From Verrucomicrobiota bacterium (GTDB lineage: Bacteria > Verrucomicrobiota > Verrucomicrobiia > JADLBR01): 64,000 nucleotides of DNA. The stretch spans positions 1-64,000 of the forward strand of contig JAKQKQ010000174.1 in the NCBI GenBank assembly GCA_029560585.1, given 5' to 3'. This document shows, piece by piece, positions 1 through 64,000 of the stretch (positions are counted from its first letter, which is position 1; every line of letters begins with the position of its first letter). Made by a program: the position numbers and the translations under genes. Below the pieces are notes generated by a model. The model made no database searches. It saw only the letters and a list, made by a program, of their open reading frames with translations, and had not been told where the DNA came from.

Positions 1-22
1 GGGGGGGGGGGGGGGGGGGGGG
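1..22. other. Homopolymer of 22 G at the window start
   Basis: The first 22 bases are all G. Such a run is atypical of the rest of the window and sits exactly at its edge. The likeliest explanation is a contig end or a sequencing artefact (poly-G from dark cycles in two-colour chemistry), not biology. Confidence 0.7.
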
Positions 23-133
23 TTCAGTCGCTATGGGCGGGGAGATGCGTGGTCCCGGTTGGCGCGGATCACAGACTGGCGGATGATGTCCGTGGGAGCG
101 TCGACTTTGCGTGGGCGGGTGGCCCAGGGGAGC

Positions 134-1099
134 TCACGAGCGATTGGATGAGGGTCGGCGATGTCTGGAAGGGCCTTGGCGCCGCACGTGCCAAAACAGA
201 CCAACGGAAAAGACGAGCAGGGCGCCGATGGCCGCGGGTTCGGGCACCTGGACGTCCGTGGATATCGGAAGCGCCCATTCCTCGAAGCCGTCGTTCGGGG
301 TCGTGTCCGTGCGGCCGCTGCCGAAGAGGCTGTATTGACCGAAGGACGAATAGAGGTACACGTGATCGCCGGCGTCCGCACCCGTGAAGAGACTCTTTGC
401 GACGAACAGGAAGAGGTCCTGTTGCCCGCTGCCGGGGTTGCTATTGTAGTCCATGATGACGTAGCTCTGTGTCGCCGAGTTGTTCATGGCGTAGCGCAGC
501 GTGCCGAGATTCCCGAGTTGGGAAGAGTTAGTGGGCAGGGGACTCGGATCCTCGCCATTGCGCGTGTAGACCTGGACATTGTCCAGCGAGAGAAACGGGG
601 TGGATCCGACCTGGTTGATGTCGAGGGCGAAGACGTAGTACTGGCCACTCTTGTCCGTGAGGAGGTTCGACATGTGGATGTCGTAGGTAAAACTCTGCAG
701 GCTGAGTTGACCGACATCCATGATCTGGGGGCGGTTGTACCCTTCCTCGGCATTGTTCGTCGTGACTTTGCCATCGCTCATGTTGAACATTCTTCGGTAC
801 ACGCCCGATCCCGAGCCTCCGGCACCGAAGCGGAAGAAGGCATCGCCGATGAAGGAGCCCGTGACGGTCACGTTATCGATGATCGTGGTGTCAACGGCGT
901 AGCCGTCGAAATTTGATGTCGTCAGGTTAACGACGTTGGTGAATTGGGCGGGAGAGGATGCGGGCGCCAGCAACCCCGCTGCAACAGAGAGCATGGCGGT
1001 CCCACGCTGGAGAAGCCGAAGCACGCGCATGCGCGCGGCCGATGCGCCGGATCTGTGCCCGGACGCATCTCCGATCTCATCTGTCTTGCAACGAGTCAT
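134..1099 (-). CDS. PEP-CTERM sorting-domain secreted protein
   Basis: A secreted protein of about 320 residues. The C-terminus has the PEP-CTERM tripartite signal: a VPEPAAIG motif, a hydrophobic helix (ALLVFSVGLFW) and a basic tail (HVRRQ). In this family the signal directs exosortase-dependent sorting to the outer surface. A signal peptide is visible at MRVLRLLQRG...LLAPASSPAQ. The body is rich in Ser, Thr, Asn and Gly with predicted beta structure, as is usual for these proteins, and gives no enzymatic clue. The ATG at 1099 is chosen because GGAG lies 10 bases upstream. An ATG at 1030 would give a shorter signal peptide and a GTG at 1108 is also possible. No exosortase gene is in the window. 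Surface location is inferred from the family. Confidence 0.8.
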   Translation of the reverse strand: MTRCKTDEIGDASGHRSGASAARMRVLRLLQRGTAMLSVAAGLLAPASSPAQFTNVVNLTTSNFDGYAVDTTIIDNVTVTGSFIGDAFFRFGAGGSGSGVYRRMFNMSDGKVTTNNAEEGYNRPQIMDVGQLSLQSFTYDIHMSNLLTDKSGQYYVFALDINQVGSTPFLSLDNVQVYTRNGEDPSPLPTNSSQLGNLGTLRYAMNNSATQSYVIMDYNSNPGSGQQDLFLFVAKSLFTGADAGDHVYLYSSFGQYSLFGSGRTDTTPNDGFEEWALPISTDVQVPEPAAIGALLVFSVGLFWHVRRQGPSRHRRPSSNRS

Positions 1100-1109
1100 G
1101 CTCCACACG

Positions 1110-1406
1110 CTCCAGCCCGAATCCCGGTCCCGTCAGCAGGCACCGACCCGCACCCCTGACAACCGTCAATCGCTACAGCACGATTGGGTGGGCACGAAAC
1201 CCCTCAACGAGATTCAATACGCTCTATCGCCTATTATTAACGCCGAAACCGGAAATTACATCGATAAAAGAACGCCTATAAACATTAAATAAATATTAAG
1301 TTTAGCCGATCAAGCGTATTATCGCACAAAATCGAAAGCACTCAAACCATCTTGATGGCATGGATTGGACCAGACTGGCTGAAATTCCGGGACTTGAGGG
1401 CGGGCC
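1110..1406. other. AT-rich intergenic region between divergent genes
   Basis: About 300 bases separate the divergent PEP-CTERM and macro-domain genes. Positions 1210-1345 are strikingly AT-rich for this genome. The stretch presumably holds the promoters of both genes, but no convincing -35/-10 pair was found. Confidence 0.4.
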
Positions 1407-1961
1407 ATGGGTGGGCATGTTGTGGTCATGGGCGAGGCGCAACCGAGGTTGGCAAAGGGTGACATTACGGGGCAGGCGGTGGACGCGATCGTGAATGCCG
1501 CGAATGAAGCACTATTGGGCGGCGGCGGCGTGGATGGGGCGATTCATCGGGCGGCGGGGCCCGAGTTGCTGGAGGAGTGCCGTGGGATTGGCGGATGCCC
1601 GACCGGGGAGGCGCGGATAACGGGGGGGTATCGGCTGCCGGCGAAATGGGTCATTCACACCGTGGGCCCGGTGTGGGGCGGCGGGAACCGGGGTGAGGAC
1701 GAGAAGTTGGCGAAGTGTTATCGGAGTGTTTTTGCGATCGCGAAAGAGCGGGGATTGAGGAGTCTGGCATTTCCGTCGATCAGCACGGGCGTGTATCGAT
1801 TTCCGGTGGAGCGGGCGGCGAGCATTGCGGTGCGGGAGATCCGTGGCGCGCTCGCGGCGGGGGGCAGCGTGGAGGACGTGGTGGTGGTGTGTTTTGACGG
1901 GCGGACGCTGGAGGCCTATCGCGCCGTGTTAATTGGGGCGACCGCAGATGAACGCGGATGA
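1407..1961 (+). CDS. Macro-domain protein (putative ADP-ribose/O-acetyl-ADP-ribose deacetylase)
   Basis: A stand-alone macro domain of 184 residues. It has the family signatures in order: GDIT near residue 18, the ADP-ribose loop [20 protein letters not shown] (about 28-47), VIHTVGPVW (about 90) and the phosphate loop [10 protein letters not shown] (about 126-135). This pattern matches the YmdB/TARG-type family, which hydrolyses O-acetyl-ADP-ribose or removes ADP-ribose from proteins; the exact substrate cannot be told. Length is normal for a single domain. The ATG at 1407 follows a purine-rich GAGGGCGGG. The last residues (DERG) and the TGA stop lie inside a dispersed repeat, so the C-terminus appears to have been set by repeat insertion. 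It is convergent with the glycosylase gene. Confidence 0.9.
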
Positions 1962-2003
1962 ACGTATCGTGTTTTGGATGATCCGTGTTCATCCGCGTCC
2001 ATC
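1947..2003. repeat. Inverted repeat overlapping the macro-gene stop codon
   Basis: Arms GATGAACGCGGATGAAC (1947-1963) and GTTCATCCGCGTCCATC (1987-2003) pair over 17 bases with one mismatch around a loop of about 23 bases. It lies between convergent genes and contains the macro-gene stop. The phrase ATCCGTG...CATCCGCG...ATCCGTGGT recurs near 28581-28611, so this is a dispersed repeat that may act as a bidirectional terminator. Confidence 0.7.
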
Positions 2004-2029
2004 CGTGGTAGGCGGGACCGGGCGCCGCG

Positions 2030-2944
2030 TCAGGCGCCCTTGCCCTTGAGGAAATAGCCGCGCTGCTTGGCGGAGATGGGCATGCCGAGGCGCTCCATGA
2101 CGGCGAGGAGGTCCTCCCAGACTTTTCGTTTTGTCTCGATGGAGCCGCTGCGCAGGAGGTAGGCGGGATGGTAGGTGGGCATGACGGGGATGCCGTCGTA
2201 CTGCTGCCAGTGGCCGCGGTGCCAACCGACCCCGCCCGCGAGGCCGAGCAGGCCCTGGATGGCGGTGCCGCCCAGGGTCACGATGACCTTGGGTTTTATG
2301 ATGGCCACTTGCGCCTGAAGATAGGGCAGGCACGTGGCCATCTCCGATTCGGTGGGCTGGCGATTGCCGGTGCTGCCCCTGGGCATGTCGGGCCGACACT
2401 TCAGGACGTTGCCGATATAGACCTGCGCACGGGACAGTCCCATGGTTTCGATCATCTTGGTGAGCAACTGGCCGGCGCGGCCCACGAAGGGCTCGCCCTG
2501 TTGGTCCTCATCGGCGCCGGGCGCCTCGCCGACAAACATGAGATCGGCATCGATGTCCCCGACGCCGAAGACGACCTGGGTGCGCGTGGCGACCAGATGC
2601 GGGCAGCGCGCGCACGCCAGCGCGATGCGGCGCAGGTACTCGATCTGCTCGGCCTTGCCCGCGCCGGGGAGGATCAGATTCTCCAAGGGAAGGTCTGGCT
2701 GTGGGGTTTGAGGTGCGGGGTGCTGGGTCCTGTGCGCCGGGTGCTGGGCGCTGGGTGCGGGGTTCGGGGTGGAAGGGGTTGGGGGCGGGGTCTGGCGCGC
2801 GGAGGCTGGGCGACTGGATTTCAGGTAGCGCTTGAGGGCGGCGCGATCTTCGGGCGAGAGGCGGACGCGCGTTTCTCCCCGATCGCATTTCTGCCGTAGG
2901 GCGCGTGCGAGCAGGAGGCGGGGACTATCTGTGGGGCCGTTCAT
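2030..2944 (-). CDS. Uracil-DNA glycosylase, type 4/5 Fe-S family
   Basis: Excises uracil from DNA for base-excision repair. The signature [20 protein letters not shown] is at residues 139-158 and the second active-site motif, HPAYLLR, at 259-265. Four cysteines suited to a 4Fe-4S cluster are C111, C114, C183 and C205. This is the family also called phage SPO1 DNA polymerase-related or UdgA. The protein is longer than usual at 304 residues because residues about 46-86 form a Pro/Gln/His-rich linker ([14 protein letters not shown]) encoded by a G-rich quasi-repeat at 2690-2810. The start overlaps the 3' end of the upstream rluD-type gene by 20 bases, indicating translational coupling. Confidence 0.92.
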
Positions 2945-3851
2945 TTCTGAGATGATTTAGCAGGTTTTGGAAATCGGGAGTCAAGGGCGCGGTGAGGTGG
3001 AGCCTGTGGCCGTCGGAGGGATGCGCGAACGCGAGCTTCCATGCGTGGAGCATCTGGCGGGCTGCCGCCGGGGTCTGGCGACCGTAGACGGTGTCGCCGA
3101 GGATCGGGCACCGGAGCCACTGGAGGTGGACCCGGATCTGGTGGGTGCGGCCCGTCAGGATGTCGCATTCCAGCAGGCTCACCGGGCCGAGGCGCTCGGC
3201 CAAACGATAGAGTGTGACCGCGTGGCGGCCGTTCGCGACGACCGCCATCCGCTGCCGATCGACGGGATGGCGGGCAATCGGCTGCTCGATGCGGCCCGAT
3301 GCCGCCGGGGGTTCTCCGGCGATCAGCGCGAGGTACGTCTTGCTCATCTCGCGCTGCGCCAATTGGCGGGCCAGCGAGCGGTGCGCGGCATCGGTCTTCG
3401 CCACGAGCATGATGCCGCTGGTGTCCTTGTCGAGCCGGTGGACGATGCCGGGGCGCTCGACGCCCCCAATGCCCGACAGGCGGCCCCGGCAGTGGTGCAG
3501 CAGGGCGTTGACGAGCGTCCCGGAGGGATGGCCGGGCGCGGGGTGGGCGACCAGCCCGGCGGGCTTGTTGATCGCCAGCAGGGCGTCGTCTTCGAAAATG
3601 ATGTCGAGGGGGATCTCCTCGGGACGGACATCGGAGGGCGCGGGTGCCGGAATCTCGATTTTGACGAGATCGCCGGTCCTGACGCGGGTCGAGGGTTTCG
3701 CCGGTGCGCCGCCGAGGCAAACATGCCCACCTTTGATCAGTTTCTGGAGCCTGGCGCGGCTGAGGTCCGGGCATCGGCCGACGAGCCAGGCGTCCAGCCG
3801 GGGCGCCGGCATGTCGGCCACGAGGGTACGCTTTTCGGGAACTGGCTCCAT
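2925..3851 (-). CDS. 23S rRNA pseudouridine synthase, RluD family
   Basis: Isomerises uridine to pseudouridine in rRNA. An N-terminal S4 RNA-binding domain (about residues 17-65; RLDAWLV...SRARLQKLIKGG) is followed by the RluA/RluD catalytic domain. The catalytic motif HRLDKDTSGIMLVAKT places the nucleophilic Asp at residue 141, and the conserved TGRTHQIRVH motif follows near 255. At 308 residues it is the normal length. The ATG at 3851 is chosen because protein similarity begins there; the frame stays open much further upstream, but that part lies antisense to the kinase gene. It is the first gene of a two-gene unit with the uracil-DNA glycosylase and diverges from the kinase gene across about 57 bases. 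Which uridine it modifies is not determinable here. Confidence 0.93.
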   Translation of the reverse strand: MEPVPEKRTLVADMPAPRLDAWLVGRCPDLSRARLQKLIKGGHVCLGGAPAKPSTRVRTGDLVKIEIPAPAPSDVRPEEIPLDIIFEDDALLAINKPAGLVAHPAPGHPSGTLVNALLHHCRGRLSGIGGVERPGIVHRLDKDTSGIMLVAKTDAAHRSLARQLAQREMSKTYLALIAGEPPAASGRIEQPIARHPVDRQRMAVVANGRHAVTLYRLAERLGPVSLLECDILTGRTHQIRVHLQWLRCPILGDTVYGRQTPAAARQMLHAWKLAFAHPSDGHRLHLTAPLTPDFQNLLNHLRNERPHR

Positions 3852-3908
3852 GGTTTGTTCCGAATATCGGTTGCGCCCGGCGGCGCATCTTGATAGAAAG
3901 TAAGGCTC

Positions 3909-4982
3909 ATGTTGGATCCCAGCCAAGTGGGAGTCGATACGCAATTGGGGCCGTACCATCTGAGGCAGGTGGTGGGTATCGGTGGGATGGGGACAATCTA
4001 CGAGGCGCTCGATACCAATCTCAACCGGATCGTGGCGGTCAAAGTGCTGAAAGCCGAGATCGCGGCGAACGAAGAGTTCCTGCGCGATTTTGCCCGCGAG
4101 GCGGAGATCACGGCGAGCATCAATCACCCGAATGTCGTGCAGGTGTACCATTTCGGGAGCGAGGGGGAGGTCTATTACCTGGTGATGGAGCTGATGCCGT
4201 ACGGGAGTCTCGACGACCGGATGCTGCAGGGGCCGATCGGGGAGATCGAGGCGCTCGACGTGGGCATACAGGCCTCGCGGGGCCTGCAGGAGGCGCACGC
4301 GCGCGGGCTGCTGCATCGCGATGTCAAGCCGGGCAACATCCTCTTCACGGGCGACGGCACGGTGAAGATCGTCGATTTCGGCCTGTCGATGCCCGTGGAC
4401 GAGGCAAAGGCGCTGCGGGGCGAGGTTTGGGGGACGCCCTATTACGTGGCCCCCGAGAAACTGGACCAGAAGGGCGAGGATCTGAGGAGCGACATCTACA
4501 GCCTCGGCGGTACGCTGTTCCATGCGATCGCGGGGCGCCCGCCATTCGAGGCGGCGACGGCATCCCTGGTGGCATGGAAGCACCTGAAATCGGAGAAGGT
4601 CTCCCTGAAAGCGTTTGCGCCCTTTGTGACGGCCGAGACCTCCTTCGTCATTAACCGGTGCCTGGAGCGCGATCCAGACCGGCGATACCAGAGCTACGCG
4701 GAGCTCATCGACGGGCTGGCCGCCGCCCGCAAGACGGCGATCGCGGCCCCGCGCGTGAGCAAGCCGGAAGATCTCGACGTCACCGGGACGACGAGGGAAC
4801 TCTCCACCACGATCTGGTTCTTCGTGGGCATCCTTTTGGTGCTGGTGATCCTCGTGGGGCTATTCTTCGTTTTTCGCCACGTTGCCGCGAGTCGCGAGGA
4901 TCCGCTCAAGGGGGTCATGCGTGACGTGCCGGCCGACGTCCGGGTGGCTGGGGTGACGACCCCGTGGCCGACGGGATCGTGA
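3909..4982 (+). CDS. Membrane-anchored Ser/Thr protein kinase (PknB type)
   Basis: A Hanks-type kinase of 357 residues with all key elements: glycine loop GIGGMG (23-28), ATP lysine K45, HRDVKPGN (136-143, catalytic D138), DFG (156-158) and APE (181-183). A single transmembrane helix (about 302-323) anchors the cytosolic kinase domain, leaving a short outer tail of about 35 residues with no sensor domain. It is paralogous to the kinase at 11143-13764; both share the stretch WKHLK..VS.KAFAP..ET..VINRC after subdomain IX. It starts a co-directional run with TonB, ExbB and ExbD (79-base gap to tonB), which hints at a link with energised envelope transport. That link is inference. Confidence 0.92.
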   Translation: MLDPSQVGVDTQLGPYHLRQVVGIGGMGTIYEALDTNLNRIVAVKVLKAEIAANEEFLRDFAREAEITASINHPNVVQVYHFGSEGEVYYLVMELMPYGSLDDRMLQGPIGEIEALDVGIQASRGLQEAHARGLLHRDVKPGNILFTGDGTVKIVDFGLSMPVDEAKALRGEVWGTPYYVAPEKLDQKGEDLRSDIYSLGGTLFHAIAGRPPFEAATASLVAWKHLKSEKVSLKAFAPFVTAETSFVINRCLERDPDRRYQSYAELIDGLAAARKTAIAAPRVSKPEDLDVTGTTRELSTTIWFFVGILLVLVILVGLFFVFRHVAASREDPLKGVMRDVPADVRVAGVTTPWPTGS

Positions 4983-5061
4983 GCCGCCCTCCATGGGTGG
5001 GGGGGCGGGGGCATCTTGCCCGTAGATCGATCGGGGGCTTACTTTCTTTGGGAGAAGAGCC

Positions 5062-6066
5062 GTGAAGAGGCGTCGCGACATACGGGGGTTCGTCATAGCC
5101 GGGGGTATTTCCTTCGGCGTGCACCTGGTCGTGTGCCTGATGCTCGCGCTGGGGCTGATGCCGGACTTGGCGCGGATGGCGCAAGCGCCCGTCGTTCGCG
5201 ACGAACCCCCGCGAATGCGCCTTGTGCAAGCGCCGCCACAGACGCCACAGCTGCGGCCCCTGGCAGCGAGCTTTGTGGACACGACGGGGTTGAGGCAGGA
5301 GAAACCCCAGGCGCCGACGCCGAACATCTCGGCCCAGGACACGGCGCTCCGCAGCCCGAAACCCGGCACCGCGAATGTCCCTTTGCCCACGCAGGCGGGA
5401 GTGGAGAAGCCCGGACTGACGCTGATGGAGTCGCCCGAATCGATTCCGATGCGGGCCGATCAGCCGCAGGCCCCGAGCCCCGAAACACAGCCCGAGAAAC
5501 CGGCTCCGCCCGAGTCGCCGACGGAACCGCAGGAGGCCAAGAGGCAGGGGCAGAAGGTCCCCGAGGCGGCGATGGGGATTCTCCCGCGGCCCCTAGAGGG
5601 AGAGGAGAGGCCGGTGGAGGAGAAGAAGGCCAGGGAGGAAACCCGGCCGCAGCCGATGAGGAAGCCGCCGTCGGCGCCGTCTGCGCCGGTCGAATTCAAA
5701 CAGGAGCGGACCGCGCTTGAGGGAGGGATGGCCGCGCCCGGCGACGCGAGCGTCGATTCGCGGGCGACGCCGCTGGGCGAGTATCAGGCCAAGGTCTACC
5801 GGGCGATCGGTTCCCAATGGAGGTTCATGGTGCGGCAGCAGAAGGGACTCCTCGACCTGGGCACGGTATCGGTCGTATTCATGGTCCGCAGGGATGGAAC
5901 GCTAGCCGACGTGAAGATCGATTACAACACGTCCAGCAGCGCGATGCTCCAGACCATTTCGGAGAATTCGATCCGGCTGGTCGCGCCGTTCCCGCCGTTC
6001 CCGGAGAGCGTCCGGGAGCAGGTGGGGGAGGAGTTGCCGTTTGACGTGAAGTTCACCATCTACTGA
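5062..6066 (+). CDS. TonB-family energy transducer
   Basis: A protein of 334 residues with TonB architecture: a short basic N-terminus and one membrane helix (about 8-32), a long Pro/Glu/Lys-rich periplasmic linker (about 40-230), and a TonB/TolA-like C-terminal domain (about 240-334; YQAKVYRAIGSQW...FMVRRDGTLADVKI...FPPFPESV). It should couple the ExbB-ExbD proton channel to outer-membrane receptors, or act as a TolA-like protein. The GTG at 5062 is chosen because a strong ribosome site (GGGAGAAGAG) lies just upstream and the membrane helix follows directly. exbB and exbD genes follow downstream, giving the complete motor. The linker is unusually long; the substrate is unknown. Confidence 0.85.
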   Translation: MKRRRDIRGFVIAGGISFGVHLVVCLMLALGLMPDLARMAQAPVVRDEPPRMRLVQAPPQTPQLRPLAASFVDTTGLRQEKPQAPTPNISAQDTALRSPKPGTANVPLPTQAGVEKPGLTLMESPESIPMRADQPQAPSPETQPEKPAPPESPTEPQEAKRQGQKVPEAAMGILPRPLEGEERPVEEKKAREETRPQPMRKPPSAPSAPVEFKQERTALEGGMAAPGDASVDSRATPLGEYQAKVYRAIGSQWRFMVRQQKGLLDLGTVSVVFMVRRDGTLADVKIDYNTSSSAMLQTISENSIRLVAPFPPFPESVREQVGEELPFDVKFTIY

Positions 6067-6112
6067 GGAATGGAGTTGGGTTTTTTTCAGAGTTGTCCAA
6101 CCTTATCGGCAC

Positions 6113-6739
6113 ATGAATTGGAGCGCCTTGGAATTCTTCACGAAGGGCGGGATCTTCATGATCCCGCTGTTGGTTTGCTCGGTCGCCTCGCTGATGATCA
6201 TTATCGAGCGCGGGGTGGCGCTCCGGCGGAGCCGTCTGATCAACGCGCAGGTGGCGACCGCGGTAGAGACGCTGGCCATCGGGACGCAGCCGCAGGCGCT
6301 GGCGCAGTTGGTCGCCAAGGATTCGTCGAGCCTGTCGCGCCTGGTGGCCACGGCGCTCCAGCATCTGGATGAGCCGCGGGCGGCGAATGTCGACGCCGTG
6401 CAGATGCAGGCGCGGCACGAGGTCGTCCTTCTGGAGCGGGGCCTCGTGGTGCTGGAGATCATCACGGGAATTGGCCCGCTCCTCGGCCTGCTGGGCACGG
6501 TTTCCGGCCTCGTGCACATTTTTCAAGATATCGGGTCCGCGGGACTCGGGGATCAGGGCATGGGCCTGGCGCGAGGTATCTCGGAGGCGCTGAACACCAC
6601 GGTCATGGGACTCGTGATCGCGATACCCTCGCTCGTTTTCTGGAGCTATTACAGCCGGAAGATCGAAAGCGTGGCCGCGGAGATGGAGGCGCTCCTGGGC
6701 GAACTGATTGGCAAGCTGTACAAGTTCTCGGGGGTGTGA
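6113..6739 (+). CDS. exbB: MotA/TolQ/ExbB proton-channel protein
   Basis: A 208-residue inner-membrane protein of the ExbB/TolQ family, which with ExbD/TolR converts proton flow into mechanical work on TonB or TolA. Three membrane helices are visible: one near residues 10-36 and two in the C-terminal half (about 118-140 and 158-182) containing the family segment GPLLGLLGTVSGLVHIF and the TTVMGLVIAIP motif. Length is normal. It starts 46 bases after the TonB gene and ends one base before the ExbD start, so the three are almost certainly one operon. ExbB and TolQ cannot be separated by sequence reading alone. Confidence 0.9.
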   Translation: MNWSALEFFTKGGIFMIPLLVCSVASLMIIIERGVALRRSRLINAQVATAVETLAIGTQPQALAQLVAKDSSSLSRLVATALQHLDEPRAANVDAVQMQARHEVVLLERGLVVLEIITGIGPLLGLLGTVSGLVHIFQDIGSAGLGDQGMGLARGISEALNTTVMGLVIAIPSLVFWSYYSRKIESVAAEMEALLGELIGKLYKFSGV

Positions 6740-6740
6740 T

Positions 6741-7160
6741 GTGCTGAGGTTTCACACGAAGCAGCGGCGCATGCCGGGGATCAACATCGTTCCCCTCATC
6801 GACATCCTGACCCTGATGTTGATATTCTTTCTGATCACGACGACTTTCAAGCGGACGCAGCCCGCCGTGAAGATCGATCTATCCGAATCGGAGCACGGGG
6901 CGCCCGCCGACGCGAACGTGCCGGTCATGGTCAACGTCTCCAAGGACAATGCGGTATTCCTCGATGCGAAGCCGGTCAAGGTGGAGGAGCTCGCGGCGGC
7001 GCTCAAGGGCGTGCTCGCCTCCAAGCGTGACGCCAAGTTTGCGCTGAACGCGGACCGCCAGGCGGATTTCGGGGTCGTCGTCAAGATCCTGGACGCGTTC
7101 AAGAATGCCGGGATCCAGGATGTCCCGGCGTTTACGGAGACGCCGTCGAAGGCGCGGTAG
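6741..7160 (+). CDS. exbD: ExbD/TolR biopolymer transport protein
   Basis: A 139-residue partner of ExbB. It has a single N-terminal membrane helix with the essential aspartate in the family pattern INIVPLIDILTLMLIFFLIT, then a periplasmic domain ending in the ExbD-type DILDAFKNAGI segment. The GTG at 6741, one base after the exbB stop and preceded by GGGGGTG, is the best start; an ATG at 6771 would remove part of the cytosolic segment. The gene ends the kinase-TonB-ExbB-ExbD run and converges on dnaE with 45 bases between. Confidence 0.88.
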   Translation: MLRFHTKQRRMPGINIVPLIDILTLMLIFFLITTTFKRTQPAVKIDLSESEHGAPADANVPVMVNVSKDNAVFLDAKPVKVEELAAALKGVLASKRDAKFALNADRQADFGVVVKILDAFKNAGIQDVPAFTETPSKAR

Positions 7161-7205
7161 CCGCCGGACCCGCCCAATTTCAGGCGTTCGCGTGGACTAT
7201 GCGGG

Positions 7206-10200
7206 CTAGCGCCGATAGCCGGCCTGCTGCCGTGGTCCCCCGCCGTTGAAGTTTGTGCGGCCGTTGAAGCGCCCGCCGGGGCGATCCTGCGCGCGCGACC
7301 GGGGCAGGGGCGGTTGGCGCATGGGGATCCACGTGATCGCGCCCTGGCCCACGAGATGTGCCACAGCGGCCTCGAATTCGGTGCCCGCTTGCACCGAGAA
7401 ATGCGCGTCGGTCTCGAGAATGACCTCCCGATCGTCGCCGGCCTCGATGCAGAGAAAGATGCGGCAGGACCCTTTGGATCGGCGCAGGAGGGCGTCGAAG
7501 GCGTCCCAGTTCAGGCCGCGCGGCACGCGGATTTCGACCGCCTCGGCGAAGCGGCGCGCCGCCTCATGGATGCCGACGATCTCCTGGGCCCGGATGATGG
7601 GACGGTCTCCATGGAGATCCAGCTGGCCGGCGACGAGCGCGACGCGACCATCGACGACCTCCCCCCGCAGTCGCTCAAATTCTGAGGCGGTGATGAGGAG
7701 TTCCGCGATGTCACCGGCGTCTTCGTAGATGCACCGCATGAAGGGCCGCTTCTCCTTGTTGAAGCGCATCTCGATGTTGCGGATGAAACCTCCGGCTCGA
7801 ATCATGGCGCCGTCGCGGAGACCGCGGAGCGAGGCGATGGTGGGCAAGTCGAATGGCGCGAGCAGCGCGCCATACTGCTGGATCGGGTGGCCGGACAGGT
7901 AGCTGCCGAGGACCTCCTTTTCGAAGGCGAGCATCTGCTCCGGGGGCCAATCTTCCGATGTCGCCTTGGCCGCCCGAGGGGGGAGATCGAGGTGGGCCAT
8001 GTCTCCGAACAGCGAGGTCTGACCCCGCTGGGCGTCCCGGTGGATGCCCGCCGCTCCCGCGATGGCGGCGTCGGCGCGCTCGAAGGCGGCGCGGCGATTG
8101 GGCTCGATCTCGTCGAGGGCCCCTGCCTTCGCGAGGGCCTCAAGCATCCTCTTGTTCAGCATGCGCGTGTCGCAACGGCGGCATATGTCCTCGACGCTGG
8201 CGAATGGCCCGTCGGCCTCGCGCTGTTGCACCATGAGTTCGACGGCTGACTCGCCGACGCCCTTGATTGCGGCGAGGCCATAGCGTATGGCGTTCCCCTC
8301 GACGGCGAAGCGCGCGACACTTTTGTTGATCGAGGGCGAGAGGATGGGGATGCCCATGGTGCGGCATTCGGCGCAGAACTCCGCGATCTTGTCGATGTCG
8401 TTAAGATCGTTGGACATCAGGGCCGCCATGAACTCGACGGGGTGGTTTGCCTTGAGCCATGCGGTCCAGTAGGCGACCACCCCGTAGGCGGCGCTGTGGG
8501 ACTTGTTGAACCCGTAGCCGGCGAATTTCTCGATGAGGTCAAAGATCGACCCGGCCTTGGCGCGGGGGATGCCGTTGGTGGCGCCGCAGCCCTCGATGAA
8601 ACGCTCGCGCTCCTTGGCCATCTTGGCCTTGTCCTTCTTGCCCATGGCTCGGCGCAGGAGGTCGGCGGCGCCCGGGGTGTAGCCGGCGAGCACGGAGGCG
8701 GCTTTCATGACCTGCTCCTGATAGATCATGATCCCGAGCGTGTCCGCGCAGCACTGTTCGAGGAGGGGATGCTCGTATTCGATCTGGCCTTTGCCTTGGC
8801 GTCGGCCGATGAACTCCGGGATCAGCTCCATCGACCCCGGCCGATATAGGGCGATGAGGGCGACCAGATCGTCGATGGAGCGGACGCCGAACTGGCGGCA
8901 GAGGTCGCGCATCCCCGGAGACTCGAGCTGGAATATCCCGGTGCCCTGGCCGCGGTCGAGCAGCGTGAAGGTCTTTGGGTCGTCGAACGGGATGTCCTCT
9001 TCGCGGAGGCTGAGGCCCTTGTGGCGCCCGATGAGGCCCAGGGCATCGCGGATCACAGTGAGGTTCCGGAGCGCCAGGAAGTCCATCTTCAGCATGCCCA
9101 CCTCGGTGAGCATGTTCATGTCGTATTGGGTCACGACGCCCCCGTTGGCGTCGAGCGCGAGGGGGACGTCCTCGCTGAGGGGGTGGTCCGCGATGACGAC
9201 GCCGGCGGCGTGGACTCCGACCTGGCGGACCATGCCCTCGATGGACTGGGCCGCGTCGATGATGCGGCGGGCGTCCGGATCGGACTCGTAGGAGAGTCGC
9301 AGGTCCGGGCTCTGGTCCAGGGCGCGCTGGAGCGTCATGTCGACCGACCCGGGGATCATCTTGGCGAGCCGGTCGCCGGCCGCGTAAGGGAAACCCAGCA
9401 CCCTGGCGACATCGCGGACTGCGGCCTTGGCGCCGAGCGTTCCGAACGTGATGATCTGGGCGACGCAATCGGAGCCATATTTCTGCCGGACGTACTCGAT
9501 GACCTCGGGCCTGCGGTTGTAGCAGAAGTCCACATCGATATCCGGGGGCGAGATGCGCTCCGGGTTCAGGAATCGCTCGAAGACGAGGCCGAATCGGACG
9601 GGGTCCACGTCGGTGATGCGCAGGACGTAGGCCACGATGCTTCCGGCCGCGCTGCCGCGGCCCGGGCCGACGGGGATGCCGTTCTGTCGGGCGAAGTGGA
9701 TGAAATCCCAGACGATGAGGAAGTAGCTTGTGAAGCCCATGCGCTCGAGGACCCCCAGCTCGTAATCGAGGCGCGCCTCGAGCCCCTGACGTTCCGACTC
9801 GTGGCCGGGTTCGAATGCGGCGGGGTAGCGCGAGCGCAGGCCTTCCGCGCAGAGCCTGCGGAGCATGTGCTCGCGGGTTTCGCCCTCGGGGGGCGGATAG
9901 GCCGGATAGCGGCTCTTGCCGAGTTCGAGTTCGACGGCGCAGCGCTCCGCGATCTCGATGGTGGCCTGGAGTGCTTCGGGCAGTCCCGAGAAGCGTTCGG
10001 CCATTTCCTCCGGACTCTTGAGGTAGCGTTCCTCGGAGCCATAGCGCTCGCGGTTTTCATCGGCCAGGAATGCGCCCTGTCCGAGGCACACCAGGATATC
10101 CTGGACCTCGGCATCCTCGCGGCGCAGGTAGTGCACGTCATTCGTGGCGACGATCCGCGCCCCGAGACGCCGGGCCTCGTCGACGAGGAAATGGTTGAGG

Positions 10201-10799
10201 CGCTTTTGCGCATCGAGGCCGTGGTCCAACAATTCCACGTAGAAGTGGTCCGGGCCGAAGATCTCTCTGAGGGTTTCGAGGGACCGGCGCGCGCCGGCCT
10301 CATCCCCCCTGGCGAACCGGAAGGCGGCCTCGCCCCCGGAGTCGCCGCTCAGCACGACGAGACCCGAGCGATGCTGCTGGAGCAGTTCGCGGTCGATCCG
10401 GGGTTCGCGGCCCGCGGCATCGATGTGGGCGGCGCTGACGAGTTTGACGAGGCTGAGGTAACCGGAGCTGCTTTCGGCGAGGACGGTGAGATGGAATCCC
10501 TCGGGCTCCGTGGCGAATGCCCGCCGGTCCCTGCGGCTGCCCGGGGCCACCACGAACTCGCATCCGAGGATGGGTTTGACGTTGGCCTCGCGGCAGGCCT
10601 TGTAGAAGCCGAGGGCACCGTAGAGAGCATTTCGATCCGTCAGGGCGACTGCCGGGAATCCCATGGCTGCGGCGCGCTGCGGCAGTGTCTCGGGCGGGTC
10701 GGGCTGCTTCTGGAGGTCGTCCGGGAGGGAAATGCGACAAGCGCCCTGGAGCACCGTGTAATCGGAGTGGACGTGCAGGTGGATGAAGGCGCTGGACAC
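7206..10799 (-). CDS. dnaE: DNA polymerase III alpha subunit (DnaE1)
   Basis: The replicative polymerase, 1197 residues, normal for DnaE1. The N-terminal PHP domain starts with FIHLHVHSDYTVLQGA. The palm carries the catalytic PDIDVDF motif near residue 420, and the thumb/fingers region has GRGSAAGS and GYGFNKSHSAAYG. The C-terminal part includes the helix-hairpin-helix and an OB fold. The GTG at 10799 is chosen because the PHP domain begins two residues later; the frame is open upstream but that part looks non-coding. The C-terminal tail is Arg/Gly/Asn-rich and lacks similarity I recognise. No holoenzyme partner genes are adjacent. A 343-base repeat-filled interval precedes it. Confidence 0.97.
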   Translation of the reverse strand: MSSAFIHLHVHSDYTVLQGACRISLPDDLQKQPDPPETLPQRAAAMGFPAVALTDRNALYGALGFYKACREANVKPILGCEFVVAPGSRRDRRAFATEPEGFHLTVLAESSSGYLSLVKLVSAAHIDAAGREPRIDRELLQQHRSGLVVLSGDSGGEAAFRFARGDEAGARRSLETLREIFGPDHFYVELLDHGLDAQKRLNHFLVDEARRLGARIVATNDVHYLRREDAEVQDILVCLGQGAFLADENRERYGSEERYLKSPEEMAERFSGLPEALQATIEIAERCAVELELGKSRYPAYPPPEGETREHMLRRLCAEGLRSRYPAAFEPGHESERQGLEARLDYELGVLERMGFTSYFLIVWDFIHFARQNGIPVGPGRGSAAGSIVAYVLRITDVDPVRFGLVFERFLNPERISPPDIDVDFCYNRRPEVIEYVRQKYGSDCVAQIITFGTLGAKAAVRDVARVLGFPYAAGDRLAKMIPGSVDMTLQRALDQSPDLRLSYESDPDARRIIDAAQSIEGMVRQVGVHAAGVVIADHPLSEDVPLALDANGGVVTQYDMNMLTEVGMLKMDFLALRNLTVIRDALGLIGRHKGLSLREEDIPFDDPKTFTLLDRGQGTGIFQLESPGMRDLCRQFGVRSIDDLVALIALYRPGSMELIPEFIGRRQGKGQIEYEHPLLEQCCADTLGIMIYQEQVMKAASVLAGYTPGAADLLRRAMGKKDKAKMAKERERFIEGCGATNGIPRAKAGSIFDLIEKFAGYGFNKSHSAAYGVVAYWTAWLKANHPVEFMAALMSNDLNDIDKIAEFCAECRTMGIPILSPSINKSVARFAVEGNAIRYGLAAIKGVGESAVELMVQQREADGPFASVEDICRRCDTRMLNKRMLEALAKAGALDEIEPNRRAAFERADAAIAGAAGIHRDAQRGQTSLFGDMAHLDLPPRAAKATSEDWPPEQMLAFEKEVLGSYLSGHPIQQYGALLAPFDLPTIASLRGLRDGAMIRAGGFIRNIEMRFNKEKRPFMRCIYEDAGDIAELLITASEFERLRGEVVDGRVALVAGQLDLHGDRPIIRAQEIVGIHEAARRFAEAVEIRVPRGLNWDAFDALLRRSKGSCRIFLCIEAGDDREVILETDAHFSVQAGTEFEAAVAHLVGQGAITWIPMRQPPLPRSRAQDRPGGRFNGRTNFNGGGPRQQAGYRR

Positions 10800-10887
10800 G
10801 GTCCCGTTATAGGACCGGCGCCCATCCGCGCAAGCGCGCCGGTCCGGGTACCGCCCGCACTTGCTCCGAAAGGCACCTGTCATGCGC

Positions 10888-10907
10888 GGCCCGCGAGGCC
10901 GCGGGCC
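10888..10907. repeat. GC-rich hairpin GGCCCGCG/CGCGGGCC
   Basis: A perfect 8-base stem with a 4-base loop (AGGC). The surrounding phrase GGCCCGCGAGGCC.CGGGCCCTCCC recurs in reverse orientation at 25472-25495. Confidence 0.65.
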
Positions 10908-10982
10908 CTCCCGGCGGAATCGGGCCACGCGCGCCATCAGGGGGGAATCGATGGCCTTTTTCAACTGGCTGTCAGCGTCCAG

Positions 10983-11025
10983 AGCCCGGAACTTCACAGC
11001 CGGCAGGCTGTGAAATATCCGGGCT
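10983..11025. repeat. Hairpin repeat AGCCCGGA..TTCACAGCC, copy 1
   Basis: Left arm 10983-11001 and right arm 11006-11025 form an imperfect stem of about 19 bases (AGCCCGGAACTTCACAGCC against GGCTGTGAAATATCCGGGCT). An inverted second copy is at 43896-43937, and even the preceding CCAG is shared. Confidence 0.8.
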
Positions 11026-11060
11026 ATCGGGCGAGGCACCACCGGGGGCGAAAATGGGGC

Positions 11061-11117
11061 GTAGGAGCGCGCTTGCGCGCAATTCGCGCATGGGATCGCC
11101 TGCAAGCAGGCTCCTAC
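11061..11117. repeat. Cloverleaf-like repeat GTAGGAG...CTCCTAC, copy 1
   Basis: An outer stem GTAGGAG (11061-11067)/CTCCTAC (11111-11117) encloses two small hairpins: GCGCGC-TT-GCGCGC (11067-11080) and GCCTGC-AA-GCAGGC (11098-11111). The stem and hairpins share a base or so at their junctions. A second, less perfect copy is at 27118-27168. Both copies sit just downstream of a minus-strand stop codon. Confidence 0.75.
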
Positions 11118-11142
11118 TGCCCGGCATCTGAAGATTCTCAGC

Positions 11143-13764
11143 CTAGCGATTGGCGCTGGATTCGCACCAGAACCGGAAGGACTTAATCTCGAGTCGCGAC
11201 GTATTGCCGGTGCCGCGCAGGCTGCAGAAATAGCCGGGTGAAACGTAGAATGCGGGTGTCGTGGGGAATGCGTCATTCTTGGCGGACGCCAGTTCCTTCC
11301 CCGTGGTGGCGTTGGACATCTTCCCGGAGAAGGTCCAGAAGGCATCGCTCGGCCCTTTTTTCAACTCGTAATCGAGCCGCAGGAGATCGGACGGATCGCC
11401 TGCGGCATCCAGCCCATCACCGGCGTCGGCGCTAGAGATATTCATGCCACCGATGCTGCCCAGTTCGCCAGTTCCCGAGACGTCGGTGGTGGTCCGGATG
11501 TGCCAGGTGTAGCTCTCGTCCGAGTCTTTGCTTCGGTGGAATACCATTTCCACGCCGCTGCCGGGTTTCTCGGGGCGCGAGCAAACGCACAATTTCAGGA
11601 GGTCGCGATAGTTTGGGGACACGGTCTTGCCGACGCCGTCAAAACTGAAAGTCACCGAGCCCCGGATCACATCTCCCGAGCGGGCGGCGGCCATCGGTTG
11701 ATAGATTGCCGCAGAGGCGGTAGCGCCCGGATGGACATACCGCACGGAACCTCCCCCATCCGGGATCTCCCAGGCCGGCGCGCCCTGGACCTCCCACGCA
11801 GGGTGGAGTCCGAGTTTCCCGGGGGCGTATCCCTGTGCCTGGCTGAAATCGACATCCGCAGATTTGGTGAACGGGCCTGTGTCGGTGCCGGCGAAGGACC
11901 ACTCGAAGACATCCAGGCTCTGGCCCCAGCCGTTGCCCCCGAGATACCCGTAGAACTTCGCCGATTCGAAGAAGTTCGCGGTGGTGGCGATGTCCCGTTT
12001 CTCGAAGGTGGCGATGTCCTTTTCCTTGGTGATGTTGGTGAACTTCAGCTCCATGGACCAGCAGTTCTCGTTGTGGCCTTTAGTGATGCTGTACGCGAGC
12101 TCGATGGTGTCGGAGGGATCACCGGGGGCGGGGGTGTCGTCGCCGACATCAGCGTTCGGGATGGCGACAGTGCCGAGCATCTGCATCTGGCCGGTTTCCG
12201 CGGCCTCATTCATGACCTTGATGTGCGACTCGTACACATCTGGCCGGGCCCCCATTTTCACCCAATTGATCTCGAAACCCCGATTCCCGCCCCGCTGCCG
12301 GTCGGTGATCTTGATGCTCAGGATGATTCTCCAAGGCTGGTCGCTGGGCTGCGCACCGAGGCCGCCGAAACTGAACCGCACGCGCCCCTGTAGGGTATTT
12401 TGGGGGGGGAGGAGGGCCGGCTTTCGGTAAAACGCATGGCATTCGGTGGTCAGATCCGCGGAGTTGTGGATGGATCCCGTATTTGCCGCCACTTGCCAGG
12501 TCGGGCGCTTGTCGGTCTGCCAGTCCGGGTGACCATCAACGTCCCCGGCCGAATAACCCTCGGCCTCGGAGAACTTGACCGCGGAACTGGCGGGAGCCTC
12601 TTCGACGGATCGGAGCGAAACGTCTTCTTTGGCGTGCGAGACTGCGGCGCCCTCCGTGCCGCTTTCCTCCAAGATGTTTCGGCCGCGGTGGGAGACTGCA
12701 TAGAAAATGCCGCCGGTTATGACCAGCACGAGTACCGCACCCACGGTGATCCATCGCAGACCCCAGTCGGACTGGGGGCCGGGGCCGATGACTTGTCCGA
12801 CGGGGGCGGCGGCGGTCTCGGGTGATTGCATGGCGTGTTTCAGCGCCGACTCGAGGGCCTCGATCAGCGCAAAGTAATTGTCGTAGCGGTCCTGCGGGCG
12901 CCGTTCGATGCAGCGGTTGATCACGGAACAGGTCTCTTCAGAAAGATGGGGGGCGAAGGCCTTGACCGAGACCCGCTGTGCCTTGAGGTGTTTCCACGCG
13001 GCCACGGATGCGCTGGTGGCCTTGAATGGCGGGCGCCCGGCGGCGGCGTGGAATAATGATGCGCCGAGGCTGTAGATATCGCTTCGGAAATCCTCCTGTG
13101 TGCCATCGAGGCGCTCTGGGGGCACGTAATACGGCGAACCCCAGGCTCCTCCCTCCCCGCGACGCAGCTCCTCGACGGGCATGGCCAGCCCGAAATCCAC
13201 GAGCTTCGCCCTCCCGTGCGGGTCGAAGACTATGTTGCCCGGTTTGATGTCGCGGTGAAGCAGGCCCTTGGCACTGGCGGCCTGCAGGCCGCGCGCCACG
13301 TCTAGGCCGACGCGCAGGACATCTCTTTCGGGCAGGCGTCCCGACTGGATCCTTGCCGCCAGGCTGCCGTGATCCAGCAGCTCCATCGCCAGGAAGTAGA
13401 TGCCGTTGGCGTGGCCGAATTCGTAGACTTCCGCGATATTTGGGTGGCTGAGGCTGGCCGCGATCTGGGCCTCGTGCGCGAATCGGGATACCGCGGCGGC
13501 GTCCGACAGGATGCCCGGTTTCAGGGTCTTGATCGCCACGGGCCGTCCGCTGTTGGAATCGATGGCCTCATGGACGCTGCCGAGCCCACCCGAGGAAATC
13601 TCACGGACGAGCTGGAATCGCCCGAGGACCGCCCCGGGAGGCACCGGGAGCCCGCAGGCGGGGCAGGTCATACCGGGGCCCCACGAATCGGCGAGCTGGA
13701 GCCAGCTCTGTTGGCACGCGGGGCAACGCGCGAAAAGGTTGAGACCGGGATCGGCGGCACACAT
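11143..13764 (-). CDS. Receptor-like Ser/Thr kinase with zinc ribbon and duplicated ectodomain
   Basis: An 873-residue kinase. An N-terminal zinc ribbon uses C14, C17, C34 and C37. The kinase domain (about 48-310) has K79, HRDIKPGN (D172) and DFG (190-192); the glycine loop reads SSGGLGS, with Ser at the first Gly position, and APE is changed to PPE. One membrane helix (about 337-357) is followed by roughly 500 outer residues made of two tandem copies of a beta-rich domain. Each copy opens with the pattern FS.A.GY..G.....HP.W and contains a GDPSD segment. The start at 13764 places the zinc ribbon at the N-terminus as in related kinases. Ligand and targets are unknown; the duplicated domain resembles PVC secreted beta-sandwich modules. 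It diverges from the DUF1080 gene. Confidence 0.9.
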   Translation of the reverse strand: MCAADPGLNLFARCPACQQSWLQLADSWGPGMTCPACGLPVPPGAVLGRFQLVREISSGGLGSVHEAIDSNSGRPVAIKTLKPGILSDAAAVSRFAHEAQIAASLSHPNIAEVYEFGHANGIYFLAMELLDHGSLAARIQSGRLPERDVLRVGLDVARGLQAASAKGLLHRDIKPGNIVFDPHGRAKLVDFGLAMPVEELRRGEGGAWGSPYYVPPERLDGTQEDFRSDIYSLGASLFHAAAGRPPFKATSASVAAWKHLKAQRVSVKAFAPHLSEETCSVINRCIERRPQDRYDNYFALIEALESALKHAMQSPETAAAPVGQVIGPGPQSDWGLRWITVGAVLVLVITGGIFYAVSHRGRNILEESGTEGAAVSHAKEDVSLRSVEEAPASSAVKFSEAEGYSAGDVDGHPDWQTDKRPTWQVAANTGSIHNSADLTTECHAFYRKPALLPPQNTLQGRVRFSFGGLGAQPSDQPWRIILSIKITDRQRGGNRGFEINWVKMGARPDVYESHIKVMNEAAETGQMQMLGTVAIPNADVGDDTPAPGDPSDTIELAYSITKGHNENCWSMELKFTNITKEKDIATFEKRDIATTANFFESAKFYGYLGGNGWGQSLDVFEWSFAGTDTGPFTKSADVDFSQAQGYAPGKLGLHPAWEVQGAPAWEIPDGGGSVRYVHPGATASAAIYQPMAAARSGDVIRGSVTFSFDGVGKTVSPNYRDLLKLCVCSRPEKPGSGVEMVFHRSKDSDESYTWHIRTTTDVSGTGELGSIGGMNISSADAGDGLDAAGDPSDLLRLDYELKKGPSDAFWTFSGKMSNATTGKELASAKNDAFPTTPAFYVSPGYFCSLRGTGNTSRLEIKSFRFWCESSANR

Positions 13765-13861
13765 CTTATAAGCATATCGCAGATGGGGGCCGGACGGCAA
13801 TCCCGCCGTGGTGCCGCCTTTTAGCTTGCGGCCTGCCGTGGTCAGTTCAAAAAGCCAATCC

Positions 13862-14872
13862 GTGAAAACCAACGCTTCTATTGTGTCGGCGATATCGGGT
13901 CTGGTTCTGGCGCTCGCGGTTCCTGCGGCCGGGCATGCCGGCGACGGGTTCGTGGGCGAGTGGGCACTGACGATTCCGGGCGGGGGCGCAGGCTGTCTGG
14001 AGATCATGAAAGATGGCGCTGGCTATGGCGGCCGCCTGCTATGGGGCGGGGGGAGCGTCTTGCCGCTCTCCAGCGTGAAGATCGAGGGGGACGTCCTCAC
14101 GGTCACGCGTGTCCGCGAGGTGAAGAAGAAGGATGCCACCGGTGCGACCAAGACGGAGAAGATCACCGACACCATCACGGCGGAGGCCAAGGGCGACGAT
14201 CTTTCGCTTGTCCTAGAGAGTCCGGGCCCCAAGGGGGCCGTTCAGCGATCGGAATTTTTGGGCAAACGTCAGCCGCCGATCCCGGCCAAGCCGGATCTCT
14301 CCAGGACCAAGTTCGGGGAACCGATCCAGTTGTTCAATGGAAAGGACCTGTCCGGATGGCGTCTGGTCACCGAGGGCGCGGTCAACGGATGGAGCGTCGA
14401 GAATGGCGTGTTGATCAACAGGCCGGTGCAGGAGCCAGGCCAGCCGAAGAAGCACTACGGCAACCTCCGCACGGAGCGCGAGTTTGCGGATTTCAAGATC
14501 TCGCTGGAGGTGAAAGTGCCCGAGAAGGGCAATAGCGGCGTTTACCTCCGCGGCATCTACGAGGTGCAGGTGGCGGATTCTTTTGGCCAGCCCGTGGATT
14601 CGCACGGGATGGGCGGCGTCTATAGCCGGATCACGCCAACGAGCAACCCTTCCAAGGCGCCCGGCGAGTGGCAGACAATGGAGATCACCCTGGTCGATCG
14701 TCACGTCACCGTGATCCTCAACGGCACGAAGATCATCGACAACGAACCGGTCCCGGGCTGTACGGGTGGTGCGCTCTGGTCCGACGTGACACGGCCCGGG
14801 CCGATCTACCTGCAGGGCGATCACCAGGCCGTCGATTACCGCAATGTCGTCCTGACGCCAGTGATCCGCTAG
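13862..14872 (+). CDS. Secreted DUF1080 (3-keto-disaccharide hydrolase-like) protein
   Basis: About 336 residues with a signal peptide (ISGLVLALAVPAAGHAG). The N-terminal ~110 residues form a small beta domain. The C-terminal part (about 140-336) is a DUF1080/PF06439 concanavalin-like domain, with the family hallmarks LFNGKDLSGWR, NGVLINR, FADFKISLEVKVPEKGNSGVYLRG, YEVQVADSFG and GPIYLQGDHQAVDYRNV. Members act on oxidised (3-keto) glycosides or bind glycans. The GTG at 13862 is chosen as the closest start before the signal peptide; no good ribosome site is seen and a GTG at 13808 is possible. The stop codon overlaps the first bases of a hairpin repeat. Confidence 0.85.
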   Translation: MKTNASIVSAISGLVLALAVPAAGHAGDGFVGEWALTIPGGGAGCLEIMKDGAGYGGRLLWGGGSVLPLSSVKIEGDVLTVTRVREVKKKDATGATKTEKITDTITAEAKGDDLSLVLESPGPKGAVQRSEFLGKRQPPIPAKPDLSRTKFGEPIQLFNGKDLSGWRLVTEGAVNGWSVENGVLINRPVQEPGQPKKHYGNLRTEREFADFKISLEVKVPEKGNSGVYLRGIYEVQVADSFGQPVDSHGMGGVYSRITPTSNPSKAPGEWQTMEITLVDRHVTVILNGTKIIDNEPVPGCTGGALWSDVTRPGPIYLQGDHQAVDYRNVVLTPVIR

Positions 14873-14955
14873 GAATCTGTCGGACTTAGGCCGACAGATT
14901 CCTCTGGCAAAACCGCCTGTTTGTTTGAAGGTTAAGGAATTAGACAAGATGACAG
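14871..14955. repeat. ~85-base element with AGGAATCTGTCGG hairpin, copy 1
   Basis: A perfect 13-base stem (14871-14883 with 14891-14903; loop ACTTAGG) is followed by the conserved phrase CTGGCAAAACCGCCTG and a diverged tail up to about 14955. The same arrangement is found at 19676-19760. The stem begins inside the stop codon of the DUF1080 gene. Confidence 0.85.
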
Positions 14956-15038
14956 GTCCCGAGATCAGGGTGGAGATCGAGCGATCCCTTTCGTTCCGCG
15001 TGTGTCGCAACCAATTAAGTGCCAGGTGGTTTTGCTTA

Positions 15039-15080
15039 CTAGCAGCCTGGCGGACTTTCCAAAGTCCGACAGGCTGCTAG
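15039..15080. repeat. 20-base hairpin abutting the dxr start codon
   Basis: Arms CTAGCAGCCTGGCGGACTTT (15039-15058) and AAAGTCCGACAGGCTGCTAG (15061-15080) pair with one mismatch and a 2-base loop. The dxr ATG begins at 15082, so the hairpin occupies the place of a ribosome binding site. Confidence 0.9.
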
Positions 15081-15081
15081 C

Positions 15082-16254
15082 ATGCCCGACGAGAGACAGC
15101 CCAAGCGCGTCGCAATCCTCGGCTCGACGGGATCGATCGGCACCAGCGCGCTGAAGGTCGCCAGGGACATCCCCGACCGGATGCGGGTGGTCGCTCTGGC
15201 CGCGGGGCGCAACCGCGATCTGCTGGCGCGTCAGGCGGCGGAGTTTCGGCCCCAGCTCGTGTGCATCGCCTCGGAGGCGGATGCCGGATGGCTGCGGACG
15301 GAGGTCCCTTCTGGCACGCGCGTGGTCTCTGGTCCAGAGGGCCTCATCGAGATGGCCTCGATGGGAGGCGTCGACCTCGTCCTGGTGTCCATCGTTGGCA
15401 CCGGCGGTCTGCAGCCGGCGCTCGCCGCGATCGGGAGCGGCAAGGACATCGCGGTGGCCAGCAAGGAGATTCTCGTCATGGCCGGGGAGATCGTGATGCG
15501 GGAAGCGGTGCGCAAGGGCGTGCGCGTCCTGCCGGTCGATTCCGAGCACAACGCCATATTCCAGTGCCTTGAGGGGCACCCCCACGGGGCGGTGAAACGT
15601 TTGATTCTAACGGCTTCTGGTGGGCCGTTCCGCTGCGCGGCCAAGGGGGATCTCAGGAACGTCACGCCGGCCCAGGCCCTCAAACATCCCACGTGGGACA
15701 TGGGCAGGAAGATCACGATCGACTCCGCCACGTTGTTCAACAAGGGGCTGGAGATGATCGAGGCGAAATGGCTCTTCGGGATGCCCATCGACAGGGTGAA
15801 CGTCGTTGTACATCCCCAGAGCATCATCCATTCCATGGTGGAATTCGTCGATGGCTCGGTGCTGGCGCAGCTGAGTCATTCGGACATGTGCTTCCCCATC
15901 CAATATGCGGTCACCTATCCCGACCGGTTGGCAAACACCCTTGAGCCACTGGATTTTGCCAAGGTCGGGTCGCTGAGTTTCGAGGCGCCGGATGAGGACA
16001 AGTTCCCGGCGCTGCGGCTGGCCCGAGAGGCGGGTTCGCGCTGCGGGACTTTGCCGGCGGTACTGAATGCCGCCAATGAGGTGGGGGTCGAGCGCTTTCT
16101 GGCAGGGGCGGCGACTTTCCCGGCAATCTGGGAGACAGTGGAGGCCGTGATGCGCGACCACCGGGTGGTTGAAGGACCGGACCTCGCCGCTATACTTGAG
16201 GCGGATCGTGAGGCCCGTCGCCGCGCGGCTGAAATCCTCGCGGCGGGTGCCTGA
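15082..16254 (+). CDS. dxr: 1-deoxy-D-xylulose 5-phosphate reductoisomerase
   Basis: Converts DXP to 2-C-methyl-D-erythritol 4-phosphate with NADPH, the first committed step of the MEP isoprenoid pathway. The NADPH-binding GSTGSIGTSAL motif is at residues 14-24. Substrate and metal motifs follow: ASKEILVMAGE, DSEHNAIFQ, LTASGGPFR, HPTWDMGRKITIDSATLFNK and HPQSIIHSMVEF. At 390 residues it has the normal length. The ATG follows directly after a long hairpin with no recognisable ribosome site. rseP and ispG follow on the same strand, so two MEP enzymes flank a membrane protease, an order met in several bacterial groups. Confidence 0.97.
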   Translation: MPDERQPKRVAILGSTGSIGTSALKVARDIPDRMRVVALAAGRNRDLLARQAAEFRPQLVCIASEADAGWLRTEVPSGTRVVSGPEGLIEMASMGGVDLVLVSIVGTGGLQPALAAIGSGKDIAVASKEILVMAGEIVMREAVRKGVRVLPVDSEHNAIFQCLEGHPHGAVKRLILTASGGPFRCAAKGDLRNVTPAQALKHPTWDMGRKITIDSATLFNKGLEMIEAKWLFGMPIDRVNVVVHPQSIIHSMVEFVDGSVLAQLSHSDMCFPIQYAVTYPDRLANTLEPLDFAKVGSLSFEAPDEDKFPALRLAREAGSRCGTLPAVLNAANEVGVERFLAGAATFPAIWETVEAVMRDHRVVEGPDLAAILEADREARRRAAEILAAGA

Positions 16255-16278
16255 CGCGGTCCGGGAAAGCCACAACAA

Positions 16279-17778
16279 ATGCAGTCTTTAGCAGCTAACA
16301 TCACCCTGTCCTTGGCCGCCGCCGGTGACACGTCGCTGGTCCAATGGGTGATCTGGGGCGGGACGTGGGTCGCCGCCGTTTTCTTCCTGGCGCTGACCAT
16401 ATTCGTGCATGAGCTGGGGCATTTCCTGGCGGCCCGTTGGCGACGGCTGGTGGTGGACCGGTTCTCCATCGGATTCGGGCCGGGGATATGGTCCCGCAAG
16501 ATCGACGGCGTGGACTGGTGCGTGTCGGCGATTCCGGTGGGTGGTTATGTCTCGCTTCCGCAGCTCGCCCCCATGGAGCTTATCGAGGGTCCCGCATCGT
16601 CCGATGCGGCCAAGATCCCGCCGGCTCATCCACGAGATAAGATCATCGTGGCGTTCGCCGGTCCGCTGTTCAGTTTTCTGCTGGCGTTGGCCACCGCGGT
16701 GCTCGTGTGGGTCGTGGGGCGCCCGTCGCAGGAGGCGGAGCGATCGGCGGTGATCGGATATGTTCTCAAGGATGGCCCGGCCGCGCAGGCTCCGCTTCCC
16801 CTGATGCCCGGCGACAAGGTCTTGGCGGTTGATAATCGGCCCGTGACTTCGTTCGGTGGGCCGCGCGACAGCGTGGTCGAGGCGGTCGTATTCAGCAAGG
16901 GCGAGAAGATCCAGTTCGATGTCGAGCGCACCCGCGACGACGGGGCGACGGAGATCATCACCACTCTCATCCGCCCGCGGAAGGACGAGATCACGGATCT
17001 GCGCGAGGTGGGCATCGCTTCCGCCGATCGCCTGCTGGTGGGAAAACTCCTTCCGAATTCTCCCGCGGCGGCGGCGGGCCTGAGGGTCGGGGACGAACTC
17101 GTCGCGCTGGGCGGAAAGCGGATGTATAGCAGGATGCAGTTCATCGATGCGATCGCCGTGCACGGGGTGCGCCCGATCGAACTGACGTACCTGCGCGGGG
17201 GACGCATGGCATCCGTGCCGGTTACTCCCGAGGTGCCGTCGGGCTCGGAGGAGCCGAAGATCGGCATCCAGTTTGATATGCCGCCGCCGGTGATCGTGCA
17301 CCCGTCGCCGCAGGCACAGATCGCGGAGAGTTCGGCCGCGGTGCTCGAGGTGCTGCGGGCGCTGGTGGACCGCAAATCCCACATCGGGCCGCGCCACATG
17401 ATGAGCCCGGTGGGCATGGTCGATAGCGTCTCGCGACTGCTGGACGTCGACATGCGGCTCGTGCTCTGGTACGCGGTCGTCATCAACGTCAACCTTGCGC
17501 TCTTGAACATACTCCCGATCCCTGTGCTGGATGGCGGGCACATCGTCTTTTCCTTGGTCGAGTGGGTGAGGCGGCGCGCGCTTCCGGCCCAGCTCATCCA
17601 CGGGCTCCAGTCGGCGTTTGCGATGCTGCTGATCGCCTTCATGGTCTACGTCATGTTCTACGACACCAGGCGGGTGGTGCGGCAACGGATCGAGGAACAT
17701 GAGATGAAAGAGAAGGCGCGAGGGGTACCGGAACTGGCATTCCCGCCCGAACCCTCTCCGGCGGTCCCGAAACGATGA
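16279..17778 (+). CDS. rseP: RseP-type site-2 membrane metalloprotease
   Basis: An intramembrane zinc protease (M50) that cleaves membrane-bound anti-sigma factors or signal peptides. The zinc motif HELGH is at about residues 44-48 in the first helix. The third ligand motif NILPIPVLDGGHIVF is near 412-426. Two PDZ-like regions lie between them (about 155-190 and 245-285; VGKLLPNSPAAAAGLRVGDELVAL). At 499 residues it is somewhat longer than E. coli RseP, with a charged Pro-rich tail. The dxr stop lies 24 bases upstream and ispG starts 37 bases downstream, consistent with one transcript. Confidence 0.93.
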   Translation: MQSLAANITLSLAAAGDTSLVQWVIWGGTWVAAVFFLALTIFVHELGHFLAARWRRLVVDRFSIGFGPGIWSRKIDGVDWCVSAIPVGGYVSLPQLAPMELIEGPASSDAAKIPPAHPRDKIIVAFAGPLFSFLLALATAVLVWVVGRPSQEAERSAVIGYVLKDGPAAQAPLPLMPGDKVLAVDNRPVTSFGGPRDSVVEAVVFSKGEKIQFDVERTRDDGATEIITTLIRPRKDEITDLREVGIASADRLLVGKLLPNSPAAAAGLRVGDELVALGGKRMYSRMQFIDAIAVHGVRPIELTYLRGGRMASVPVTPEVPSGSEEPKIGIQFDMPPPVIVHPSPQAQIAESSAAVLEVLRALVDRKSHIGPRHMMSPVGMVDSVSRLLDVDMRLVLWYAVVINVNLALLNILPIPVLDGGHIVFSLVEWVRRRALPAQLIHGLQSAFAMLLIAFMVYVMFYDTRRVVRQRIEEHEMKEKARGVPELAFPPEPSPAVPKR

Positions 17779-17815
17779 GGATGGCGGGCGGCCGCCACCG
17801 GAATTCCGATCCAAC

Positions 17816-19579
17816 ATGAAGTACTGCGACAATCCTTTCCAATATCGGCGCCGCCGTTCGCGCGGCGTGAACGTGGGCGGCGTCTGCATCGGCGGCGCGA
17901 GCCCGATCGTGGTCCAGTCGATGCTCACTTCCGACACGATGGACACCGAGGCGTGCGTCCGTCAGACGCTGGCCCTGGTGGACGTCGGTTGCCAGATCGT
18001 TCGCATCACCGCCCCGACCAAGAATGATGCGGCGAATCTCCGGAGCATCCGCGATGCGCTGCATTCGCGGGGCGTGAATGTGCCGCTGGTGGCGGACATC
18101 CATTTCAAGCCCGATGCGGCCATGGAGGCCGCGAAGTGGGTGGACAAGGTGCGCGTCAACCCGGGCAACTTCGCCGACAAGAAGAAATTTCAGGTGAAGG
18201 AATACACGCCGGAGGGATACGAGGCCGAGGTGCGCCGCACGGAGGAGGCCTTCGCGCCGCTGGTCTTAGCGTGCAAGGAGCGCGGGATCGCGATGCGCAT
18301 TGGGACCAATCACGGTTCGCTGTCCGACCGGATCCTGAATTACCACGGCGATACCCCGCTCGGCATGGTGGAGAGCGCCATGGAATTCGCGCGGGTCGCG
18401 CGCAAGCACGACTATCATGGCCTCATCTTTTCGATGAAGGCATCGAACCCCAAGGTGATGATCGAGGCCTACCGGCTTCTGGTGGCGAAGCTGGCGGAGG
18501 GGGGGCCGGATTGGAACTATCCAATCCACCTGGGCGTGACGGAGGCGGGCGAGGGCGAGGATGGGCGCATCAAGAGCGCGATTGGCATCGGGGCGCTGCT
18601 GCACGATGGCATCGGGGACACCATCCGCGTGAGCCTTACCGAGGATTCCCCGAACGAGATACCGGTCTGCCGCATGCTGGTGGAGCAGGTTGCGGAACTC
18701 TCGCGAAACGGCGTGGACCTTTCGAACTTCGATGTCGCCGAGGCGCGCGATCCGTTTTCCTACGCGCGGCGGGAGGCCGATCGCGCGGAGATCGACGGCG
18801 TCGGGTTTGGCGGGGAGGATACGATACGGGTCGTGGTATCGCAGGCGGCGTGGAATCAGCTCGCGGGCCGCATCAAACCGGGGGCGGATGTCAGGCCCGA
18901 GGGGATCTACGAGCGCATCGCGCCCGCCGAGGTCGATCCGCTGGAGGAGTTCCCACGGCCCGAGAATGGCCGCATCGTGACTGTGGCCGATTCGTGCAAG
19001 GTCAACCCGATCGCGGCTTTCCGGATCCTGGCGGCGCGGCTCAACGCGATGGGGGCGCGCAATCCGATCCTTCTGAAGGACGCGTTTGGGCCCGCGCCAT
19101 CGAACGCCGATCCGCAGCGGGCGCTGGTGGCCTCGGCCACGGTCCTCGGCGCCCTGATCTGCGACGGCATAGGTGACGCGATCTTCATTCGCCGCGAGCC
19201 GGGGGCGGGAGCCGCGCTCCGCCTCGGTTTCAACATCCTGCAGGCGGCGGGTTCGCGCAGTTTCAAGACGGACTACGTGGCGTGCCCGAGCTGCGGCCGA
19301 ACGCTGTTCGACCTGCAAATTGTCACCGCGCGCATCAAGGCGCGCACGGCGCATCTCAAGGGCGTGAAGATCGCGATCATGGGATGCATCGTGAATGGCC
19401 CCGGCGAAATGGCCGATGCGGATTTTGGCTATGTCGGAGGAGCGCCCGGGAAAATCAATCTCTATGTCGGCAAGACCGCGGTGAAGTTCAACATACCCGA
19501 GGCGGAGGCCGTGGATCGGTTGGTGGACCTCATCCGGGAGCATGGCAAGTGGCAGGATCCGGCGCCGACCGAGGCCTAG
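17816..19579 (+). CDS. ispG: 4-hydroxy-3-methylbut-2-enyl diphosphate synthase, long form
   Basis: The penultimate MEP-pathway enzyme, an Fe-S protein converting MEcPP to HMBPP. The N-terminal TIM barrel starts SRGVNVGGVCIGGASPIVVQSM. The C-terminal domain supplies cluster cysteines at about 490, 493 and 524 (ACPSCGRTLFD; MGCIVNGPGEMADADFGYVGG). At 587 residues it is the three-domain form with an extra domain between barrel and Fe-S domain (about 270-445). That form is typical of Chlamydiae/Verrucomicrobia relatives, Bacteroidota and plants, unlike the ~370-residue proteobacterial form. It is the third gene of the dxr-rseP-ispG run. A cassette of hairpins follows the stop. Confidence 0.96.
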   Translation: MKYCDNPFQYRRRRSRGVNVGGVCIGGASPIVVQSMLTSDTMDTEACVRQTLALVDVGCQIVRITAPTKNDAANLRSIRDALHSRGVNVPLVADIHFKPDAAMEAAKWVDKVRVNPGNFADKKKFQVKEYTPEGYEAEVRRTEEAFAPLVLACKERGIAMRIGTNHGSLSDRILNYHGDTPLGMVESAMEFARVARKHDYHGLIFSMKASNPKVMIEAYRLLVAKLAEGGPDWNYPIHLGVTEAGEGEDGRIKSAIGIGALLHDGIGDTIRVSLTEDSPNEIPVCRMLVEQVAELSRNGVDLSNFDVAEARDPFSYARREADRAEIDGVGFGGEDTIRVVVSQAAWNQLAGRIKPGADVRPEGIYERIAPAEVDPLEEFPRPENGRIVTVADSCKVNPIAAFRILAARLNAMGARNPILLKDAFGPAPSNADPQRALVASATVLGALICDGIGDAIFIRREPGAGAALRLGFNILQAAGSRSFKTDYVACPSCGRTLFDLQIVTARIKARTAHLKGVKIAIMGCIVNGPGEMADADFGYVGGAPGKINLYVGKTAVKFNIPEAEAVDRLVDLIREHGKWQDPAPTEA

Positions 19580-19587
19580 CCCATGTA

Positions 19588-19760
19588 CACTTTGTAGAAA
19601 AAGTGGCATCGGCGTCCCGCCGATGAGCCATGAAGGCCCACATGGCCGGGACGGCCATGCCATTTATGTGAACGTAGGAATCTGTCGGACTTTGCCCGAC
19701 AGATTCCTCTGGCAAAACCGCCTGCTGTCTTGAATGTGAAGGAGTTACCTGGGATGGCCG
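19588..19760. repeat. Four-hairpin cassette downstream of ispG, including element copy 2
   Basis: Starting nine bases after the ispG stop are four hairpins: CACTTT-gtagaa-AAAGTG (19588-19605); CATCGGC-GTCCC-GCCGATG (19607-19625); CATGGCC-GGGAC-GGCCATG (19641-19659); and AGGAATCTGTCGG-actttgc-CCGACAGATTCCT (19676-19708). The last is followed by CTGGCAAAACCGCCTG and a tail matching the 14871-14955 element. The loops of hairpins two and three are exact reverse complements. Together with the flanking bases this accounts for most of the 302-base gap before the RluE gene. Confidence 0.85.
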
Positions 19761-19881
19761 ACGATGCCGACGAACTCGGTCGGTGAGAAACCAAGCGTTC
19801 ACCTCAATTCTATAACCATCTGAGGTCTAGGCGGCAGCGGCGAGCGTGAGCGAACCATCCCACCGCACGTTTGCGGCAATA

Positions 19882-20472
19882 TCATCTTGGGCGGGACACC
19901 TCGCGCCATTCTCCGGGCTGGAGATTGCCGAGGCGAAGGGTGCCGATGGCGGCACGGATGAGGCGGAGGGTGGGGTGACCGATGGCCGCGGTCATGCGCC
20001 GAATTTGGCGATTGCGGCCCTCTGTGAGTGTGATCTCCAGCCATGCGGTGGACACCGATTTTCGGAATCGGATGGGCGGTTCGCGCGGGGGCACTTCCGG
20101 GGCGGGATCGAACAGGTGGGCGTCGCACGGGCGGCAGGGGCCATCCGACAGTCGCGGCCCGGCGCGGAGGGCATCCAGTGCCGAGGCGCCGGGCACGCGC
20201 TCGATCTGCGCCCAATAGGTGCGGGGGTGCGCGAACTCGGGCTCGAGCAATCGGTGGATCAGTGTGCCGTCATCAGTGAGGAGCAAAAGTCCTTCGCTGT
20301 CGGCGTCGAGGCGCCCGGCGGCGTAGATGCCGCGCGGCAGGCCGAATCCGGCGAGGGTCCTTTGGCTGGCAGTCCCGGTGAACTGACTCAGCACGCCGTA
20401 TGGTTTATGGAAGGCGATGTAGCGGTGCCGGCCGCGCGGGCTGAGCCCGGGACGTGTCGCGCGGCCCCTCAC
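19882..20472 (-). CDS. RNA pseudouridine synthase, RsuA/RluE family
   Basis: A 196-residue protein of the RsuA/RluB/RluE/RluF family. Visible motifs are YIAFHKPYGVLSQF near residue 18, the catalytic AAGRLDADSEGLLLLT (Asp about 57), and the C-terminal TEGRNRQIRRMTAAIGHPTLRLIR. There is no N-terminal S4 domain, as in RluE, which modifies a uridine in 23S rRNA; the exact site here is unknown. The GTG start overlaps the stop of the upstream UroD-like gene (GTGA), so translation is coupled although the functions look unrelated. Confidence 0.9.
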   Translation of the reverse strand: MRGRATRPGLSPRGRHRYIAFHKPYGVLSQFTGTASQRTLAGFGLPRGIYAAGRLDADSEGLLLLTDDGTLIHRLLEPEFAHPRTYWAQIERVPGASALDALRAGPRLSDGPCRPCDAHLFDPAPEVPPREPPIRFRKSVSTAWLEITLTEGRNRQIRRMTAAIGHPTLRLIRAAIGTLRLGNLQPGEWREVSRPR

Positions 20473-21743
20473 GCCACGGGGCTCCCGGCGCTGTCCCGCA
20501 GCGCGCGGAACAGGGCGAGCATGTTCTCAACGGGGGTGGGTCCCTGGATGTTGTGGATGGCATTGAACACACATCCGCCGCCCTCGTTGAAGATGGCGAC
20601 CCGTTCCATGACCTCGGCATGCACCTGGTCGGGGGTGCCGAATGGGAGTGTCTTCTGCGTGTCGATACCGCCTCCCCAGAAGACGAGATCCTTGCCGAAC
20701 TGGCGCTTGAGGCGCGCGGGATCCATCTCGGCCGCGGAGCATTGGACGGGATTTAGGATATCGAAACCGGCGGCGATGAAGTCGGGGATCAGCTGATACA
20801 CCGAGCCACAGGAGTGGATAAATGTCTTCCACTTCGTCTTTCCGTGGATGAGGGCGTTGATGCGCCTGTGAAACGGGAGGAATAGCTCGCGGTATGCCTC
20901 ATTTGATATGAACGGGCCCCGCTGCGTGCCAAAATCCGTGCCCGTGATGAGCGCGGCATCGACGCTGTCGCCGAAGATGTTGATGAGCGTGTCGAGGTTC
21001 CGTTCAGCCACCGCGCACTGGCGCTCGAAGATCCCTAGGACGTAGTCCTTTCTTGCGACCGTGGATATATACCATTCCTCGATATCGCGGATCCCCTTCG
21101 GGTGTTTGAGGAAGGGCGCCGGGACAAGGGCGATGTCGCCAAAGGCGGTGCCGGGCACGATGAGGATCCGGCCGACGTCGGGATTGCGGTCGAGCCAAGC
21201 GCGCTTTTCGCGATAATAGGCGATGTCCGCATCGGAGAGCGGACCAAATTCCTCGAGGTTGTCCTCGACGTTGAGGTTGTCATCGTCGATGGGTGGCTGA
21301 CGGATGATCGAGTCGAAGAAATAGCCACCCCTGGGCATTCGGCCGCTCGGGGGGACCGATGTGTCTCCCTCCGGGTAGATGAGCAGATCCCCCGACGCGG
21401 GATCGGCGGTCGTGTTGAAAGCCCCCGGGACGAGCACCCCCGTGCCATCGAAAAGGGTGAACGGCTTCCAGTCTTTGCACTCGATGCCAAATAGCGTCTT
21501 GCGAGGGGGGACTCCGATGATGTCGATGCCCAGCGCTTCGCGGAGCGCGCCATCGATTTCCCCGAGCATCTGGTAGGGCTCGCAGACCTTGACGCGCCAC
21601 GATGGGTCGCCGAGCACGGCCCGGCGCAAGCGATCGACCGCCGCGACATGGATGCCGGTGACGAAAGTGCCGCCGAAATCCACGCACGGGCGATCGGGTT
21701 GCCGGTGCTCGAGAGTGGCCTGAAGTCGTTCGCGCGATGTCAT
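20469..21743 (-). CDS. Uroporphyrinogen decarboxylase-like (URO-D family) protein
   Basis: A 424-residue TIM-barrel protein of the URO-D superfamily (PF01208). It begins TSRERLQATLEHRQPDRP, typical of MtaA/CmuA-like members, and has the metal-binding type motif HSCGSVY near residue 312 and GGGIDTQ near 360. True HemE features are not evident, so a corrinoid- or C1-type methyltransferase, or an uncharacterised catabolic role common in PVC bacteria, is more likely than heme synthesis. A very strong ribosome site AAGGAGGT (21759-21752) lies 8 bases before the ATG. It sits between a GH95 fucosidase and an RluE gene on the same strand, 42 bases after the former. Confidence 0.82.
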   Translation of the reverse strand: MTSRERLQATLEHRQPDRPCVDFGGTFVTGIHVAAVDRLRRAVLGDPSWRVKVCEPYQMLGEIDGALREALGIDIIGVPPRKTLFGIECKDWKPFTLFDGTGVLVPGAFNTTADPASGDLLIYPEGDTSVPPSGRMPRGGYFFDSIIRQPPIDDDNLNVEDNLEEFGPLSDADIAYYREKRAWLDRNPDVGRILIVPGTAFGDIALVPAPFLKHPKGIRDIEEWYISTVARKDYVLGIFERQCAVAERNLDTLINIFGDSVDAALITGTDFGTQRGPFISNEAYRELFLPFHRRINALIHGKTKWKTFIHSCGSVYQLIPDFIAAGFDILNPVQCSAAEMDPARLKRQFGKDLVFWGGGIDTQKTLPFGTPDQVHAEVMERVAIFNEGGGCVFNAIHNIQGPTPVENMLALFRALRDSAGSPVA

Positions 21744-21751
21744 TTTCGGGG

Positions 21752-21759
21752 ACCTCCTT
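21752..21759 (-). promoter_or_regulatory. Strong Shine-Dalgarno AAGGAGGT of the UroD-like gene
   Basis: A full anti-Shine-Dalgarno match 8 bases before the ATG at 21743, one of the best in the window, where many starts have no recognisable site. Confidence 0.85.
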
Positions 21760-21785
21760 GGAATTCAGTATGGCGATGGGCGTTT

Positions 21786-24200
21786 TCAGGGTGTGTAGCT
21801 GAATGTCTCTCCGGCCTTGATGTTTGGGGTGACGGTCTTTTCGCCATATCGGATGGAGAAAGGTTTTCCGCGGAGGGAGCGAATCTCGGCCGATGTCAGC
21901 TGGCCGTTTTTCCACTCGATATTGACCTCGAATGCGCCCCGTGCCCTGAGGCCATTGACATGCCCGGTGGGCCACGCGCCGGGGAGCGCGGGCAGCAGAT
22001 CGAGGATGTAGCCCTTAGCATCGGGTGTGCGGCGATGGGATTGCAGGAGCATCTCGGCTATGCCTGCGGTGGCACCAAAATTCCCGTCGATTTGGAACGG
22101 CGGGTGGGCGTCGAACAGATTGGGGTACACGCCGCCGCGCCGATAGTCGGTGAGGCTGGAACCCGTCAGGCGCAAGAGGTAGCCGAGGACTTTGTGGGCG
22201 CGGTCACCGTCTTTAAGGCGGGCCCAGAGGTTGATTTTCCAAGCCATCGACCAGCCGGTGCTTTCGTCGGTGCGCAGGTCGAGGGATCGTCGGACGGCGA
22301 GGGCCAGGGCGGAGGTTTCCTCCGGCGTGATGTCGTGCCCCGGGAATGTGCCGATGAGGTGCGACATGTGACGATGGTGCGGCTCGGGTTCATCGAAATC
22401 CAGATGCCATTCCTGAAGTTGCCCGCGACCGCCAATCCGGTAAGGGGGAAGTTTCGCCCGGGCTTCGGTGATCTGTTTCCGGAAGTCGGCGTCGATGCCG
22501 AGGGTCTCCGACGCCTCGATGCAGTTGGCGAACAGGTCGCGGATCAGCGCGATGTCCTGCGTCGTGGCCATCGCCACTTCCGCGATCTTGCCATCCGGCG
22601 TCCGGAACTTGTTTTCTGTCGAGGAGGAAGGCGAGGTGAGCAGATGGCCTTTGCCATCGGGAACGAGCCAGTCGAGGCAGAATTCGGCGGCGCCCCTCAT
22701 GAGGGGATAGGCGAATGCGCGGAGGTAATTCTGATCTTGGCCGAAGGCGTAATGCTCCCAGATGTCCATGCAATGCCAGACGCCGCCCATCGCCCAGTTG
22801 GCCCATGTGGGGGAGCCCTTGCCGAAATTGCCCACCGGGGCGGAATGGCGCCAGATGTCGGCGTTGTGGTGGGCGACCCAGCCCCGCGTGCCATAGTTGA
22901 CCCGCGCGGTCTCGCGGCCGTTTGCCGCGAGGTCGCGGATGAACTGGAGCATGGGCATGTGGCACTCGGCGAGATTGCAGTTTTCCGAGGGCCAATAGTT
23001 CATCTCGCTGTTGATGTTGAGGGTCCAGTTGGAACTCCACGGCGGGCGCATCTCATCATTCCAGATGCCCTGCAAATTGGCGGGCTGCGTGCCGAGGCGA
23101 GAACTGGCGATGAGGAGATATCGGCCATATTGGAATGCCAGGGCTACGAGGCCGGGGTCACCGGTCTCCGCATAGCGCAGCACGCGCCGGTCGGTTGGCA
23201 TGTCTTCCGGGGGCGCGCCAAGGTTTAGGGTCACGCGCCGAAACAGCCTGCGGTGATCCGCTATGTGATCCGCCAGGAATTGGTCCCAAGATTTGACGGC
23301 GGCGACCGCCACCTTGCTTCTCGGCACGGCGTCCGCGTCGAGCCCCTCGCGACCGGGCGACTTGTCATAGCCGTTGAAACTGGTGTCGGCGGCAAGCAGC
23401 AGGACCGCACGATCGGAACCCTCGACGCGCAGTTTCCCGTCGGGCGTGACGCTCGCGCGGCCACCGCTCGTGACGGCCCTGAGATGCACGGCGAAACGCA
23501 TACCCTCGCCGCCGGGTTCCTCCGCATAGATGATCGCGTTGGTGGAATCCCTCAGGTAGTTCGGATCGACATGTGCGGGGCATCGGCCGCGCATGGCGAC
23601 GTGGTCGGGGCCGACGTTCGTGATCGAATAGCGAAGCTGGCTATCTAGCGCGGCGGTAAAGGTGATGCGCCCCGGCGTGTCGGCGGCGAGGGACAGGATG
23701 ATCATCTGTTGCGGATGACTGGCGATGACCTCGCGGGTGAAAGTGGTGTCGCCGACCCTGAAGCGCGTTGAGGCGATGGCGCGGTCGAGATCGAGCTCTC
23801 GGCGGTAGTCGGTGGCCGTGCCGGGCAGGTCGAAGGTGATCCGCAGGTTGCCCAGCGGCTGGTAGGACTCATTGTAGGGCCCCTGCATCTTCCTGCACAA
23901 TTCGCCGGCCTCGACGTATTGGCCGGCGAAGATGGCCTCGCGGACCTTGGGCAACCAGTTCTTGGCGTCGGGGTTATTCCAGTCCCTCGGCCCACCAGAC
24001 CAGAGGGTGTCCTCGTTGAGCTGAAGACGCTCTTCCCGGATACCGCCGAACACCATGGCTCCCATGGTTCCATTGCCGATGGGGAGGGCCTCCACCCAGT
24101 TGCTCGCCGGGGTCGGGTACCAGAGAACGTAAGGCGATGTCTCGGAGGCGCAGGCCGCAAGGGCGAGGGGCACGATGGCTAGGATGGCACGAATGCGCAT
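21786..24200 (-). CDS. GH95 family alpha-L-fucosidase lipoprotein
   Basis: An 804-residue glycoside hydrolase of family GH95, which removes alpha-linked L-fucose (or L-galactose) from glycans. The N-terminal domain begins [27 protein letters not shown]. Equivalents of the catalytic residues are visible: paired Asn in [11 protein letters not shown] (about 392-402), general acid Glu in [11 protein letters not shown] (about 527) and Asp in [12 protein letters not shown] (about 702). The signal peptide ends in a lipobox (LALAAC), so it should be a lipoprotein exposed in the periplasm or outer membrane. It heads a run with the UroD-like and RluE genes. A fuconolactonase-like hydrolase lies far away at 52232-53167; a link is speculative. 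Confidence 0.93.
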
Positions 24201-24271
24201 GTCAGAATGACACGCGCAGGAGTCGGACCTTGCAAGTCTGGAGTCGGGGCGCGTTCGATGAACGATCGTCG

Positions 24272-24374
24272 CTCACGGAGACGCGGAGAACACGGAGATG
24301 GCAAATACCCTGCGTCTCTCTAAGAGAAGAATTTTTTGTCCAGGAATCTGTCGATCTCTATCCGGCGGATTCCT
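24272..24374. repeat. CTCACGGAGACGCGGAG element plus degenerate AGGAATCTGTCG hairpin
   Basis: Positions 24272-24297 (CTCACGGAGACGCGGAG...) with a degenerate opposite arm near 24310-24326 match the palindromic element at 25147-25209. Directly after it, 24342-24353 and 24363-24374 form an imperfect version of the AGGAATCTGTCGG hairpin found at 14871 and 19676. This is a composite of two repeat families in the gap before the next gene. Confidence 0.7.
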
Positions 24375-24474
24375 ATGAAATTCGGTGGAATCCAGAGGAC
24401 ACCTCTGGTAGACGATTTCCATGCTTGGAAGATGTGGTGCCCAATGTGAATCGCGCAAAACCCCTGTCTGCCGG

Positions 24475-25071
24475 ATGGCCGACCGACGCATCACGGCGCT
24501 CCGTCGCCCCTGGAGTCTTTCGCTGGGCCTGATGCTCGCGATCGTCGGCTCCAGAGCGACGCACGCCGAACTGCTCAAGAATACGGATTTCGGAAGCGGA
24601 AAGTCGCATTGGAAGGGCGGCGGCCAAGTCGTGTTCGTGAAACCGGACGGCACCGAAGGCGCCGCGTCAGATCCCGGAGCGGTCCGTGCCTTGCGGATTT
24701 CCCTAAAGAACAAGGAACCCCAGAGCGTTTATCAGGAGTTCCCGACAAAGGACCGGCCCAAGACACTCAAGGTCACCGTCCAGTACATGGCTTCTCCCAA
24801 TTTCAAACGCACCGAGGACGAAAGCCTGTATTCCATCTCGTGGACGTCGGGCACTTATTTTTGGTCGGCCGTTGTCGTCCCACATGCTGACTTCTGGGTC
24901 CGTGTTTCCCCCGGCTGGCTTTACCGGATCGGCGGTCAAGCCTCAGCCACCTGGCAGACCCTTCAGGGTGTCTGGAATGACGCCCTACCCGTCGAGGAAC
25001 GCGCGATCCATTTCTGCGTCCCCGCCGGCGAAGGCAGCCTCTACATCAAGGACCCTGTCGTCACTCCCTGA
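24475..25071 (+). CDS. Secreted protein of unknown function, carbohydrate-binding-like fold
   Basis: About 198 residues with a signal peptide (RPWSLSLGLMLAIVGSRATHA) and a mature part opening ELLKNTDFGSGKSHWKGGGQVVF. That opening, followed by alternating beta-strand patterns and a closing GSLYIKDPVV, resembles single jelly-roll CBM-like modules found in PVC secreted proteins. No enzymatic motif is seen. The ATG at 24475 is chosen for the signal peptide; an ATG at 24421 would add 18 residues. It is flanked on both sides by repeat-filled intergenic DNA and has no evident operon partner. Confidence 0.65.
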   Translation: MADRRITALRRPWSLSLGLMLAIVGSRATHAELLKNTDFGSGKSHWKGGGQVVFVKPDGTEGAASDPGAVRALRISLKNKEPQSVYQEFPTKDRPKTLKVTVQYMASPNFKRTEDESLYSISWTSGTYFWSAVVVPHADFWVRVSPGWLYRIGGQASATWQTLQGVWNDALPVEERAIHFCVPAGEGSLYIKDPVVTP

Positions 25072-25146
25072 GCGCCGTCCGTCCGAAACAGGCCACAAAA
25101 ATAGCAACGGCTTCCGCCAAGGCGGGCGCTCGAAGAATAACTATCC

Positions 25147-25209
25147 CTCACGGAGATGCGGAGAACACGTAGGACGGGAAACACTCCGTGCCCTCCGTGG
25201 CTCTGTGAG
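25147..25209. repeat. CTCACGGAG...CTGTGAG palindromic element
   Basis: The left part CTCACGGAGATGCGGAGAAC and the right part ending CCGTGGCTCTGTGAG are imperfect inverted repeats over about 26 bases. A degenerate relative lies at 24272-24326 on the other side of the secreted-protein gene, so that gene is bracketed by the family. Confidence 0.7.
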
Positions 25210-25245
25210 GAAGATAGGCCAGAAACACGCGAAGCGTCGTGGAGT

Positions 25246-25267
25246 GCGGCGGCCCGCCGCCGCTTTT
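25246..25267 (+). terminator. GC hairpin with T tract
   Basis: The 7-base stem GCGGCGG/CCGCCGC (loop CCCG) is followed by TTTT. It could end the 24475 transcript, although it lies about 175 bases beyond the stop and may simply be another repeat. Confidence 0.45.
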
Positions 25268-25623
25268 CCGATCGCCACAAAAAACGCGATTCGCAGCAAG
25301 ACCCATAACGCCGGCGGCAGTGGCCAGCATGTCGGGGGACGGCATCGATTGGGCGGCGCGCTCGGTATCCGAATGCCGCCTGACACGGGCGGCGCATGGC
25401 GTTCGCCTTTCCTTGCGGCGTCTCACAGAATCGCCCTGCAAGAACATGGGCACGCCATGCGGGCATCCTGGGGAGGGCCCGGGGCCTCGCGGGCCGGGTT
25501 GGCCCAGATGTGGCGCGGCTGGTGAATCGCGGACGCCGGGGCCGGCGTCCCTCCCGGCATGGACCTTGCGCGAGACACAGGGCCGTGCTGCGAATTTCCG
25601 ATGGGTGTGTATAGTCAGGACGT

Positions 25624-27027
25624 ATGTCGAGACAATTGGTTGCGGCGATCTTTGGCACGGGGCTGATTGCGTGCGTTGCCCGCGGGGCAGATCCCGCGCC
25701 ATTCGATCGTCTGACCTTTCACGCTGCGCCGAAACCGCTGGCGGAAGGTGCGGCGACATCCGACTGGCCGCGGTTCCTGGGGCCGACGGATAACGCGCGA
25801 TCGCCAGAGACGAAATTGCTGAAAGCCTTCCCGCCCGGCGGACCGACCAGAGTGTGGGAGGTGGCAAAGGGGGAGGGTTATGCATCGCCAGCCATTGCGG
25901 CTGCGCGGCTGGTGCTCTTTCACCGCTTGGACGGCCAGGAGACCGTAGAGTGCCTCGATGCGGAGACAGGGCGGCGTTTTTGGCGATTCGCTTATCCGGT
26001 GCAGTACGAGGACCGTTTCAATTACAGCGCCGGTCCCCGGAACAGTCCGGTGATTTCAGATGGCAGAGTGTACACGTTCGGCGTGACGGGTGTGCTCCAT
26101 TGTCTCGATCTGGGGAATGGTTCGCTGGTGTGGAAGCGGGATGTGCGGGTCGATTATGGCGTGCCGGAGAGCTTCTTTGGCCTGGGATCGTCGCCGCTGG
26201 CCTACGGAAAACTTCTGGTCCTGAACGCCGGGGGCTCGCAACGGCGGTCTGTCATCGCGTTTGATCGGACCGATGGCAAAGAGGTTTGGTGCGCGGAGAG
26301 CGAATGGGGAAACAGCTATGCGTCGCCGATCGTGGCACGCTTGCACGGCGCGGATAGAATCATGGTGTTTGCGGGGGCCGAGAGCGATCCACCGACCGGC
26401 GGCCTGTTATGCATCGATCCTGGCACGGGCCACGTGGACAGCGCTTTCCCGTGGCGCGCGAAGATCGTCTATTCCGTCAATGCGTCCACGCCGGTGGCCG
26501 TCGGAGAGGACGCCGTCTTCATTTCCGAATCGTACACGCAGGGAGGAACACTCGTCCGGTTTTCGCCAAAATTCGAGCCCGGGCCGATCTGGACCAACAA
26601 GAAGTTCGGCATGCATTTCATCACGCCGGTCCTCAGGGACGGCCACCTTTACGGGATCGATGGCCAGCATCAGGGCGAGGCGAGGCTCGCCTGCGTGGAT
26701 GCGGCCACTGGCGGGGAGCGCTGGCACGATCCGTTGAACTGGGAGATCGAACTTGGTGGAGAGCGTAAGCGGATCGGGGTGTGTCGCGGGAACCTGATAC
26801 TGGCTGACGGCGCCTTCCTGTGCCTCGGGGAGTTTGGGAGCCTGCTCTGGCTGGATCTGTCGCCGTCGGGCTGCCGGGTTATCAGTCGCGCGCAACCATT
26901 CCTTGCGGCCCAGTCGTGGGCGCCGCCTGCCATCAGCCGCGGGTTGCTCTATCTCGCGCAAAATTCGCGGGACGTGTTAAGCGGGGCGGAACCAAGGCTC
27001 ATCTGCTATGACGTGCGAGGCCCGTGA
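25624..27027 (+). CDS. Secreted PQQ-like beta-propeller protein
   Basis: A 467-residue protein with a weak signal peptide (LVAAIFGTGLIACVARGAD) and a PQQ-like (quinoprotein-type) beta-propeller. The typical opening DWPRFLGPTDNARSPETKLLKAFPPGGP is common in PVC bacteria. Blade motifs follow, such as CLDAETGRRFWRF, CLDLGNGSLVWKRD, AFDRTDGKEVWCA and CVDAATGGERW. The catalytic residues of true quinoprotein dehydrogenases are not evident, so a scaffold or binding role is likelier. It stands alone on the plus strand. Bases just after the stop (GCCCGGATATCTCACGGC) look like a decayed copy of the AGCCCGGATATTTCACAGCC hairpin. Confidence 0.85.
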   Translation: MSRQLVAAIFGTGLIACVARGADPAPFDRLTFHAAPKPLAEGAATSDWPRFLGPTDNARSPETKLLKAFPPGGPTRVWEVAKGEGYASPAIAAARLVLFHRLDGQETVECLDAETGRRFWRFAYPVQYEDRFNYSAGPRNSPVISDGRVYTFGVTGVLHCLDLGNGSLVWKRDVRVDYGVPESFFGLGSSPLAYGKLLVLNAGGSQRRSVIAFDRTDGKEVWCAESEWGNSYASPIVARLHGADRIMVFAGAESDPPTGGLLCIDPGTGHVDSAFPWRAKIVYSVNASTPVAVGEDAVFISESYTQGGTLVRFSPKFEPGPIWTNKKFGMHFITPVLRDGHLYGIDGQHQGEARLACVDAATGGERWHDPLNWEIELGGERKRIGVCRGNLILADGAFLCLGEFGSLLWLDLSPSGCRVISRAQPFLAAQSWAPPAISRGLLYLAQNSRDVLSGAEPRLICYDVRGP

Positions 27028-27117
27028 CTTGGCTTGGCCCGGATATCTCACGGCTACGGAGATCCTCAGGCTGGATTCCATCCGGCGGCTGCCGGACCAC
27101 GGGGGGTGACAATGGGA

Positions 27118-27168
27118 CGTAGGAGCGCGCTTGCGCGCGATTCGAATCGCCTGCAAGCAGGCTTCTGC
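27118..27168. repeat. Cloverleaf-like repeat GTAGGAGCGCGC..., copy 2
   Basis: Contains GCGCGC-TT-GCGCGC and GCCTGC-AA-GCAGGC hairpins in the same order as 11061-11117, with the outer right arm decayed to CTTCTGC. Similarity extends on both sides (ACCACGGGGGG upstream, GGTGTCTGA downstream). It ends about 24 bases from the lemA stop. Confidence 0.75.
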
Positions 27169-27191
27169 GATTCGGTGTCTGAGTTTTCGAG

Positions 27192-27761
27192 TCAGTTCAA
27201 TGTGACTGTCGGCGCCTGCGTGACGGCGGGTTCCACTTCGAAGAAGCCCTCGGGGCCGAAGCCGAATGCCGAGGCGACGAGGTTGGAGGGGAAAGTCTCG
27301 CGGCGGTTGCTGTAATCGCGGACATTGCCGTTGTAGAAGCGCCGGGCGGCCTGGATGCGATCTTCGGTATTCACGAGCTCGCGCTGAAGTTCCAGGAAGT
27401 GCCCGTCTGCCTTGAGATCGGGGTAATTCTCCACGACGGCGAGGAGTCGCTGGATGGCGCCGACGAGTTCGCGTTCCTCGCGGGCCTGGTCGACCACGGG
27501 GCCGGTCTGTGCGACGCAGCGGGCGCGGAGTTCGGTGACGCGTTCAAGCACCTCGCGTTCATGGGCGGCATAACCCTTGACCGTCTGGACGAGGTTGGGG
27601 ATGAGTTCGTATCGGCGTTTCAGCTCGGTGTCGATGTTGCTCCACGACTCGCGGATGTGATTCCGGAGGGACACGAGCCCATTGTATTGAAGGATCACCC
27701 ACAGGGCGAGGATCAGGAGCGCCGCGATCGGGACGATGGCCAGGATCGATAACTCATGCAT
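27192..27761 (-). CDS. lemA: LemA family protein
   Basis: A 189-residue protein of the LemA family. An N-terminal membrane helix (about 7-27) is followed by a long helical domain with family signatures IRESWSNIDTELKRRYELIPNLVQTVKGYAAHE and the C-terminal YSNRRETFPSNLVASAFGF. LemA proteins are membrane-anchored coiled structures of poorly known function, often next to TPM/YgcG or DUF3137 proteins. The start overlaps the 3' end of the upstream membrane-protein gene by 8 bases, implying coupled translation and a joint role. Confidence 0.93.
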   Translation of the reverse strand: MHELSILAIVPIAALLILALWVILQYNGLVSLRNHIRESWSNIDTELKRRYELIPNLVQTVKGYAAHEREVLERVTELRARCVAQTGPVVDQAREERELVGAIQRLLAVVENYPDLKADGHFLELQRELVNTEDRIQAARRFYNGNVRDYSNRRETFPSNLVASAFGFGPEGFFEVEPAVTQAPTVTLN

Positions 27762-28446
27762 GGTTCTGGGTCTCCGAGAAGAGGTAGTTGGGCATCAGGT
27801 CGCGGATGGCGGCAATGAGATCCAAGCCGGCCTCGATGGCGTCGGGTTGGAGGCGGCCCGTGGACCACGTGGCAAGAGCGTCTCCCTCGATCTCGATCTG
27901 GAGATCGCGGTGCGCGAGGAGGAATTCCATCATGCGGGGATGGCAGATGTCGTACGCGAATTTCCGGTCCTTGGAGCGCACGACGAAGGCCCGCGAGAAT
28001 TCAGCCGATTCGAAGTCGATGTCCTCCCAGCCTAGGGCCTGGGCAATTTTGGAACCGAGGTTTTCCGGGACGATGCGCACTTCGGGGCATGGTTGGGGCA
28101 ATGCGAGCGAGAAAACCGGATGGTGGTAGTGCGTGGTCTGGGTGGTCTTGCCGTTGCTGGTTGTAACCTGATAGTGGTAATCAAACAGCAGGACCTGATG
28201 ATTTCGCCAAGTGCCGGCGACGGCGTTCTGAGCGTACCGGTTCGATCCATGATCCAGCGCGTCGATCCACTGAAAGCGGCCGGCCAGTTCGTAATCGCGG
28301 TCGGGGGCAAACGAGAGGCCGAGGCGTGACGCGGTGGCGGCCAGCGCATCTCGGCGCTTGCGTTCGGTGATGTGCGCGTAGATCCCGAGCCCAATGACCA
28401 GCGCCGCGAAGACGATGAACAGCAGAATGGGAACGACGAAATCCAT
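27754..28446 (-). CDS. Membrane-anchored protein of unknown function, LemA partner
   Basis: A 230-residue protein with one N-terminal membrane helix (about 5-25; VVPILLFIVFAALVIGLGIYA) and a soluble domain. The layout resembles DUF3137-type LemA partners: AATASRLGLSF, then a GTWRNHQVLLFDYHYQV strand-rich part and a C-terminal FLLAHRDLQIEIEGDALATWS part. I cannot name the family with certainty. It overlaps the LemA start by 8 bases and is the first gene of this two-gene unit. Confidence 0.75.
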   Translation of the reverse strand: MDFVVPILLFIVFAALVIGLGIYAHITERKRRDALAATASRLGLSFAPDRDYELAGRFQWIDALDHGSNRYAQNAVAGTWRNHQVLLFDYHYQVTTSNGKTTQTTHYHHPVFSLALPQPCPEVRIVPENLGSKIAQALGWEDIDFESAEFSRAFVVRSKDRKFAYDICHPRMMEFLLAHRDLQIEIEGDALATWSTGRLQPDAIEAGLDLIAAIRDLMPNYLFSETQNHA

Positions 28447-28499
28447 AGACTAGATAGAGCAGTTCACCCGCGGATGGAGGACCTGTCCGCCTGGGGCGG

Positions 28500-28612
28500 G
28501 CCGATGAACACGGATCATCAGCGCGTTCGGTCCGGCGATCATCTCGCCCTCCGAGTGAAGAGGAATCGGGCTCCAAAATCCGCGTGCATCCGTGTAAATC
28601 CGTGGTGTAGGA
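28500..28612. repeat. Dispersed ATCCGCGTGCATCCGTG element
   Basis: GATGAACACGGAT near the left end and CCGCGTGCATCCGTG...ATCCGTGGT at the right end match the two arms of the inverted repeat at 1947-2010, but separated by about 65 bases. Together with flanking bases it occupies the 285-base gap between the LemA partner and the following propeller gene. No gene is seen in that gap. Confidence 0.6.
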
Positions 28613-28731
28613 GATTTCTGCTCCGGTCCAACTGCCGAATCTAGGTTCAAGGTGGGATGCGGAACGCGGATGTAAATGTCATTTGGCGTGCGGCGTGTTG
28701 GTTTGTTCCAGCGCGACGACGCGGCGCTTGG

Positions 28732-31371
28732 CTATGGCCGTTGGCCCTGGTCCCATTCGAGGGCGACCTGAAGGCCACTGGCCTGCGAAGTGTAATAGAT
28801 CCTTCCGTTGGAGACCGCGGGGCCGACGCACTCGCGCGAGTCGATGCAGGGGCCGGTCGAGACAAGCCGACAGCCGTCAGACAGGTCGATGAGATCCATG
28901 TTCGCGCCCAGGAGGTATGGCCAAGAGCAGGTGAATCGCGTGCAGGCGTACCCATAATTGAACTTGGAGAGGATTCGGCCATTGGATGGATCGATGACGT
29001 GGCCGTCATCGCCCGATGCGTTGGAGAAGAGGTGGCCCCCGGCGATGGTGACAACATTGACGGCGGAGCGCACCGGATCGGATTTCCAAATAAGTGAGCC
29101 ATCTTTGGCATTGAGGCAGAGGACATGTTTTGTCTTAGTGGTCTCATCGGCGATGTTGTAACCGCCGAGGTAGAGGCGACCGTCCCGTCCGGAGAGCGTG
29201 CAGCCTGCCGTGACGAATGAGTTCGTGCTGAGCCACAGCGTTTTTCCGGATTGGGGATCGAGCGCGGCGGTCAGGCCGTTTGGACCCGGGCGGTGGCCGC
29301 GGGCCTCGCGCTTGGTGGGCGAATAGCCGAAGAAAGTGGAATAGTACAGGGTACCGTCCATCAGGCACAGGCCGCAGTCGTTGCCGCCCGAGCCGAGTTC
29401 GCCGAAATCACGCTCCCAGACGACCTTGCCTGTCGAGCGATCCCACGCCCAGATCTTGGGGCGATTGTCGCGGGGATAGAACGGATTGTCGTGGGTGTAG
29501 ATCCAGCTCATGAGTTCGGATCCGTCGGGGGAAGGCTGGGGATCACCCTTCATGACAAAAGGTTTTTCGGTGCCCTGGGCCGCATAGCGGCCGGATCCCG
29601 ATGCGTAGATTGCGAGGTTGCCAGCGAGGATCGGTGGGGCCTGCCTGCTCCAGCTGGGCGAGCCGGTAAAGTCCGCCTCCCAGACGAGGTCGCCGGTGGC
29701 GGCATCGAGGCATCGCATGCGGGACCCTTTCGGGCCGGCCTGGGGGAGGAACAGCTGGCCCGCGTCGTGGATGGGGGCGGTGAACGAAAGGTGCACGTCG
29801 GGCCAGTAGCGCCGCCAGAGCAGTCGACCGGTCTCTTGTTCGACGGCGAATATCTGACCTTCCGATGTGTGCGTGTACATGCGGCCGCCGCCGCAGACCG
29901 GGATGTGTTTGAACGTTCCCTCGTAACGCCTGATCCAGCGGATCCGGAGCGGGGGCTTTAGCCCCTGGGGATTGGAATTTGAATTGGCAAGGTCGCGGTA
30001 GTTGGTGTTCCAGTCGTGGCTCGCATCGGTGTATTGCCCGCTGAGCGGGGTCCGAATGCGCTCCAGGGCGATCGCTTTGCTCGGGGGAGGGGCGTGCCCA
30101 TCCGGGCCGAGCGCATAGATGTGTCCGTCCTCGCAGCCGAAATAAATATGGCCGTCGGCGACCGCAACCGGCGCCGAGATTGCCTTGCCAAAGGGCGTCT
30201 GGAACGACCAGGCCGGGGCGCCGCCCGAGAGCGGGATCGCGTGGAGCCGCCCCCCAAGATCGCCATAGATCGCGTGACCGCGGATCAGCGTGGGCGGCGC
30301 GATCGCCGCGGGCGCGGCCAGGCACTGCGTCTGATTGGTTGCGGTGGAATGGCGCACCAGGCCGAACCCCTCCTCGGGCCGGGTGCGAAAAACATCGGCG
30401 CCGCGAATGGCCACGGCAGAAAAACTCAGCGCCCCGGGGAGGTTGATGGCGGTTTCGGTGCCCGCGACGGGAGAGCCTTCCACCTTGGCATCGCGCAGGC
30501 GCAGCATCTCTACCCGGCCGTAATTGTCCCTCCGGTGCCACTGGACGAAGACGGCGCCATCCTCGCCGATGCTCTGGCCGAAGGCCGCGGCATATTCTTT
30601 GCCCCCGTATTGCGGGATCTCGCCTATCGACAGCAGCTTGGCCTCACGACCCCCATCGTGCAGGAAGACGGTGCGGCCGCCAGCCGGCACAACGAGGGTG
30701 TCGCCGTATGCCGCGGGATCGCGCGAACAGCAGAAGTGGTCGCGCCAGTTGACGCGCGCCTTCTTGAACGCGAGCCAGGCCTGCCCATCCCAGCGGTCAC
30801 CGTCGAAACCGATGACTTCCTTCACGAAATCCCATGTCCATGCGACCGCGCCATCCGATTCCAGCGCGAAAATCTTGGCTCCTAGGGTGGCGACGTAGAC
30901 GCGACCCCCCATGACGACAGGGCTGGCGAACACCGGTTCGCCGCAGGCGACCTGCCGCACAAGCCGACCGGTCTCGCGCGCGAGGACGATGTGGTTTCCC
31001 GCCGTGGTACCGAAGTGAACATAGGGCCCGCAGATCGCCGGCGAAGAGACGTTGCTATAATTACGGATCTCGGCGGGAGAGGCAAATCTCCAGATCGTCT
31101 TGAGCGTCCGTGCGTCCAGACAAAACGCGACCCCCGAACCATCGACGGCATAGAGGCGACCATCGGCCAGCACCGGAGACGTGAAAATCGCATCTGTCAA
31201 TGGGGCCGCGGCGATCAGCCCGAGGGGGAATCGGACATCGCGGTCCGGGGCATTGCCAGAGTGGCGCGCGTCGAATTGGAACTGGGGCCAATCCTCAGCG
31301 CGCGGCGACGATGTCCCAATGGCCATGACCATCATGGCCCCAATGCAGCTCATCGCCCTCAAAGGAATCAC
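28732..31371 (-). CDS. Large secreted PQQ-like beta-propeller protein
   Basis: 879 residues with a signal peptide (MSCIGAMMVMAIGTSSPRA) and two propeller-like halves. Repeated blade motifs include LYAVDGSGVAFCLDARTLKTIWRF, IFALESDGAVAWTWDF, CLDAATGDLVWEADF, AWDRSTGKVVWERDF and CLNAKDGSLIWKSD. The opening EDWPQFQFDARHSGNAPD is a typical PVC quinoprotein-like start. It probably acts in the periplasm, ligand unknown. The GTG at 31371 is chosen because AGGAG lies 7 bases upstream; an in-frame TTG at 31392 lies beyond that site. It is a distant paralogue of the 25624-27027 protein and has no operon partner. Confidence 0.87.
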   Translation of the reverse strand: MIPLRAMSCIGAMMVMAIGTSSPRAEDWPQFQFDARHSGNAPDRDVRFPLGLIAAAPLTDAIFTSPVLADGRLYAVDGSGVAFCLDARTLKTIWRFASPAEIRNYSNVSSPAICGPYVHFGTTAGNHIVLARETGRLVRQVACGEPVFASPVVMGGRVYVATLGAKIFALESDGAVAWTWDFVKEVIGFDGDRWDGQAWLAFKKARVNWRDHFCCSRDPAAYGDTLVVPAGGRTVFLHDGGREAKLLSIGEIPQYGGKEYAAAFGQSIGEDGAVFVQWHRRDNYGRVEMLRLRDAKVEGSPVAGTETAINLPGALSFSAVAIRGADVFRTRPEEGFGLVRHSTATNQTQCLAAPAAIAPPTLIRGHAIYGDLGGRLHAIPLSGGAPAWSFQTPFGKAISAPVAVADGHIYFGCEDGHIYALGPDGHAPPPSKAIALERIRTPLSGQYTDASHDWNTNYRDLANSNSNPQGLKPPLRIRWIRRYEGTFKHIPVCGGGRMYTHTSEGQIFAVEQETGRLLWRRYWPDVHLSFTAPIHDAGQLFLPQAGPKGSRMRCLDAATGDLVWEADFTGSPSWSRQAPPILAGNLAIYASGSGRYAAQGTEKPFVMKGDPQPSPDGSELMSWIYTHDNPFYPRDNRPKIWAWDRSTGKVVWERDFGELGSGGNDCGLCLMDGTLYYSTFFGYSPTKREARGHRPGPNGLTAALDPQSGKTLWLSTNSFVTAGCTLSGRDGRLYLGGYNIADETTKTKHVLCLNAKDGSLIWKSDPVRSAVNVVTIAGGHLFSNASGDDGHVIDPSNGRILSKFNYGYACTRFTCSWPYLLGANMDLIDLSDGCRLVSTGPCIDSRECVGPAVSNGRIYYTSQASGLQVALEWDQGQRP

Positions 31372-31378
31372 GAAATTA

Positions 31379-31383
31379 CTCCT
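31379..31383 (-). promoter_or_regulatory. Shine-Dalgarno AGGAG deciding a GTG start
   Basis: AGGAG 7 bases before GTG at 31371 fixes the start of the large PQQ-like protein and rules against the in-frame TTG further upstream. Confidence 0.75.
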
Positions 31384-31490
31384 AACTTTCAATTCTGCCC
31401 GGGTTCAGCCGCCTGTCGAGCCGGGAGGTCCGTCCTGAATCGCGCCGTAGGAGCGGTTTCGCTGTAATCTTCCGGTGCCCCGCAGCGATG

Positions 31491-31507
31491 GCGTCTCGCA
31501 GAGACGC
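31491..31507. repeat. REP-like hairpin upstream of the RAYT gene
   Basis: GCGTCTC-GCA-GAGACGC, a perfect 7-base stem, 103 bases before the RAYT start. It is the inverted counterpart of the hairpin directly after the RAYT stop. Confidence 0.8.
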
Positions 31508-31609
31508 TCCACAAATGGGTTCGGGTTGGCCTTAGAGGGATCGCGGTCACTGCAAGAGGAATGGGATTTCTCTTGCCGTGGACCGGCCACATTTGAAATC
31601 CTTCATCAC

Positions 31610-32068
31610 ATGGCCAGGCCACCGCGTGTGCCGGTGTGGCTGCCGTTGGATCAGCCCGTCACTTACTTCGTGACGCTCGGCATTGCCGGGCGCCGGCGCG
31701 TGCTCGACAACGCGGCGGCATGGAACGCGTGCCGCCACACGCTCGCGCGATTGGACCGGTGGCAGACACTGGCATGTACCCTCATGCCCGACCACGCGCA
31801 CTTCCTGGTGGGCCCCATCCGGGACAGGGATGCGCCGTTGGGTCAGTGGATGAAGTGGTTCAAACGATGGTTCTGCCATGTCCATCCCCACGACTGGGAA
31901 TGGCAGGAGGGCGGATTCGATCGGCTCTTGCGCGGGTCTGAAAGCGCCGAGGAGAAATGGCGGTACATCCGGGAGAACCCCGTGCGCGCGGACTTGGTTC
32001 AGCACTGGGAAGCATGGCCCTATTCCTTCGGTTTTGGCAGGGACAATTCTCCGCCCACCCGATTGTAG
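31610..32068 (+). CDS. REP-associated tyrosine transposase (RAYT, Y1/HUH family)
   Basis: A 152-residue single-domain HUH nuclease of the IS200-like Y1 superfamily, RAYT branch. The HUH motif is LMPDHAHFLV (H62, H64), and the catalytic tyrosine is Y119 in EEKWRYIRENPVRADLV, a hallmark of RAYTs; GGFDRLLR precedes it as usual. RAYTs cut at REP hairpins and are thought to spread them. The ATG at 31610 gives the normal length, although the frame is open for 45 more codons upstream. The gene is bracketed by inverted hairpins GCGTCTC-GCA-GAGACGC and GCCGTCTC-TGC-GAGACGGC, so the cognate REP is probably here. It lies between a PQQ-like gene and the nuo operon. Confidence 0.9.
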   Translation: MARPPRVPVWLPLDQPVTYFVTLGIAGRRRVLDNAAAWNACRHTLARLDRWQTLACTLMPDHAHFLVGPIRDRDAPLGQWMKWFKRWFCHVHPHDWEWQEGGFDRLLRGSESAEEKWRYIRENPVRADLVQHWEAWPYSFGFGRDNSPPTRL

Positions 32069-32169
32069 GCCGTCTCTGCGAGACGGCGGCGGGTGATGGG
32101 GCGGCGTCTGACACAGACGCCCCACAGTCCCACATTTCCTGTCCCGGGGGTCCCGCCCGGAGGGCGGGA
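32069..32169. repeat. Three REP-like hairpins between RAYT and nuoN
   Basis: Perfect stems GCCGTCTC-TGC-GAGACGGC (32069-32087, starting one base after the RAYT stop), GGCGTCTG-ACA-CAGACGCC (32103-32121) and TCCCGCCC-GGA-GGGCGGGA (32151-32169, ending against the nuoN stop). All have 8-base stems and 3-base loops. They fill the gap between convergent genes and could serve as terminators for both. Confidence 0.85.
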
Positions 32170-33570
32170 TCACAGCGACGACTTGATCGCCTCAATGATC
32201 GGCTGGGGCAGGATGCCCAGGGCCAAAATGCCTCCGACCAGCGCGACACAGAGCGCGCGGGTGGGGAAGTCGATGACGACCGCGGGGCGGTCGGCGGGAT
32301 CGCGAAAGAACGTCTCGCGCACCACGGCCAGATAGTAGTAGATGGCGATGACGGTGTTGACGACGGCGATGACGACGAGGGCCAGGTGGCCCTGGTTCAA
32401 GGCCGCCTTGAGTAGGGCGAGCTTTGCGGTGAATCCGGCGAAGGGAGGTATGCCCGCCAACGCAAATATGCCGACGCCCAGGGTGACGGCGAGCATGGGC
32501 GAACGGCGGTGCAGGCCCGCCAGTTCCTCCATGGCGACGTTGGTGCCGTCGCGGGAGACGCGGCAGATCGCCACGAAGCATGCGATCACCATCAGCGCGT
32601 ACGCGAAGATATAGTATATGGCCGCAGTGTAGCCATCCCGATCCATGGCGACGAAACCCAGGAGGGCATAGCCTGCGTGCGCGATGCCCGAGAAACCGAG
32701 CAGGCGCTTGAGGTCATTCTGCATGAGGGCAACGAGGTTGCCATAGAACATCGATGCGCCCGCGAGGACCGCCATGAAAAGGGAAAGCGTTGGATCGCCA
32801 GGTGAGGCGAGCGACACGAAGCGCACGAGGACCGCGACCGCGCCGATCTTCGGGAGCGACGCGATGAGGCCCGCTGTTTCGTTGGAGGAGCCCTGATACA
32901 CGTCGGGTGTCCAGAAGTGGAATGGGAAAACCGCTAGCTTGTAGTACAAGCCGCAGAAGGTCATCGCGAGACCGACGAGCGCCACGGGCGAGCCGAGAAA
33001 AGGCTGTAGCCGGGGCATCAGATCCCGGAGCGATGTGGTGCCGGTAAGCCCGAACAAATAGCTTAACCCGAAGAGCATGATGCCATTGGCCGCTATGCCA
33101 AACATGATGTATTTGATGGCCGACTCCATCTGGGTGCGCTGCCCCTCCCGTTCTCGCCGCATGGCCACCATCACGTACAGGGGGAACGCCGAAAGCTCGA
33201 GGGCGACCACGAGGGTGATCACGTCGATGCTGCTGACCAGCATCATCAGGCCGCTGACGCTGGCCGTCAGGAAGAAATAGTACTCCGGTTTGATCTCACC
33301 CTGGATGTCGGGGAGTTTCCCCTTCATCAGCAGCACGAGAACAAACCCTATGGCGAATGCCAATTTGAGGATCTGAGAGAACAGGTCGACGCGGTAGGCG
33401 CCATCGAAGAGCGTGGCCTCTTGGCCCAAGGTAACGGCGGCAGCCAGCACGGTCGCGGCCGATGTCACCAGGGCGATCACGCGCGCCTCGCGGGTGCGCC
33501 CCTTGCCGAGGGTGACGAAGAAGATCGCCAGCGCTCCGAGCAGGATCAGGGATTCTGTGAGGAAGGGCAT
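32170..33570 (-). CDS. nuoN: NADH-quinone oxidoreductase subunit N
   Basis: Antiporter-like proton-pumping subunit of complex I, 466 residues with about 14 membrane helices. The TM5 glutamate lies in TLVVALELSAFPLYVM and the TM7 lysine in YYKLAVFPFHFWTPDVY; LIASLPKIGAVAVLVRF and GFSGIAHAGYALLGF follow. It is the last gene of the minus-strand nuo operon, 31 bases after nuoM. A hairpin directly after the stop separates it from the convergent RAYT gene. Confidence 0.95.
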   Translation of the reverse strand: MPFLTESLILLGALAIFFVTLGKGRTREARVIALVTSAATVLAAAVTLGQEATLFDGAYRVDLFSQILKLAFAIGFVLVLLMKGKLPDIQGEIKPEYYFFLTASVSGLMMLVSSIDVITLVVALELSAFPLYVMVAMRREREGQRTQMESAIKYIMFGIAANGIMLFGLSYLFGLTGTTSLRDLMPRLQPFLGSPVALVGLAMTFCGLYYKLAVFPFHFWTPDVYQGSSNETAGLIASLPKIGAVAVLVRFVSLASPGDPTLSLFMAVLAGASMFYGNLVALMQNDLKRLLGFSGIAHAGYALLGFVAMDRDGYTAAIYYIFAYALMVIACFVAICRVSRDGTNVAMEELAGLHRRSPMLAVTLGVGIFALAGIPPFAGFTAKLALLKAALNQGHLALVVIAVVNTVIAIYYYLAVVRETFFRDPADRPAVVIDFPTRALCVALVGGILALGILPQPIIEAIKSSL

Positions 33571-33601
33571 AGGTCTCAGGGTCGGCCGGTCGTTCGCGGG
33601 C

Positions 33602-35098
33602 TCATGGTCTGGGCACGAGCCCTTGGCCAGCCTGTTGGATCAGTTGATCCACGCTGGCGTGGAGCACGCGCATGAAGGGTTCGGGATTCAGTCCGATCCA
33701 GAAAACAAAAATGACAAGGGGGGCGAGCGCGCAGACCTCGCGCAGATCGATGTCACGAAGTCCGTCGTGCCCGGGGTTGCTCGTTCCGCCCCAGGCGACC
33801 CGCTGCAGCATGCGCAGGTTATAAGCGGCGGAGGCCACGACCCCCGGAACCGCGAGCAGGGTGAGCCACCGGGAGTACTCGAAGCTGCCCTTGAGCACGA
33901 GGAACTCGCCGATGAAGCTGTTCGTGCCCGGAAAGGCCAGCGACGAGAGGGCGAACACGCCGAAACACGTGATGAAGGCGGGCATGTGTTTGCCGATGCC
34001 GGCCGCGGCGCCCAGCTCGCGGGTGTGGAGCCGCTCGTAGAGCATGCCAACGGCCACGAACAGTGCGCCCGTCGTGACACCGTGATTGATCATCTGCAGC
34101 ATCGCGCCCTCGATGCCGGATCGCGTGAGCGTGAAGATGCCAAGGGTGACGAAGCCCATGTGCCCCACGCTGGAGTAAGCGACGAGTTTCTTGAGGTCGG
34201 ACTGCGCCAGGGCGGCAAAACCGCCGTAGACGATCGCCGCAACCGAAATGCCCGCGACCCACGGCATGAAGATGGCGGTGGCGTTGGGCGCCATGGGCAG
34301 GCAGAAACGCAAGAACCCGTATCCGCCCATTTTGAGGAGGATGCTGGCCAGCAGGACACTGCCGGCCGTGGGGGCCTCCACGTGCGCCGCCGGCAACCAC
34401 GTGTGGAAGGGCACCATAGGCACCTTGATCGCAAATGAGATGGCCATCGCCAGAAAGATCCAGCACTGGAATCCGACGGGATAGCCCCGGCCCATCATGC
34501 CAGGGATGTCGAAGCTCCCGGTCTGCAGCCGGAGCGCGATCAGCGCGACCAGCAGGAAAATTGATCCCGACATCGTGTACACGAAGAACTTGATCGCCGC
34601 GTAGATCTTCCTCGGGCCGCCCCAGACCCCGATCATGACGCTCATGGGGATTAGCATCGACTCCCAGAAGACGAAGAACAGGATCGCATCCAGCGCGCAG
34701 AAGACGCCGATCATGGCCGACTCCATGATGAGGAGGCAGACCATGAATTCCTTGACCCGCGTCTTGATATAGCGCCACGAGGCGAGGACGCATATGGGCA
34801 TCACCAGGGTCGTGAGGAGCACCAGCAGCAGGCTGATGCCATCGACGCCGAGGGAATACTCGATCTTGAGGGCCGGGATCCAAGGGTGGCGTTCGACGAA
34901 TTGGAACGCGGCGGTCGAGACGTCGAATCTGGAATACAGGGGGAGGGAGAAGGCGGCGTTGGCCAGCGTGAACAGGAGTGCCCACCACCGCAGGGCGCGG
35001 TCGCTCCGGAGCGCGACGGCGATGGCGGCCGCGGCGAGCGGCGCGAAAATCAGTATGCTCAGCACGGGGATGGCCCCGGTATGCGTTTCGGCGGTCAT
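33602..35098 (-). CDS. nuoM: NADH-quinone oxidoreductase subunit M
   Basis: Antiporter-like pumping subunit, 498 residues. NuoM signatures are EYSLGVDGISLLLVLLTTLVMP, the TM5 glutamate in FFVFWESMLIPMSVMIG, the TM7 lysine in FAIKVPMVPFHTWLPAAHVEAPTAG, the TM8 lysine in LLKMGGYGFLR and YSSVGHMGFVTLG. The ATG at 35098 overlaps the stop of the preceding subunit gene (ATGA). The frame continues upstream, but that part overlaps the neighbour and is not conserved. Confidence 0.95.
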   Translation of the reverse strand: MTAETHTGAIPVLSILIFAPLAAAAIAVALRSDRALRWWALLFTLANAAFSLPLYSRFDVSTAAFQFVERHPWIPALKIEYSLGVDGISLLLVLLTTLVMPICVLASWRYIKTRVKEFMVCLLIMESAMIGVFCALDAILFFVFWESMLIPMSVMIGVWGGPRKIYAAIKFFVYTMSGSIFLLVALIALRLQTGSFDIPGMMGRGYPVGFQCWIFLAMAISFAIKVPMVPFHTWLPAAHVEAPTAGSVLLASILLKMGGYGFLRFCLPMAPNATAIFMPWVAGISVAAIVYGGFAALAQSDLKKLVAYSSVGHMGFVTLGIFTLTRSGIEGAMLQMINHGVTTGALFVAVGMLYERLHTRELGAAAGIGKHMPAFITCFGVFALSSLAFPGTNSFIGEFLVLKGSFEYSRWLTLLAVPGVVASAAYNLRMLQRVAWGGTSNPGHDGLRDIDLREVCALAPLVIFVFWIGLNPEPFMRVLHASVDQLIQQAGQGLVPRP

Positions 35099-36891
35099 TG
35101 CGCGAGGGCCCTCGAGATAATGAGGAATATTAGGATGATGGCGGATGCGGCCGCGAACGTGAACGCGAGGGTCTCCTGCATCCGGCCGCGCTGGACGGTT
35201 CGCAGGCGGCCGGCGATGCCCGAGACGGCCCTCGCGATCCCATCCACGCAACCATCGATCACGCCGTCATCAAACTTGCCGACGCCGCGGGCCGTCTCCA
35301 TCAGTGGCCCGAGTCCCATGGTGCGATATGCCTCCCCGACCGCGGTGTCCGTCGATTGGACGGGTTTCTTGGCCAGCCAGAGAACCAGGCGTCCGGCCAT
35401 GCGGTAGAACCAGTCCGTGTCGAGGCTGATGGTCGGCTCGGGCTCGAGTTTCTTGACGAGCAGGAAGAAGCCGACGGCCGTGAACAGGAGGATCTGGAGC
35501 GTCTCCGAGACGTGGTAGGCGGTGTACGGATGGTAATCCACGGGATAGGGGAGCATCGCGTAGAGATAGGGGGTGTAGCAGCCGATGAAGATGCAGAGTA
35601 CCGAGGCGACGGCCATGGCGGCGTTCATGTTCCACGGGGGCTCGGCGGCGCGCTGCCACGTCTCGGGCTTGCAGTTGTTTTTGCCGAACCAGATAAAGTA
35701 GGGGACCTTGAGTCCGGTGTGGAGGAAGGTGCCCACCGACGCCAGCATGAGGAGGAACCCGGCCCAGAGCTTGTGCTCCTCGAAGCCGGCCGCGACGATC
35801 ATCGACTTGCTGACGAACCCGCTGAAGAGGGGGAAGGCGGAGATCGACAGTCCGCCGATGAGCGTGAAAAGGAAGGCCCACGGCATCTTTTTGTAGAGGC
35901 CGCCGAGTTCGGTGAACTTGCTCTCGCCAGTCATGTGGAGCACGGCGCCGCAGCCCATGAACAGGAGGCCCTTGTAGAGGATGTGGGCGAAGGCGTGCGC
36001 GCAGGCACCATTGATGGCCAACTGCGTGCCCAGTCCGACGCCGGCGACCATGTATCCGACCTGGCTGATGATGTGGTAGGCGAGCAGGCGGCGGCAGTCG
36101 TTCTCCAGCACGGCGTAAACGACGCCGTAGAGGGCCATGGCCACGCCGAGCGCCACGAGGATCTCCATGCCCGCGAACCCCCGGCAGAGGGCGTAGACGG
36201 CGGTCTTGGTGGTGAAGGCCGAAAGGAAGACCGAGCCATTGAAGGTGCCCTCGGCATAGGCGTCCGGGAGCCACGCGTGGAGCGGCGGGACGGCGGCGTT
36301 GAGGATGAAGCCGGTCATCACAAGATAGGCGGCGGGCGTCGGATGGTGCACGTCGAACGCGGTGAATGCCCAGCCGTGGCCGCCGCTCTTGCAGTGAAGG
36401 ATGATCCCGGCCAGCAGCGAGAGCCCCCCCGCCGTATGCACCAGCAGATACCTGAAGCCCGCCGCGAGCGATCCGGGCCTGCGCCGGAACCACACCAGGA
36501 AGACCGAGGAGAACGCCATGATTTCCCAGAAGAGGAACAGCGTCAGAAAATCCCCCGCGAAGATGGCGCCCAGCGAACCGGCCGCATACGTCCACGCCGC
36601 CATGTGCTGGCCGTCCTCTTTGACATGGAGGCCGTACAGGGTCGCGATGGCGCAGGTCAGCGCCATGATATAGCCGAAGATCGAACTGAGTGCATCGACC
36701 CGCCCGAAGGTCAGGGTCCATTCGAGAAAGTGCACCTCGCCGAACGTTCCGCGGCCCAGCGACAGGACGCGCGCGAAGGCGAGGGCCGGCAGAAGCAAGA
36801 GGTAGGCCTTCTTTAGGCGCGCGGGCACGAGCGGCAGCAGCGCGGCGCCGAGGATCAGGATCAGCGAGGGATGCAGCCAGAACTCACTCAT
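35095..36891 (-). CDS. NuoL/MrpD-like antiporter subunit with C-terminal extension
   Basis: A 598-residue multi-helix protein of the NuoL/MrpD (Na+/H+ antiporter subunit D) family in the operon position of NuoL. The TM5 glutamate is present (LLFWEIMAFSSVFLVWF), and TM8 has TTKTAVYALC. However, at the TM7 lysine position the sequence reads ILNAAVPPLHAWLP, Asn where pumping subunits have Lys. After the core, about 130 residues (DTDWFYR... then an amphipathic stretch and a last helix IILIFLIISRAL) resemble the lateral-helix extension of NuoL. It overlaps the 86-residue protein by 8 bases and nuoM by 4. Likely the terminal subunit of the membrane arm; whether it pumps is open. Confidence 0.88.
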   Translation of the reverse strand: MSEFWLHPSLILILGAALLPLVPARLKKAYLLLLPALAFARVLSLGRGTFGEVHFLEWTLTFGRVDALSSIFGYIMALTCAIATLYGLHVKEDGQHMAAWTYAAGSLGAIFAGDFLTLFLFWEIMAFSSVFLVWFRRRPGSLAAGFRYLLVHTAGGLSLLAGIILHCKSGGHGWAFTAFDVHHPTPAAYLVMTGFILNAAVPPLHAWLPDAYAEGTFNGSVFLSAFTTKTAVYALCRGFAGMEILVALGVAMALYGVVYAVLENDCRRLLAYHIISQVGYMVAGVGLGTQLAINGACAHAFAHILYKGLLFMGCGAVLHMTGESKFTELGGLYKKMPWAFLFTLIGGLSISAFPLFSGFVSKSMIVAAGFEEHKLWAGFLLMLASVGTFLHTGLKVPYFIWFGKNNCKPETWQRAAEPPWNMNAAMAVASVLCIFIGCYTPYLYAMLPYPVDYHPYTAYHVSETLQILLFTAVGFFLLVKKLEPEPTISLDTDWFYRMAGRLVLWLAKKPVQSTDTAVGEAYRTMGLGPLMETARGVGKFDDGVIDGCVDGIARAVSGIAGRLRTVQRGRMQETLAFTFAAASAIILIFLIISRALAQ

Positions 36892-37144
36892 CGTAGTAGT
36901 CCTCCCGCTGCATGATCCCGAGGTGGCCGAACCACTTCGAGGCGATGATCAGTATGGCGCAGCCCACGAATCCGAACACCGACCAGAAGGCGGGGATGTG
37001 CTCTGCCGCGGTGTGGGCGTGTTCCTTGTCCACGATCGCGGGGAAGGCGTCGAGCAGGATCAGCAGGGCGAGCGCGCCGAGCGAGATGCGGATGACCGCC
37101 CTGAGGTGATCGTGGAGGAATTCTATGATCCGAAGGAGTCTCAT
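36884..37144 (-). CDS. Small two-helix membrane protein inside the nuo operon
   Basis: 86 residues with two predicted membrane helices (about 14-34 and 50-68), a His/Glu-rich loop between them (DKEHAHTAAEHIP) and a charged tail ending QREDYYDE. I recognise no family. It overlaps the antiporter genes on both sides (4 and 8 bases), so it is certainly co-translated with them. It could be an assembly or linker subunit joining the extra antiporter module to the membrane arm; that is inference from position. Confidence 0.8.
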   Translation of the reverse strand: MRLLRIIEFLHDHLRAVIRISLGALALLILLDAFPAIVDKEHAHTAAEHIPAFWSVFGFVGCAILIIASKWFGHLGIMQREDYYDE

Positions 37145-38616
37145 GGCAGTACGGCCTGGGCAAATCGCATGAAGAAGTCAGGGTAGATGCCGATGGCCAC
37201 CGAGATCACCGCGGTGATCACGAGTGGCACCACCATCGAGGGATGCGCCTCGGAATAGGCGTGGCCATCATCCGCGGCGGGGGCCTTCCCGAAGAAGCCG
37301 TGGTACACGATCGGCGCGAAATAGGCGGTGTTGAGCAACGTGCTCGTGAGAAGGACGACGATGATGCCGACCGATCCGGCGTCCCACGCGCCGTTGAGCA
37401 GGTACCACTTGCTGACGAAACCGGCGACGGGCGGGGCGCCGATCATGCTCAGCGAGGCGACCGCAAAGGCCCCGAACGTGAAGGGCATCGAGCGGCCGAG
37501 GCCGGACATCTCGGAGATCTTCTTCTTGTGGGTGGCGACGTAGATCGCGCCAGCGCAGAAGAACAGCGTGATCTTGGAGAAGGCGTGGTTGGCGATGTGG
37601 ACCAAGCCGCCCTCGATGCCGGCGGGCGTCAGCAGGGCGACGCCCAGGATGATATAGGAGAGCTGGCTGACGGTGGAGTAGGCGAGCCGGGCCTTGAGGT
37701 CGTCCTTGCTGAGGGCGATGATGGAGGCGACCACGATGGTGAACGAGACGAAATAGGCGGTCGGAAGCCCGAGGTTCAGGGCGGCCATGCGATCCACCCC
37801 GAAGACATAGAGCATGACTCGCACCGTCGAAAAGACACCGACCTTCACGACCGCGACCGCGTGCAGGAGGGCGCTGACGGGGGTTGGCGCGACCATCGCG
37901 CTCGGAAGCCAGTTGTGCAGTGGCATGACCGCGTTCTTCGCGAAACCCAATATGCAGCAGGCGTACAGCGCGGTCACGATGCCGCGATGGACGTCGGGCG
38001 GGAGGATTCCCGTTCGGATGCCCGGGGCGAAATCCAGCGTCCCGGAGAGGACGTAGACGAGGACCATGGCGGGCAGGATGAGGCCCTTGGCGGTGCCGGT
38101 CAGGTAGACGAGGTACTTGCGGCCGCTGGAGTAGCCCTCCTCGTCCTGATGGTGGGCGACCAGCGGATAGGTGCAGATGCTCACGACCTCGTAGAAGAGG
38201 TAGAGCGTGAGCAGGTTCGCCGCGAAAGCGCAGCCCACCGCACCGAACAGCGTCAGCGCAAAGCAGGTGTTGAACCTGGTCTGGGCATGCTCGTTGAGCC
38301 CCCGCATGTAACCGGCCGAATAGAACACCGTCACGACCCAGAGGAACGAGGCCGAGACCGCAAAGATCATCGCGAGAGGATCGGCCCGGAGCGCGATGTT
38401 CAACCCGGGCAGAAGGTGGAACAGGGTGAGCCTGGGAATTGCCCCAGACCGGACGTCGGGGACCAGTGAGGCGGTGGCCAGGAAAAGGACAAGCGCCGCG
38501 ACGAAGGAGCAGGCCTCGCGGAGATTGTGGCGTTTGCCGGCGGCCATGACCAGGCCCGCGCCCACCAGTGGGGCCAAGACCGCGATCAGCAATCGGATGT
38601 CCTCTGGGGTCCCCAT
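37141..38616 (-). CDS. MrpD/NuoL-like monovalent cation/H+ antiporter subunit
   Basis: A 491-residue antiporter-like protein of about 14 helices. It keeps the TM5 glutamate (LYLFYEVVSICTYPLVAH), the TM7 lysine (GFAKNAVMPLHNWLP), the NuoL-like segment APTPVSALLHAVAVVKVGVFS and LAYSTVSQLSYIILG. It lacks the long C-terminal extension of NuoL, so it looks like an MrpD-type module. It lies between nuoK and the small membrane protein, making it a fourth antiporter-type subunit of the operon in addition to the 598-residue protein, NuoM and NuoN. Gaps and overlaps (3 bases after nuoK, 4-base overlap downstream) show tight coupling. Confidence 0.9.
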   Translation of the reverse strand: MGTPEDIRLLIAVLAPLVGAGLVMAAGKRHNLREACSFVAALVLFLATASLVPDVRSGAIPRLTLFHLLPGLNIALRADPLAMIFAVSASFLWVVTVFYSAGYMRGLNEHAQTRFNTCFALTLFGAVGCAFAANLLTLYLFYEVVSICTYPLVAHHQDEEGYSSGRKYLVYLTGTAKGLILPAMVLVYVLSGTLDFAPGIRTGILPPDVHRGIVTALYACCILGFAKNAVMPLHNWLPSAMVAPTPVSALLHAVAVVKVGVFSTVRVMLYVFGVDRMAALNLGLPTAYFVSFTIVVASIIALSKDDLKARLAYSTVSQLSYIILGVALLTPAGIEGGLVHIANHAFSKITLFFCAGAIYVATHKKKISEMSGLGRSMPFTFGAFAVASLSMIGAPPVAGFVSKWYLLNGAWDAGSVGIIVVLLTSTLLNTAYFAPIVYHGFFGKAPAADDGHAYSEAHPSMVVPLVITAVISVAIGIYPDFFMRFAQAVLP

Positions 38617-38619
38617 GGC

Positions 38620-38955
38620 CTATCCCTTGAGCTCCGAGACCTCGCGCGAGCGTATCGAGCGGTAGTTGCGATAGATGGCGATCACGATGCTGAGCGCGAT
38701 CGCGATCTCCGCCGCGGCCAGCCCCATGATGAATAGCACGAAGGTCTGGCCGACGGTTGGATCGGGCGCGAAGAATCGGTTGAGCGTCATGAAATTCAGC
38801 GACGCGGCCGCGAAGATCAATTCCCCGGCGATGAGCATGCCGATCAGCGTGCGGCGCCGTAGCAGGCCATAGATCCCACAGGCAAAAAGGAATGCGGCGA
38901 TGACCAGGTAGGCGTTGGGGCGCCCGTAGAGCAAGCCGGCGGAGTCGAGGTTCAT
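38620..38955 (-). CDS. nuoK: NADH-quinone oxidoreductase subunit K
   Basis: 111 residues, three helices: LVIAAFLFACGIYGLL, LIGMLIAGELIFAAASLNFM and QTFVLFIMGLAAAEIAIALSIVIAI. The two membrane glutamates important for proton coupling are visible (AGELIF; AAAEIAI). A strong ribosome site GGGAGGAG precedes the ATG at 38955, which overlaps the nuoJ stop by 4 bases. The N-terminus is slightly longer than usual. Confidence 0.95.
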   Translation of the reverse strand: MNLDSAGLLYGRPNAYLVIAAFLFACGIYGLLRRRTLIGMLIAGELIFAAASLNFMTLNRFFAPDPTVGQTFVLFIMGLAAAEIAIALSIVIAIYRNYRSIRSREVSELKG

Positions 38956-39482
38956 GTGCGGCTCCTCCCGGTCCGGGCGATGACCAGCGCGCCCAGGATG
39001 GCGACGAGCAGCACCAGCGAGATGACCTCGAAGGCCATGCTGTAGGTCGTGAGCAGTGCGACACCGATGGCGGCGACGCTCCCGTCGGCCCTCGACGTTG
39101 GCGAGAGCCACGGGTGCGCGAGGCTGAGCCGCGACAGCGCCAGGAAGAATGCCGCCCCGACGAGCATCGCGCACGAGCCCCAGACCAGCGCGGCGCTGCG
39201 GGACTCGCCCTCGATGACCTCCTCGGGCTCCGCGAGCATGATGCCGAAGACGATCGTCACGCAGACCGCCCCGACGTAGATCAGGATCTCCATCAGCGCG
39301 AGGAACGGGCTGTTGAGGAAATAGAACAGCCCGGCCAGCCCGATGCAGCACAGCGCCAGCCCGCAGACTCCGCGGATGATGCGCTTGCTGAGCGCGGCGA
39401 TCAGCGCCCCGGACACCGTGATGGCGCAGAACGCGAGAAAAATGGCCGCGGCGATCGCCGGGGCGAAGGGAAACTCCGTCAT
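38952..39482 (-). CDS. nuoJ: NADH-quinone oxidoreductase subunit J
   Basis: 176 residues, five helices, with the conserved MEILIYVGAVCVTIVFGIML segment of NuoJ helix 3. It overlaps nuoI by 4 bases upstream and nuoK by 4 bases downstream. The C-terminal ~60 residues are more variable, as usual in the family. Confidence 0.94.
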   Translation of the reverse strand: MTEFPFAPAIAAAIFLAFCAITVSGALIAALSKRIIRGVCGLALCCIGLAGLFYFLNSPFLALMEILIYVGAVCVTIVFGIMLAEPEEVIEGESRSAALVWGSCAMLVGAAFFLALSRLSLAHPWLSPTSRADGSVAAIGVALLTTYSMAFEVISLVLLVAILGALVIARTGRSRT

Positions 39483-39922
39483 TTCTTCTGCCCCTCCAGC
39501 CTCCTGAGCAGATCGTAGAGGTACGCGCTTCTCTCGGTGCTAGCGAGATTGTACTCCTTCGTGAATCGCAGGGCGTCCGTGGGGCAGACCTCCACGCATG
39601 AGCCGCAGAGGCTGCACTTGGTGAAATCCAGCGAGAATTCGGTCGGCGACTTGCGCTTTTCCCCCTCGCGCTTGATGCCCTCGACGAAGATGCAGTCGCT
39701 GGGGCAGGCCTTCTCGCATGACTTGCAGGCGATGCAGAGCGAGTTGCCCGTCTCGGGGTCGCGGACGAGTTCGATGTGGCCGCGGTAGCGCTCGGGCATT
39801 TTGAGGGCCTCGCGCGGGTAGTGGACGGTGACGGGGCGCCGGAAGAACTGGTCGATCGTCAGCCGCATGCCGACGACGAGGGTCTTGAAGCCACTGACGC
39901 TATCCTTGATCAGGTTCTTCAT
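39479..39922 (-). CDS. nuoI: NADH-quinone oxidoreductase subunit I
   Basis: 147 residues carrying two 4Fe-4S clusters through CIACKSCEKACPSDC and CSLCGSCVEVCPTDA. It forms part of the electron path in the connecting arm. The ATG at 39922 lies 2 bases after the nuoH stop. Upstream extension of the frame overlaps nuoH and is not conserved. Confidence 0.96.
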   Translation of the reverse strand: MKNLIKDSVSGFKTLVVGMRLTIDQFFRRPVTVHYPREALKMPERYRGHIELVRDPETGNSLCIACKSCEKACPSDCIFVEGIKREGEKRKSPTEFSLDFTKCSLCGSCVEVCPTDALRFTKEYNLASTERSAYLYDLLRRLEGQKK

Positions 39923-39924
39923 GG

Positions 39925-40923
39925 TCAGAACATCCTGGGGATCTTGATCGCGATGCTGGTTAGTACGAGGGTGGTGAGGGAGACGGGGATCAAGATCTTC
40001 CACGAGAGGTTGAGCAGGCCGTAGAACTGCGTGCGCGGGAACGTCCACCGAATCCAGATGACCGAGAAGATCAGGAAATACATCTTCGCCAAGAACCACC
40101 AGACCCCGGGCAGCGCGCCGACGGGGCTGCCCCAGCCGCCGAGGAACAGGGCCGTGGCAATGGCGCAGCCGATCACGATGTTGGCGTATTCGCCCATGAA
40201 GAACACGCCGAAGCCCATGCCCGAGTATTCGGTGTAGGCGCCCGCCACCAGTTCGCTCTCGGCCTCGGCCATGTCGAAGGGCGCGCGGTTGGTCTCGGCC
40301 AGCATGCAGATGAAGAAGATGATGAACGTCACCGGCATCAGGGGATTGGACGCGAGGCGGAAGACGTTCCATGCCCAAAACCCGGCCTCCTGCTGGCGGA
40401 CGATCTCGTGCAGGTTCATGGTGCCGGCGACCATCAGCATGGTGATGATGGTAAGGAGCATGGGGATCTCGTAGGCGACGTTCTGCGAAACGACGCGGGC
40501 CGCGGAGATGATCGCGTATTTGTTGCGGGAGGACCAGCCGCCGAGCATGACGGCCATGACGTTGATGGAACCGAAGGCGAAGATCATCAGCAGGCCGACG
40601 TCGATGTTGCGGGCGGCGATGGAGTCGGCGAACGGGATCGTGGCGAAGCACATCATCGCGGGGGCCATGACCATCACGGGCGCCACGCGGAAAAGCAGCT
40701 CGTCGGAGCCGGGCGGGACGATGAGCTGTTTTGTCATCAGCTTGATGGCGTCGGCGACGGGCTGGAGCAGTCCGGCGGGACCGACCTCGGTGGGCCCGGC
40801 GCGGCGCTGGAAGCGGCCGGCGGCCTTGCGCTCGAGCCACACGAGATACGCGGCGTTGACGCCCACGAAGGCCAGGGCGCCGACGACGTACAGCAGGATC
40901 CGGATAGGCTCGATGATCGTCAT
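39925..40923 (-). CDS. nuoH: NADH-quinone oxidoreductase subunit H
   Basis: 332 residues, about eight helices, the quinone-pocket membrane subunit. Signatures are GPTEVGPAGLLQPVADAIKLMTKQ near residue 41, SRNKYAIISAARVVSQNVAYEIPMLL, and the acidic loop ETNRAPFDMAEAESELVAGAYTEYSG. The last is the quinone-gating loop. The gene starts 6 bases after the nuoD stop. No unusual insertion is seen. Confidence 0.96.
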   Translation of the reverse strand: MTIIEPIRILLYVVGALAFVGVNAAYLVWLERKAAGRFQRRAGPTEVGPAGLLQPVADAIKLMTKQLIVPPGSDELLFRVAPVMVMAPAMMCFATIPFADSIAARNIDVGLLMIFAFGSINVMAVMLGGWSSRNKYAIISAARVVSQNVAYEIPMLLTIITMLMVAGTMNLHEIVRQQEAGFWAWNVFRLASNPLMPVTFIIFFICMLAETNRAPFDMAEAESELVAGAYTEYSGMGFGVFFMGEYANIVIGCAIATALFLGGWGSPVGALPGVWWFLAKMYFLIFSVIWIRWTFPRTQFYGLLNLSWKILIPVSLTTLVLTSIAIKIPRMF

Positions 40924-40929
40924 GTGGGC

Positions 40930-42057
40930 CTACCGGTCGATGTCGGGGATGACGAGGTCAAGGCTGCCGAGCATGGCCAGCGCATCGGGCAACATCATCC
41001 CGCGGCTGGCCTCCTCAAAGAGGCTGAGGTTCGAGAAGGAGGGGGCCCGCAGTTTCAGGCGGTAGGGGATCTCCTTGCCGTCGCTGACCGCCCGCACCGC
41101 AAAACGACCCCGGGCGGCCTCCGTCGCGTAGAAGTAATCCCCGGGCGGGACCTTCATGACCTTGGGCATCTTGGGTGCGATGAACGGCCCGTCGGGCAAC
41201 CTGTCGACGGCCTGCTCGATGATGCGCAGGCTCTGGACGATCTCCTCCATGCGCACGAGGTATCGCGCCATGGAGTCGGCCTCGGGGAAAACGGGGATAT
41301 CGAAATCGAATTCGCGGTAGGCCGAGTAGGGCTCGACCTTGCGGGTGTCGTAGGCGACGCCGGCGCCGCGGATGACGGGACCGGTGGCGCCATACCTGCG
41401 GCACATGTCGGCGCTGATGTGGCCGATGTCGGTGAGGCGCTTCCGCAGGATGATGTTGTCCGTGACCAGATCGCGGTAGAGCTTCATCCGCGGGCGCATG
41501 TGGGCGACGAATTCCTTGGTGCCGCGCAAGAAAGCGTCATCGACATCGTTGCACACCCCGCCGAAGCGGTAGTAGCAGTAGGTGAGCCGGGAGCCGGTGA
41601 TGCCCTCGAGCAGGTCGAGGATTTTCTCGCGGTCGTCGAAGGCGTACAGCAGGGGCGTGAAGCCGCCGAGGTCCAGCAGGAATGCGCCGAACCAGACGAG
41701 GTGGCTCGAGATGCGGTTGAGTTCCGAGGTGATGACCCGGATGTACTCGGCGCGCGGCGGGACCTCGATGCCCGCGGCCCGCTCCGCCACGCCGACGAAG
41801 GCGTGGGTGTAGGCCATGGCCGAGAGATAGTCTATGCGGCTGGTGTTGGGCAGGAACTGGTTCCACGTGCGGTTCTCGCCCATCTTCTCGTGCATCCGGT
41901 GGATGTAGCCGGGCACGGGCTCGGCGCGGGTGACGTATTCCCCATCCATCGTGAGCTTGATGCGCAGCACGCCGTGCGTGGCGGGATGCTGCGGGCCGAG
42001 GTTCAGGATGAACGTCTCGTCCGGGCCTTTGATGAGTTCGAGGGGCGGCACGCTCAT
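40930..42057 (-). CDS. nuoD: NADH-quinone oxidoreductase subunit D
   Basis: 375 residues, the 49-kDa subunit that forms the quinone site with NuoB. Motifs are LGPQHPATHGVLRIKLTMDGE near residue 18, GYIHRMHEK, the SAMAYTHAFVGVAE segment, and the C-terminal MPDALAMLGSLDLVIPDIDR. It is separate from NuoC, with which it overlaps by 4 bases. Confidence 0.96.
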   Translation of the reverse strand: MSVPPLELIKGPDETFILNLGPQHPATHGVLRIKLTMDGEYVTRAEPVPGYIHRMHEKMGENRTWNQFLPNTSRIDYLSAMAYTHAFVGVAERAAGIEVPPRAEYIRVITSELNRISSHLVWFGAFLLDLGGFTPLLYAFDDREKILDLLEGITGSRLTYCYYRFGGVCNDVDDAFLRGTKEFVAHMRPRMKLYRDLVTDNIILRKRLTDIGHISADMCRRYGATGPVIRGAGVAYDTRKVEPYSAYREFDFDIPVFPEADSMARYLVRMEEIVQSLRIIEQAVDRLPDGPFIAPKMPKVMKVPPGDYFYATEAARGRFAVRAVSDGKEIPYRLKLRAPSFSNLSLFEEASRGMMLPDALAMLGSLDLVIPDIDR

Positions 42058-42577
42058 GGCAGCGGTGTGAAGTCCTTCCTCAGCGGATGGAAATCGGAAT
42101 CCTCCGGCAACAGGAAGGGCGAGAGGTCAGGGTGCCCGATGAATCGGATATCGAAGAAATCGTGTGTCTCGCGCTCGTGCCAGTTGGCGCCGGGAAAGAC
42201 GTGCGACACCGTTTGGATCTCGGCCCGATCCCGGGGGATGCGGGCCCGGACGACCACCCGCCACGGGGCCGTGGGATGGAAGTAATCGTAAACGACCTCC
42301 ATCTGGCCCGAGGCGATCCAGTCCACGCCGGTCACGCAGTCGATCCCGAAGCCGCGCGCATCGAGTATGTGGGCCGCGTCGACCACCCGGTCGGGGGGCA
42401 CCGTGACGTCGAGGTGGAAACCCCGTTTCCCATAATCGGTGATCTGGCAGGGCGGGGGAGGCTCGGCCGCGGCGGCGGATGGCGTTTCGCCGGCGGGGGC
42501 GTCCGCCGGCGGTGGCGTCGCGGGCGCGGGCTGGCAGAGCCGCGACATCTCGTCGGCGAGCGCCTGGATGAAGCCGT

Positions 42578-42581
<4 letters not shown>
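42054..42581 (-). CDS. nuoC: NADH-quinone oxidoreductase subunit C
   Basis: 175 residues. The 30-kDa-subunit motif [27 protein letters not shown] is clear, followed by FHPLRKDF. An Ala/Pro-rich segment (about 17-45; [27 protein letters not shown]) lies between the first helix and the conserved domain; it is not normally present and probably is a flexible linker. The ATG at 42581 overlaps the nuoB stop by 4 bases. Confidence 0.94.
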
Positions 42582-43108
<527 letters not shown>

Positions 43109-43479
43109 TCGAAGACTCCTTTCTTCCATGCGTAGACGATGACCAGGGACAAGATGCCAACGAAAACTAGCAGCTCCACGAGATCGCGCACCGGGAAGAC
43201 CCGGTCGTAGATGATGGCCACCGGCACGAGATAGAGCACGTCGACCGCGAACGCCACGAACACCAGCGCGTACAGGTAGTACACGGCGCTGTACCGGATC
43301 CACGCGTCGCCGATCGGGTCCATGCCGCACTCGATGTACTGGCCAGTCTTGTTCGCGGTCTGCCGCGTCTTGCGCGCCGCCAGCAGGTGCGCGATCAGCA
43401 CCGGGCCGATCGCGAACGCCAGCCCCCCGAGGCAAAACGCCGCCACGTAGATAATATCACTTATCAAAGCGTCGCTCAT

Positions 43480-44117
43480 TTATTAGACCAGCTCATGTGT
43501 ATGATAAATACGAGAAACGTTGGAATATGCCGGGTCCGCGCCGGGATGCAATCCGCAATTTGGTTACTTTCTAACACGACGCGTGCGCGCGATGCGCGCG
43601 TCACCAGACTCTGGCGTTTCAGTGAGCCATGGGATGGCGCGGGCGATCTTGCGTCCGGGCCGTAATTTGCAGCGGTGCAATCAGATGCCGCACTGTTTGA
43701 ACTGATCAGGTGCCGCCGCGTTGAAACGTCAAACCGCGGATGGCTCGGATGTTGCGAATATCCCACGGACCCCGATCCGGGAATCACAGGCGGGGGCGGG
43801 GGAAGCGGTCTGCAAGTGATTCAAGTGGCGCGCCGGGGCCGGTGTCCCTCCCCGTGCCCTGCGCGACTGTCGTGCGGGATTCTCGACGGGTTGCTAGCCC
43901 GGATATTTCACAGCCGTCGGCTGTGAAGTTCCGGGCTCTGGGAAAACCGCGCCATGAACGCCATTCATTGGGAAAGGCCAGGCAAGGACTGGGTTCTTTC
44001 GCTGTTGCAGAGTGTGTATCGCGGATCGATGGCCCCAGACCCTCCAAAATCGCGTTATTCGGAGCGCGGTTTTCCTCTGAGCCTGCATATTTCACGCGGA
44101 AGCGTGAAATATGCAGG
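43480..44117. other. Intergenic region between nuoA and the pseudo-HtrA gene
   Basis: No gene recognised in 638 bases. It contains the nuo operon promoter region next to an AT-rich stretch (43490-43520), a GCGCGC-GAT-GCGCGC hairpin (43585-43599), a decayed GCCGGGGCCGGTGTCC motif (about 43828-43846), and two larger hairpins (43896-43937 and 44080-44119). Confidence 0.6.
43896..43937. repeat. Hairpin repeat AGCCCGGATATTTCACAGCC, copy 2 (inverted)
   Basis: The 20-base left arm (43896-43915) pairs with 43919-43937 around a 3-base loop. It is the reverse complement of the 10983-11025 copy with only small differences, including the same ATATTT/ACTT asymmetry between the arms. Confidence 0.85.
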
Positions 44118-44119
44118 CT
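44080..44119. repeat. Perfect 18-base hairpin with GGAA loop, overlapping a stop codon
   Basis: AGCCTGCATATTTCACGC (44080-44097) pairs perfectly with 44102-44119; the loop is GGAA. It includes two bases of the TAG stop of the minus-strand pseudo-HtrA gene and may serve as its 3' end. The core CATATTTCAC recalls the GATATTTCACAG of the 43896 repeat. Confidence 0.9.
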
Positions 44120-45578
44120 AGGGAGCGAGCTGGGCCGCGGAGGGGATGCCGTAGCGTTTGAGGATGCGCCCGTCGGCCGAGGGCAGCGTCGCGGCATCGA
44201 GCACGATGCGGTTCAGGCCCAGTCCCTGCGTGAATTCAAAAAGATGGACTTGTCCCATCGGGCTGGCGACCGCATCGACGATGTCCTTGAGGACGCGGAT
44301 CGTTCGGCCGTTGACCCGCAGCAGTGGCTGGAACCTGAGATCGTGGTAATCGATGTTGATCGGATCGGGCAGCACTTGGCTCAGGAACACGACCGACGGA
44401 CGCTCGGCGGTTGGCAAATCATCGCGGTAGCACGCGAGGCGGATGGGCGCGGATCGACCCATGGAGCGCATCAAGGGTTCCGTCAGCGGCTGGAAGACCA
44501 ACCCCCCGACGATCAGGTATTCCGGCGCGCGGTCGAAACTCTCCATCGGCACGAGATCGACGTCGTAGGAGGCGGCTGGCAGCCGGTAATCGATGGCCAT
44601 GGTTTCTCCGCCGCGCACGATTTTCATGGGCAGCGTGTCGCCCGCCCACCGCCCCCGGTCCGCAAGGAATTCCACGCTGAGGAACCCGAACCGCGGGTCC
44701 CGGTAATCGCCCTCGGGACTCACCCGCAGACCGTCGATCTCGAATATGACGTCATGTGGCCGCAGGGCCTTTTCCGGCTCGGGGTACTCCGGGACCCTCG
44801 TCACGACGATGCCGCTGTCGGTGGCGGGGGCCCGGAGATAGGCCAGTGTGTCGGGGTTCCTGCCGGGCTGCCACTCGAACGTGAAGAGCCCCAGGCCCCG
44901 GTATCCGCCGCCCCGCGCCGCCGCGATGACTTGGCTTGCGAACGTTGCAGTGATGGCGTTCAGCGATTTCTCGTACGCCGAGGCGGCGATGCCGACGATC
45001 TCGTTGCCCCTTGTCACTACCTCGCCCCAGCCCGAGCCATCGACGTCGGCCTTGACCTCCAGCGCGAGCTGGTGGGTGTGGCTGAGCTGCGAGCGTCGAG
45101 AGCGCACGTCGGTGATCTCCCCCTTGGCGTCCTCCAGCCTGCCATCGCGCCAGCGCCGCACGGTCACTTCGCCCGACTCGGGCACGGTGGTCGCCAGCCG
45201 CGCCGGAGCGAGCCCCCGCCAGAACCCCGCCTCCTTCGAGCCCACGAGCGCGAGATTCGCGTGGTAGTCGATCCACTTCACTTCTGCGGGCCACCACTTG
45301 CCGCGCCCCTCGCGGCGAACCGTCACCAGCGTGCGATCGGCGAGGTGATCCGCCGTGGTCAGAATGGTATCGCCATCGATGACCACCCCGACCTTGTCGG
45401 TGTTCATCGTTTCCCTCACCCAGGGCTGGGAGTAATCGTACTTGTACCGCGTCGCGCGGATGGACACCACCGACTTTTCCCAGGCCCGGCCGGCGCCGCT
45501 CCATTCGCGCGCGCAGCCGCCCGCCAGCGCGAGCGCCGTCGCCGCCAACGGTATGAACAGAATCCCTCTCATTTTCAA
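44118..45578 (-). CDS. Degenerate HtrA-like serine protease lipoprotein
   Basis: 486 residues. A lipobox signal peptide (LALAGGC) predicts a lipoprotein. The trypsin-like domain keeps His (LTTADHLAD, about 79) and perhaps Ser (DGSGWGEVV, about 181), but the aspartate position reads DYHANLALV (about 107), Asn in place of Asp, and the canonical GNSGGP loop is gone. Two PDZ-like regions follow, the second with the FQPLTEPLM segment typical of the Do-like PDZ of Deg9-type proteases. It overlaps the intact HtrA gene upstream by 4 bases and is clearly its paralogue. It is probably a catalytically weak or inactive partner. Confidence 0.82.
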   Translation of the reverse strand: MKMRGILFIPLAATALALAGGCAREWSGAGRAWEKSVVSIRATRYKYDYSQPWVRETMNTDKVGVVIDGDTILTTADHLADRTLVTVRREGRGKWWPAEVKWIDYHANLALVGSKEAGFWRGLAPARLATTVPESGEVTVRRWRDGRLEDAKGEITDVRSRRSQLSHTHQLALEVKADVDGSGWGEVVTRGNEIVGIAASAYEKSLNAITATFASQVIAAARGGGYRGLGLFTFEWQPGRNPDTLAYLRAPATDSGIVVTRVPEYPEPEKALRPHDVIFEIDGLRVSPEGDYRDPRFGFLSVEFLADRGRWAGDTLPMKIVRGGETMAIDYRLPAASYDVDLVPMESFDRAPEYLIVGGLVFQPLTEPLMRSMGRSAPIRLACYRDDLPTAERPSVVFLSQVLPDPINIDYHDLRFQPLLRVNGRTIRVLKDIVDAVASPMGQVHLFEFTQGLGLNRIVLDAATLPSADGRILKRYGIPSAAQLAP

Positions 45579-47095
45579 AGTCGCCTGTCTGACGGTATCG
45601 AGTAGTTCTTGAGGATCTCCTCGTGCGCCGCGGCGGCGGCCGCGCGATCCAGGCAGTCGAATCGGTTTCCCGAGATGAACTCGATCACGTGCTGCGCGTT
45701 GGTGCAGCCCTCGATGGCGCTCACCGCATCCTCGAGGCGTTCGATGCGGATCCCGTTGATCCGATCCACCAGGCTCCGACCACTGGTCAGGAGGTTGGCG
45801 TTGACCGCGTGCGACAGCACCCCCGCGAGCACCACGGCCTCCGGGCGCCAGTGTTCCGGATCTTCCCAGTGCCTCAACTTGAGCTCGTAGATCAGGTCGG
45901 GACCGGCCACCGATGTCCAGTTCCGCCCAAAGGTCTTCAGATAATCCAGGCTCAGCGGCACGAAGATCAGGCCGGCGTGCACGTAGTAGCGGGGGAGCAC
46001 ATCATACTGGTTGCCCTCGGTCCTGTCGTCGGAGAACACGCGCGCCGGCAGTTCGACGGTTTGCTCGTGACCGTCCCTCCAGATCGCGATGTCCATGTGC
46101 TCGCCGCTTTGGGCGAGGTCCGTCGCGACTCCCGCGTGCACGCGGTGGCCCTGGTAGATGATCGTCTGGTCGCTGGCCACATCGTAAGGGCCGATCCGCA
46201 GGATGACGTCATCCACGCGCAGTTTCTCGCGGACCTCTGGGATAGGAAAGAGGCCGTCGATCCGCGCGCCACGCGCGTCATCCGAGAGCCCGAGGAGCCG
46301 CCGGTAGGCGGGGTTCTGCATCGAGGCCAAGAAGAGGCCCAGTTCCGGAAAGCCGTCGTACTTGCCGTCCTCGATATCCTTCATGAAATGCTCGATGATC
46401 GGCGTGGGTATGAAGAATCCGGTGTTCTCCAGCTGCGTGATGGCCTGGAAAGCGACGCCGACGACCTTCCCATCCCGCAGCACGGGGCCCCCGCTGTTGC
46501 CGGGGTTGATCGCCGAATCGGTCTGCACCGCGAGGAAGGAGCGGTTGCCGATGTGCGAGTACGGTTGCATCTCGATGCGCGACACCACGCCGCGTGTGTA
46601 GGAGAGTTGCTCGCCGCCGGCCGGATAGCCATACGTTACGACATTCGTGCGCTCCTCGGGAAGTTCGCCGAATTCCAGGGGTTCTAGCCCCTCGAAAAAG
46701 TTGGGGTCCCCGACCTCCAGCAGCGCCAGATCGCAGTCGTGGCCCACGAAGCGCACGCGGGCGTTATAGAGCCGCGGATCGCCCATCCGCCTCACAAGGA
46801 TCTGCCTTCCCCAGCTGATCACATGGGCGTTGGTCATGATCCGCCGCCCGCGGATCACAAACCCCGAACCGGACGAGCGCTGAACCCGCTCGAAACGCCA
46901 CGGCGCATCCCACACCGGCGTCTGGCTGAAAGTGATGATGCTGATGACCGACCTCTCGGGCTCGGTCGCGCCGGGACTCGGCAGAGTATCCCCGGCGTCC
47001 AGTTTGACCGACTCCTGAGGCTTGGGAGCGGCGAGCCCAAGCATCGGGACGAAGATCGCCGCCGCCAATTCCAACGCTCGGGCCGTTTTCAACAC
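45575..47095 (-). CDS. HtrA/Deg-type periplasmic serine protease
   Basis: 506 residues with a signal peptide (LAAAIFVPMLGLAAP). The catalytic triad is intact: His in MTNAHVIS (about 91), Asp in HDCDLALLE (about 120) and Ser in NPGNSGGPVL (about 200). A PDZ domain (about 255-345; VREKLRVDDVILRIGPYDV) and a Do-like PDZ_3 domain (about 350-500; YVHAGLIFVPLSLDYLKTFG) follow, an architecture like plant Deg9/Deg10 and their bacterial relatives. It should degrade or refold damaged envelope proteins. The degenerate paralogue follows with a 4-base overlap. Confidence 0.93.
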   Translation of the reverse strand: MLKTARALELAAAIFVPMLGLAAPKPQESVKLDAGDTLPSPGATEPERSVISIITFSQTPVWDAPWRFERVQRSSGSGFVIRGRRIMTNAHVISWGRQILVRRMGDPRLYNARVRFVGHDCDLALLEVGDPNFFEGLEPLEFGELPEERTNVVTYGYPAGGEQLSYTRGVVSRIEMQPYSHIGNRSFLAVQTDSAINPGNSGGPVLRDGKVVGVAFQAITQLENTGFFIPTPIIEHFMKDIEDGKYDGFPELGLFLASMQNPAYRRLLGLSDDARGARIDGLFPIPEVREKLRVDDVILRIGPYDVASDQTIIYQGHRVHAGVATDLAQSGEHMDIAIWRDGHEQTVELPARVFSDDRTEGNQYDVLPRYYVHAGLIFVPLSLDYLKTFGRNWTSVAGPDLIYELKLRHWEDPEHWRPEAVVLAGVLSHAVNANLLTSGRSLVDRINGIRIERLEDAVSAIEGCTNAQHVIEFISGNRFDCLDRAAAAAAHEEILKNYSIPSDRRL

Positions 47096-47213
47096 CGGAT
47101 GACTCTGGGTGCCGTTCCCCGTGTCGTCAAGGCGGTCAGTTCATGAGCCGTGGGCGAGCGGATCCTTCGGCCCCGGCCGCCTGTTGAGAAATGCTCCGCC
47201 GGGCCGAGGCATT

Positions 47214-50051
47214 CTATGGTGACTGGTGCGGCGGCTTTGGGGCCGGCCTTGCCGGGAAGACCTCGATTTCATCGATCATGACCCACCCGTGCCTTATTGC
47301 CTGGAAACGAAGGAAGCGGGCGTCCCTCGGTTCAAACGTCAGGCCCATGAACGTGGCCGCGGATGCCTTGCCATCCTCGGCGGGGTGCTCGCGAGTTTCG
47401 CCCACCGATTCCCACGACTTGCCGTCGGAAGAGATCGCAACCGAAATCCTCTCGGGGAAATATACCCCGCCGGGTCCGCCACCATGGACATGCACGCGCG
47501 CGGTCCCGATGCGGTGGGTGGCGCCCAGATCTAACTCTACGGTTGGGTCGGCCGCGATGAGGCCGGCGCACGCTTTCCAGCCGCTGCCGGCCCTGGCGAG
47601 GAACCCATCGGTCAGCAGGTTGGAGTTGTCGGCGTATTTCTCCTCGCCGGTCGGCTGCGGCTGAATCGAGTATGGCTGATGCGACGCCACGTTCGTGCCC
47701 CCGGACAGGACCCGGATCTCGCTCAGCATCAGCCAGCCTTTCGGCATCAGCCGCAATCGGATGAATCGGCCGCGTGCGCCTGGCGTGCGGACGCTGAGCC
47801 AGCCCAGGGCAGAGCGGGAGCCGCCCACCTCGCGGATCTTGGTCTGCGCCGGTTCCCCGCCCGAAACGGCCGCCCATGTCCACTTCGATCCGTCCTCCGA
47901 AACCGCCGTCGTGACGCGCTCTGGAAACTCGACATTCGCATAGCCGCCACCCTGGACATGCACCTCAATCGCGTCGACGGCCCGCACCGTGCCAATGTCT
48001 AGGACGATCGACACGTCGCGCGCCATCGACCATTTCGCCCAACCCACGGTCTTGCCGTCGCCGAAGCCCTCGGAGGTTTGCCCATCCGTCAGTTCGCGCC
48101 CCCCGCTGTCCGGGTATTGCGCGCGGAAGGGCGGGTCGTAGGTATAAGAGCAACCGGCGGCGAGATTCCTTGTCGGTAGCAGGGCGACCTCATCCGCGGC
48201 GATGGCCCCGGCGGCCGGATCTTCAACCGTGAGGGCGATCCGCCGGATGGGGCGGTCCAGCGGGACAAGGGCCATGCCATCCTTGTCCGCGGGATGCATG
48301 CCGGCCGCGGCATCCACGGAGGCCCGGGGAGAAAACGACTTGTCGCTGGCACGACGAAAATGCACCAGCAGCGATTCCGCGTGCCGTTCCTCTGGCAGCG
48401 TGAGGCGCACTTCGCCGCGATCGCCGTGCCAGACCGCCATGTCATCGCCGCCCATCACCCCATCGGTCAGGCACCGGGCAGGATCGGTCGCCCCCGGCCC
48501 GATATCATACGGGTATCCGCAAAGCAGATGGGAGGCCGGCATCAGCAAGACCTCATCCACGGAGAGCCGGGGGATCCGCGCCATGTCAACGTTCAGCCGG
48601 ATCCGCCGCGCGAGCCGTGCCGGAAAAGTGAGCACCGCGAAACCGCCGCCGTCTTTCTCGGACAAGACGATGTTGTCCTCGGTCGCGACCTCCTCGAATG
48701 CGTCATCCTCCCCCCCGCGATCGAGGGCGAGGCTCACTTGTGTGGGGGCGGGACCGGTCTGGAAGTGGACCCTGACGTCCCCCACGAGCCGCGCGCCGCC
48801 AAGGGGAAACGTGAGCGCAGCGTTCGGCCCAGAGATCTTGATGGCTGCCGCGCGCGAATCCGGCCGCGTATTCCAGAGGCCGTCCGCCAGGCACTTGTCG
48901 GCGGTATCGAGAGGCTGATAGGGCCGTCGCCGCTGGTACGTGCCCTTGTGGAATTGATACAGGTCGTCGTAGAGCCGGCGCAGTGCCGGATCGCCGCTAT
49001 GGCAGAGCCCGGCGATGGCGTTATAGCCCTGATAATAGGCCCGGACCGCCCCGCGCTGGTAGCCGTCTAGCGAATCGTCCCCATGATCGAGATAGAGTTG
49101 CAGGTTTATGCGGTCCCTGGGGTCGATGGGCGCCATTCTCTTGGCATCCATGTCGATCCCCATGTTCAGCTCCATCTCGATGCCCATGCCAAGCCGCCGG
49201 CACATGTTCGCGGCGACCGTCAGCCGGTTCTCATCGGGGATCTGCCGCAGCCCGAATGGTGGGATAAAGGCGTAGTTCGGTTGCATGATCGTCAGGTCAA
49301 AACCGAGCTCGCGCCATTTCTCGACGCCCGGGGCGTTGAACCACGGGATCCAGTGGAATTTGTACCCGAGCGAATGGACCTCCTTCGCCGTCATCCGCAC
49401 GATCCCCTCGTCCGAAGGCGAAATGCCCTCGTTCATCCAGTAGAAGCCCCAGAGCTTCAGGTTCCGGAACCCGCGTCCCTTCCATCGCCCGACGAATTCG
49501 CGCAAGAACCAGGCCACCGCCTTTCCGCGCCCTTCGTCGGTGCTGAGGTTCTCCGTCGCCCCATCGCCGTCCGCGTCCCCGAAGTCTTTTTGCTTGGTCG
49601 ACGGGTAGGGCACCATGACGATGACCGGCACGCGGGGCGCCGAGACGCACATCTCGCGCGCCGCGCCATCGATGGTCGCGTCCAGCGCGGCAAATTCGCG
49701 CCCCGGGGCGAATTCCTCGTCGAGATAGAATTCCCAGTCCTTCCGGTTGGTGTGACCTTCGATGTAAGTCTGTCCCGAAGGCGCCCCAGAAAACATCATG
49801 AATAGGTACGCGTCGTAGAACCAGTCGCGCGGCCTCCCGCCGCGATCGAGATATGCGACATACGGAAGGAAATTTTCCTGCCGCCAGCCATTCGTGTTGG
49901 CGTACACGAGCATGATGTCGCGCATGCCGTCGGATTGGGGCGACTGCGGCGGGCAGAAATCCGCGCGCGCGCCGGGGCCGCATGCCCACAGAAGGAGGGC
50001 GAACGTGATCGCCAATCCCCGCGCACATCCCCTGATCCGGTATCGCCGCAT
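47214..50051 (-). CDS. Secreted DUF4855 protein with tandem discoidin-like domains
   Basis: About 945 residues with a signal peptide (RGLAITFALLLWACGPGARA). The first half is a DUF4855 domain: RDIMLVYANTNGWRQENFLPYVAYLD..., then KLWGFYWMNEGISPSDE and FHWIPWFNAPG, a predicted glycosidase-like barrel. The second half holds four beta-sandwich modules; the last two are typical F5/8 type C domains (LTDGQTSEGF..., IEVHVQGGGYANVEFPERVTTAVSEDGSKW; LTDGFLARAGSGWKA...). It probably binds and perhaps cleaves a polysaccharide. The ATG at 50051 gives the most compact signal peptide; 50063 and 50093 are alternatives. Confidence 0.85.
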   Translation of the reverse strand: MRRYRIRGCARGLAITFALLLWACGPGARADFCPPQSPQSDGMRDIMLVYANTNGWRQENFLPYVAYLDRGGRPRDWFYDAYLFMMFSGAPSGQTYIEGHTNRKDWEFYLDEEFAPGREFAALDATIDGAAREMCVSAPRVPVIVMVPYPSTKQKDFGDADGDGATENLSTDEGRGKAVAWFLREFVGRWKGRGFRNLKLWGFYWMNEGISPSDEGIVRMTAKEVHSLGYKFHWIPWFNAPGVEKWRELGFDLTIMQPNYAFIPPFGLRQIPDENRLTVAANMCRRLGMGIEMELNMGIDMDAKRMAPIDPRDRINLQLYLDHGDDSLDGYQRGAVRAYYQGYNAIAGLCHSGDPALRRLYDDLYQFHKGTYQRRRPYQPLDTADKCLADGLWNTRPDSRAAAIKISGPNAALTFPLGGARLVGDVRVHFQTGPAPTQVSLALDRGGEDDAFEEVATEDNIVLSEKDGGGFAVLTFPARLARRIRLNVDMARIPRLSVDEVLLMPASHLLCGYPYDIGPGATDPARCLTDGVMGGDDMAVWHGDRGEVRLTLPEERHAESLLVHFRRASDKSFSPRASVDAAAGMHPADKDGMALVPLDRPIRRIALTVEDPAAGAIAADEVALLPTRNLAAGCSYTYDPPFRAQYPDSGGRELTDGQTSEGFGDGKTVGWAKWSMARDVSIVLDIGTVRAVDAIEVHVQGGGYANVEFPERVTTAVSEDGSKWTWAAVSGGEPAQTKIREVGGSRSALGWLSVRTPGARGRFIRLRLMPKGWLMLSEIRVLSGGTNVASHQPYSIQPQPTGEEKYADNSNLLTDGFLARAGSGWKACAGLIAADPTVELDLGATHRIGTARVHVHGGGPGGVYFPERISVAISSDGKSWESVGETREHPAEDGKASAATFMGLTFEPRDARFLRFQAIRHGWVMIDEIEVFPARPAPKPPHQSP

Positions 50052-50121
50052 CGCGCCCGACATCCACTCGCTGCTGTCCGATCCTGCTGGCATGTCAAGA
50101 ATCGAGAGTTGACCCCAAACC

Positions 50122-50856
50122 CTATAGGCTCCCGAGTAATGTCCTCGTGCTGAGCGCGATGACCAGGAGACCCACCGCGATCATGAAGGGTTTCGTAGGG
50201 AGCCTCTTGCACGCCCAGGCTCCCAGGGGTGCGGCGAGGATGCCGCCCAGCGCCAGGCCCAGGATGATTGGCCAGCCGCCGAGGCCCAGGGTCAGGAAGA
50301 AGGTCGCGGAAGCGGCGAGGGTCACGAAGAACTCGGCGGCATTGACGCTGCCGATGGTCTCGCGGACCTCGTTTCCACGCGCGATCAGCGTGGTCGCAAC
50401 GATCGGCCCCCAGCCTCCGCCGCCGATCGCATCAAGAAAGGCCCCGAAGAACCCCAGGGGCGCCAGTTGCGTCGTCACCGCCCGCGGGGGGAATTCCCGG
50501 AATGCCTTCACGATGATCACCATGCCCATCACCAGCAGGTAACCGGCGATGTAGGGTTTCAGCGCATCCCCGGGGAGCTGCGACAGCAGGTAGGCCCCGC
50601 AGATCGCCCCGAGCACGCCGGGCACGACGAGGCGGCGAAACAACCGCCCGCTGATATTGCCGAACGCGCGATGCGAAAGGGCGGAAGCCCCGGTGGTGAA
50701 ACATTCGGCCGCGTGGACCGTCGCGCTCGCCGTGGGGGGGGGCACGCCGAGGCCCATAAGCAGCGTGCATGCGGTCACCCCGTACGCCATTCCCAGTGCG
50801 CCATCGACCAATTGCGCCGCGAAGCCCACGAAGAGATACAGCCAGAAGTGTTCCAT
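50122..50856 (-). CDS. TSUP/TauE-SafE family membrane transporter
   Basis: A membrane protein of about 244 residues and eight helices of the sulfite exporter TauE/SafE family (PF01925). It opens FVGFAAQLVDGALGMAYGVTACTLLMGLG and has the mid-protein repeat LAPLGFFGAFLDAIGGGGWGPIVATTLIARG, a glycine-rich motif characteristic of the family. Members move small organic or inorganic sulfur anions or other organic acids; the substrate is not predictable. The ATG at 50856 (MEHFWLYLF) is preferred over 50871. Confidence 0.9.
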   Translation of the reverse strand: MEHFWLYLFVGFAAQLVDGALGMAYGVTACTLLMGLGVPPPTASATVHAAECFTTGASALSHRAFGNISGRLFRRLVVPGVLGAICGAYLLSQLPGDALKPYIAGYLLVMGMVIIVKAFREFPPRAVTTQLAPLGFFGAFLDAIGGGGWGPIVATTLIARGNEVRETIGSVNAAEFFVTLAASATFFLTLGLGGWPIILGLALGGILAAPLGAWACKRLPTKPFMIAVGLLVIALSTRTLLGSL

Positions 50857-50975
50857 CGGACTCGAACCCACTGCTGCCTAGCCTGAACCATCCGGTGGCC
50901 GCCTGCAATATCCCAACGATCCACAGGATGCCCGACACGGCTTCAGCCGCAGGGCGATGTTTTGACACCAAAGGG

Positions 50976-52163
50976 TCAGCCTGGTTCTGTGTTGGGATGC
51001 CAAGGATCGAGCGTTGACCGCGGCGGTCCCGATCGCCCTTTTCCCTGGGCCGACAGGACGGCGCGCGCTGCGGCCTCGGGCGTCACCTGGCGCAAGAAGG
51101 CCTCCTGCTTCGCCATGGCCACGCGCTCCACGTCCGGCGAGATGTCGATCTCGTTCGGGCAATAGACCCCAGTCTCGATTTTAGCGCAGTAGAGATTGCG
51201 GATAAAGACCACCGGCACGCCTGCGGCATTGGCGATGTGCCGCGGTCCCGAATCGGTGGCAAAGACCACCGAGCATTTTTCGAGAAAGCAGCACATGGCG
51301 CGGAGGTTCATGTCGCCCGCCGTGACGCGGGCGGCGATCCCGAGGTCGCGCGCGAAGGAAGCCAGCATCTGGCGATCCGAGGATCCGCCGGCGAGGACCA
51401 CTTCGATCTGAGAATCCTGACAGACCTGTCGCAACATCTGCGCATAGCAGTCGGGCGGCCAGACTCTTGAGGGTTGTCGGGTTGACATGAAACAGGCCAT
51501 GACCGGTCGTCTTCCCAGTTCCAGTTTGTCCCAGACGCGTCTTGCGGACTCGCGATCGTCGGAATTCGGGAAGATCTGCGGCGTCAGGGGCCAAACCGGG
51601 GCTTGCCCCGTGATCGTGGCGACCATGTCCCGGAAATACTCTGCCCAGGGCTTCGGGCGGGTCCAGGGCACTGGGTGCGTCACCACGCCGGATAACCCCC
51701 TATGCACAAATCCGGCGCGATTGGGGACCCGCAGGCGCAATGGGATGCGAAGATCCATCCAATACGATTCCGGGTTTGTGCACAAGGCCACGTCGAACCC
51801 CAGCCTGCCCATCGCCGCCCACCCGCCTTTCGCTATCCGCAAGCTCTCACCAGGTGGGCAGAGGGGCAGCACCGATGCCAGGTGCGGGTTGCCCGCCAGC
51901 ACTTCCGCCGAATCGGGTGCCGCCAGATAGTGCCATTCGCACGCCGGCAAGCCCCGCCTCAGTGCCTCGAGCGATGCGGTCCGATACAGCACGTCGCCGA
52001 TCTTCGTGTGGCCGAGGATCAGGCCCCGTCGCCATTCTTCCGGTGGCGAGATCGGCCGGCCACACCACCAGCCCGCGCAGGCGCGGAGCAATGGTGCCAC
52101 CACCTCACTGGCGACTCCAGCGAGGTAATTGTGCGGCTTCCGGAAATGCGCCCGTGAGATCAT
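50976..52163 (-). CDS. Glycosyltransferase family 9 (heptosyltransferase-like)
   Basis: 395 residues. GT9 motifs are visible: GLILGHTKIGDVLYRTASLEALRR near residue 47; the C-terminal domain VVLAGGSSDRQMLASFARDLG; and the nucleotide-sugar loop FATDSGPRHIANAAGVPVVFI. In LPS synthesis such enzymes add heptose from ADP-heptose to the core; the donor here is not proven. The N-terminal ~45 residues are an extra helical segment. It is near the glycan cluster but on the opposite strand, transcribed with no close partner. Confidence 0.88.
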   Translation of the reverse strand: MISRAHFRKPHNYLAGVASEVVAPLLRACAGWWCGRPISPPEEWRRGLILGHTKIGDVLYRTASLEALRRGLPACEWHYLAAPDSAEVLAGNPHLASVLPLCPPGESLRIAKGGWAAMGRLGFDVALCTNPESYWMDLRIPLRLRVPNRAGFVHRGLSGVVTHPVPWTRPKPWAEYFRDMVATITGQAPVWPLTPQIFPNSDDRESARRVWDKLELGRRPVMACFMSTRQPSRVWPPDCYAQMLRQVCQDSQIEVVLAGGSSDRQMLASFARDLGIAARVTAGDMNLRAMCCFLEKCSVVFATDSGPRHIANAAGVPVVFIRNLYCAKIETGVYCPNEIDISPDVERVAMAKQEAFLRQVTPEAAARAVLSAQGKGRSGPPRSTLDPWHPNTEPG

Positions 52164-52231
52164 TCCGCGCGGTCACTCCGCTTGGGCCTGGGGCCCCTGG
52201 CGCATGTTGCATCGACTCGTCCCCCTGTCTC

Positions 52232-53167
52232 TCATCGTGCCACCCACTGGTAGACCTTGCGCGCGGTGTCGGAAAAGACTTTTGCGAAGGCTTCTGGGCC
52301 GCGGGATGTGAAGTAGTCGTGGGCGATGCGGTATACGGTCTTGAGGGGGGCGTACATCTCGCAGACGGGCCAATTGGAACCATAGAGGAGGCGGTCGGGG
52401 CCAAAGATTTGCCAGATGAGGTCCAGCGCGGGGCGATAGAAATCGGGGTCGCTTGGGGCGGATCCGTCGCGCTTGCCGGTGGCCTCCACGAGCCCGGAGA
52501 CCTTGATGAAGATCTTGCCCCTTCGGGCGATCGAGGCCATCGCGTTGGCCCATTCCTTGGCGATGGGGCCGCCGTCGAGCTTGAGTCCGGGGAGGTGGTC
52601 AAGGACGATGCGGAGGCTGCGGAATCGGTCGGCGATGCCTTCCGCGAAGGGAAGGGCGTCGCTGCCGACGAGTTCGAGGGAGAGGTCGTGGTCGGCGAGG
52701 CGTTTGACGTCGGCGATCATGCCGTCGTCCTCTAGCGCACCATCGAGTTTCACGTCGCGGATGCGGATGCCGCGAAAGACCGGGTTCTTGGCGAAGCGGT
52801 CAATGAGGCCGGCGAAGGCCGGGGTGCCGATGGGGAGGTTGCCGACAAAGCCCGCGATGAATTTCTCCTTCTTGGCGAGGTCGAGGATCCACTGGTTGTC
52901 TTCGACCAGTGGGCTCGCTTCGACGACGATGGTGGCGGCGGCGCGATCGGTGCCGTGGCGCAAAGGGTACTTGGAGGGAAGGACGGTGCGGTACAGGACG
53001 GGATTGTCCTTGGGGGGCCAGGGGACGCCGCCCGGGCGCGATGGGTCGTAGAAGTGCGTGTGCGTGTCAATGACGCGTGGTCCGCGGGGGCCGCAGCCGC
53101 CAAGCGCCCCGGCGGTCCAGCCGAGGGCCATGCCCGCGAACCGTCTGCGGGTAATGTCGGTGTTCAT
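52232..53167 (-). CDS. Amidohydrolase family 2 (fuconolactonase-like), Tat/lipoprotein signal
   Basis: 311 residues, a TIM-barrel metal-dependent hydrolase of the amidohydrolase_2 family related to L-fuconolactonase and other sugar lactonases. Motifs are RVIDTHTHFYDPSRPGGVPWP (metal-binding HTH about 36-38), a later VLDHLPG, and LLYGSNWPVCEMYA with the conserved barrel-end residues. The N-terminus TRRRFAGMALGWTAGALGGC shows a Tat twin-arginine pattern and a lipobox. Lactone hydrolysis in sugar catabolism is likely, possibly of L-fuconate, which would fit the GH95 fucosidase elsewhere in the window. Confidence 0.87.
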   Translation of the reverse strand: MNTDITRRRFAGMALGWTAGALGGCGPRGPRVIDTHTHFYDPSRPGGVPWPPKDNPVLYRTVLPSKYPLRHGTDRAAATIVVEASPLVEDNQWILDLAKKEKFIAGFVGNLPIGTPAFAGLIDRFAKNPVFRGIRIRDVKLDGALEDDGMIADVKRLADHDLSLELVGSDALPFAEGIADRFRSLRIVLDHLPGLKLDGGPIAKEWANAMASIARRGKIFIKVSGLVEATGKRDGSAPSDPDFYRPALDLIWQIFGPDRLLYGSNWPVCEMYAPLKTVYRIAHDYFTSRGPEAFAKVFSDTARKVYQWVAR

Positions 53168-53345
53168 GGATGAAATCGTAAACTACGCGAAGACCGGAGG
53201 GTCTGTCGATTCTGCGCGTGACCGGTGCATTGCGCCAGGATCGTCGGGCCGCGGATGCCGTTGCGCCGTGGGGCGGCCCTGTTGTTTGCTGGCACGGGCA
53301 AGAGACCGCCGACGCAGGCAGGATTGCCTGAGCCACGGTTTCGCA

Positions 53346-53591
53346 TCATTGTTTCTCGTAGACGCCCTTGTCCACGCGTTTGAGCACGGTGAAACCCGCG
53401 CTCTTGGCTTCGGAGACCGACAGCGGCTTGGCGACCTTCGGGGTGTTGAACGCGGACAGCACCCGCCGCACCGCCTTCTTGCAGATCGGGCAGTGCGTCA
53501 GTTCCGGACGGTCGGCCGGTCGCCTCAATTCGAAGCGGCCACCGCAGATCTTGCATTCGCCCTCGACGAGCTCGTACTGATACAGGGGCAT
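53346..53591 (-). CDS. FmdB-type zinc ribbon protein
   Basis: 81 residues. The start MPLYQYELVEGECKICGGRFE and the second pair in THCPICKKAVRRVLSAF give a four-cysteine zinc ribbon of the FmdB regulatory-protein family. Members are small, widespread, and linked to regulation or zinc handling with no settled function. The ATG at 53591 matches the family start; an upstream start at 53627 is not conserved. Confidence 0.85.
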   Translation of the reverse strand: MPLYQYELVEGECKICGGRFELRRPADRPELTHCPICKKAVRRVLSAFNTPKVAKPLSVSEAKSAGFTVLKRVDKGVYEKQ

Positions 53592-53782
53592 CCGATTAAT
53601 GATACGACGCCGTGCGGGCCCGCGCAATGGGGATGAGGATTCGCATGCGCGATGCTGCCCAGCGTATGCCCCGCGGTCGGCTACGAGAATCTCCTGGCTG
53701 GTGCGCCCCGCCTTTGACCTCCGCGACGCACGGCGGTATCCTGTTGGGCCACGGGGCGACCAAGAATCCCTCAGATCGAACC

Positions 53783-54895
53783 TTGAAGTGTGACGTCCTC
53801 ATCGTCGGTGCCGGTTTTGCCGGGGCCGTGCTGGCAGAACGCATCGCCTCGCAGATGGGGAGGCGGTGCACGGTCGTCGATCGCCGGGATCACATAGGGG
53901 GCAATGCATTCGACCGGTATGATGGCGCGGGGGTCCTGATCCATCCCTGCGGTCCCCATTACTTTCACACGAATTCCGACCGCATCGTCGAGTACCTGTC
54001 CCAATTCACCGATTGGCGCCCGGTGGAATTCAGGGTGCTTTCGTATGCCGGGGGGAGATATTGGCAGTTTCCCATCAATCTCAATACGTTCGAGCAAATC
54101 CTCGGGCGTCCCTCGACACCCGGGGAGATGGAGGCCACGCTGGCCCGGTGGCGGATCCCCATCGAGAACCCGAAGAATTCAGAAGAGATGATCCTGTCGC
54201 AGGTGGGCCCCCGGCTCTACGAGATGTTTTTCAAGAAATACACCCGCAAGCAATGGCGGCGTGATCCCAGCGAACTGGACCCCGCGGTCTGCGGGCGCAT
54301 CCCGGTCCGCACCACCCGCGACGATCGCTACCTGTCCGATAGATTTCAGGCGCTGCCCAGGGACGGGTACGCCACCATGTTCCGTCGCATGCTGGATCAC
54401 CCGCTGATCGAAGTCCGCACCGGCGTGGATTTTCGCGACATCCGGTCGGCGGCGAAGTGGAACCATCTGATCTATACTGGCCCCATCGATGAGTATTACG
54501 GGCACGTTTTCGGCCCGTTGCCCTACCGGACGCTGCGGTTCGAGAACGAGACACTCGCCGAGGAGTTTCATCTGCCCGCGATGCAGGTCAACTATCCGGG
54601 CGACGAACCCTTCACCCGCGTCGTGGAAATCAAGCGAGCCACGGGGCAGAAGATCCCCGTCACCACCATCGTGCGCGAGTTTCCCGAAGATTACGGACCG
54701 GGGAAGGAACCCTATTACCCGGTTCCCGCGTCCGACGCCCGCGCCCAGTACCTCCGTTACGCGGATCTCGCCGCGCGGGAACCCGGCGTTTCCTTCGTTG
54801 GCCGTCTCGCCGCCTATCGCTATTGCAACATGGACCAGGTCGTCGGAATGGCGCTTGCAGAGTTCGATGGGCTGAAGGAACGAAAGCCCGGATGA
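53783..54895 (+). CDS. glf: UDP-galactopyranose mutase
   Basis: About 370 residues. It interconverts UDP-galactopyranose and UDP-galactofuranose with FAD. The FAD site KCDVLIVGAGFAGAVLAERIA begins at residue 2, and RDHIGGNAFD, GPHYFHTNS, NLNTFEQILG, EPYYPVPA and GRLAAYRYCNMDQV are family motifs. A TTG at 53783 is chosen because it gives the canonical Glf N-terminus; the frame is open to 53612 but that stretch is unconserved. This implies galactofuranose in the surface glycan. It opens the plus-strand glycan cluster, with 347 bases before the next gene. Confidence 0.92.
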   Translation: MKCDVLIVGAGFAGAVLAERIASQMGRRCTVVDRRDHIGGNAFDRYDGAGVLIHPCGPHYFHTNSDRIVEYLSQFTDWRPVEFRVLSYAGGRYWQFPINLNTFEQILGRPSTPGEMEATLARWRIPIENPKNSEEMILSQVGPRLYEMFFKKYTRKQWRRDPSELDPAVCGRIPVRTTRDDRYLSDRFQALPRDGYATMFRRMLDHPLIEVRTGVDFRDIRSAAKWNHLIYTGPIDEYYGHVFGPLPYRTLRFENETLAEEFHLPAMQVNYPGDEPFTRVVEIKRATGQKIPVTTIVREFPEDYGPGKEPYYPVPASDARAQYLRYADLAAREPGVSFVGRLAAYRYCNMDQVVGMALAEFDGLKERKPG

Positions 54896-55242
54896 TGCCC
54901 GTGTCCTATGATGCGGGCAATCGTGCCCGCGGCGGGGTCCTGTGCGGGTGGTTGCGGGAAGGATGGTTTTGCCACGCGGTGCTTGGGAATCCACGGGCTG
55001 TTCACTTTGGCGTTGCGCCGCCCTCCGATCCCAGGGCTTTTGGTTCGCTCGACCGAAGCTGCTGGAGTCCAGGCTTTAGCCTGTTTCGAGCCCGATTCAG
55101 CCTAAAGGCTGGACTCCAACAGGTTGCTGTCGAATAACCAAAAGGCCTGCCTCCGATCCCCCGTCGCTTCCGGCTTGAGTGGCAAAAGGCATTCGCCGAT
55201 GATCCCCTGGCCGGTCTCCCGACGTCCGAGACCGCGCAAGAC
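54896..55242. other. Intergenic region with hairpin upstream of the glycan gene block
   Basis: No gene is seen in 347 bases. A hairpin repeat is at 55064-55117. The promoter for the five-gene overlapping block that starts at 55243 should lie here, but no convincing box was found. Confidence 0.5.
55064..55117. repeat. GGAGTCCAGGCTTTAGCCTG hairpin repeat
   Basis: Left arm GGAGTCCAGGCTTTAGCCTG (55064-55083) and right arm CAGCCTAAAGGCTGGACTCC (55098-55117) pair with two mismatches around a 14-base loop. It is another member of the palindromic repeat population, upstream of the glycan block. Confidence 0.8.
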
Positions 55243-56913
55243 ATGACCCACCCTCAGACAGCGATCATTTTGGCGGCAGGGGCCCCGCCTCCATCGCTCA
55301 TCTCCATCTATGGGAAGACGTGCTGCGCCATGCTCCCCATCCGCGGCAGACCGGCCATCCATCGGTCCCTTGGCTACCTCGCGCAACTGGGCATCCGGCG
55401 GGCCATCGTGGGTGTGCGGCCGGAGGAGACGCGGCTGCCGGAGTTTCTCGCACACAGCTTTGGTCAGCGCGTCGAGATAGTCGTGCGTCGCATCCCGGAA
55501 GATCGCGGGCCGGGCTATTCGCTGTTGCAGTGCCTTGATGCGTGGGCGTCGGACGCGCGGTCGGAACAGGGCGTGCTGGTCGTGCTCGGCGACACCCTCT
55601 TTCGTCTGGAAAACGACTCTCGGGAACTCCTCGGGGAAAGCTTTGTGCTGACGGGACCCGTCGAGGATTCCGAGCGGTGGTGCCTCGCGGAGGTGGACGC
55701 CGATGGACGCGTCACGAGACTGGAGGACAAGCCGCGGTCGAATGTCCCCGGTCTCCCGGCGCTCATAGGTGTCTATGGCCTGAATCCGGCGCGGGACGCC
55801 ATGGATGCACTGGCGGCCGAGGCGGTCGCCGGCAGCCCATCCATCCAGCTCCGCCACGCGTTGCGGCCCTATATTGAATCGGGGCGCCTGCGGGCCCACA
55901 CCGCGGCCGAGTGGACCGATTGCGGCAACCTGGACCGCTATAACGAGGCGCGGCGGCGAGCGCTGCCGGCACGCGAGTTCAATGAACTGAGCATCGACCC
56001 TCTCAGGGGCACGATCACAAAACGCAGCCGTAATCGCGCGAAGTTCCTCAACGAGATCAACTACTACCGCTTGCTGCCCCCTGACCTCTCGATCTTCTTC
56101 CCGAGGCTGGTCAGTTTTGGCATCGCGCCCGACGACACTTTTCTGACCCTGGAGTACTACGGGTACCCGACGCTGTCCGAGATGTGGCTCTTCGAGGGAT
56201 TTGGGCCCGGCTTCTGGCAGCGCACCTTCCGCAAGCTTGGGCAGATCATCGATTGTTTCGCCAAGCACACGGCCGAGCTGTCCCCGGGGGCGGCGGAGGC
56301 GTTATACTGGCGCAAGACGCTGGACAGGATCGCCGCATGGTCGTCCCAGGGCGCCGAGTTCCAGAATCTGGTGGCGGCCCCCACGCTCACGCTGGATGGC
56401 GTGGTGCTGGAGGGATGGCCGCGCCTCCAGGCCGCGCTCGAGCCGCGCGTGCGACAACTGTGCGCGCGAACACAGGCGGCGATCATCCACGGCGACCTGT
56501 GCTTCCCCAACATCCTTTTCGATCCCGTCAACGATCTTTTCAAATTCATCGATCCCCGCGGCAGTTTCGGCGATGCGGGCATCTACGGCGACCTCCGCTA
56601 CGACGTCGCCAAACTCCTCCACTCCATCGACGGGGCCTACGATTGCCTGATCCAAGATCTTTTCCGTCTCGATGGGGAGGGCGGGGTATTTCGGCTCGAC
56701 GTTTACCACCCGTCGAACCGCCCCGAGGTCACGGGGGCGTTCTGGGAGGCGTTGCGGGGTCGTTTCCGCCGCGATGAGATCCGGTTCATCGAGGGGCTGC
56801 TGTTCGTGAGCATGACGCCGTTGCACGCGGATTCGCCGCAACGCCAGAAGGCTCTGTTCTTGACAGGGGTGCGCATTCTCAACGAGGTTCTGGGCCATGA
56901 GAATATGCCTTGA
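55243..56913 (+). CDS. Nucleotidyltransferase fused to an APH/choline-kinase-like kinase
   Basis: 556 residues. Residues about 1-245 are a sugar-nucleotidyltransferase fold: TAIILAAG start, LVVLGDTLFR metal Asp, TDCGNLDRYNEA near 227. However, the signature loop GxGTRxxPxxxxxPK is replaced by APPPSLISIYGK. Residues about 260-545 are an aminoglycoside/choline-kinase-like domain with HGDLCFPNILFD (catalytic Asp about 417) and metal DPRGSFGD near 436. One polypeptide could thus phosphorylate a sugar or alcohol and activate it with a nucleotide. It overlaps the HAD gene by 17 bases and begins a tightly coupled block. Substrate unknown; analogy with LicA/LicC-type phosphocholine systems is only structural. 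Confidence 0.82.
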   Translation: MTHPQTAIILAAGAPPPSLISIYGKTCCAMLPIRGRPAIHRSLGYLAQLGIRRAIVGVRPEETRLPEFLAHSFGQRVEIVVRRIPEDRGPGYSLLQCLDAWASDARSEQGVLVVLGDTLFRLENDSRELLGESFVLTGPVEDSERWCLAEVDADGRVTRLEDKPRSNVPGLPALIGVYGLNPARDAMDALAAEAVAGSPSIQLRHALRPYIESGRLRAHTAAEWTDCGNLDRYNEARRRALPAREFNELSIDPLRGTITKRSRNRAKFLNEINYYRLLPPDLSIFFPRLVSFGIAPDDTFLTLEYYGYPTLSEMWLFEGFGPGFWQRTFRKLGQIIDCFAKHTAELSPGAAEALYWRKTLDRIAAWSSQGAEFQNLVAAPTLTLDGVVLEGWPRLQAALEPRVRQLCARTQAAIIHGDLCFPNILFDPVNDLFKFIDPRGSFGDAGIYGDLRYDVAKLLHSIDGAYDCLIQDLFRLDGEGGVFRLDVYHPSNRPEVTGAFWEALRGRFRRDEIRFIEGLLFVSMTPLHADSPQRQKALFLTGVRILNEVLGHENMP

Positions 56914-57286
56914 TATCGACGGGGTCATCTGTCGGCTCCGCACCGCCGGGGAGACGTACGCCGACCTGCTTCCGGTCGCGGGCGCCGTGGAACGCATGAG
57001 GAGCCTGAAGGATGCGGGCCATTACATCATCCTGCAGACCGCGCGCCACATGAAGACCTGCGGTGGCAACGTGGGCCTGACCGTCGCGCGCCAAGGGAAG
57101 ACCCTGCTCGATTGGCTCGAGCGTCACGGCGTCCCCTATGACGAGATCTGGTTTGGGAAACCCCAGGCCGATGTCTATATCGACGACAATGGATACCGCT
57201 TCGAATCCTGGGACAATGTCGTGCCGGACGGAAGCAATCTGCCCGTGAACCGGGAGAAAGCCCTCGCGGGAGAAGCGCCACGGTGA
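56897..57286 (+). CDS. HAD-like capsule-biosynthesis phosphatase
   Basis: 129 residues. The HAD motif I is CLDIDGVIC (Asp 6, Asp 8), followed by TARHMKTCGGNVG and the motif IV-like ADVYIDDNGYRF. This short cap-less form is found in capsule and LPS gene clusters next to nucleotidyltransferases and kinases, where it is annotated as a capsular-biosynthesis phosphatase. It overlaps the fusion gene upstream by 17 bases and the methyltransferase downstream by 4 bases (GTGA). Confidence 0.85.
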   Translation: MRICLDIDGVICRLRTAGETYADLLPVAGAVERMRSLKDAGHYIILQTARHMKTCGGNVGLTVARQGKTLLDWLERHGVPYDEIWFGKPQADVYIDDNGYRFESWDNVVPDGSNLPVNREKALAGEAPR

Positions 57287-58023
57287 CACCCCAACGTTTC
57301 GCCGAAGCCCAGCGCGCCGAGGCGGTCCACCACCGCGAGGCATGGACGCACCTGCACGTGGGCCCGCTGCCCCATGTCCAGAGCATCGTCGACTACAGGT
57401 ACTGGCTGGAATCGTACTATCGGACCGTGCTGATGTTCTTCGGTTTTGGCGTGGAATGGTTCCAGGGCCGCAGCGTCATCGAGATCGGCAGCGGCCCGTT
57501 CGGGGCGGTGGCCTGCCTGCCCCCCGGGGATCGGGTTGCGGTGGATCCGCTGATGGACGAATTTGCGGAATACATGAGACCGCAGTGGACCGACGGGGTC
57601 GTTCGGCTGACGGCGCGCGGTGAATGCCTGCCCCTGCCCGACGAACGATTCGACGCGGCGATCATGATCAACTGCCTCGACCACACCGATCGACCCGACA
57701 AAGTCCTGCGCGAGCTCGCGAGGGTCACGCGGAGGGGCGGCAAACTTTTTTTCATGAACAACGTCAAGTCCCGCGTCGGTTGCCTCATGGCCAAGCTGGG
57801 CGAGGCGCTGAGGATCCGGAAGCTGATGGAGGTGTACCACCCCCATGCGTTCACCAGCGCTTCGGCGATACGGCTGATGGCCTCGGCCGGTTGGCGCCTC
57901 CAGGGCAGTGCGTGGTCGCGGGCGCGCCTGGAGAGCGAGCACCGCAAGCTCTCCTGGAAGGGCCGCCTGCGTTTGCTTCTCAACGGCGAGAGCGCATTCT
58001 ATGGGCTCTTCGAACGCACATGA
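57283..58023 (+). CDS. SAM-dependent methyltransferase
   Basis: 246 residues, class I Rossmann methyltransferase. The SAM loop is VIEIGSGPFGAVACLPPGDRVAVDPL (about 65-90), and MINCLDHTDRPDKVLRELARVTRRGGKLFF contains the post-II and III motifs. The GTG start overlaps the HAD stop (GTGA), and the stop overlaps the next ATG (ATGA). By context it modifies the same glycan precursor or decoration; O- or N-methylation cannot be told apart. Confidence 0.88.
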   Translation: MTPQRFAEAQRAEAVHHREAWTHLHVGPLPHVQSIVDYRYWLESYYRTVLMFFGFGVEWFQGRSVIEIGSGPFGAVACLPPGDRVAVDPLMDEFAEYMRPQWTDGVVRLTARGECLPLPDERFDAAIMINCLDHTDRPDKVLRELARVTRRGGKLFFMNNVKSRVGCLMAKLGEALRIRKLMEVYHPHAFTSASAIRLMASAGWRLQGSAWSRARLESEHRKLSWKGRLRLLLNGESAFYGLFERT

Positions 58024-58784
58024 AACCCGACCTCACAATCGTCATCCCCATGGCGGGGATGGGAAGCCGGTTTCGGGCGGCTGGCTACACCGAGCCCAAG
58101 CCGCTCATTCCGGTGATCGACAGGCCGATGTACGCCTGGGCCGTCGATAGCCTCCCGGTGGAGCACGGCACTCGCCTGATCTTCGTTCTCCTGCGGTCCC
58201 ACCCCGGATTCGAAGCCCTGCGGGGCGACGTCCTCTCCCGTTATTCCGCGCGTCAACCGGTGATTTTCGAAGCGGCCAAGCCCACCCGCGGGCAAGCCGA
58301 GACGGTCTTGGCTGCCCGGGCCCACATCGATAACGACAGGCCGCTCCTGATCCACAACGCGGACACCGCGTTCGATGCCGATCCGAATTGGGTTCGCTCG
58401 GCCGTCGAATCGGGGGCTGATGGGGCGCTGCTCGTATTCCAATCGCAGGAGTCTCGCTGGAGCTATTCCCGCGAGGGGCCGGACGGCTGGGTCGCGGAAG
58501 TCCGCGAGAAGAAGGTCGTCTCATCGTGGGCGTCCACTGGCTCGTACTGGTTTCGTCGCGGGGCGCAGTTCGTGCGGCTGGCCGATGAGGCGATCCGTGA
58601 AGACAGGCGAGAGGGCAACGAGTTTTATGTCGGCCCCTTGTACAACGAACTGATCGCGCGAGGTGGCAGGGTCCGGAACTACGCCATACGGCGGCTCTAT
58701 TGCATGGGAACCCCCGAGGACCTGGCCGCCACACTCACTTTGCTGCGGGAAACAGGCGGTCGCCCCGCGGCGGTAGGCGCATGA
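58020..58784 (+). CDS. Sugar-phosphate nucleotidyltransferase
   Basis: 254 residues. The canonical signature VIPMAGMGSRFRAAGYTEPKPLIPVIDRPM is at residues 8-37 and the metal motif HNADTAFDAD near 115. Thus, unlike the fusion protein at 55243, this enzyme has a standard nucleotide-binding loop. It should activate a sugar-1-phosphate or polyol phosphate to an NDP derivative. ATGA overlaps on both sides couple it to the methyltransferase and the GT2 gene. Confidence 0.88.
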   Translation: MKPDLTIVIPMAGMGSRFRAAGYTEPKPLIPVIDRPMYAWAVDSLPVEHGTRLIFVLLRSHPGFEALRGDVLSRYSARQPVIFEAAKPTRGQAETVLAARAHIDNDRPLLIHNADTAFDADPNWVRSAVESGADGALLVFQSQESRWSYSREGPDGWVAEVREKKVVSSWASTGSYWFRRGAQFVRLADEAIREDRREGNEFYVGPLYNELIARGGRVRNYAIRRLYCMGTPEDLAATLTLLRETGGRPAAVGA

Positions 58785-59722
58785 CGGGCACGGAGACGAG
58801 CGACACCATGACCGGCAATGCCGAAACCCGTGTCTGGGCCGAGGTCGTCTGCCCCGTGCGCAACGGCGGCGAACCTTTCGCCCGCACGCTGCGCTCCATC
58901 GCCCAGCTGAGATGCCCTCGGCCAGTCCGCCTGCTTATCAGCGACAATCGATCGACCGATGGGACGCCCTGGCGGCACCGGCTCGACGAGATCGTGAACA
59001 TGCCCGTCCGCGTCATCTCGACCCCTGAGTCCTTTGGTCGTGTCGAACATTGGAATTGGGCGTTCCAACAGATCCAGGCCGACTGGATCAAGCCGCTGTT
59101 TGTCGGGGACGCCGTCATGCCGGAATACTTCGAGCGTTTCGAGGAAGCCTCCCGGCGTCATCCCCGCGCCGGCCTGCTCTTCTGCCGGAACAAGGTCCTC
59201 CATCCCGACAAGTCGCGCGTGACCACCGCGAAATTCCCCGACGGCGAGATCGGGTTGGAGGAATTCGTCGAACTCACACTGCGCCCAGCGGTTTTCGTCG
59301 GCGGGTTGAGCGGGGTCATGGTGCGCGCCGATGCCTTGCGCGAGTGCCTGCCCTTTTCCGAACGGCACCCGTGGACTGCCGACGCGCGGTTTTACCGGGA
59401 CGTTGCGAGGGCCTGCCCAATGGTGGGCATCAAGGAGGTGCTATGCGTGCTCGACCAGACGATTGCCCGATTGAGCGCCTCCGTCCGCGCGATCGGGCCG
59501 AGCCTTCGGGAGGAATGGGCGTTCATGGCCGAGCTGCAGAAGGAGGCGGGGGTTCCCGCGGTGGGGGCGTTTCGCCATCGCGCCGCCGTACTCGGCCTGC
59601 TCGCGCTCGCCAAGTACGGGCGGCATGTCCTGCCCGAGACGCTGAGGCGTGCGATGGGCAAAGTGTGCCGCAGGTTTGGTCCTGGTGACGGGGCGGGGCA
59701 GGGGAGCGGTGAAACGGATTGA
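58781..59722 (+). CDS. Family 2 glycosyltransferase
   Basis: 313 residues, GT-A fold. It opens AEVVCPVRNGGEPFARTLRSIAQLRCPRPVRLLISDNRSTDGT, typical of GT2, followed by the WIKPLFVGDAVMPEYF metal-binding region and a C-terminal W..DARFYRDVA segment. It overlaps the nucleotidyltransferase stop by 4 bases and the flippase start by 14 bases. Donor and acceptor are unknown; membership of the block suggests it uses its product. Confidence 0.87.
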   Translation: MTGTETSDTMTGNAETRVWAEVVCPVRNGGEPFARTLRSIAQLRCPRPVRLLISDNRSTDGTPWRHRLDEIVNMPVRVISTPESFGRVEHWNWAFQQIQADWIKPLFVGDAVMPEYFERFEEASRRHPRAGLLFCRNKVLHPDKSRVTTAKFPDGEIGLEEFVELTLRPAVFVGGLSGVMVRADALRECLPFSERHPWTADARFYRDVARACPMVGIKEVLCVLDQTIARLSASVRAIGPSLREEWAFMAELQKEAGVPAVGAFRHRAAVLGLLALAKYGRHVLPETLRRAMGKVCRRFGPGDGAGQGSGETD

Positions 59723-61124
59723 TCTGCCGGTGCGGCGATGGGTGGAGAGCCATCCGGCCCGCGCCGGAACGCTGGCCACGTGGGCCGTTCAAGGGGGCGC
59801 GCTCGTCGCTCAACTCGCGCTGGTCCCGTTCCTGCTCCGGCATATCGGGGCGGACCGGATGGGGCAGTGGTTTTATCTTCTCGGCGCCTCGGTGTTCCTG
59901 CAGGTAGGCGATTTCGGTTTTTCCCAGACGATCACCCGACAGATTAGCTATCTCCTTCAGATCAGGCGGAGGAGCGGCGATCGACACGGGTTTTTCCTGA
60001 GGGTGCCGGGGCTGCGCGGGTTGGGCGCCGTGCTCGCGGCCCACCGATGGCTCGCCTGGCGTGGCGCCCTCGCCACGGTCGGTGCCGGGATCCTCATGGA
60101 CACATGTCTCCTCTTCCACGGCGCTTTTCGGCGGAGTCCCGATCTTGCGGTCTGCTGGTACGCGCTGGTGTTGGCGGCGGTCCTCTCGTGCGTTGCCCGC
60201 GTGAATGCCTCATACCTCACCGGCGTCCTGCGTCCCTATCACGAGCGTGTCGGTTTCGGGTTCGGCTTGGTTGTTCAATACGCGTTTTCGTTCTTGGGCG
60301 TGCTGGTCGAGCCCTCGGTGGCCGCGCTTGGCGCGGCCTCTGTCGCGGGGGCCATCGTTCAGGGCGCGTGCTGGCGATGGTTGGCGGCCGACCGCCCGAA
60401 TGCCGTCGCCGCCCGCCGGACGATCACCGCACGGCTTTGGAGGCTGTGCGCGCCGCAGGGCTCCGCAACGCTTGCGGGTTCGGTCGCGTTCCAGTCGAAC
60501 CAGATCCTGCTCGGCCAGATCACCTCCGCCACGATGGTGGCCATGTTGGCGCTCCCGACGAGGATTGCCGCGGTGGCGCTCGAGGGGCTCAGGGCCACTT
60601 TCATGCCCCAGGTCAGTTTCATCGGCAGGGACATCGGCTCGCATGACGCCCGGGCCATCCTGGTGCGCATCTATCGCGTTTTCGCGTTCGTTCTAGGGGC
60701 GACGGTCGGTGCCTACGCGGTCTTCGCGCTCGCGGGTCCCGCGTTCATACACTGGTGGGCCCGCGGCGAGCTCGATGCCCCCTTTGCCGTCTTCCTGCTG
60801 CTCGCCATTTTGAACATTGTCGTCTGCCTGGAAAATTTGGCCGCAGGCTTCATCACGGCACATGGCGTGATGCCTTTCGCGGTGGTGGGTTGGCTCGCCG
60901 CGATTTCGAATGTCGCGCTGATGTTCGTGCTCATTCCCCGATATGGCCTGGCGGGAAGCGTCGCCTCGACCCTCATCGCGCAATTCGTGTTTTCCACCAC
61001 GTACACCTTTTACCTCTTCTGGCGGCGGCTGCGATATTGGCACGCGCAAGACCCCGGATTCGCGTGGCGCGACCTGTGGCCCATTCGCCGGGAAGCCCGC
61101 CCGCCGGAGGACCGCCGCCCATGA
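59709..61124 (+). CDS. Polysaccharide flippase, Wzx/MVF superfamily
   Basis: 471 residues, about 12-14 membrane helices, resembling O-antigen/polysaccharide flippases (Wzx/RfbX-like): ATWAVQGGALVAQLALVPFLLRHIG at the N-terminus, SVAFQSNQILLGQ in the middle and YGLAGSVASTLIAQFVFSTTY near the end. It should move lipid-linked glycan units across the inner membrane. The GTG at 59709 is chosen because GGGGAG lies just before it. It overlaps the GT2 gene by 14 bases. Confidence 0.86.
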   Translation: MKRIDLPVRRWVESHPARAGTLATWAVQGGALVAQLALVPFLLRHIGADRMGQWFYLLGASVFLQVGDFGFSQTITRQISYLLQIRRRSGDRHGFFLRVPGLRGLGAVLAAHRWLAWRGALATVGAGILMDTCLLFHGAFRRSPDLAVCWYALVLAAVLSCVARVNASYLTGVLRPYHERVGFGFGLVVQYAFSFLGVLVEPSVAALGAASVAGAIVQGACWRWLAADRPNAVAARRTITARLWRLCAPQGSATLAGSVAFQSNQILLGQITSATMVAMLALPTRIAAVALEGLRATFMPQVSFIGRDIGSHDARAILVRIYRVFAFVLGATVGAYAVFALAGPAFIHWWARGELDAPFAVFLLLAILNIVVCLENLAAGFITAHGVMPFAVVGWLAAISNVALMFVLIPRYGLAGSVASTLIAQFVFSTTYTFYLFWRRLRYWHAQDPGFAWRDLWPIRREARPPEDRRP

Positions 61125-61185
61125 GCCAGTGCTCGCCCGCGCCACCGGTCCAGCGCATGATAGCCCCCCCCTCCAAGGCGTTCAT

Positions 61186-62202
61186 ATGATCACGTTCCTG
61201 GTCGTCGGTCGCAACGATAGCTACGGCATCAACCTCCACAAGCGCACCGCGCTCAGCCTCAATTTTTTTGCATCGCTGTGTCAGGAGGAGAGCGATGAGA
61301 TCGTCTACGTGGACTGCAATACCCCGCACCACGAGCAGACGCTCGTCGAGGCCATCGCCGACACGCTCACGCCAGAGGCGCGTCGCCGGATCAAGGCCTA
61401 TCGGATATCCGGCGAGCTGATGCGGCGGGCGATCGGCGACACGCCGTTGCCTTTCTCCGACGAGCTTTCGCGCAACGTCGGGCTACGCCGCAGCAATCCC
61501 GCCAACCCGTGGGTGCTTTCCACCAATTGCGACGTGCTGCTGCACCCGTTCACGGGACGCTCGTTCGTCGATCTGCTGGAGATTCTCGAACAACGCTTCT
61601 ACGTTTGCCCGAGGATATCGATCCCCATCCCGCAGTGGCAGTGCCTCCCGAGGATGGACACCGCCGCCATGCGCTCCTTCTGCGATGCGGTCGTGCTGGC
61701 TGGCTTTCGCTATCCTCCCGAAAAAGGGGCATCGTGGCTTCGTTTTGATTCCGTGGGCGATTTCCAACTCGCTCCGCGAGCCCAGTGGTTCGCCATCCAC
61801 GGCTGCGAGGAGGGGATGAAACTCTGGGGTCACAGCGATGCCAATAATTCGCGGCGCCTCAACCTGCTCAACGGCGGGGGGACGACGCCGGACATCGGCG
61901 GGCACTTTCTGGTGATGCACCTTGACCACAACCCGGATCAGAAGGTGGCCCATACCCACACGCTGCCGCACAACGATTGGAAACAGTGGGTGGAAGACGT
62001 GTCCGACCCGGTGTCCAAGAACCCGGACGATTGGGGGCTGCGCGACATCGACCTTCCCGTCATCCGGCTCGAGGCCATGGCGCCCGCGGCGATCTTGAAA
62101 ACGCATCGGCGACCGCGGAGCTGGTTCCGGCAGGTCCGCCTATCGCTCGTCGCCGGATTCAACCGTCGGGTGAGCCGGATCTTAAACCGGATTAAGCCCT
62201 GA
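61186..62202 (+). CDS. Putative glycosyltransferase, GT-A-like
   Basis: 338 residues. It opens MITFLVVGRNDSYGINLHKRTALSLNFFASLCQEESDEIVYVD, which resembles GT-A nucleotide-binding starts; NPWVLSTNCDVLLHPF may hold the metal-binding Asp. The family is not one I can name with confidence. An SD-like AAGGCG precedes the ATG at 61186, 61 bases after the flippase. The last 21 bases overlap the convergent STELLO-like gene. The context supports a glycosyltransferase role. Confidence 0.72.
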   Translation: MITFLVVGRNDSYGINLHKRTALSLNFFASLCQEESDEIVYVDCNTPHHEQTLVEAIADTLTPEARRRIKAYRISGELMRRAIGDTPLPFSDELSRNVGLRRSNPANPWVLSTNCDVLLHPFTGRSFVDLLEILEQRFYVCPRISIPIPQWQCLPRMDTAAMRSFCDAVVLAGFRYPPEKGASWLRFDSVGDFQLAPRAQWFAIHGCEEGMKLWGHSDANNSRRLNLLNGGGTTPDIGGHFLVMHLDHNPDQKVAHTHTLPHNDWKQWVEDVSDPVSKNPDDWGLRDIDLPVIRLEAMAPAAILKTHRRPRSWFRQVRLSLVAGFNRRVSRILNRIKP

Positions 62203-63183
62203 GATATCGGCGATCCAAGCCCGGACCAGATCGAGTTCCTTGTCTGGCAAGAGATCCATTTCGACGAGCGCCTCGTAGCAGCGAAGCAGGTTTTGGCAGA
62301 CCGTCCCGATCTGGCGACCGGCATCCAGCGTTTTCTTCTCAAGCGCCCTGCGGATGCGGTCATTGTTGAGGTAACCTGGGATCTCCTGCTCAAAATCCTG
62401 GAGCAGTCGATGCTCGTTGCGGTTCTGGTACATGGTCGGCCCCTGGAACGCCAGGCGGGAATCCATCTCCCAGAGGCATCGCTGTGCGACCAGTGATCGC
62501 CAGATGTCGGTCATGCGAAAGGAGCAGAATGATGGCAGGTACATCAGCGGGAACGCCGGTTGAAAGAAGGTCGTGTTCTGGCTGTTGAAGGGGCACCAGC
62601 AACCCGGACCTAGCGCGATGGCCTCGCGCGCCACGAAATCGACCGGGAGTTGATGGACCAGTCGATAGATCGCATCGACATCTGGATCACCGTTGGCCAG
62701 GCCCTGCTGGATGAGGCACTCAACGGGGGCCGCCTCGCCAAACGAGACCGGGTTGGAATCCCGGATCATCTCCAGGGGAAACCCGCGGGGCCAGATCGAA
62801 AGGCCGGGCGCGAATTCCCCGTAGGCGTTGACCCAGCCACTTCCGGTGGCCAGGCGGGCGTCGAGCCGGGGATTTCGTGGTCGCCAGAAGTCGGGCAGGG
62901 GGATGTTGTCATCGTCTGTTTCCACGATGGATCGGGCACCCTCCGATGCCGCGAGCAGATAGCCGAGGTTTTTCCGCGCGTAATGTCGCTCGGGCAAGAG
63001 GGACGCAATCTGAAAAGGCAGCGCGAGCTGCGATCCGATGTCTATGAAACGGGTCCCGGGCAGCGGGTATTCCTTGGGACCGGGCCTATCACCGATGACC
63101 CAAAGCGCACCGGAGGACAGTCCTTCGGCGATGGCCTTGGCCCCCTGGCTTGGGGGAAAAATCGTGGTGACAACAACATGCAT
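62182..63183 (-). CDS. STELLO/DUF288-family glycosyltransferase-like protein
   Basis: 333 residues with the DUF288/STELLO pattern: VVVTTIFPPSQGAKAI at the start, ERHYARKNLGYLLAASEGARSIVETDDDNIP (DDD metal motif about 88-90), FNSQNTTFF, and a later FRMTDIWRSLVAQRCLWE segment. In plants STELLO proteins are Golgi proteins that help cellulose synthase assembly and look like glycosyltransferases. Bacterial members are little studied and occur in surface-glycan loci. It is the only minus-strand gene in this cluster, convergent with 61186 and divergent from the GT4 gene, with only 20 bases between the two starts. Confidence 0.85.
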   Translation of the reverse strand: MHVVVTTIFPPSQGAKAIAEGLSSGALWVIGDRPGPKEYPLPGTRFIDIGSQLALPFQIASLLPERHYARKNLGYLLAASEGARSIVETDDDNIPLPDFWRPRNPRLDARLATGSGWVNAYGEFAPGLSIWPRGFPLEMIRDSNPVSFGEAAPVECLIQQGLANGDPDVDAIYRLVHQLPVDFVAREAIALGPGCWCPFNSQNTTFFQPAFPLMYLPSFCSFRMTDIWRSLVAQRCLWEMDSRLAFQGPTMYQNRNEHRLLQDFEQEIPGYLNNDRIRRALEKKTLDAGRQIGTVCQNLLRCYEALVEMDLLPDKELDLVRAWIADISGLNPV

Positions 63184-63203
63184 CCGCGATCAGGCTATAC
63201 TCC

Positions 63204-64000
63204 ATGCAGGGGAAATCTGGGTCAAGGGCGAACGGCGAGCCGTTGGTCGAGCCGTGTCCCGGCACCCAGGACGCGCGGTCCCAACTCGCGATACTGTGTT
63301 TGACGCAAGGGCAGGGCTCTGGAGCGGAGAGGGTCTTGGCGCTGCTGCTGCGAGAGCTCGGGCCATCCTTTTCGAGTCGCACGATCCTGCTTTGTCCCGA
63401 GGGGTCGGCCATCTCCCGGGCCGCTTCAGAATCGGGATGCCCGGTGTTGCCGTGGCGGGCCACGCGGGATTCGTTCGGCCAGAACCTCGGGGCTTTTCTC
63501 CGCGCGCGACGCGAGCTGCCGCCCGGGATCCGGCTGATTCACGCCTGGACCGCCCGGGCCTTTGAGTGGGCGATCCTGTTGGCCCGCCGGCGGGGTGCCG
63601 GGATCATGGGAACACTGCACGACCATCCGCGCGCCCCCTTCCACCGATTCGGGCGGCGGTTGTTGGTCCGGCGCTGCGCGATCCGGCTCCGGCCCATGGT
63701 ATGTGTGAGCGAGGCCCTGTTGGCCACGTGCGCGCGGCTGGGCGTGGGTCGCTCCCTTCTCGTGATCCGCAACGGGTTGCCCGCGGCGCCGCCCTCAACT
63801 CCGCGCGCGGATCGTGCCCTCCGCATCGGTTTCACCGGCATGAACGCCGCGTGGAAGGGATTTGCGACGATTGCGGCATGGGCCAACCGCAGGCCGGCGG
63901 TGCCCTTGGAGTGGCATCTTTTCGGGGAGCCCTCGCCCGATCTGCAGGATGGGCTGAGCGCCCTGCGGCGTGCCGCGGGGCCGAGTCTCGTTGCGCATGG
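63204..64000 (+). CDS. GT4-family glycosyltransferase, cut by the window end
   Basis: An open frame of 265 codons runs off the right edge. It has a GT4 pattern: LAILCLTQGQGSGAERVLALLLREL near the start, IHAWTARAFEWAILLARRRGAGIMGTLHD, VCVSEALLATCARLGVGRSLLVIRNGLP, then RIGFTGMNAAWKGFATIAAW and LEWHLFGEPS of the donor-binding half. The catalytic C-terminus lies outside. The ATG at 63204 has no clear ribosome site and the first ~25 residues look poorly structured, so a later start (e.g. TTG 63243) is possible. It diverges from the STELLO-like gene. Confidence 0.85.
   Translation, partial: MQGKSGSRANGEPLVEPCPGTQDARSQLAILCLTQGQGSGAERVLALLLRELGPSFSSRTILLCPEGSAISRAASESGCPVLPWRATRDSFGQNLGAFLRARRELPPGIRLIHAWTARAFEWAILLARRRGAGIMGTLHDHPRAPFHRFGRRLLVRRCAIRLRPMVCVSEALLATCARLGVGRSLLVIRNGLPAAPPSTPRADRALRIGFTGMNAAWKGFATIAAWANRRPAVPLEWHLFGEPSPDLQDGLSALRRAAGPSLVAH

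Follow-up and report, generated by a model that had tools for sequence, protein, structure and literature searches.

A kinase fused to an altered nucleotidyltransferase domain, a HAD phosphatase and a second nucleotidyltransferase probably form a module for a nucleotide-activated sugar in surface-glycan loci

A three-gene core made up of a nucleotidyltransferase (NTase)-kinase fusion, an EcbF/BcbF-like HAD phosphatase and a second nucleotidyltransferase (NTase2) was found clustered in about 80 genome loci, with hosts among the Verrucomicrobiota, Clostridia, Myxococcota, Thaumarchaeota, Asgard archaea (Lokiarchaeota) and Halobacterium. This trio probably converts a sugar phosphate of central metabolism into a nucleotide-activated sugar, with activation by NTase2 and not by the apparently silenced N-terminal half of the fusion. 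The locus described here lies in a window of 64,000 nucleotides from a Verrucomicrobiota bacterium. A first-pass annotation of this window had proposed a dedicated pathway, with kinase, phosphatase and nucleotidyltransferase steps, that leads to an activated sugar or a comparable compound destined for a surface glycan; the clustering of the conserved trio across many phyla supports this proposal.

Results

Five open reading frames, all on the forward strand, were confirmed in the block. These encode the NTase-kinase fusion (55243-56913), a capless, EcbF/BcbF-type (TIGR01689) HAD phosphatase (56897-57286), a SAM-dependent methyltransferase (57283-58023), NTase2 (58020-58784), whose start is an internal ATG within a longer open reading frame, and a GT2 glycosyltransferase (58781-59722). 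The successive overlaps of 17, 4, 4 and 4 nucleotides given in the first-pass annotation were correct, and its family assignments were borne out (NTP_transf_3 plus APH for the fusion, EcbF/BcbF-like HAD, Methyltransf_11, NTP_transferase and Glycos_transf_2, respectively). A Wzx-like polysaccharide flippase is encoded at 59709-61124 on the same strand (Polysacc_synt, E 1e-5, slightly below the cut-off). Its putative start, read from the sequence, is a GTG at 59709 behind AGGGGAG, which gives a 14-nucleotide overlap with the GT2 gene; the flippase gene is, therefore, probably a sixth overlapping gene, extending the coupled block past 59722. The window also contains glf, encoding UDP-galactopyranose mutase (53612-54895, forward strand; GLF E 7e-70), which points to a surface glycan with galactofuranose as the context, and glf was found near the module in two other loci (L006 and L009). 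The closest relative, L013, has a GT2 homologue (E 5e-54) next to its module, and the GT2 enzyme is a candidate user of the module product. The methyltransferase had only very weak matches in the other loci; it is accessory and falls outside the conserved core.

The C-terminal half of the fusion (55963-56913, forward strand; Pfam APH) is an APH-fold small-molecule kinase in which all catalytic residues are present, namely the ATP-binding lysine (K260), the helix C glutamate (E271), the HxD..N motif (HGDLCFPN, residues 416-423, 56488-56511) and the aspartate of IDPRG (residues 436-440, 56548-56562). Among 53 homologues, K260, E271, H416, D418, N423 and D437 were invariant or nearly so. The company of a HAD phosphatase and NTase2 suggests that this kinase would act on the anomeric hydroxyl of a sugar. 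A role in aminoglycoside resistance was rejected because of the gene context and the weak APH scores. Parts of the module currently carry the labels 'aminoglycoside phosphotransferase', 'GT2' and 'capsular biosynthesis protein'.

The N-terminal half (55243-55962, forward strand; Pfam NTP_transf_3/NTP_transferase) is an NTase-like domain of the RmlA fold, as indicated by a confident AlphaFold model (pLDDT 93.8, pTM 0.92) whose best Foldseek matches were all RmlA. Its nearest relatives are sugar-1-phosphate nucleotidyltransferases (RmlA and archaeal GlmU-like enzymes), the match to the choline enzyme 1jyk being much weaker. In RmlA-type enzymes the triphosphate is held by the Arg and Lys of a G-x-G-x-R...PK loop. 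The corresponding loop of the window fusion (codons 13-28, 55279-55326) reads LAAGAPPPSLISIYGKTCCAMLP, and the canonical pattern is absent from it (AGAPPPSLISIYGKTCCAMLP). The loss of GxGTR with retention of the metal residues (GDT 116-118 and WTDCG 224-228), as noted in the first-pass annotation, was thus confirmed, and the Lys of the loop PK was found to be missing as well. The same pattern was observed in 63 aligned altered-loop fusions: the loop Lys was kept in none, and the Arg column was occupied by Glu or Asp in 39, while D117 was present in 60, D226, W224 and G228 in all 63 and K163 in 55. These data are consistent with an NTase silenced in its triphosphate site, although the retention of D117, D226 and W224 may indicate that the domain still carries out chemistry. 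Furthermore, kinase-only relatives that lack the N-terminal half (L005, L012 and L064) retain the HAD phosphatase and NTase2, indicating that this half is dispensable where NTase2 is present.

NTase2 is of the 4EVW type (PDB 4evw, E 1e-25) and has an intact canonical loop, AGMGSRF...PK, with R17 and K27 invariant in the alignment. The window HAD protein has all of the HAD motifs (DxD 6-8, T48, K88 and DD 96-97), and its PDB matches were 1xpj (E 4e-16) and 9iqw (E 2e-7). Its score against TIGR01689 was 68.8 bits (E 4e-19), under the curated cut-off of 162 bits, a cut-off passed by the HAD protein of an E. coli relative, L007 (197 bits). We know of no reaction assigned to the EcbF/BcbF family. 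Among capsule HAD phosphatases, Cj1435 of C. jejuni has been characterised. The HAD phosphatase and NTase2 are a single gene in seven loci (L027, L029, L032, L034, L040, L053 and L073), and phage NTase2 proteins were found fused to RibB, as in S-SKS1 phages, or to RpiB.

Relatives were recovered by querying contigs with an alignment; single-sequence scans of genome contigs and viral contigs detected no relatives. NTase2 was present within 6 kb in 81 of the 85 loci with an altered loop or a lost domain and in none of the six loci with an intact loop, an RB69-type phage being among the latter. A naive Fisher test, uncorrected for relatedness, gave a P value of 3e-7. Loci were selected for their similarity to the window protein, so intact-loop forms were under-sampled. 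Two of the four exceptions have a fused or partial NTase2 (L030 and L041) and one is located at the end of its contig (L089); the fourth, L048, has an altered loop and truly no NTase2 nearby, which counts against silencing. The kinase tree was a quick one with weak support, and the co-occurrence may hence derive from few independent events, perhaps with a single origin of the loop change. The pairing of NTase2 with an altered or absent loop, but not with an intact one, indicates that the N-terminal half is probably silenced and that NTase2 would activate the sugar.

The first-pass annotation had viewed the fused NTase as an active enzyme, possibly for an unusual nucleotide accommodated by the remodelled loop; both NTases would then be active on two compounds or with two nucleotides. 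This is unlikely. The metal aspartates D117 and D226 and the sugar residues are retained, and the altered loop follows a conserved pattern of its own in some parts of the family (e.g., PSAKLVPEELQ..GKLPA), indicating that it is not in random decay. Nevertheless, loss of the triphosphate-holding Arg and Lys, with a mostly acidic Arg column, is the family rule, a canonical NTase2 adjoins, and the N-terminal domain is missing from kinase-only loci that still hold NTase2. Homologues with a plainly inactive NTase half, named in that annotation as evidence against its view, are close to what was found, as the loop change is family-wide and a second NTase adjoins, although the inactivity is read from the sequence. 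TH1_060 of phage Thanatos, an intact-loop homologue of the fusion, gave no product with xylose-1-phosphate and five NTPs, which is weak evidence against an active fusion as the sugar may have been wrong (PMC12838424). It is even less probable that the N-terminal half has become a new enzyme acting on sugar phosphates or nucleotide sugars, by metal-dependent hydrolysis or by transfer from an NDP-sugar: metal and sugar-side positions are almost fully conserved and only the triphosphate side is lost, which would fit, but sensing explains the same conservation, the domain can be lost, and we know of no precedent in the RmlA-type NTase fold.

Discussion

From the gene order, motif states, co-occurrence and fold observed here, we infer a set of reactions, their order and a regulatory role. 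The APH-fold half would place a phosphate on the anomeric carbon of a phosphorylated sugar, the HAD phosphatase would strip the other phosphate and NTase2 would couple the resulting sugar-1-phosphate to a nucleotide. The silenced N-terminal half, with its metal and sugar-phosphate residues kept, would most likely serve as a substrate or product sensor or as a scaffold domain of the kinase. In the window genome, the GT2 enzyme and flippase would then place the sugar, perhaps methylated, onto a surface glycan. A more specific proposal, made tentatively, is that the module is a pseudoenzyme-gated route found from Asgard archaea to Clostridia, in which a kinase carrying a silenced NTase that senses the sugar-1-phosphate or NDP-sugar of its own pathway is accompanied by an adjoining gene for the real NTase, the product being a nucleotide sugar not yet described.

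Our best guess for the sugar is a pentose or a ketose, an assignment held at a little below even confidence. Pentose or ketose phosphates are suggested by the relatives, namely the RB69-type phages, which have the intact form and arabinose on their DNA, and the phage fusions of NTase2 to RibB or RpiB. NDP-fructofuranose was considered as the product because fructofuranose occurs in the V. cholerae core and in some E. coli capsules. It is not claimed, as the literature searched did not name activated fructose in such a role and no such trio appears in the published description of the C. jejuni HS1 locus, which is fructose-branched. Searches of the literature on EcbF/BcbF with a nucleotidyltransferase and on the V. 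cholerae wav cluster found nothing usable. A compound other than a sugar, such as a CDP-linked alcohol or polyol made as in the LicA/LicC or CDP-glycerol routes, is improbable: some relatives (L006 and L007) adjoin CDP-glycerol-type transferases, choline kinases are among the APH-fold kinases and the RibB product in the S-SKS1 fusion has four carbons, but the N-terminal half is closest to sugar-1-phosphate enzymes, the RB69-type phages with the intact form have arabinose on DNA and a ribose/galactose isomerase is joined to NTase2 in one phage protein.

The closest described system is the RB69 ORF53_52c module of Mosigvirus phages, which consists of an NTase-kinase fusion, a HAD protein and a SIS isomerase and for which a UDP-arabinose route was proposed (PMC6024577). 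The fusion architecture, a homologous kinase, a HAD of the same family and a proposed activated-pentose product are alike, and 9iqw is nearly identical to the HAD of locus L010. The phage module differs in having an intact NTase loop and no NTase2, whereas the window has the altered loop and NTase2; its product goes onto DNA, and its fusion shares about 20% identity with that of the window. It also has an arabinose-5-phosphate-isomerase-like gene, which the window locus lacks; the phage isomerase query had no match in the window or in the other loci collected at that stage. The HAD phosphatase of the module resembles the EcbF/BcbF capsule phosphatase family, although that of the window scores below the family cut-off. 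The best solved relatives of the window NTase2 and HAD are 4EVW, a nucleoside-diphosphate-sugar pyrophosphorylase, and 1XPJ, both from Vibrio cholerae, an origin that suggests the presence of the module in V. cholerae. An anomeric kinase, a capless HAD and a nucleotidyltransferase also make up the GDP-D-glycero-D-manno-heptose route (HddA, GmhB and HddC), but HddA is a GHMP kinase and not of the APH fold, the NTase types differ and, in the present module, a seemingly silent NTase is fused to the kinase. No sedoheptulose-7-phosphate isomerase was present among the recurrent neighbour families of the module loci. The large subunit of plant ADP-glucose pyrophosphorylase and GMPPA, beside GMPPB, are silenced NTase paralogues that act as regulatory partners of active ones. 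They resemble the N-terminal half in lacking catalytic loop residues and differ in that the silent copy is a pyrophosphorylase subunit, whereas that of the module is fused to a pathway kinase.

Although little studied, the module recurs widely in the surface-glycan loci of microbes that are only distantly alike. If the proposed route is true, its product would account for a sugar in many capsules, and surface glycans would be linked to the arabinose on phage DNA. Loop state would predict the presence of NTase2, so that annotators could separate silent from active NTase halves. Furthermore, bacteria and archaea would offer an example of a kinase with a fused pseudo-pyrophosphorylase.

Conserved three-gene core of the block

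The first-pass annotation had described a block of five successively overlapping genes at 55243-59722, and both the coordinates and the overlaps were confirmed. The first gene (55243-56913) encodes a fusion of 556 aa with Pfam matches to NTP_transf_3/NTP_transferase in the N-terminal half and to APH in the C-terminal half. The second (56897-57286) encodes a HAD protein of 129 aa, which is closest to TIGR01689 (EcbF/BcbF) but was not classed as a plain member because its score lies below the cut-off. These genes are followed, in order, by a Methyltransf_11 gene (57283-58023), a second NTP_transferase gene (NTase2; 58020-58784) and a GT2 gene (58781-59722). The flippase gene that follows probably starts at GTG 59709, preceded by AGGGGAG, giving a 14-nt overlap with GT2 and, hence, a coupled block that spans six genes or more. 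Upstream lies a gene for UDP-galactopyranose mutase. Two sugar-transfer-like genes lie downstream, one with no Pfam match (61186-62202) and one of the STELLO glycosyltransferase family (62185-63183, reverse strand), convergent with the block.

The conserved core of the block is three genes, namely, fusion, HAD and NTase2. The window belongs to a draft genome of 7.06 Mb (contig C287). Among 288 other sampled genomes of its phylum, relatives above threshold were detected in one, G045, which carries the trio in the same order with no intervening methyltransferase. Plasmids of Citrobacter, Legionella, Phaeobacter, E. coli, Variovorax and Caballeronia carry adjacent genes for HAD, NTase2 and either the NTase-kinase or a lone kinase within capsule-like loci containing WavE, Stealth or CDP-glycerol-type transferases. 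An alignment query of GTDB genomes returned at least 552 candidate stretches; 80 loci were retained, and the trio was clustered in nearly all. These loci came from Verrucomicrobiota, Planctomycetota, Acidobacteriota, Myxococcota, Bacteroidota, Chloroflexota, Bacillota, Pseudomonadota and Patescibacteria and, among archaea, from Thaumarchaeota, Lokiarchaeota and Halobacterium. HAD and NTase2 form a single gene in seven loci. Matches to the methyltransferase in other loci were very weak. A good GT2 homologue adjoins the module in L013, the closest relative (53% identical).

WavE-family proteins adjoin the module in 21 loci (L003-L092) and are candidate transferases for its product. In E. coli, a capsule-like locus with the module, as on ST131 plasmid pMB9366_2 (L007), was present on plasmids in 4 of the 5426 complete genomes and on a chromosome in none.

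Altered triphosphate loop and presence of NTase2

The AlphaFold model of the fusion was confident throughout (pLDDT 93.8, pTM 0.92), and the N-terminal half matched RmlA. This half was not classed as a plain NTase because it lacks the defining motif (G-x-G-x-R...PK). None of the 63 altered fusions that were aligned keeps the PK Lys. The Arg column held Glu/Asp in 39, Ser in 10 and, by alignment, a basic residue in four, none of which lies within a canonical motif. D117 (60/63), K163 (55/63) and W224, D226 and G228 (63/63 each), which by alignment correspond to the residues of RmlA-type enzymes that bind metal and sugar phosphate, were retained; the three fusions without D117 form one Verrucomicrobia clade. 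Thus, half of this active site has gone while the other half is constrained. NTase2 has a canonical loop, all catalytic residues are present in the kinase half, and the HAD has four of four motifs.

Fusions were sorted by loop state and scored for NTase2 within 6 kb. NTase2 was found near none of the six canonical-loop fusions (phages L010 and L011; also L036, L049, L054 and L077) compared with 81 of 85 loci where the domain was altered or absent (P = 3e-7 by a naive Fisher test on rows related by descent). In L030, NTase2 lies inside a fused 773-aa protein, plus a fragment; in L041 it is a partial ORF; and L089 is at a contig end. The sole clear exception is Clostridium sp. DSM 8431 (L048:7758-9416), with an altered-loop fusion and HAD but no NTase2 found nearby. 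Regular-expression classing met contig ends for a few rows (L052, L073 and L075 in part), leaving the pattern unaffected. Intact-loop rows were scattered in a quick, weakly supported kinase tree, which is compatible with a single loop change. From its neighbours in this tree, the window appears to come from Verrucomicrobiota.

The clostridial intact-loop fusions L054:8001-9641 and L077:7926-9578 lack HAD and NTase2. The start of the next gene resembles MGDG-synthase-like glycosyltransferases, perhaps indicating a glycolipid route from free sugar.

Proposed pathway and identity of the sugar

The starting compound is most likely a phosphorylated sugar. The APH half would phosphorylate the anomeric position and the HAD would strip the other phosphate, in either order; NTase2 would then make an NDP-sugar, and GT2 would finally transfer the sugar. 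This pathway would run parallel to HddA-GmhB-HddC in GDP-heptose synthesis. The most plausible reading of the fused N-terminal half is a silent NTase retained for sensing or scaffolding, as in GMPPA or the AGPase large subunit. Three loci (L005, L012 and L064) have the kinase domain alone with HAD and NTase2, showing that the N-terminal half is dispensable for the chemistry there.

Combined phage and capsule clues tentatively favour, at somewhat less than an even chance, pentose or ketose phosphates. No isomerase gene adjoins the trio in the window. The Pasteurella multocida serogroup B capsule system has a BcbF phosphatase. This capsule contains arabinose, plus mannose and galactose (PMC5698555). 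RB69-type phages encode an intact fusion, HAD and an arabinose-5-phosphate-isomerase-like protein (gene order seen in L010). Their DNA bears arabinose, by a pathway called unproven in 2018 (PMC6024577) and 2026 (PMC13390438). None of five NTPs allowed the Thanatos fusion homologue TH1_060 to convert xylose-1-P to UDP-xylose, a product that a different protein, TH1_063, did make (PMC12838424). The former result urges caution against over-reading the fusion alone.

In S-SKS1-like cyanophages (Synechococcus phage S-SKS1, L012:4568-5992; viral contigs L093-L102), NTase2 is fused to RibB, with kinase and HAD adjoining and a transaldolase/FSA-like gene directly after HAD. RibB is 3,4-dihydroxy-2-butanone-4-phosphate synthase, acting on ribulose-5-phosphate. 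The gene set may give these phages a way to make an unusual activated sugar. In Synechococcus phage Bellamy (L105:4992-6149), the fusion partner of NTase2 is an RpiB/LacAB sugar-phosphate isomerase, with an HAD protein and a PfkB-like protein encoded alongside; in S-CAM9 and B23, the partner is another HAD. On plasmids of Azospirillum (L110:4123-11507) and Pseudomonas aeruginosa (L108:5998-8831), NTase2 relatives occur in a different gene set, also recurrent, which includes HAD, a glycerophosphodiester phosphodiesterase-like protein and another short 'GT2' (the second of the set), plus a class II aldolase and uridine-kinase-like protein in the former and a cupin in the latter.

The families are known, and the arrangement has no earlier description in the literature searched, which was mostly open-access. 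The module belongs, as a variant, with nucleotide-sugar synthesis modules.
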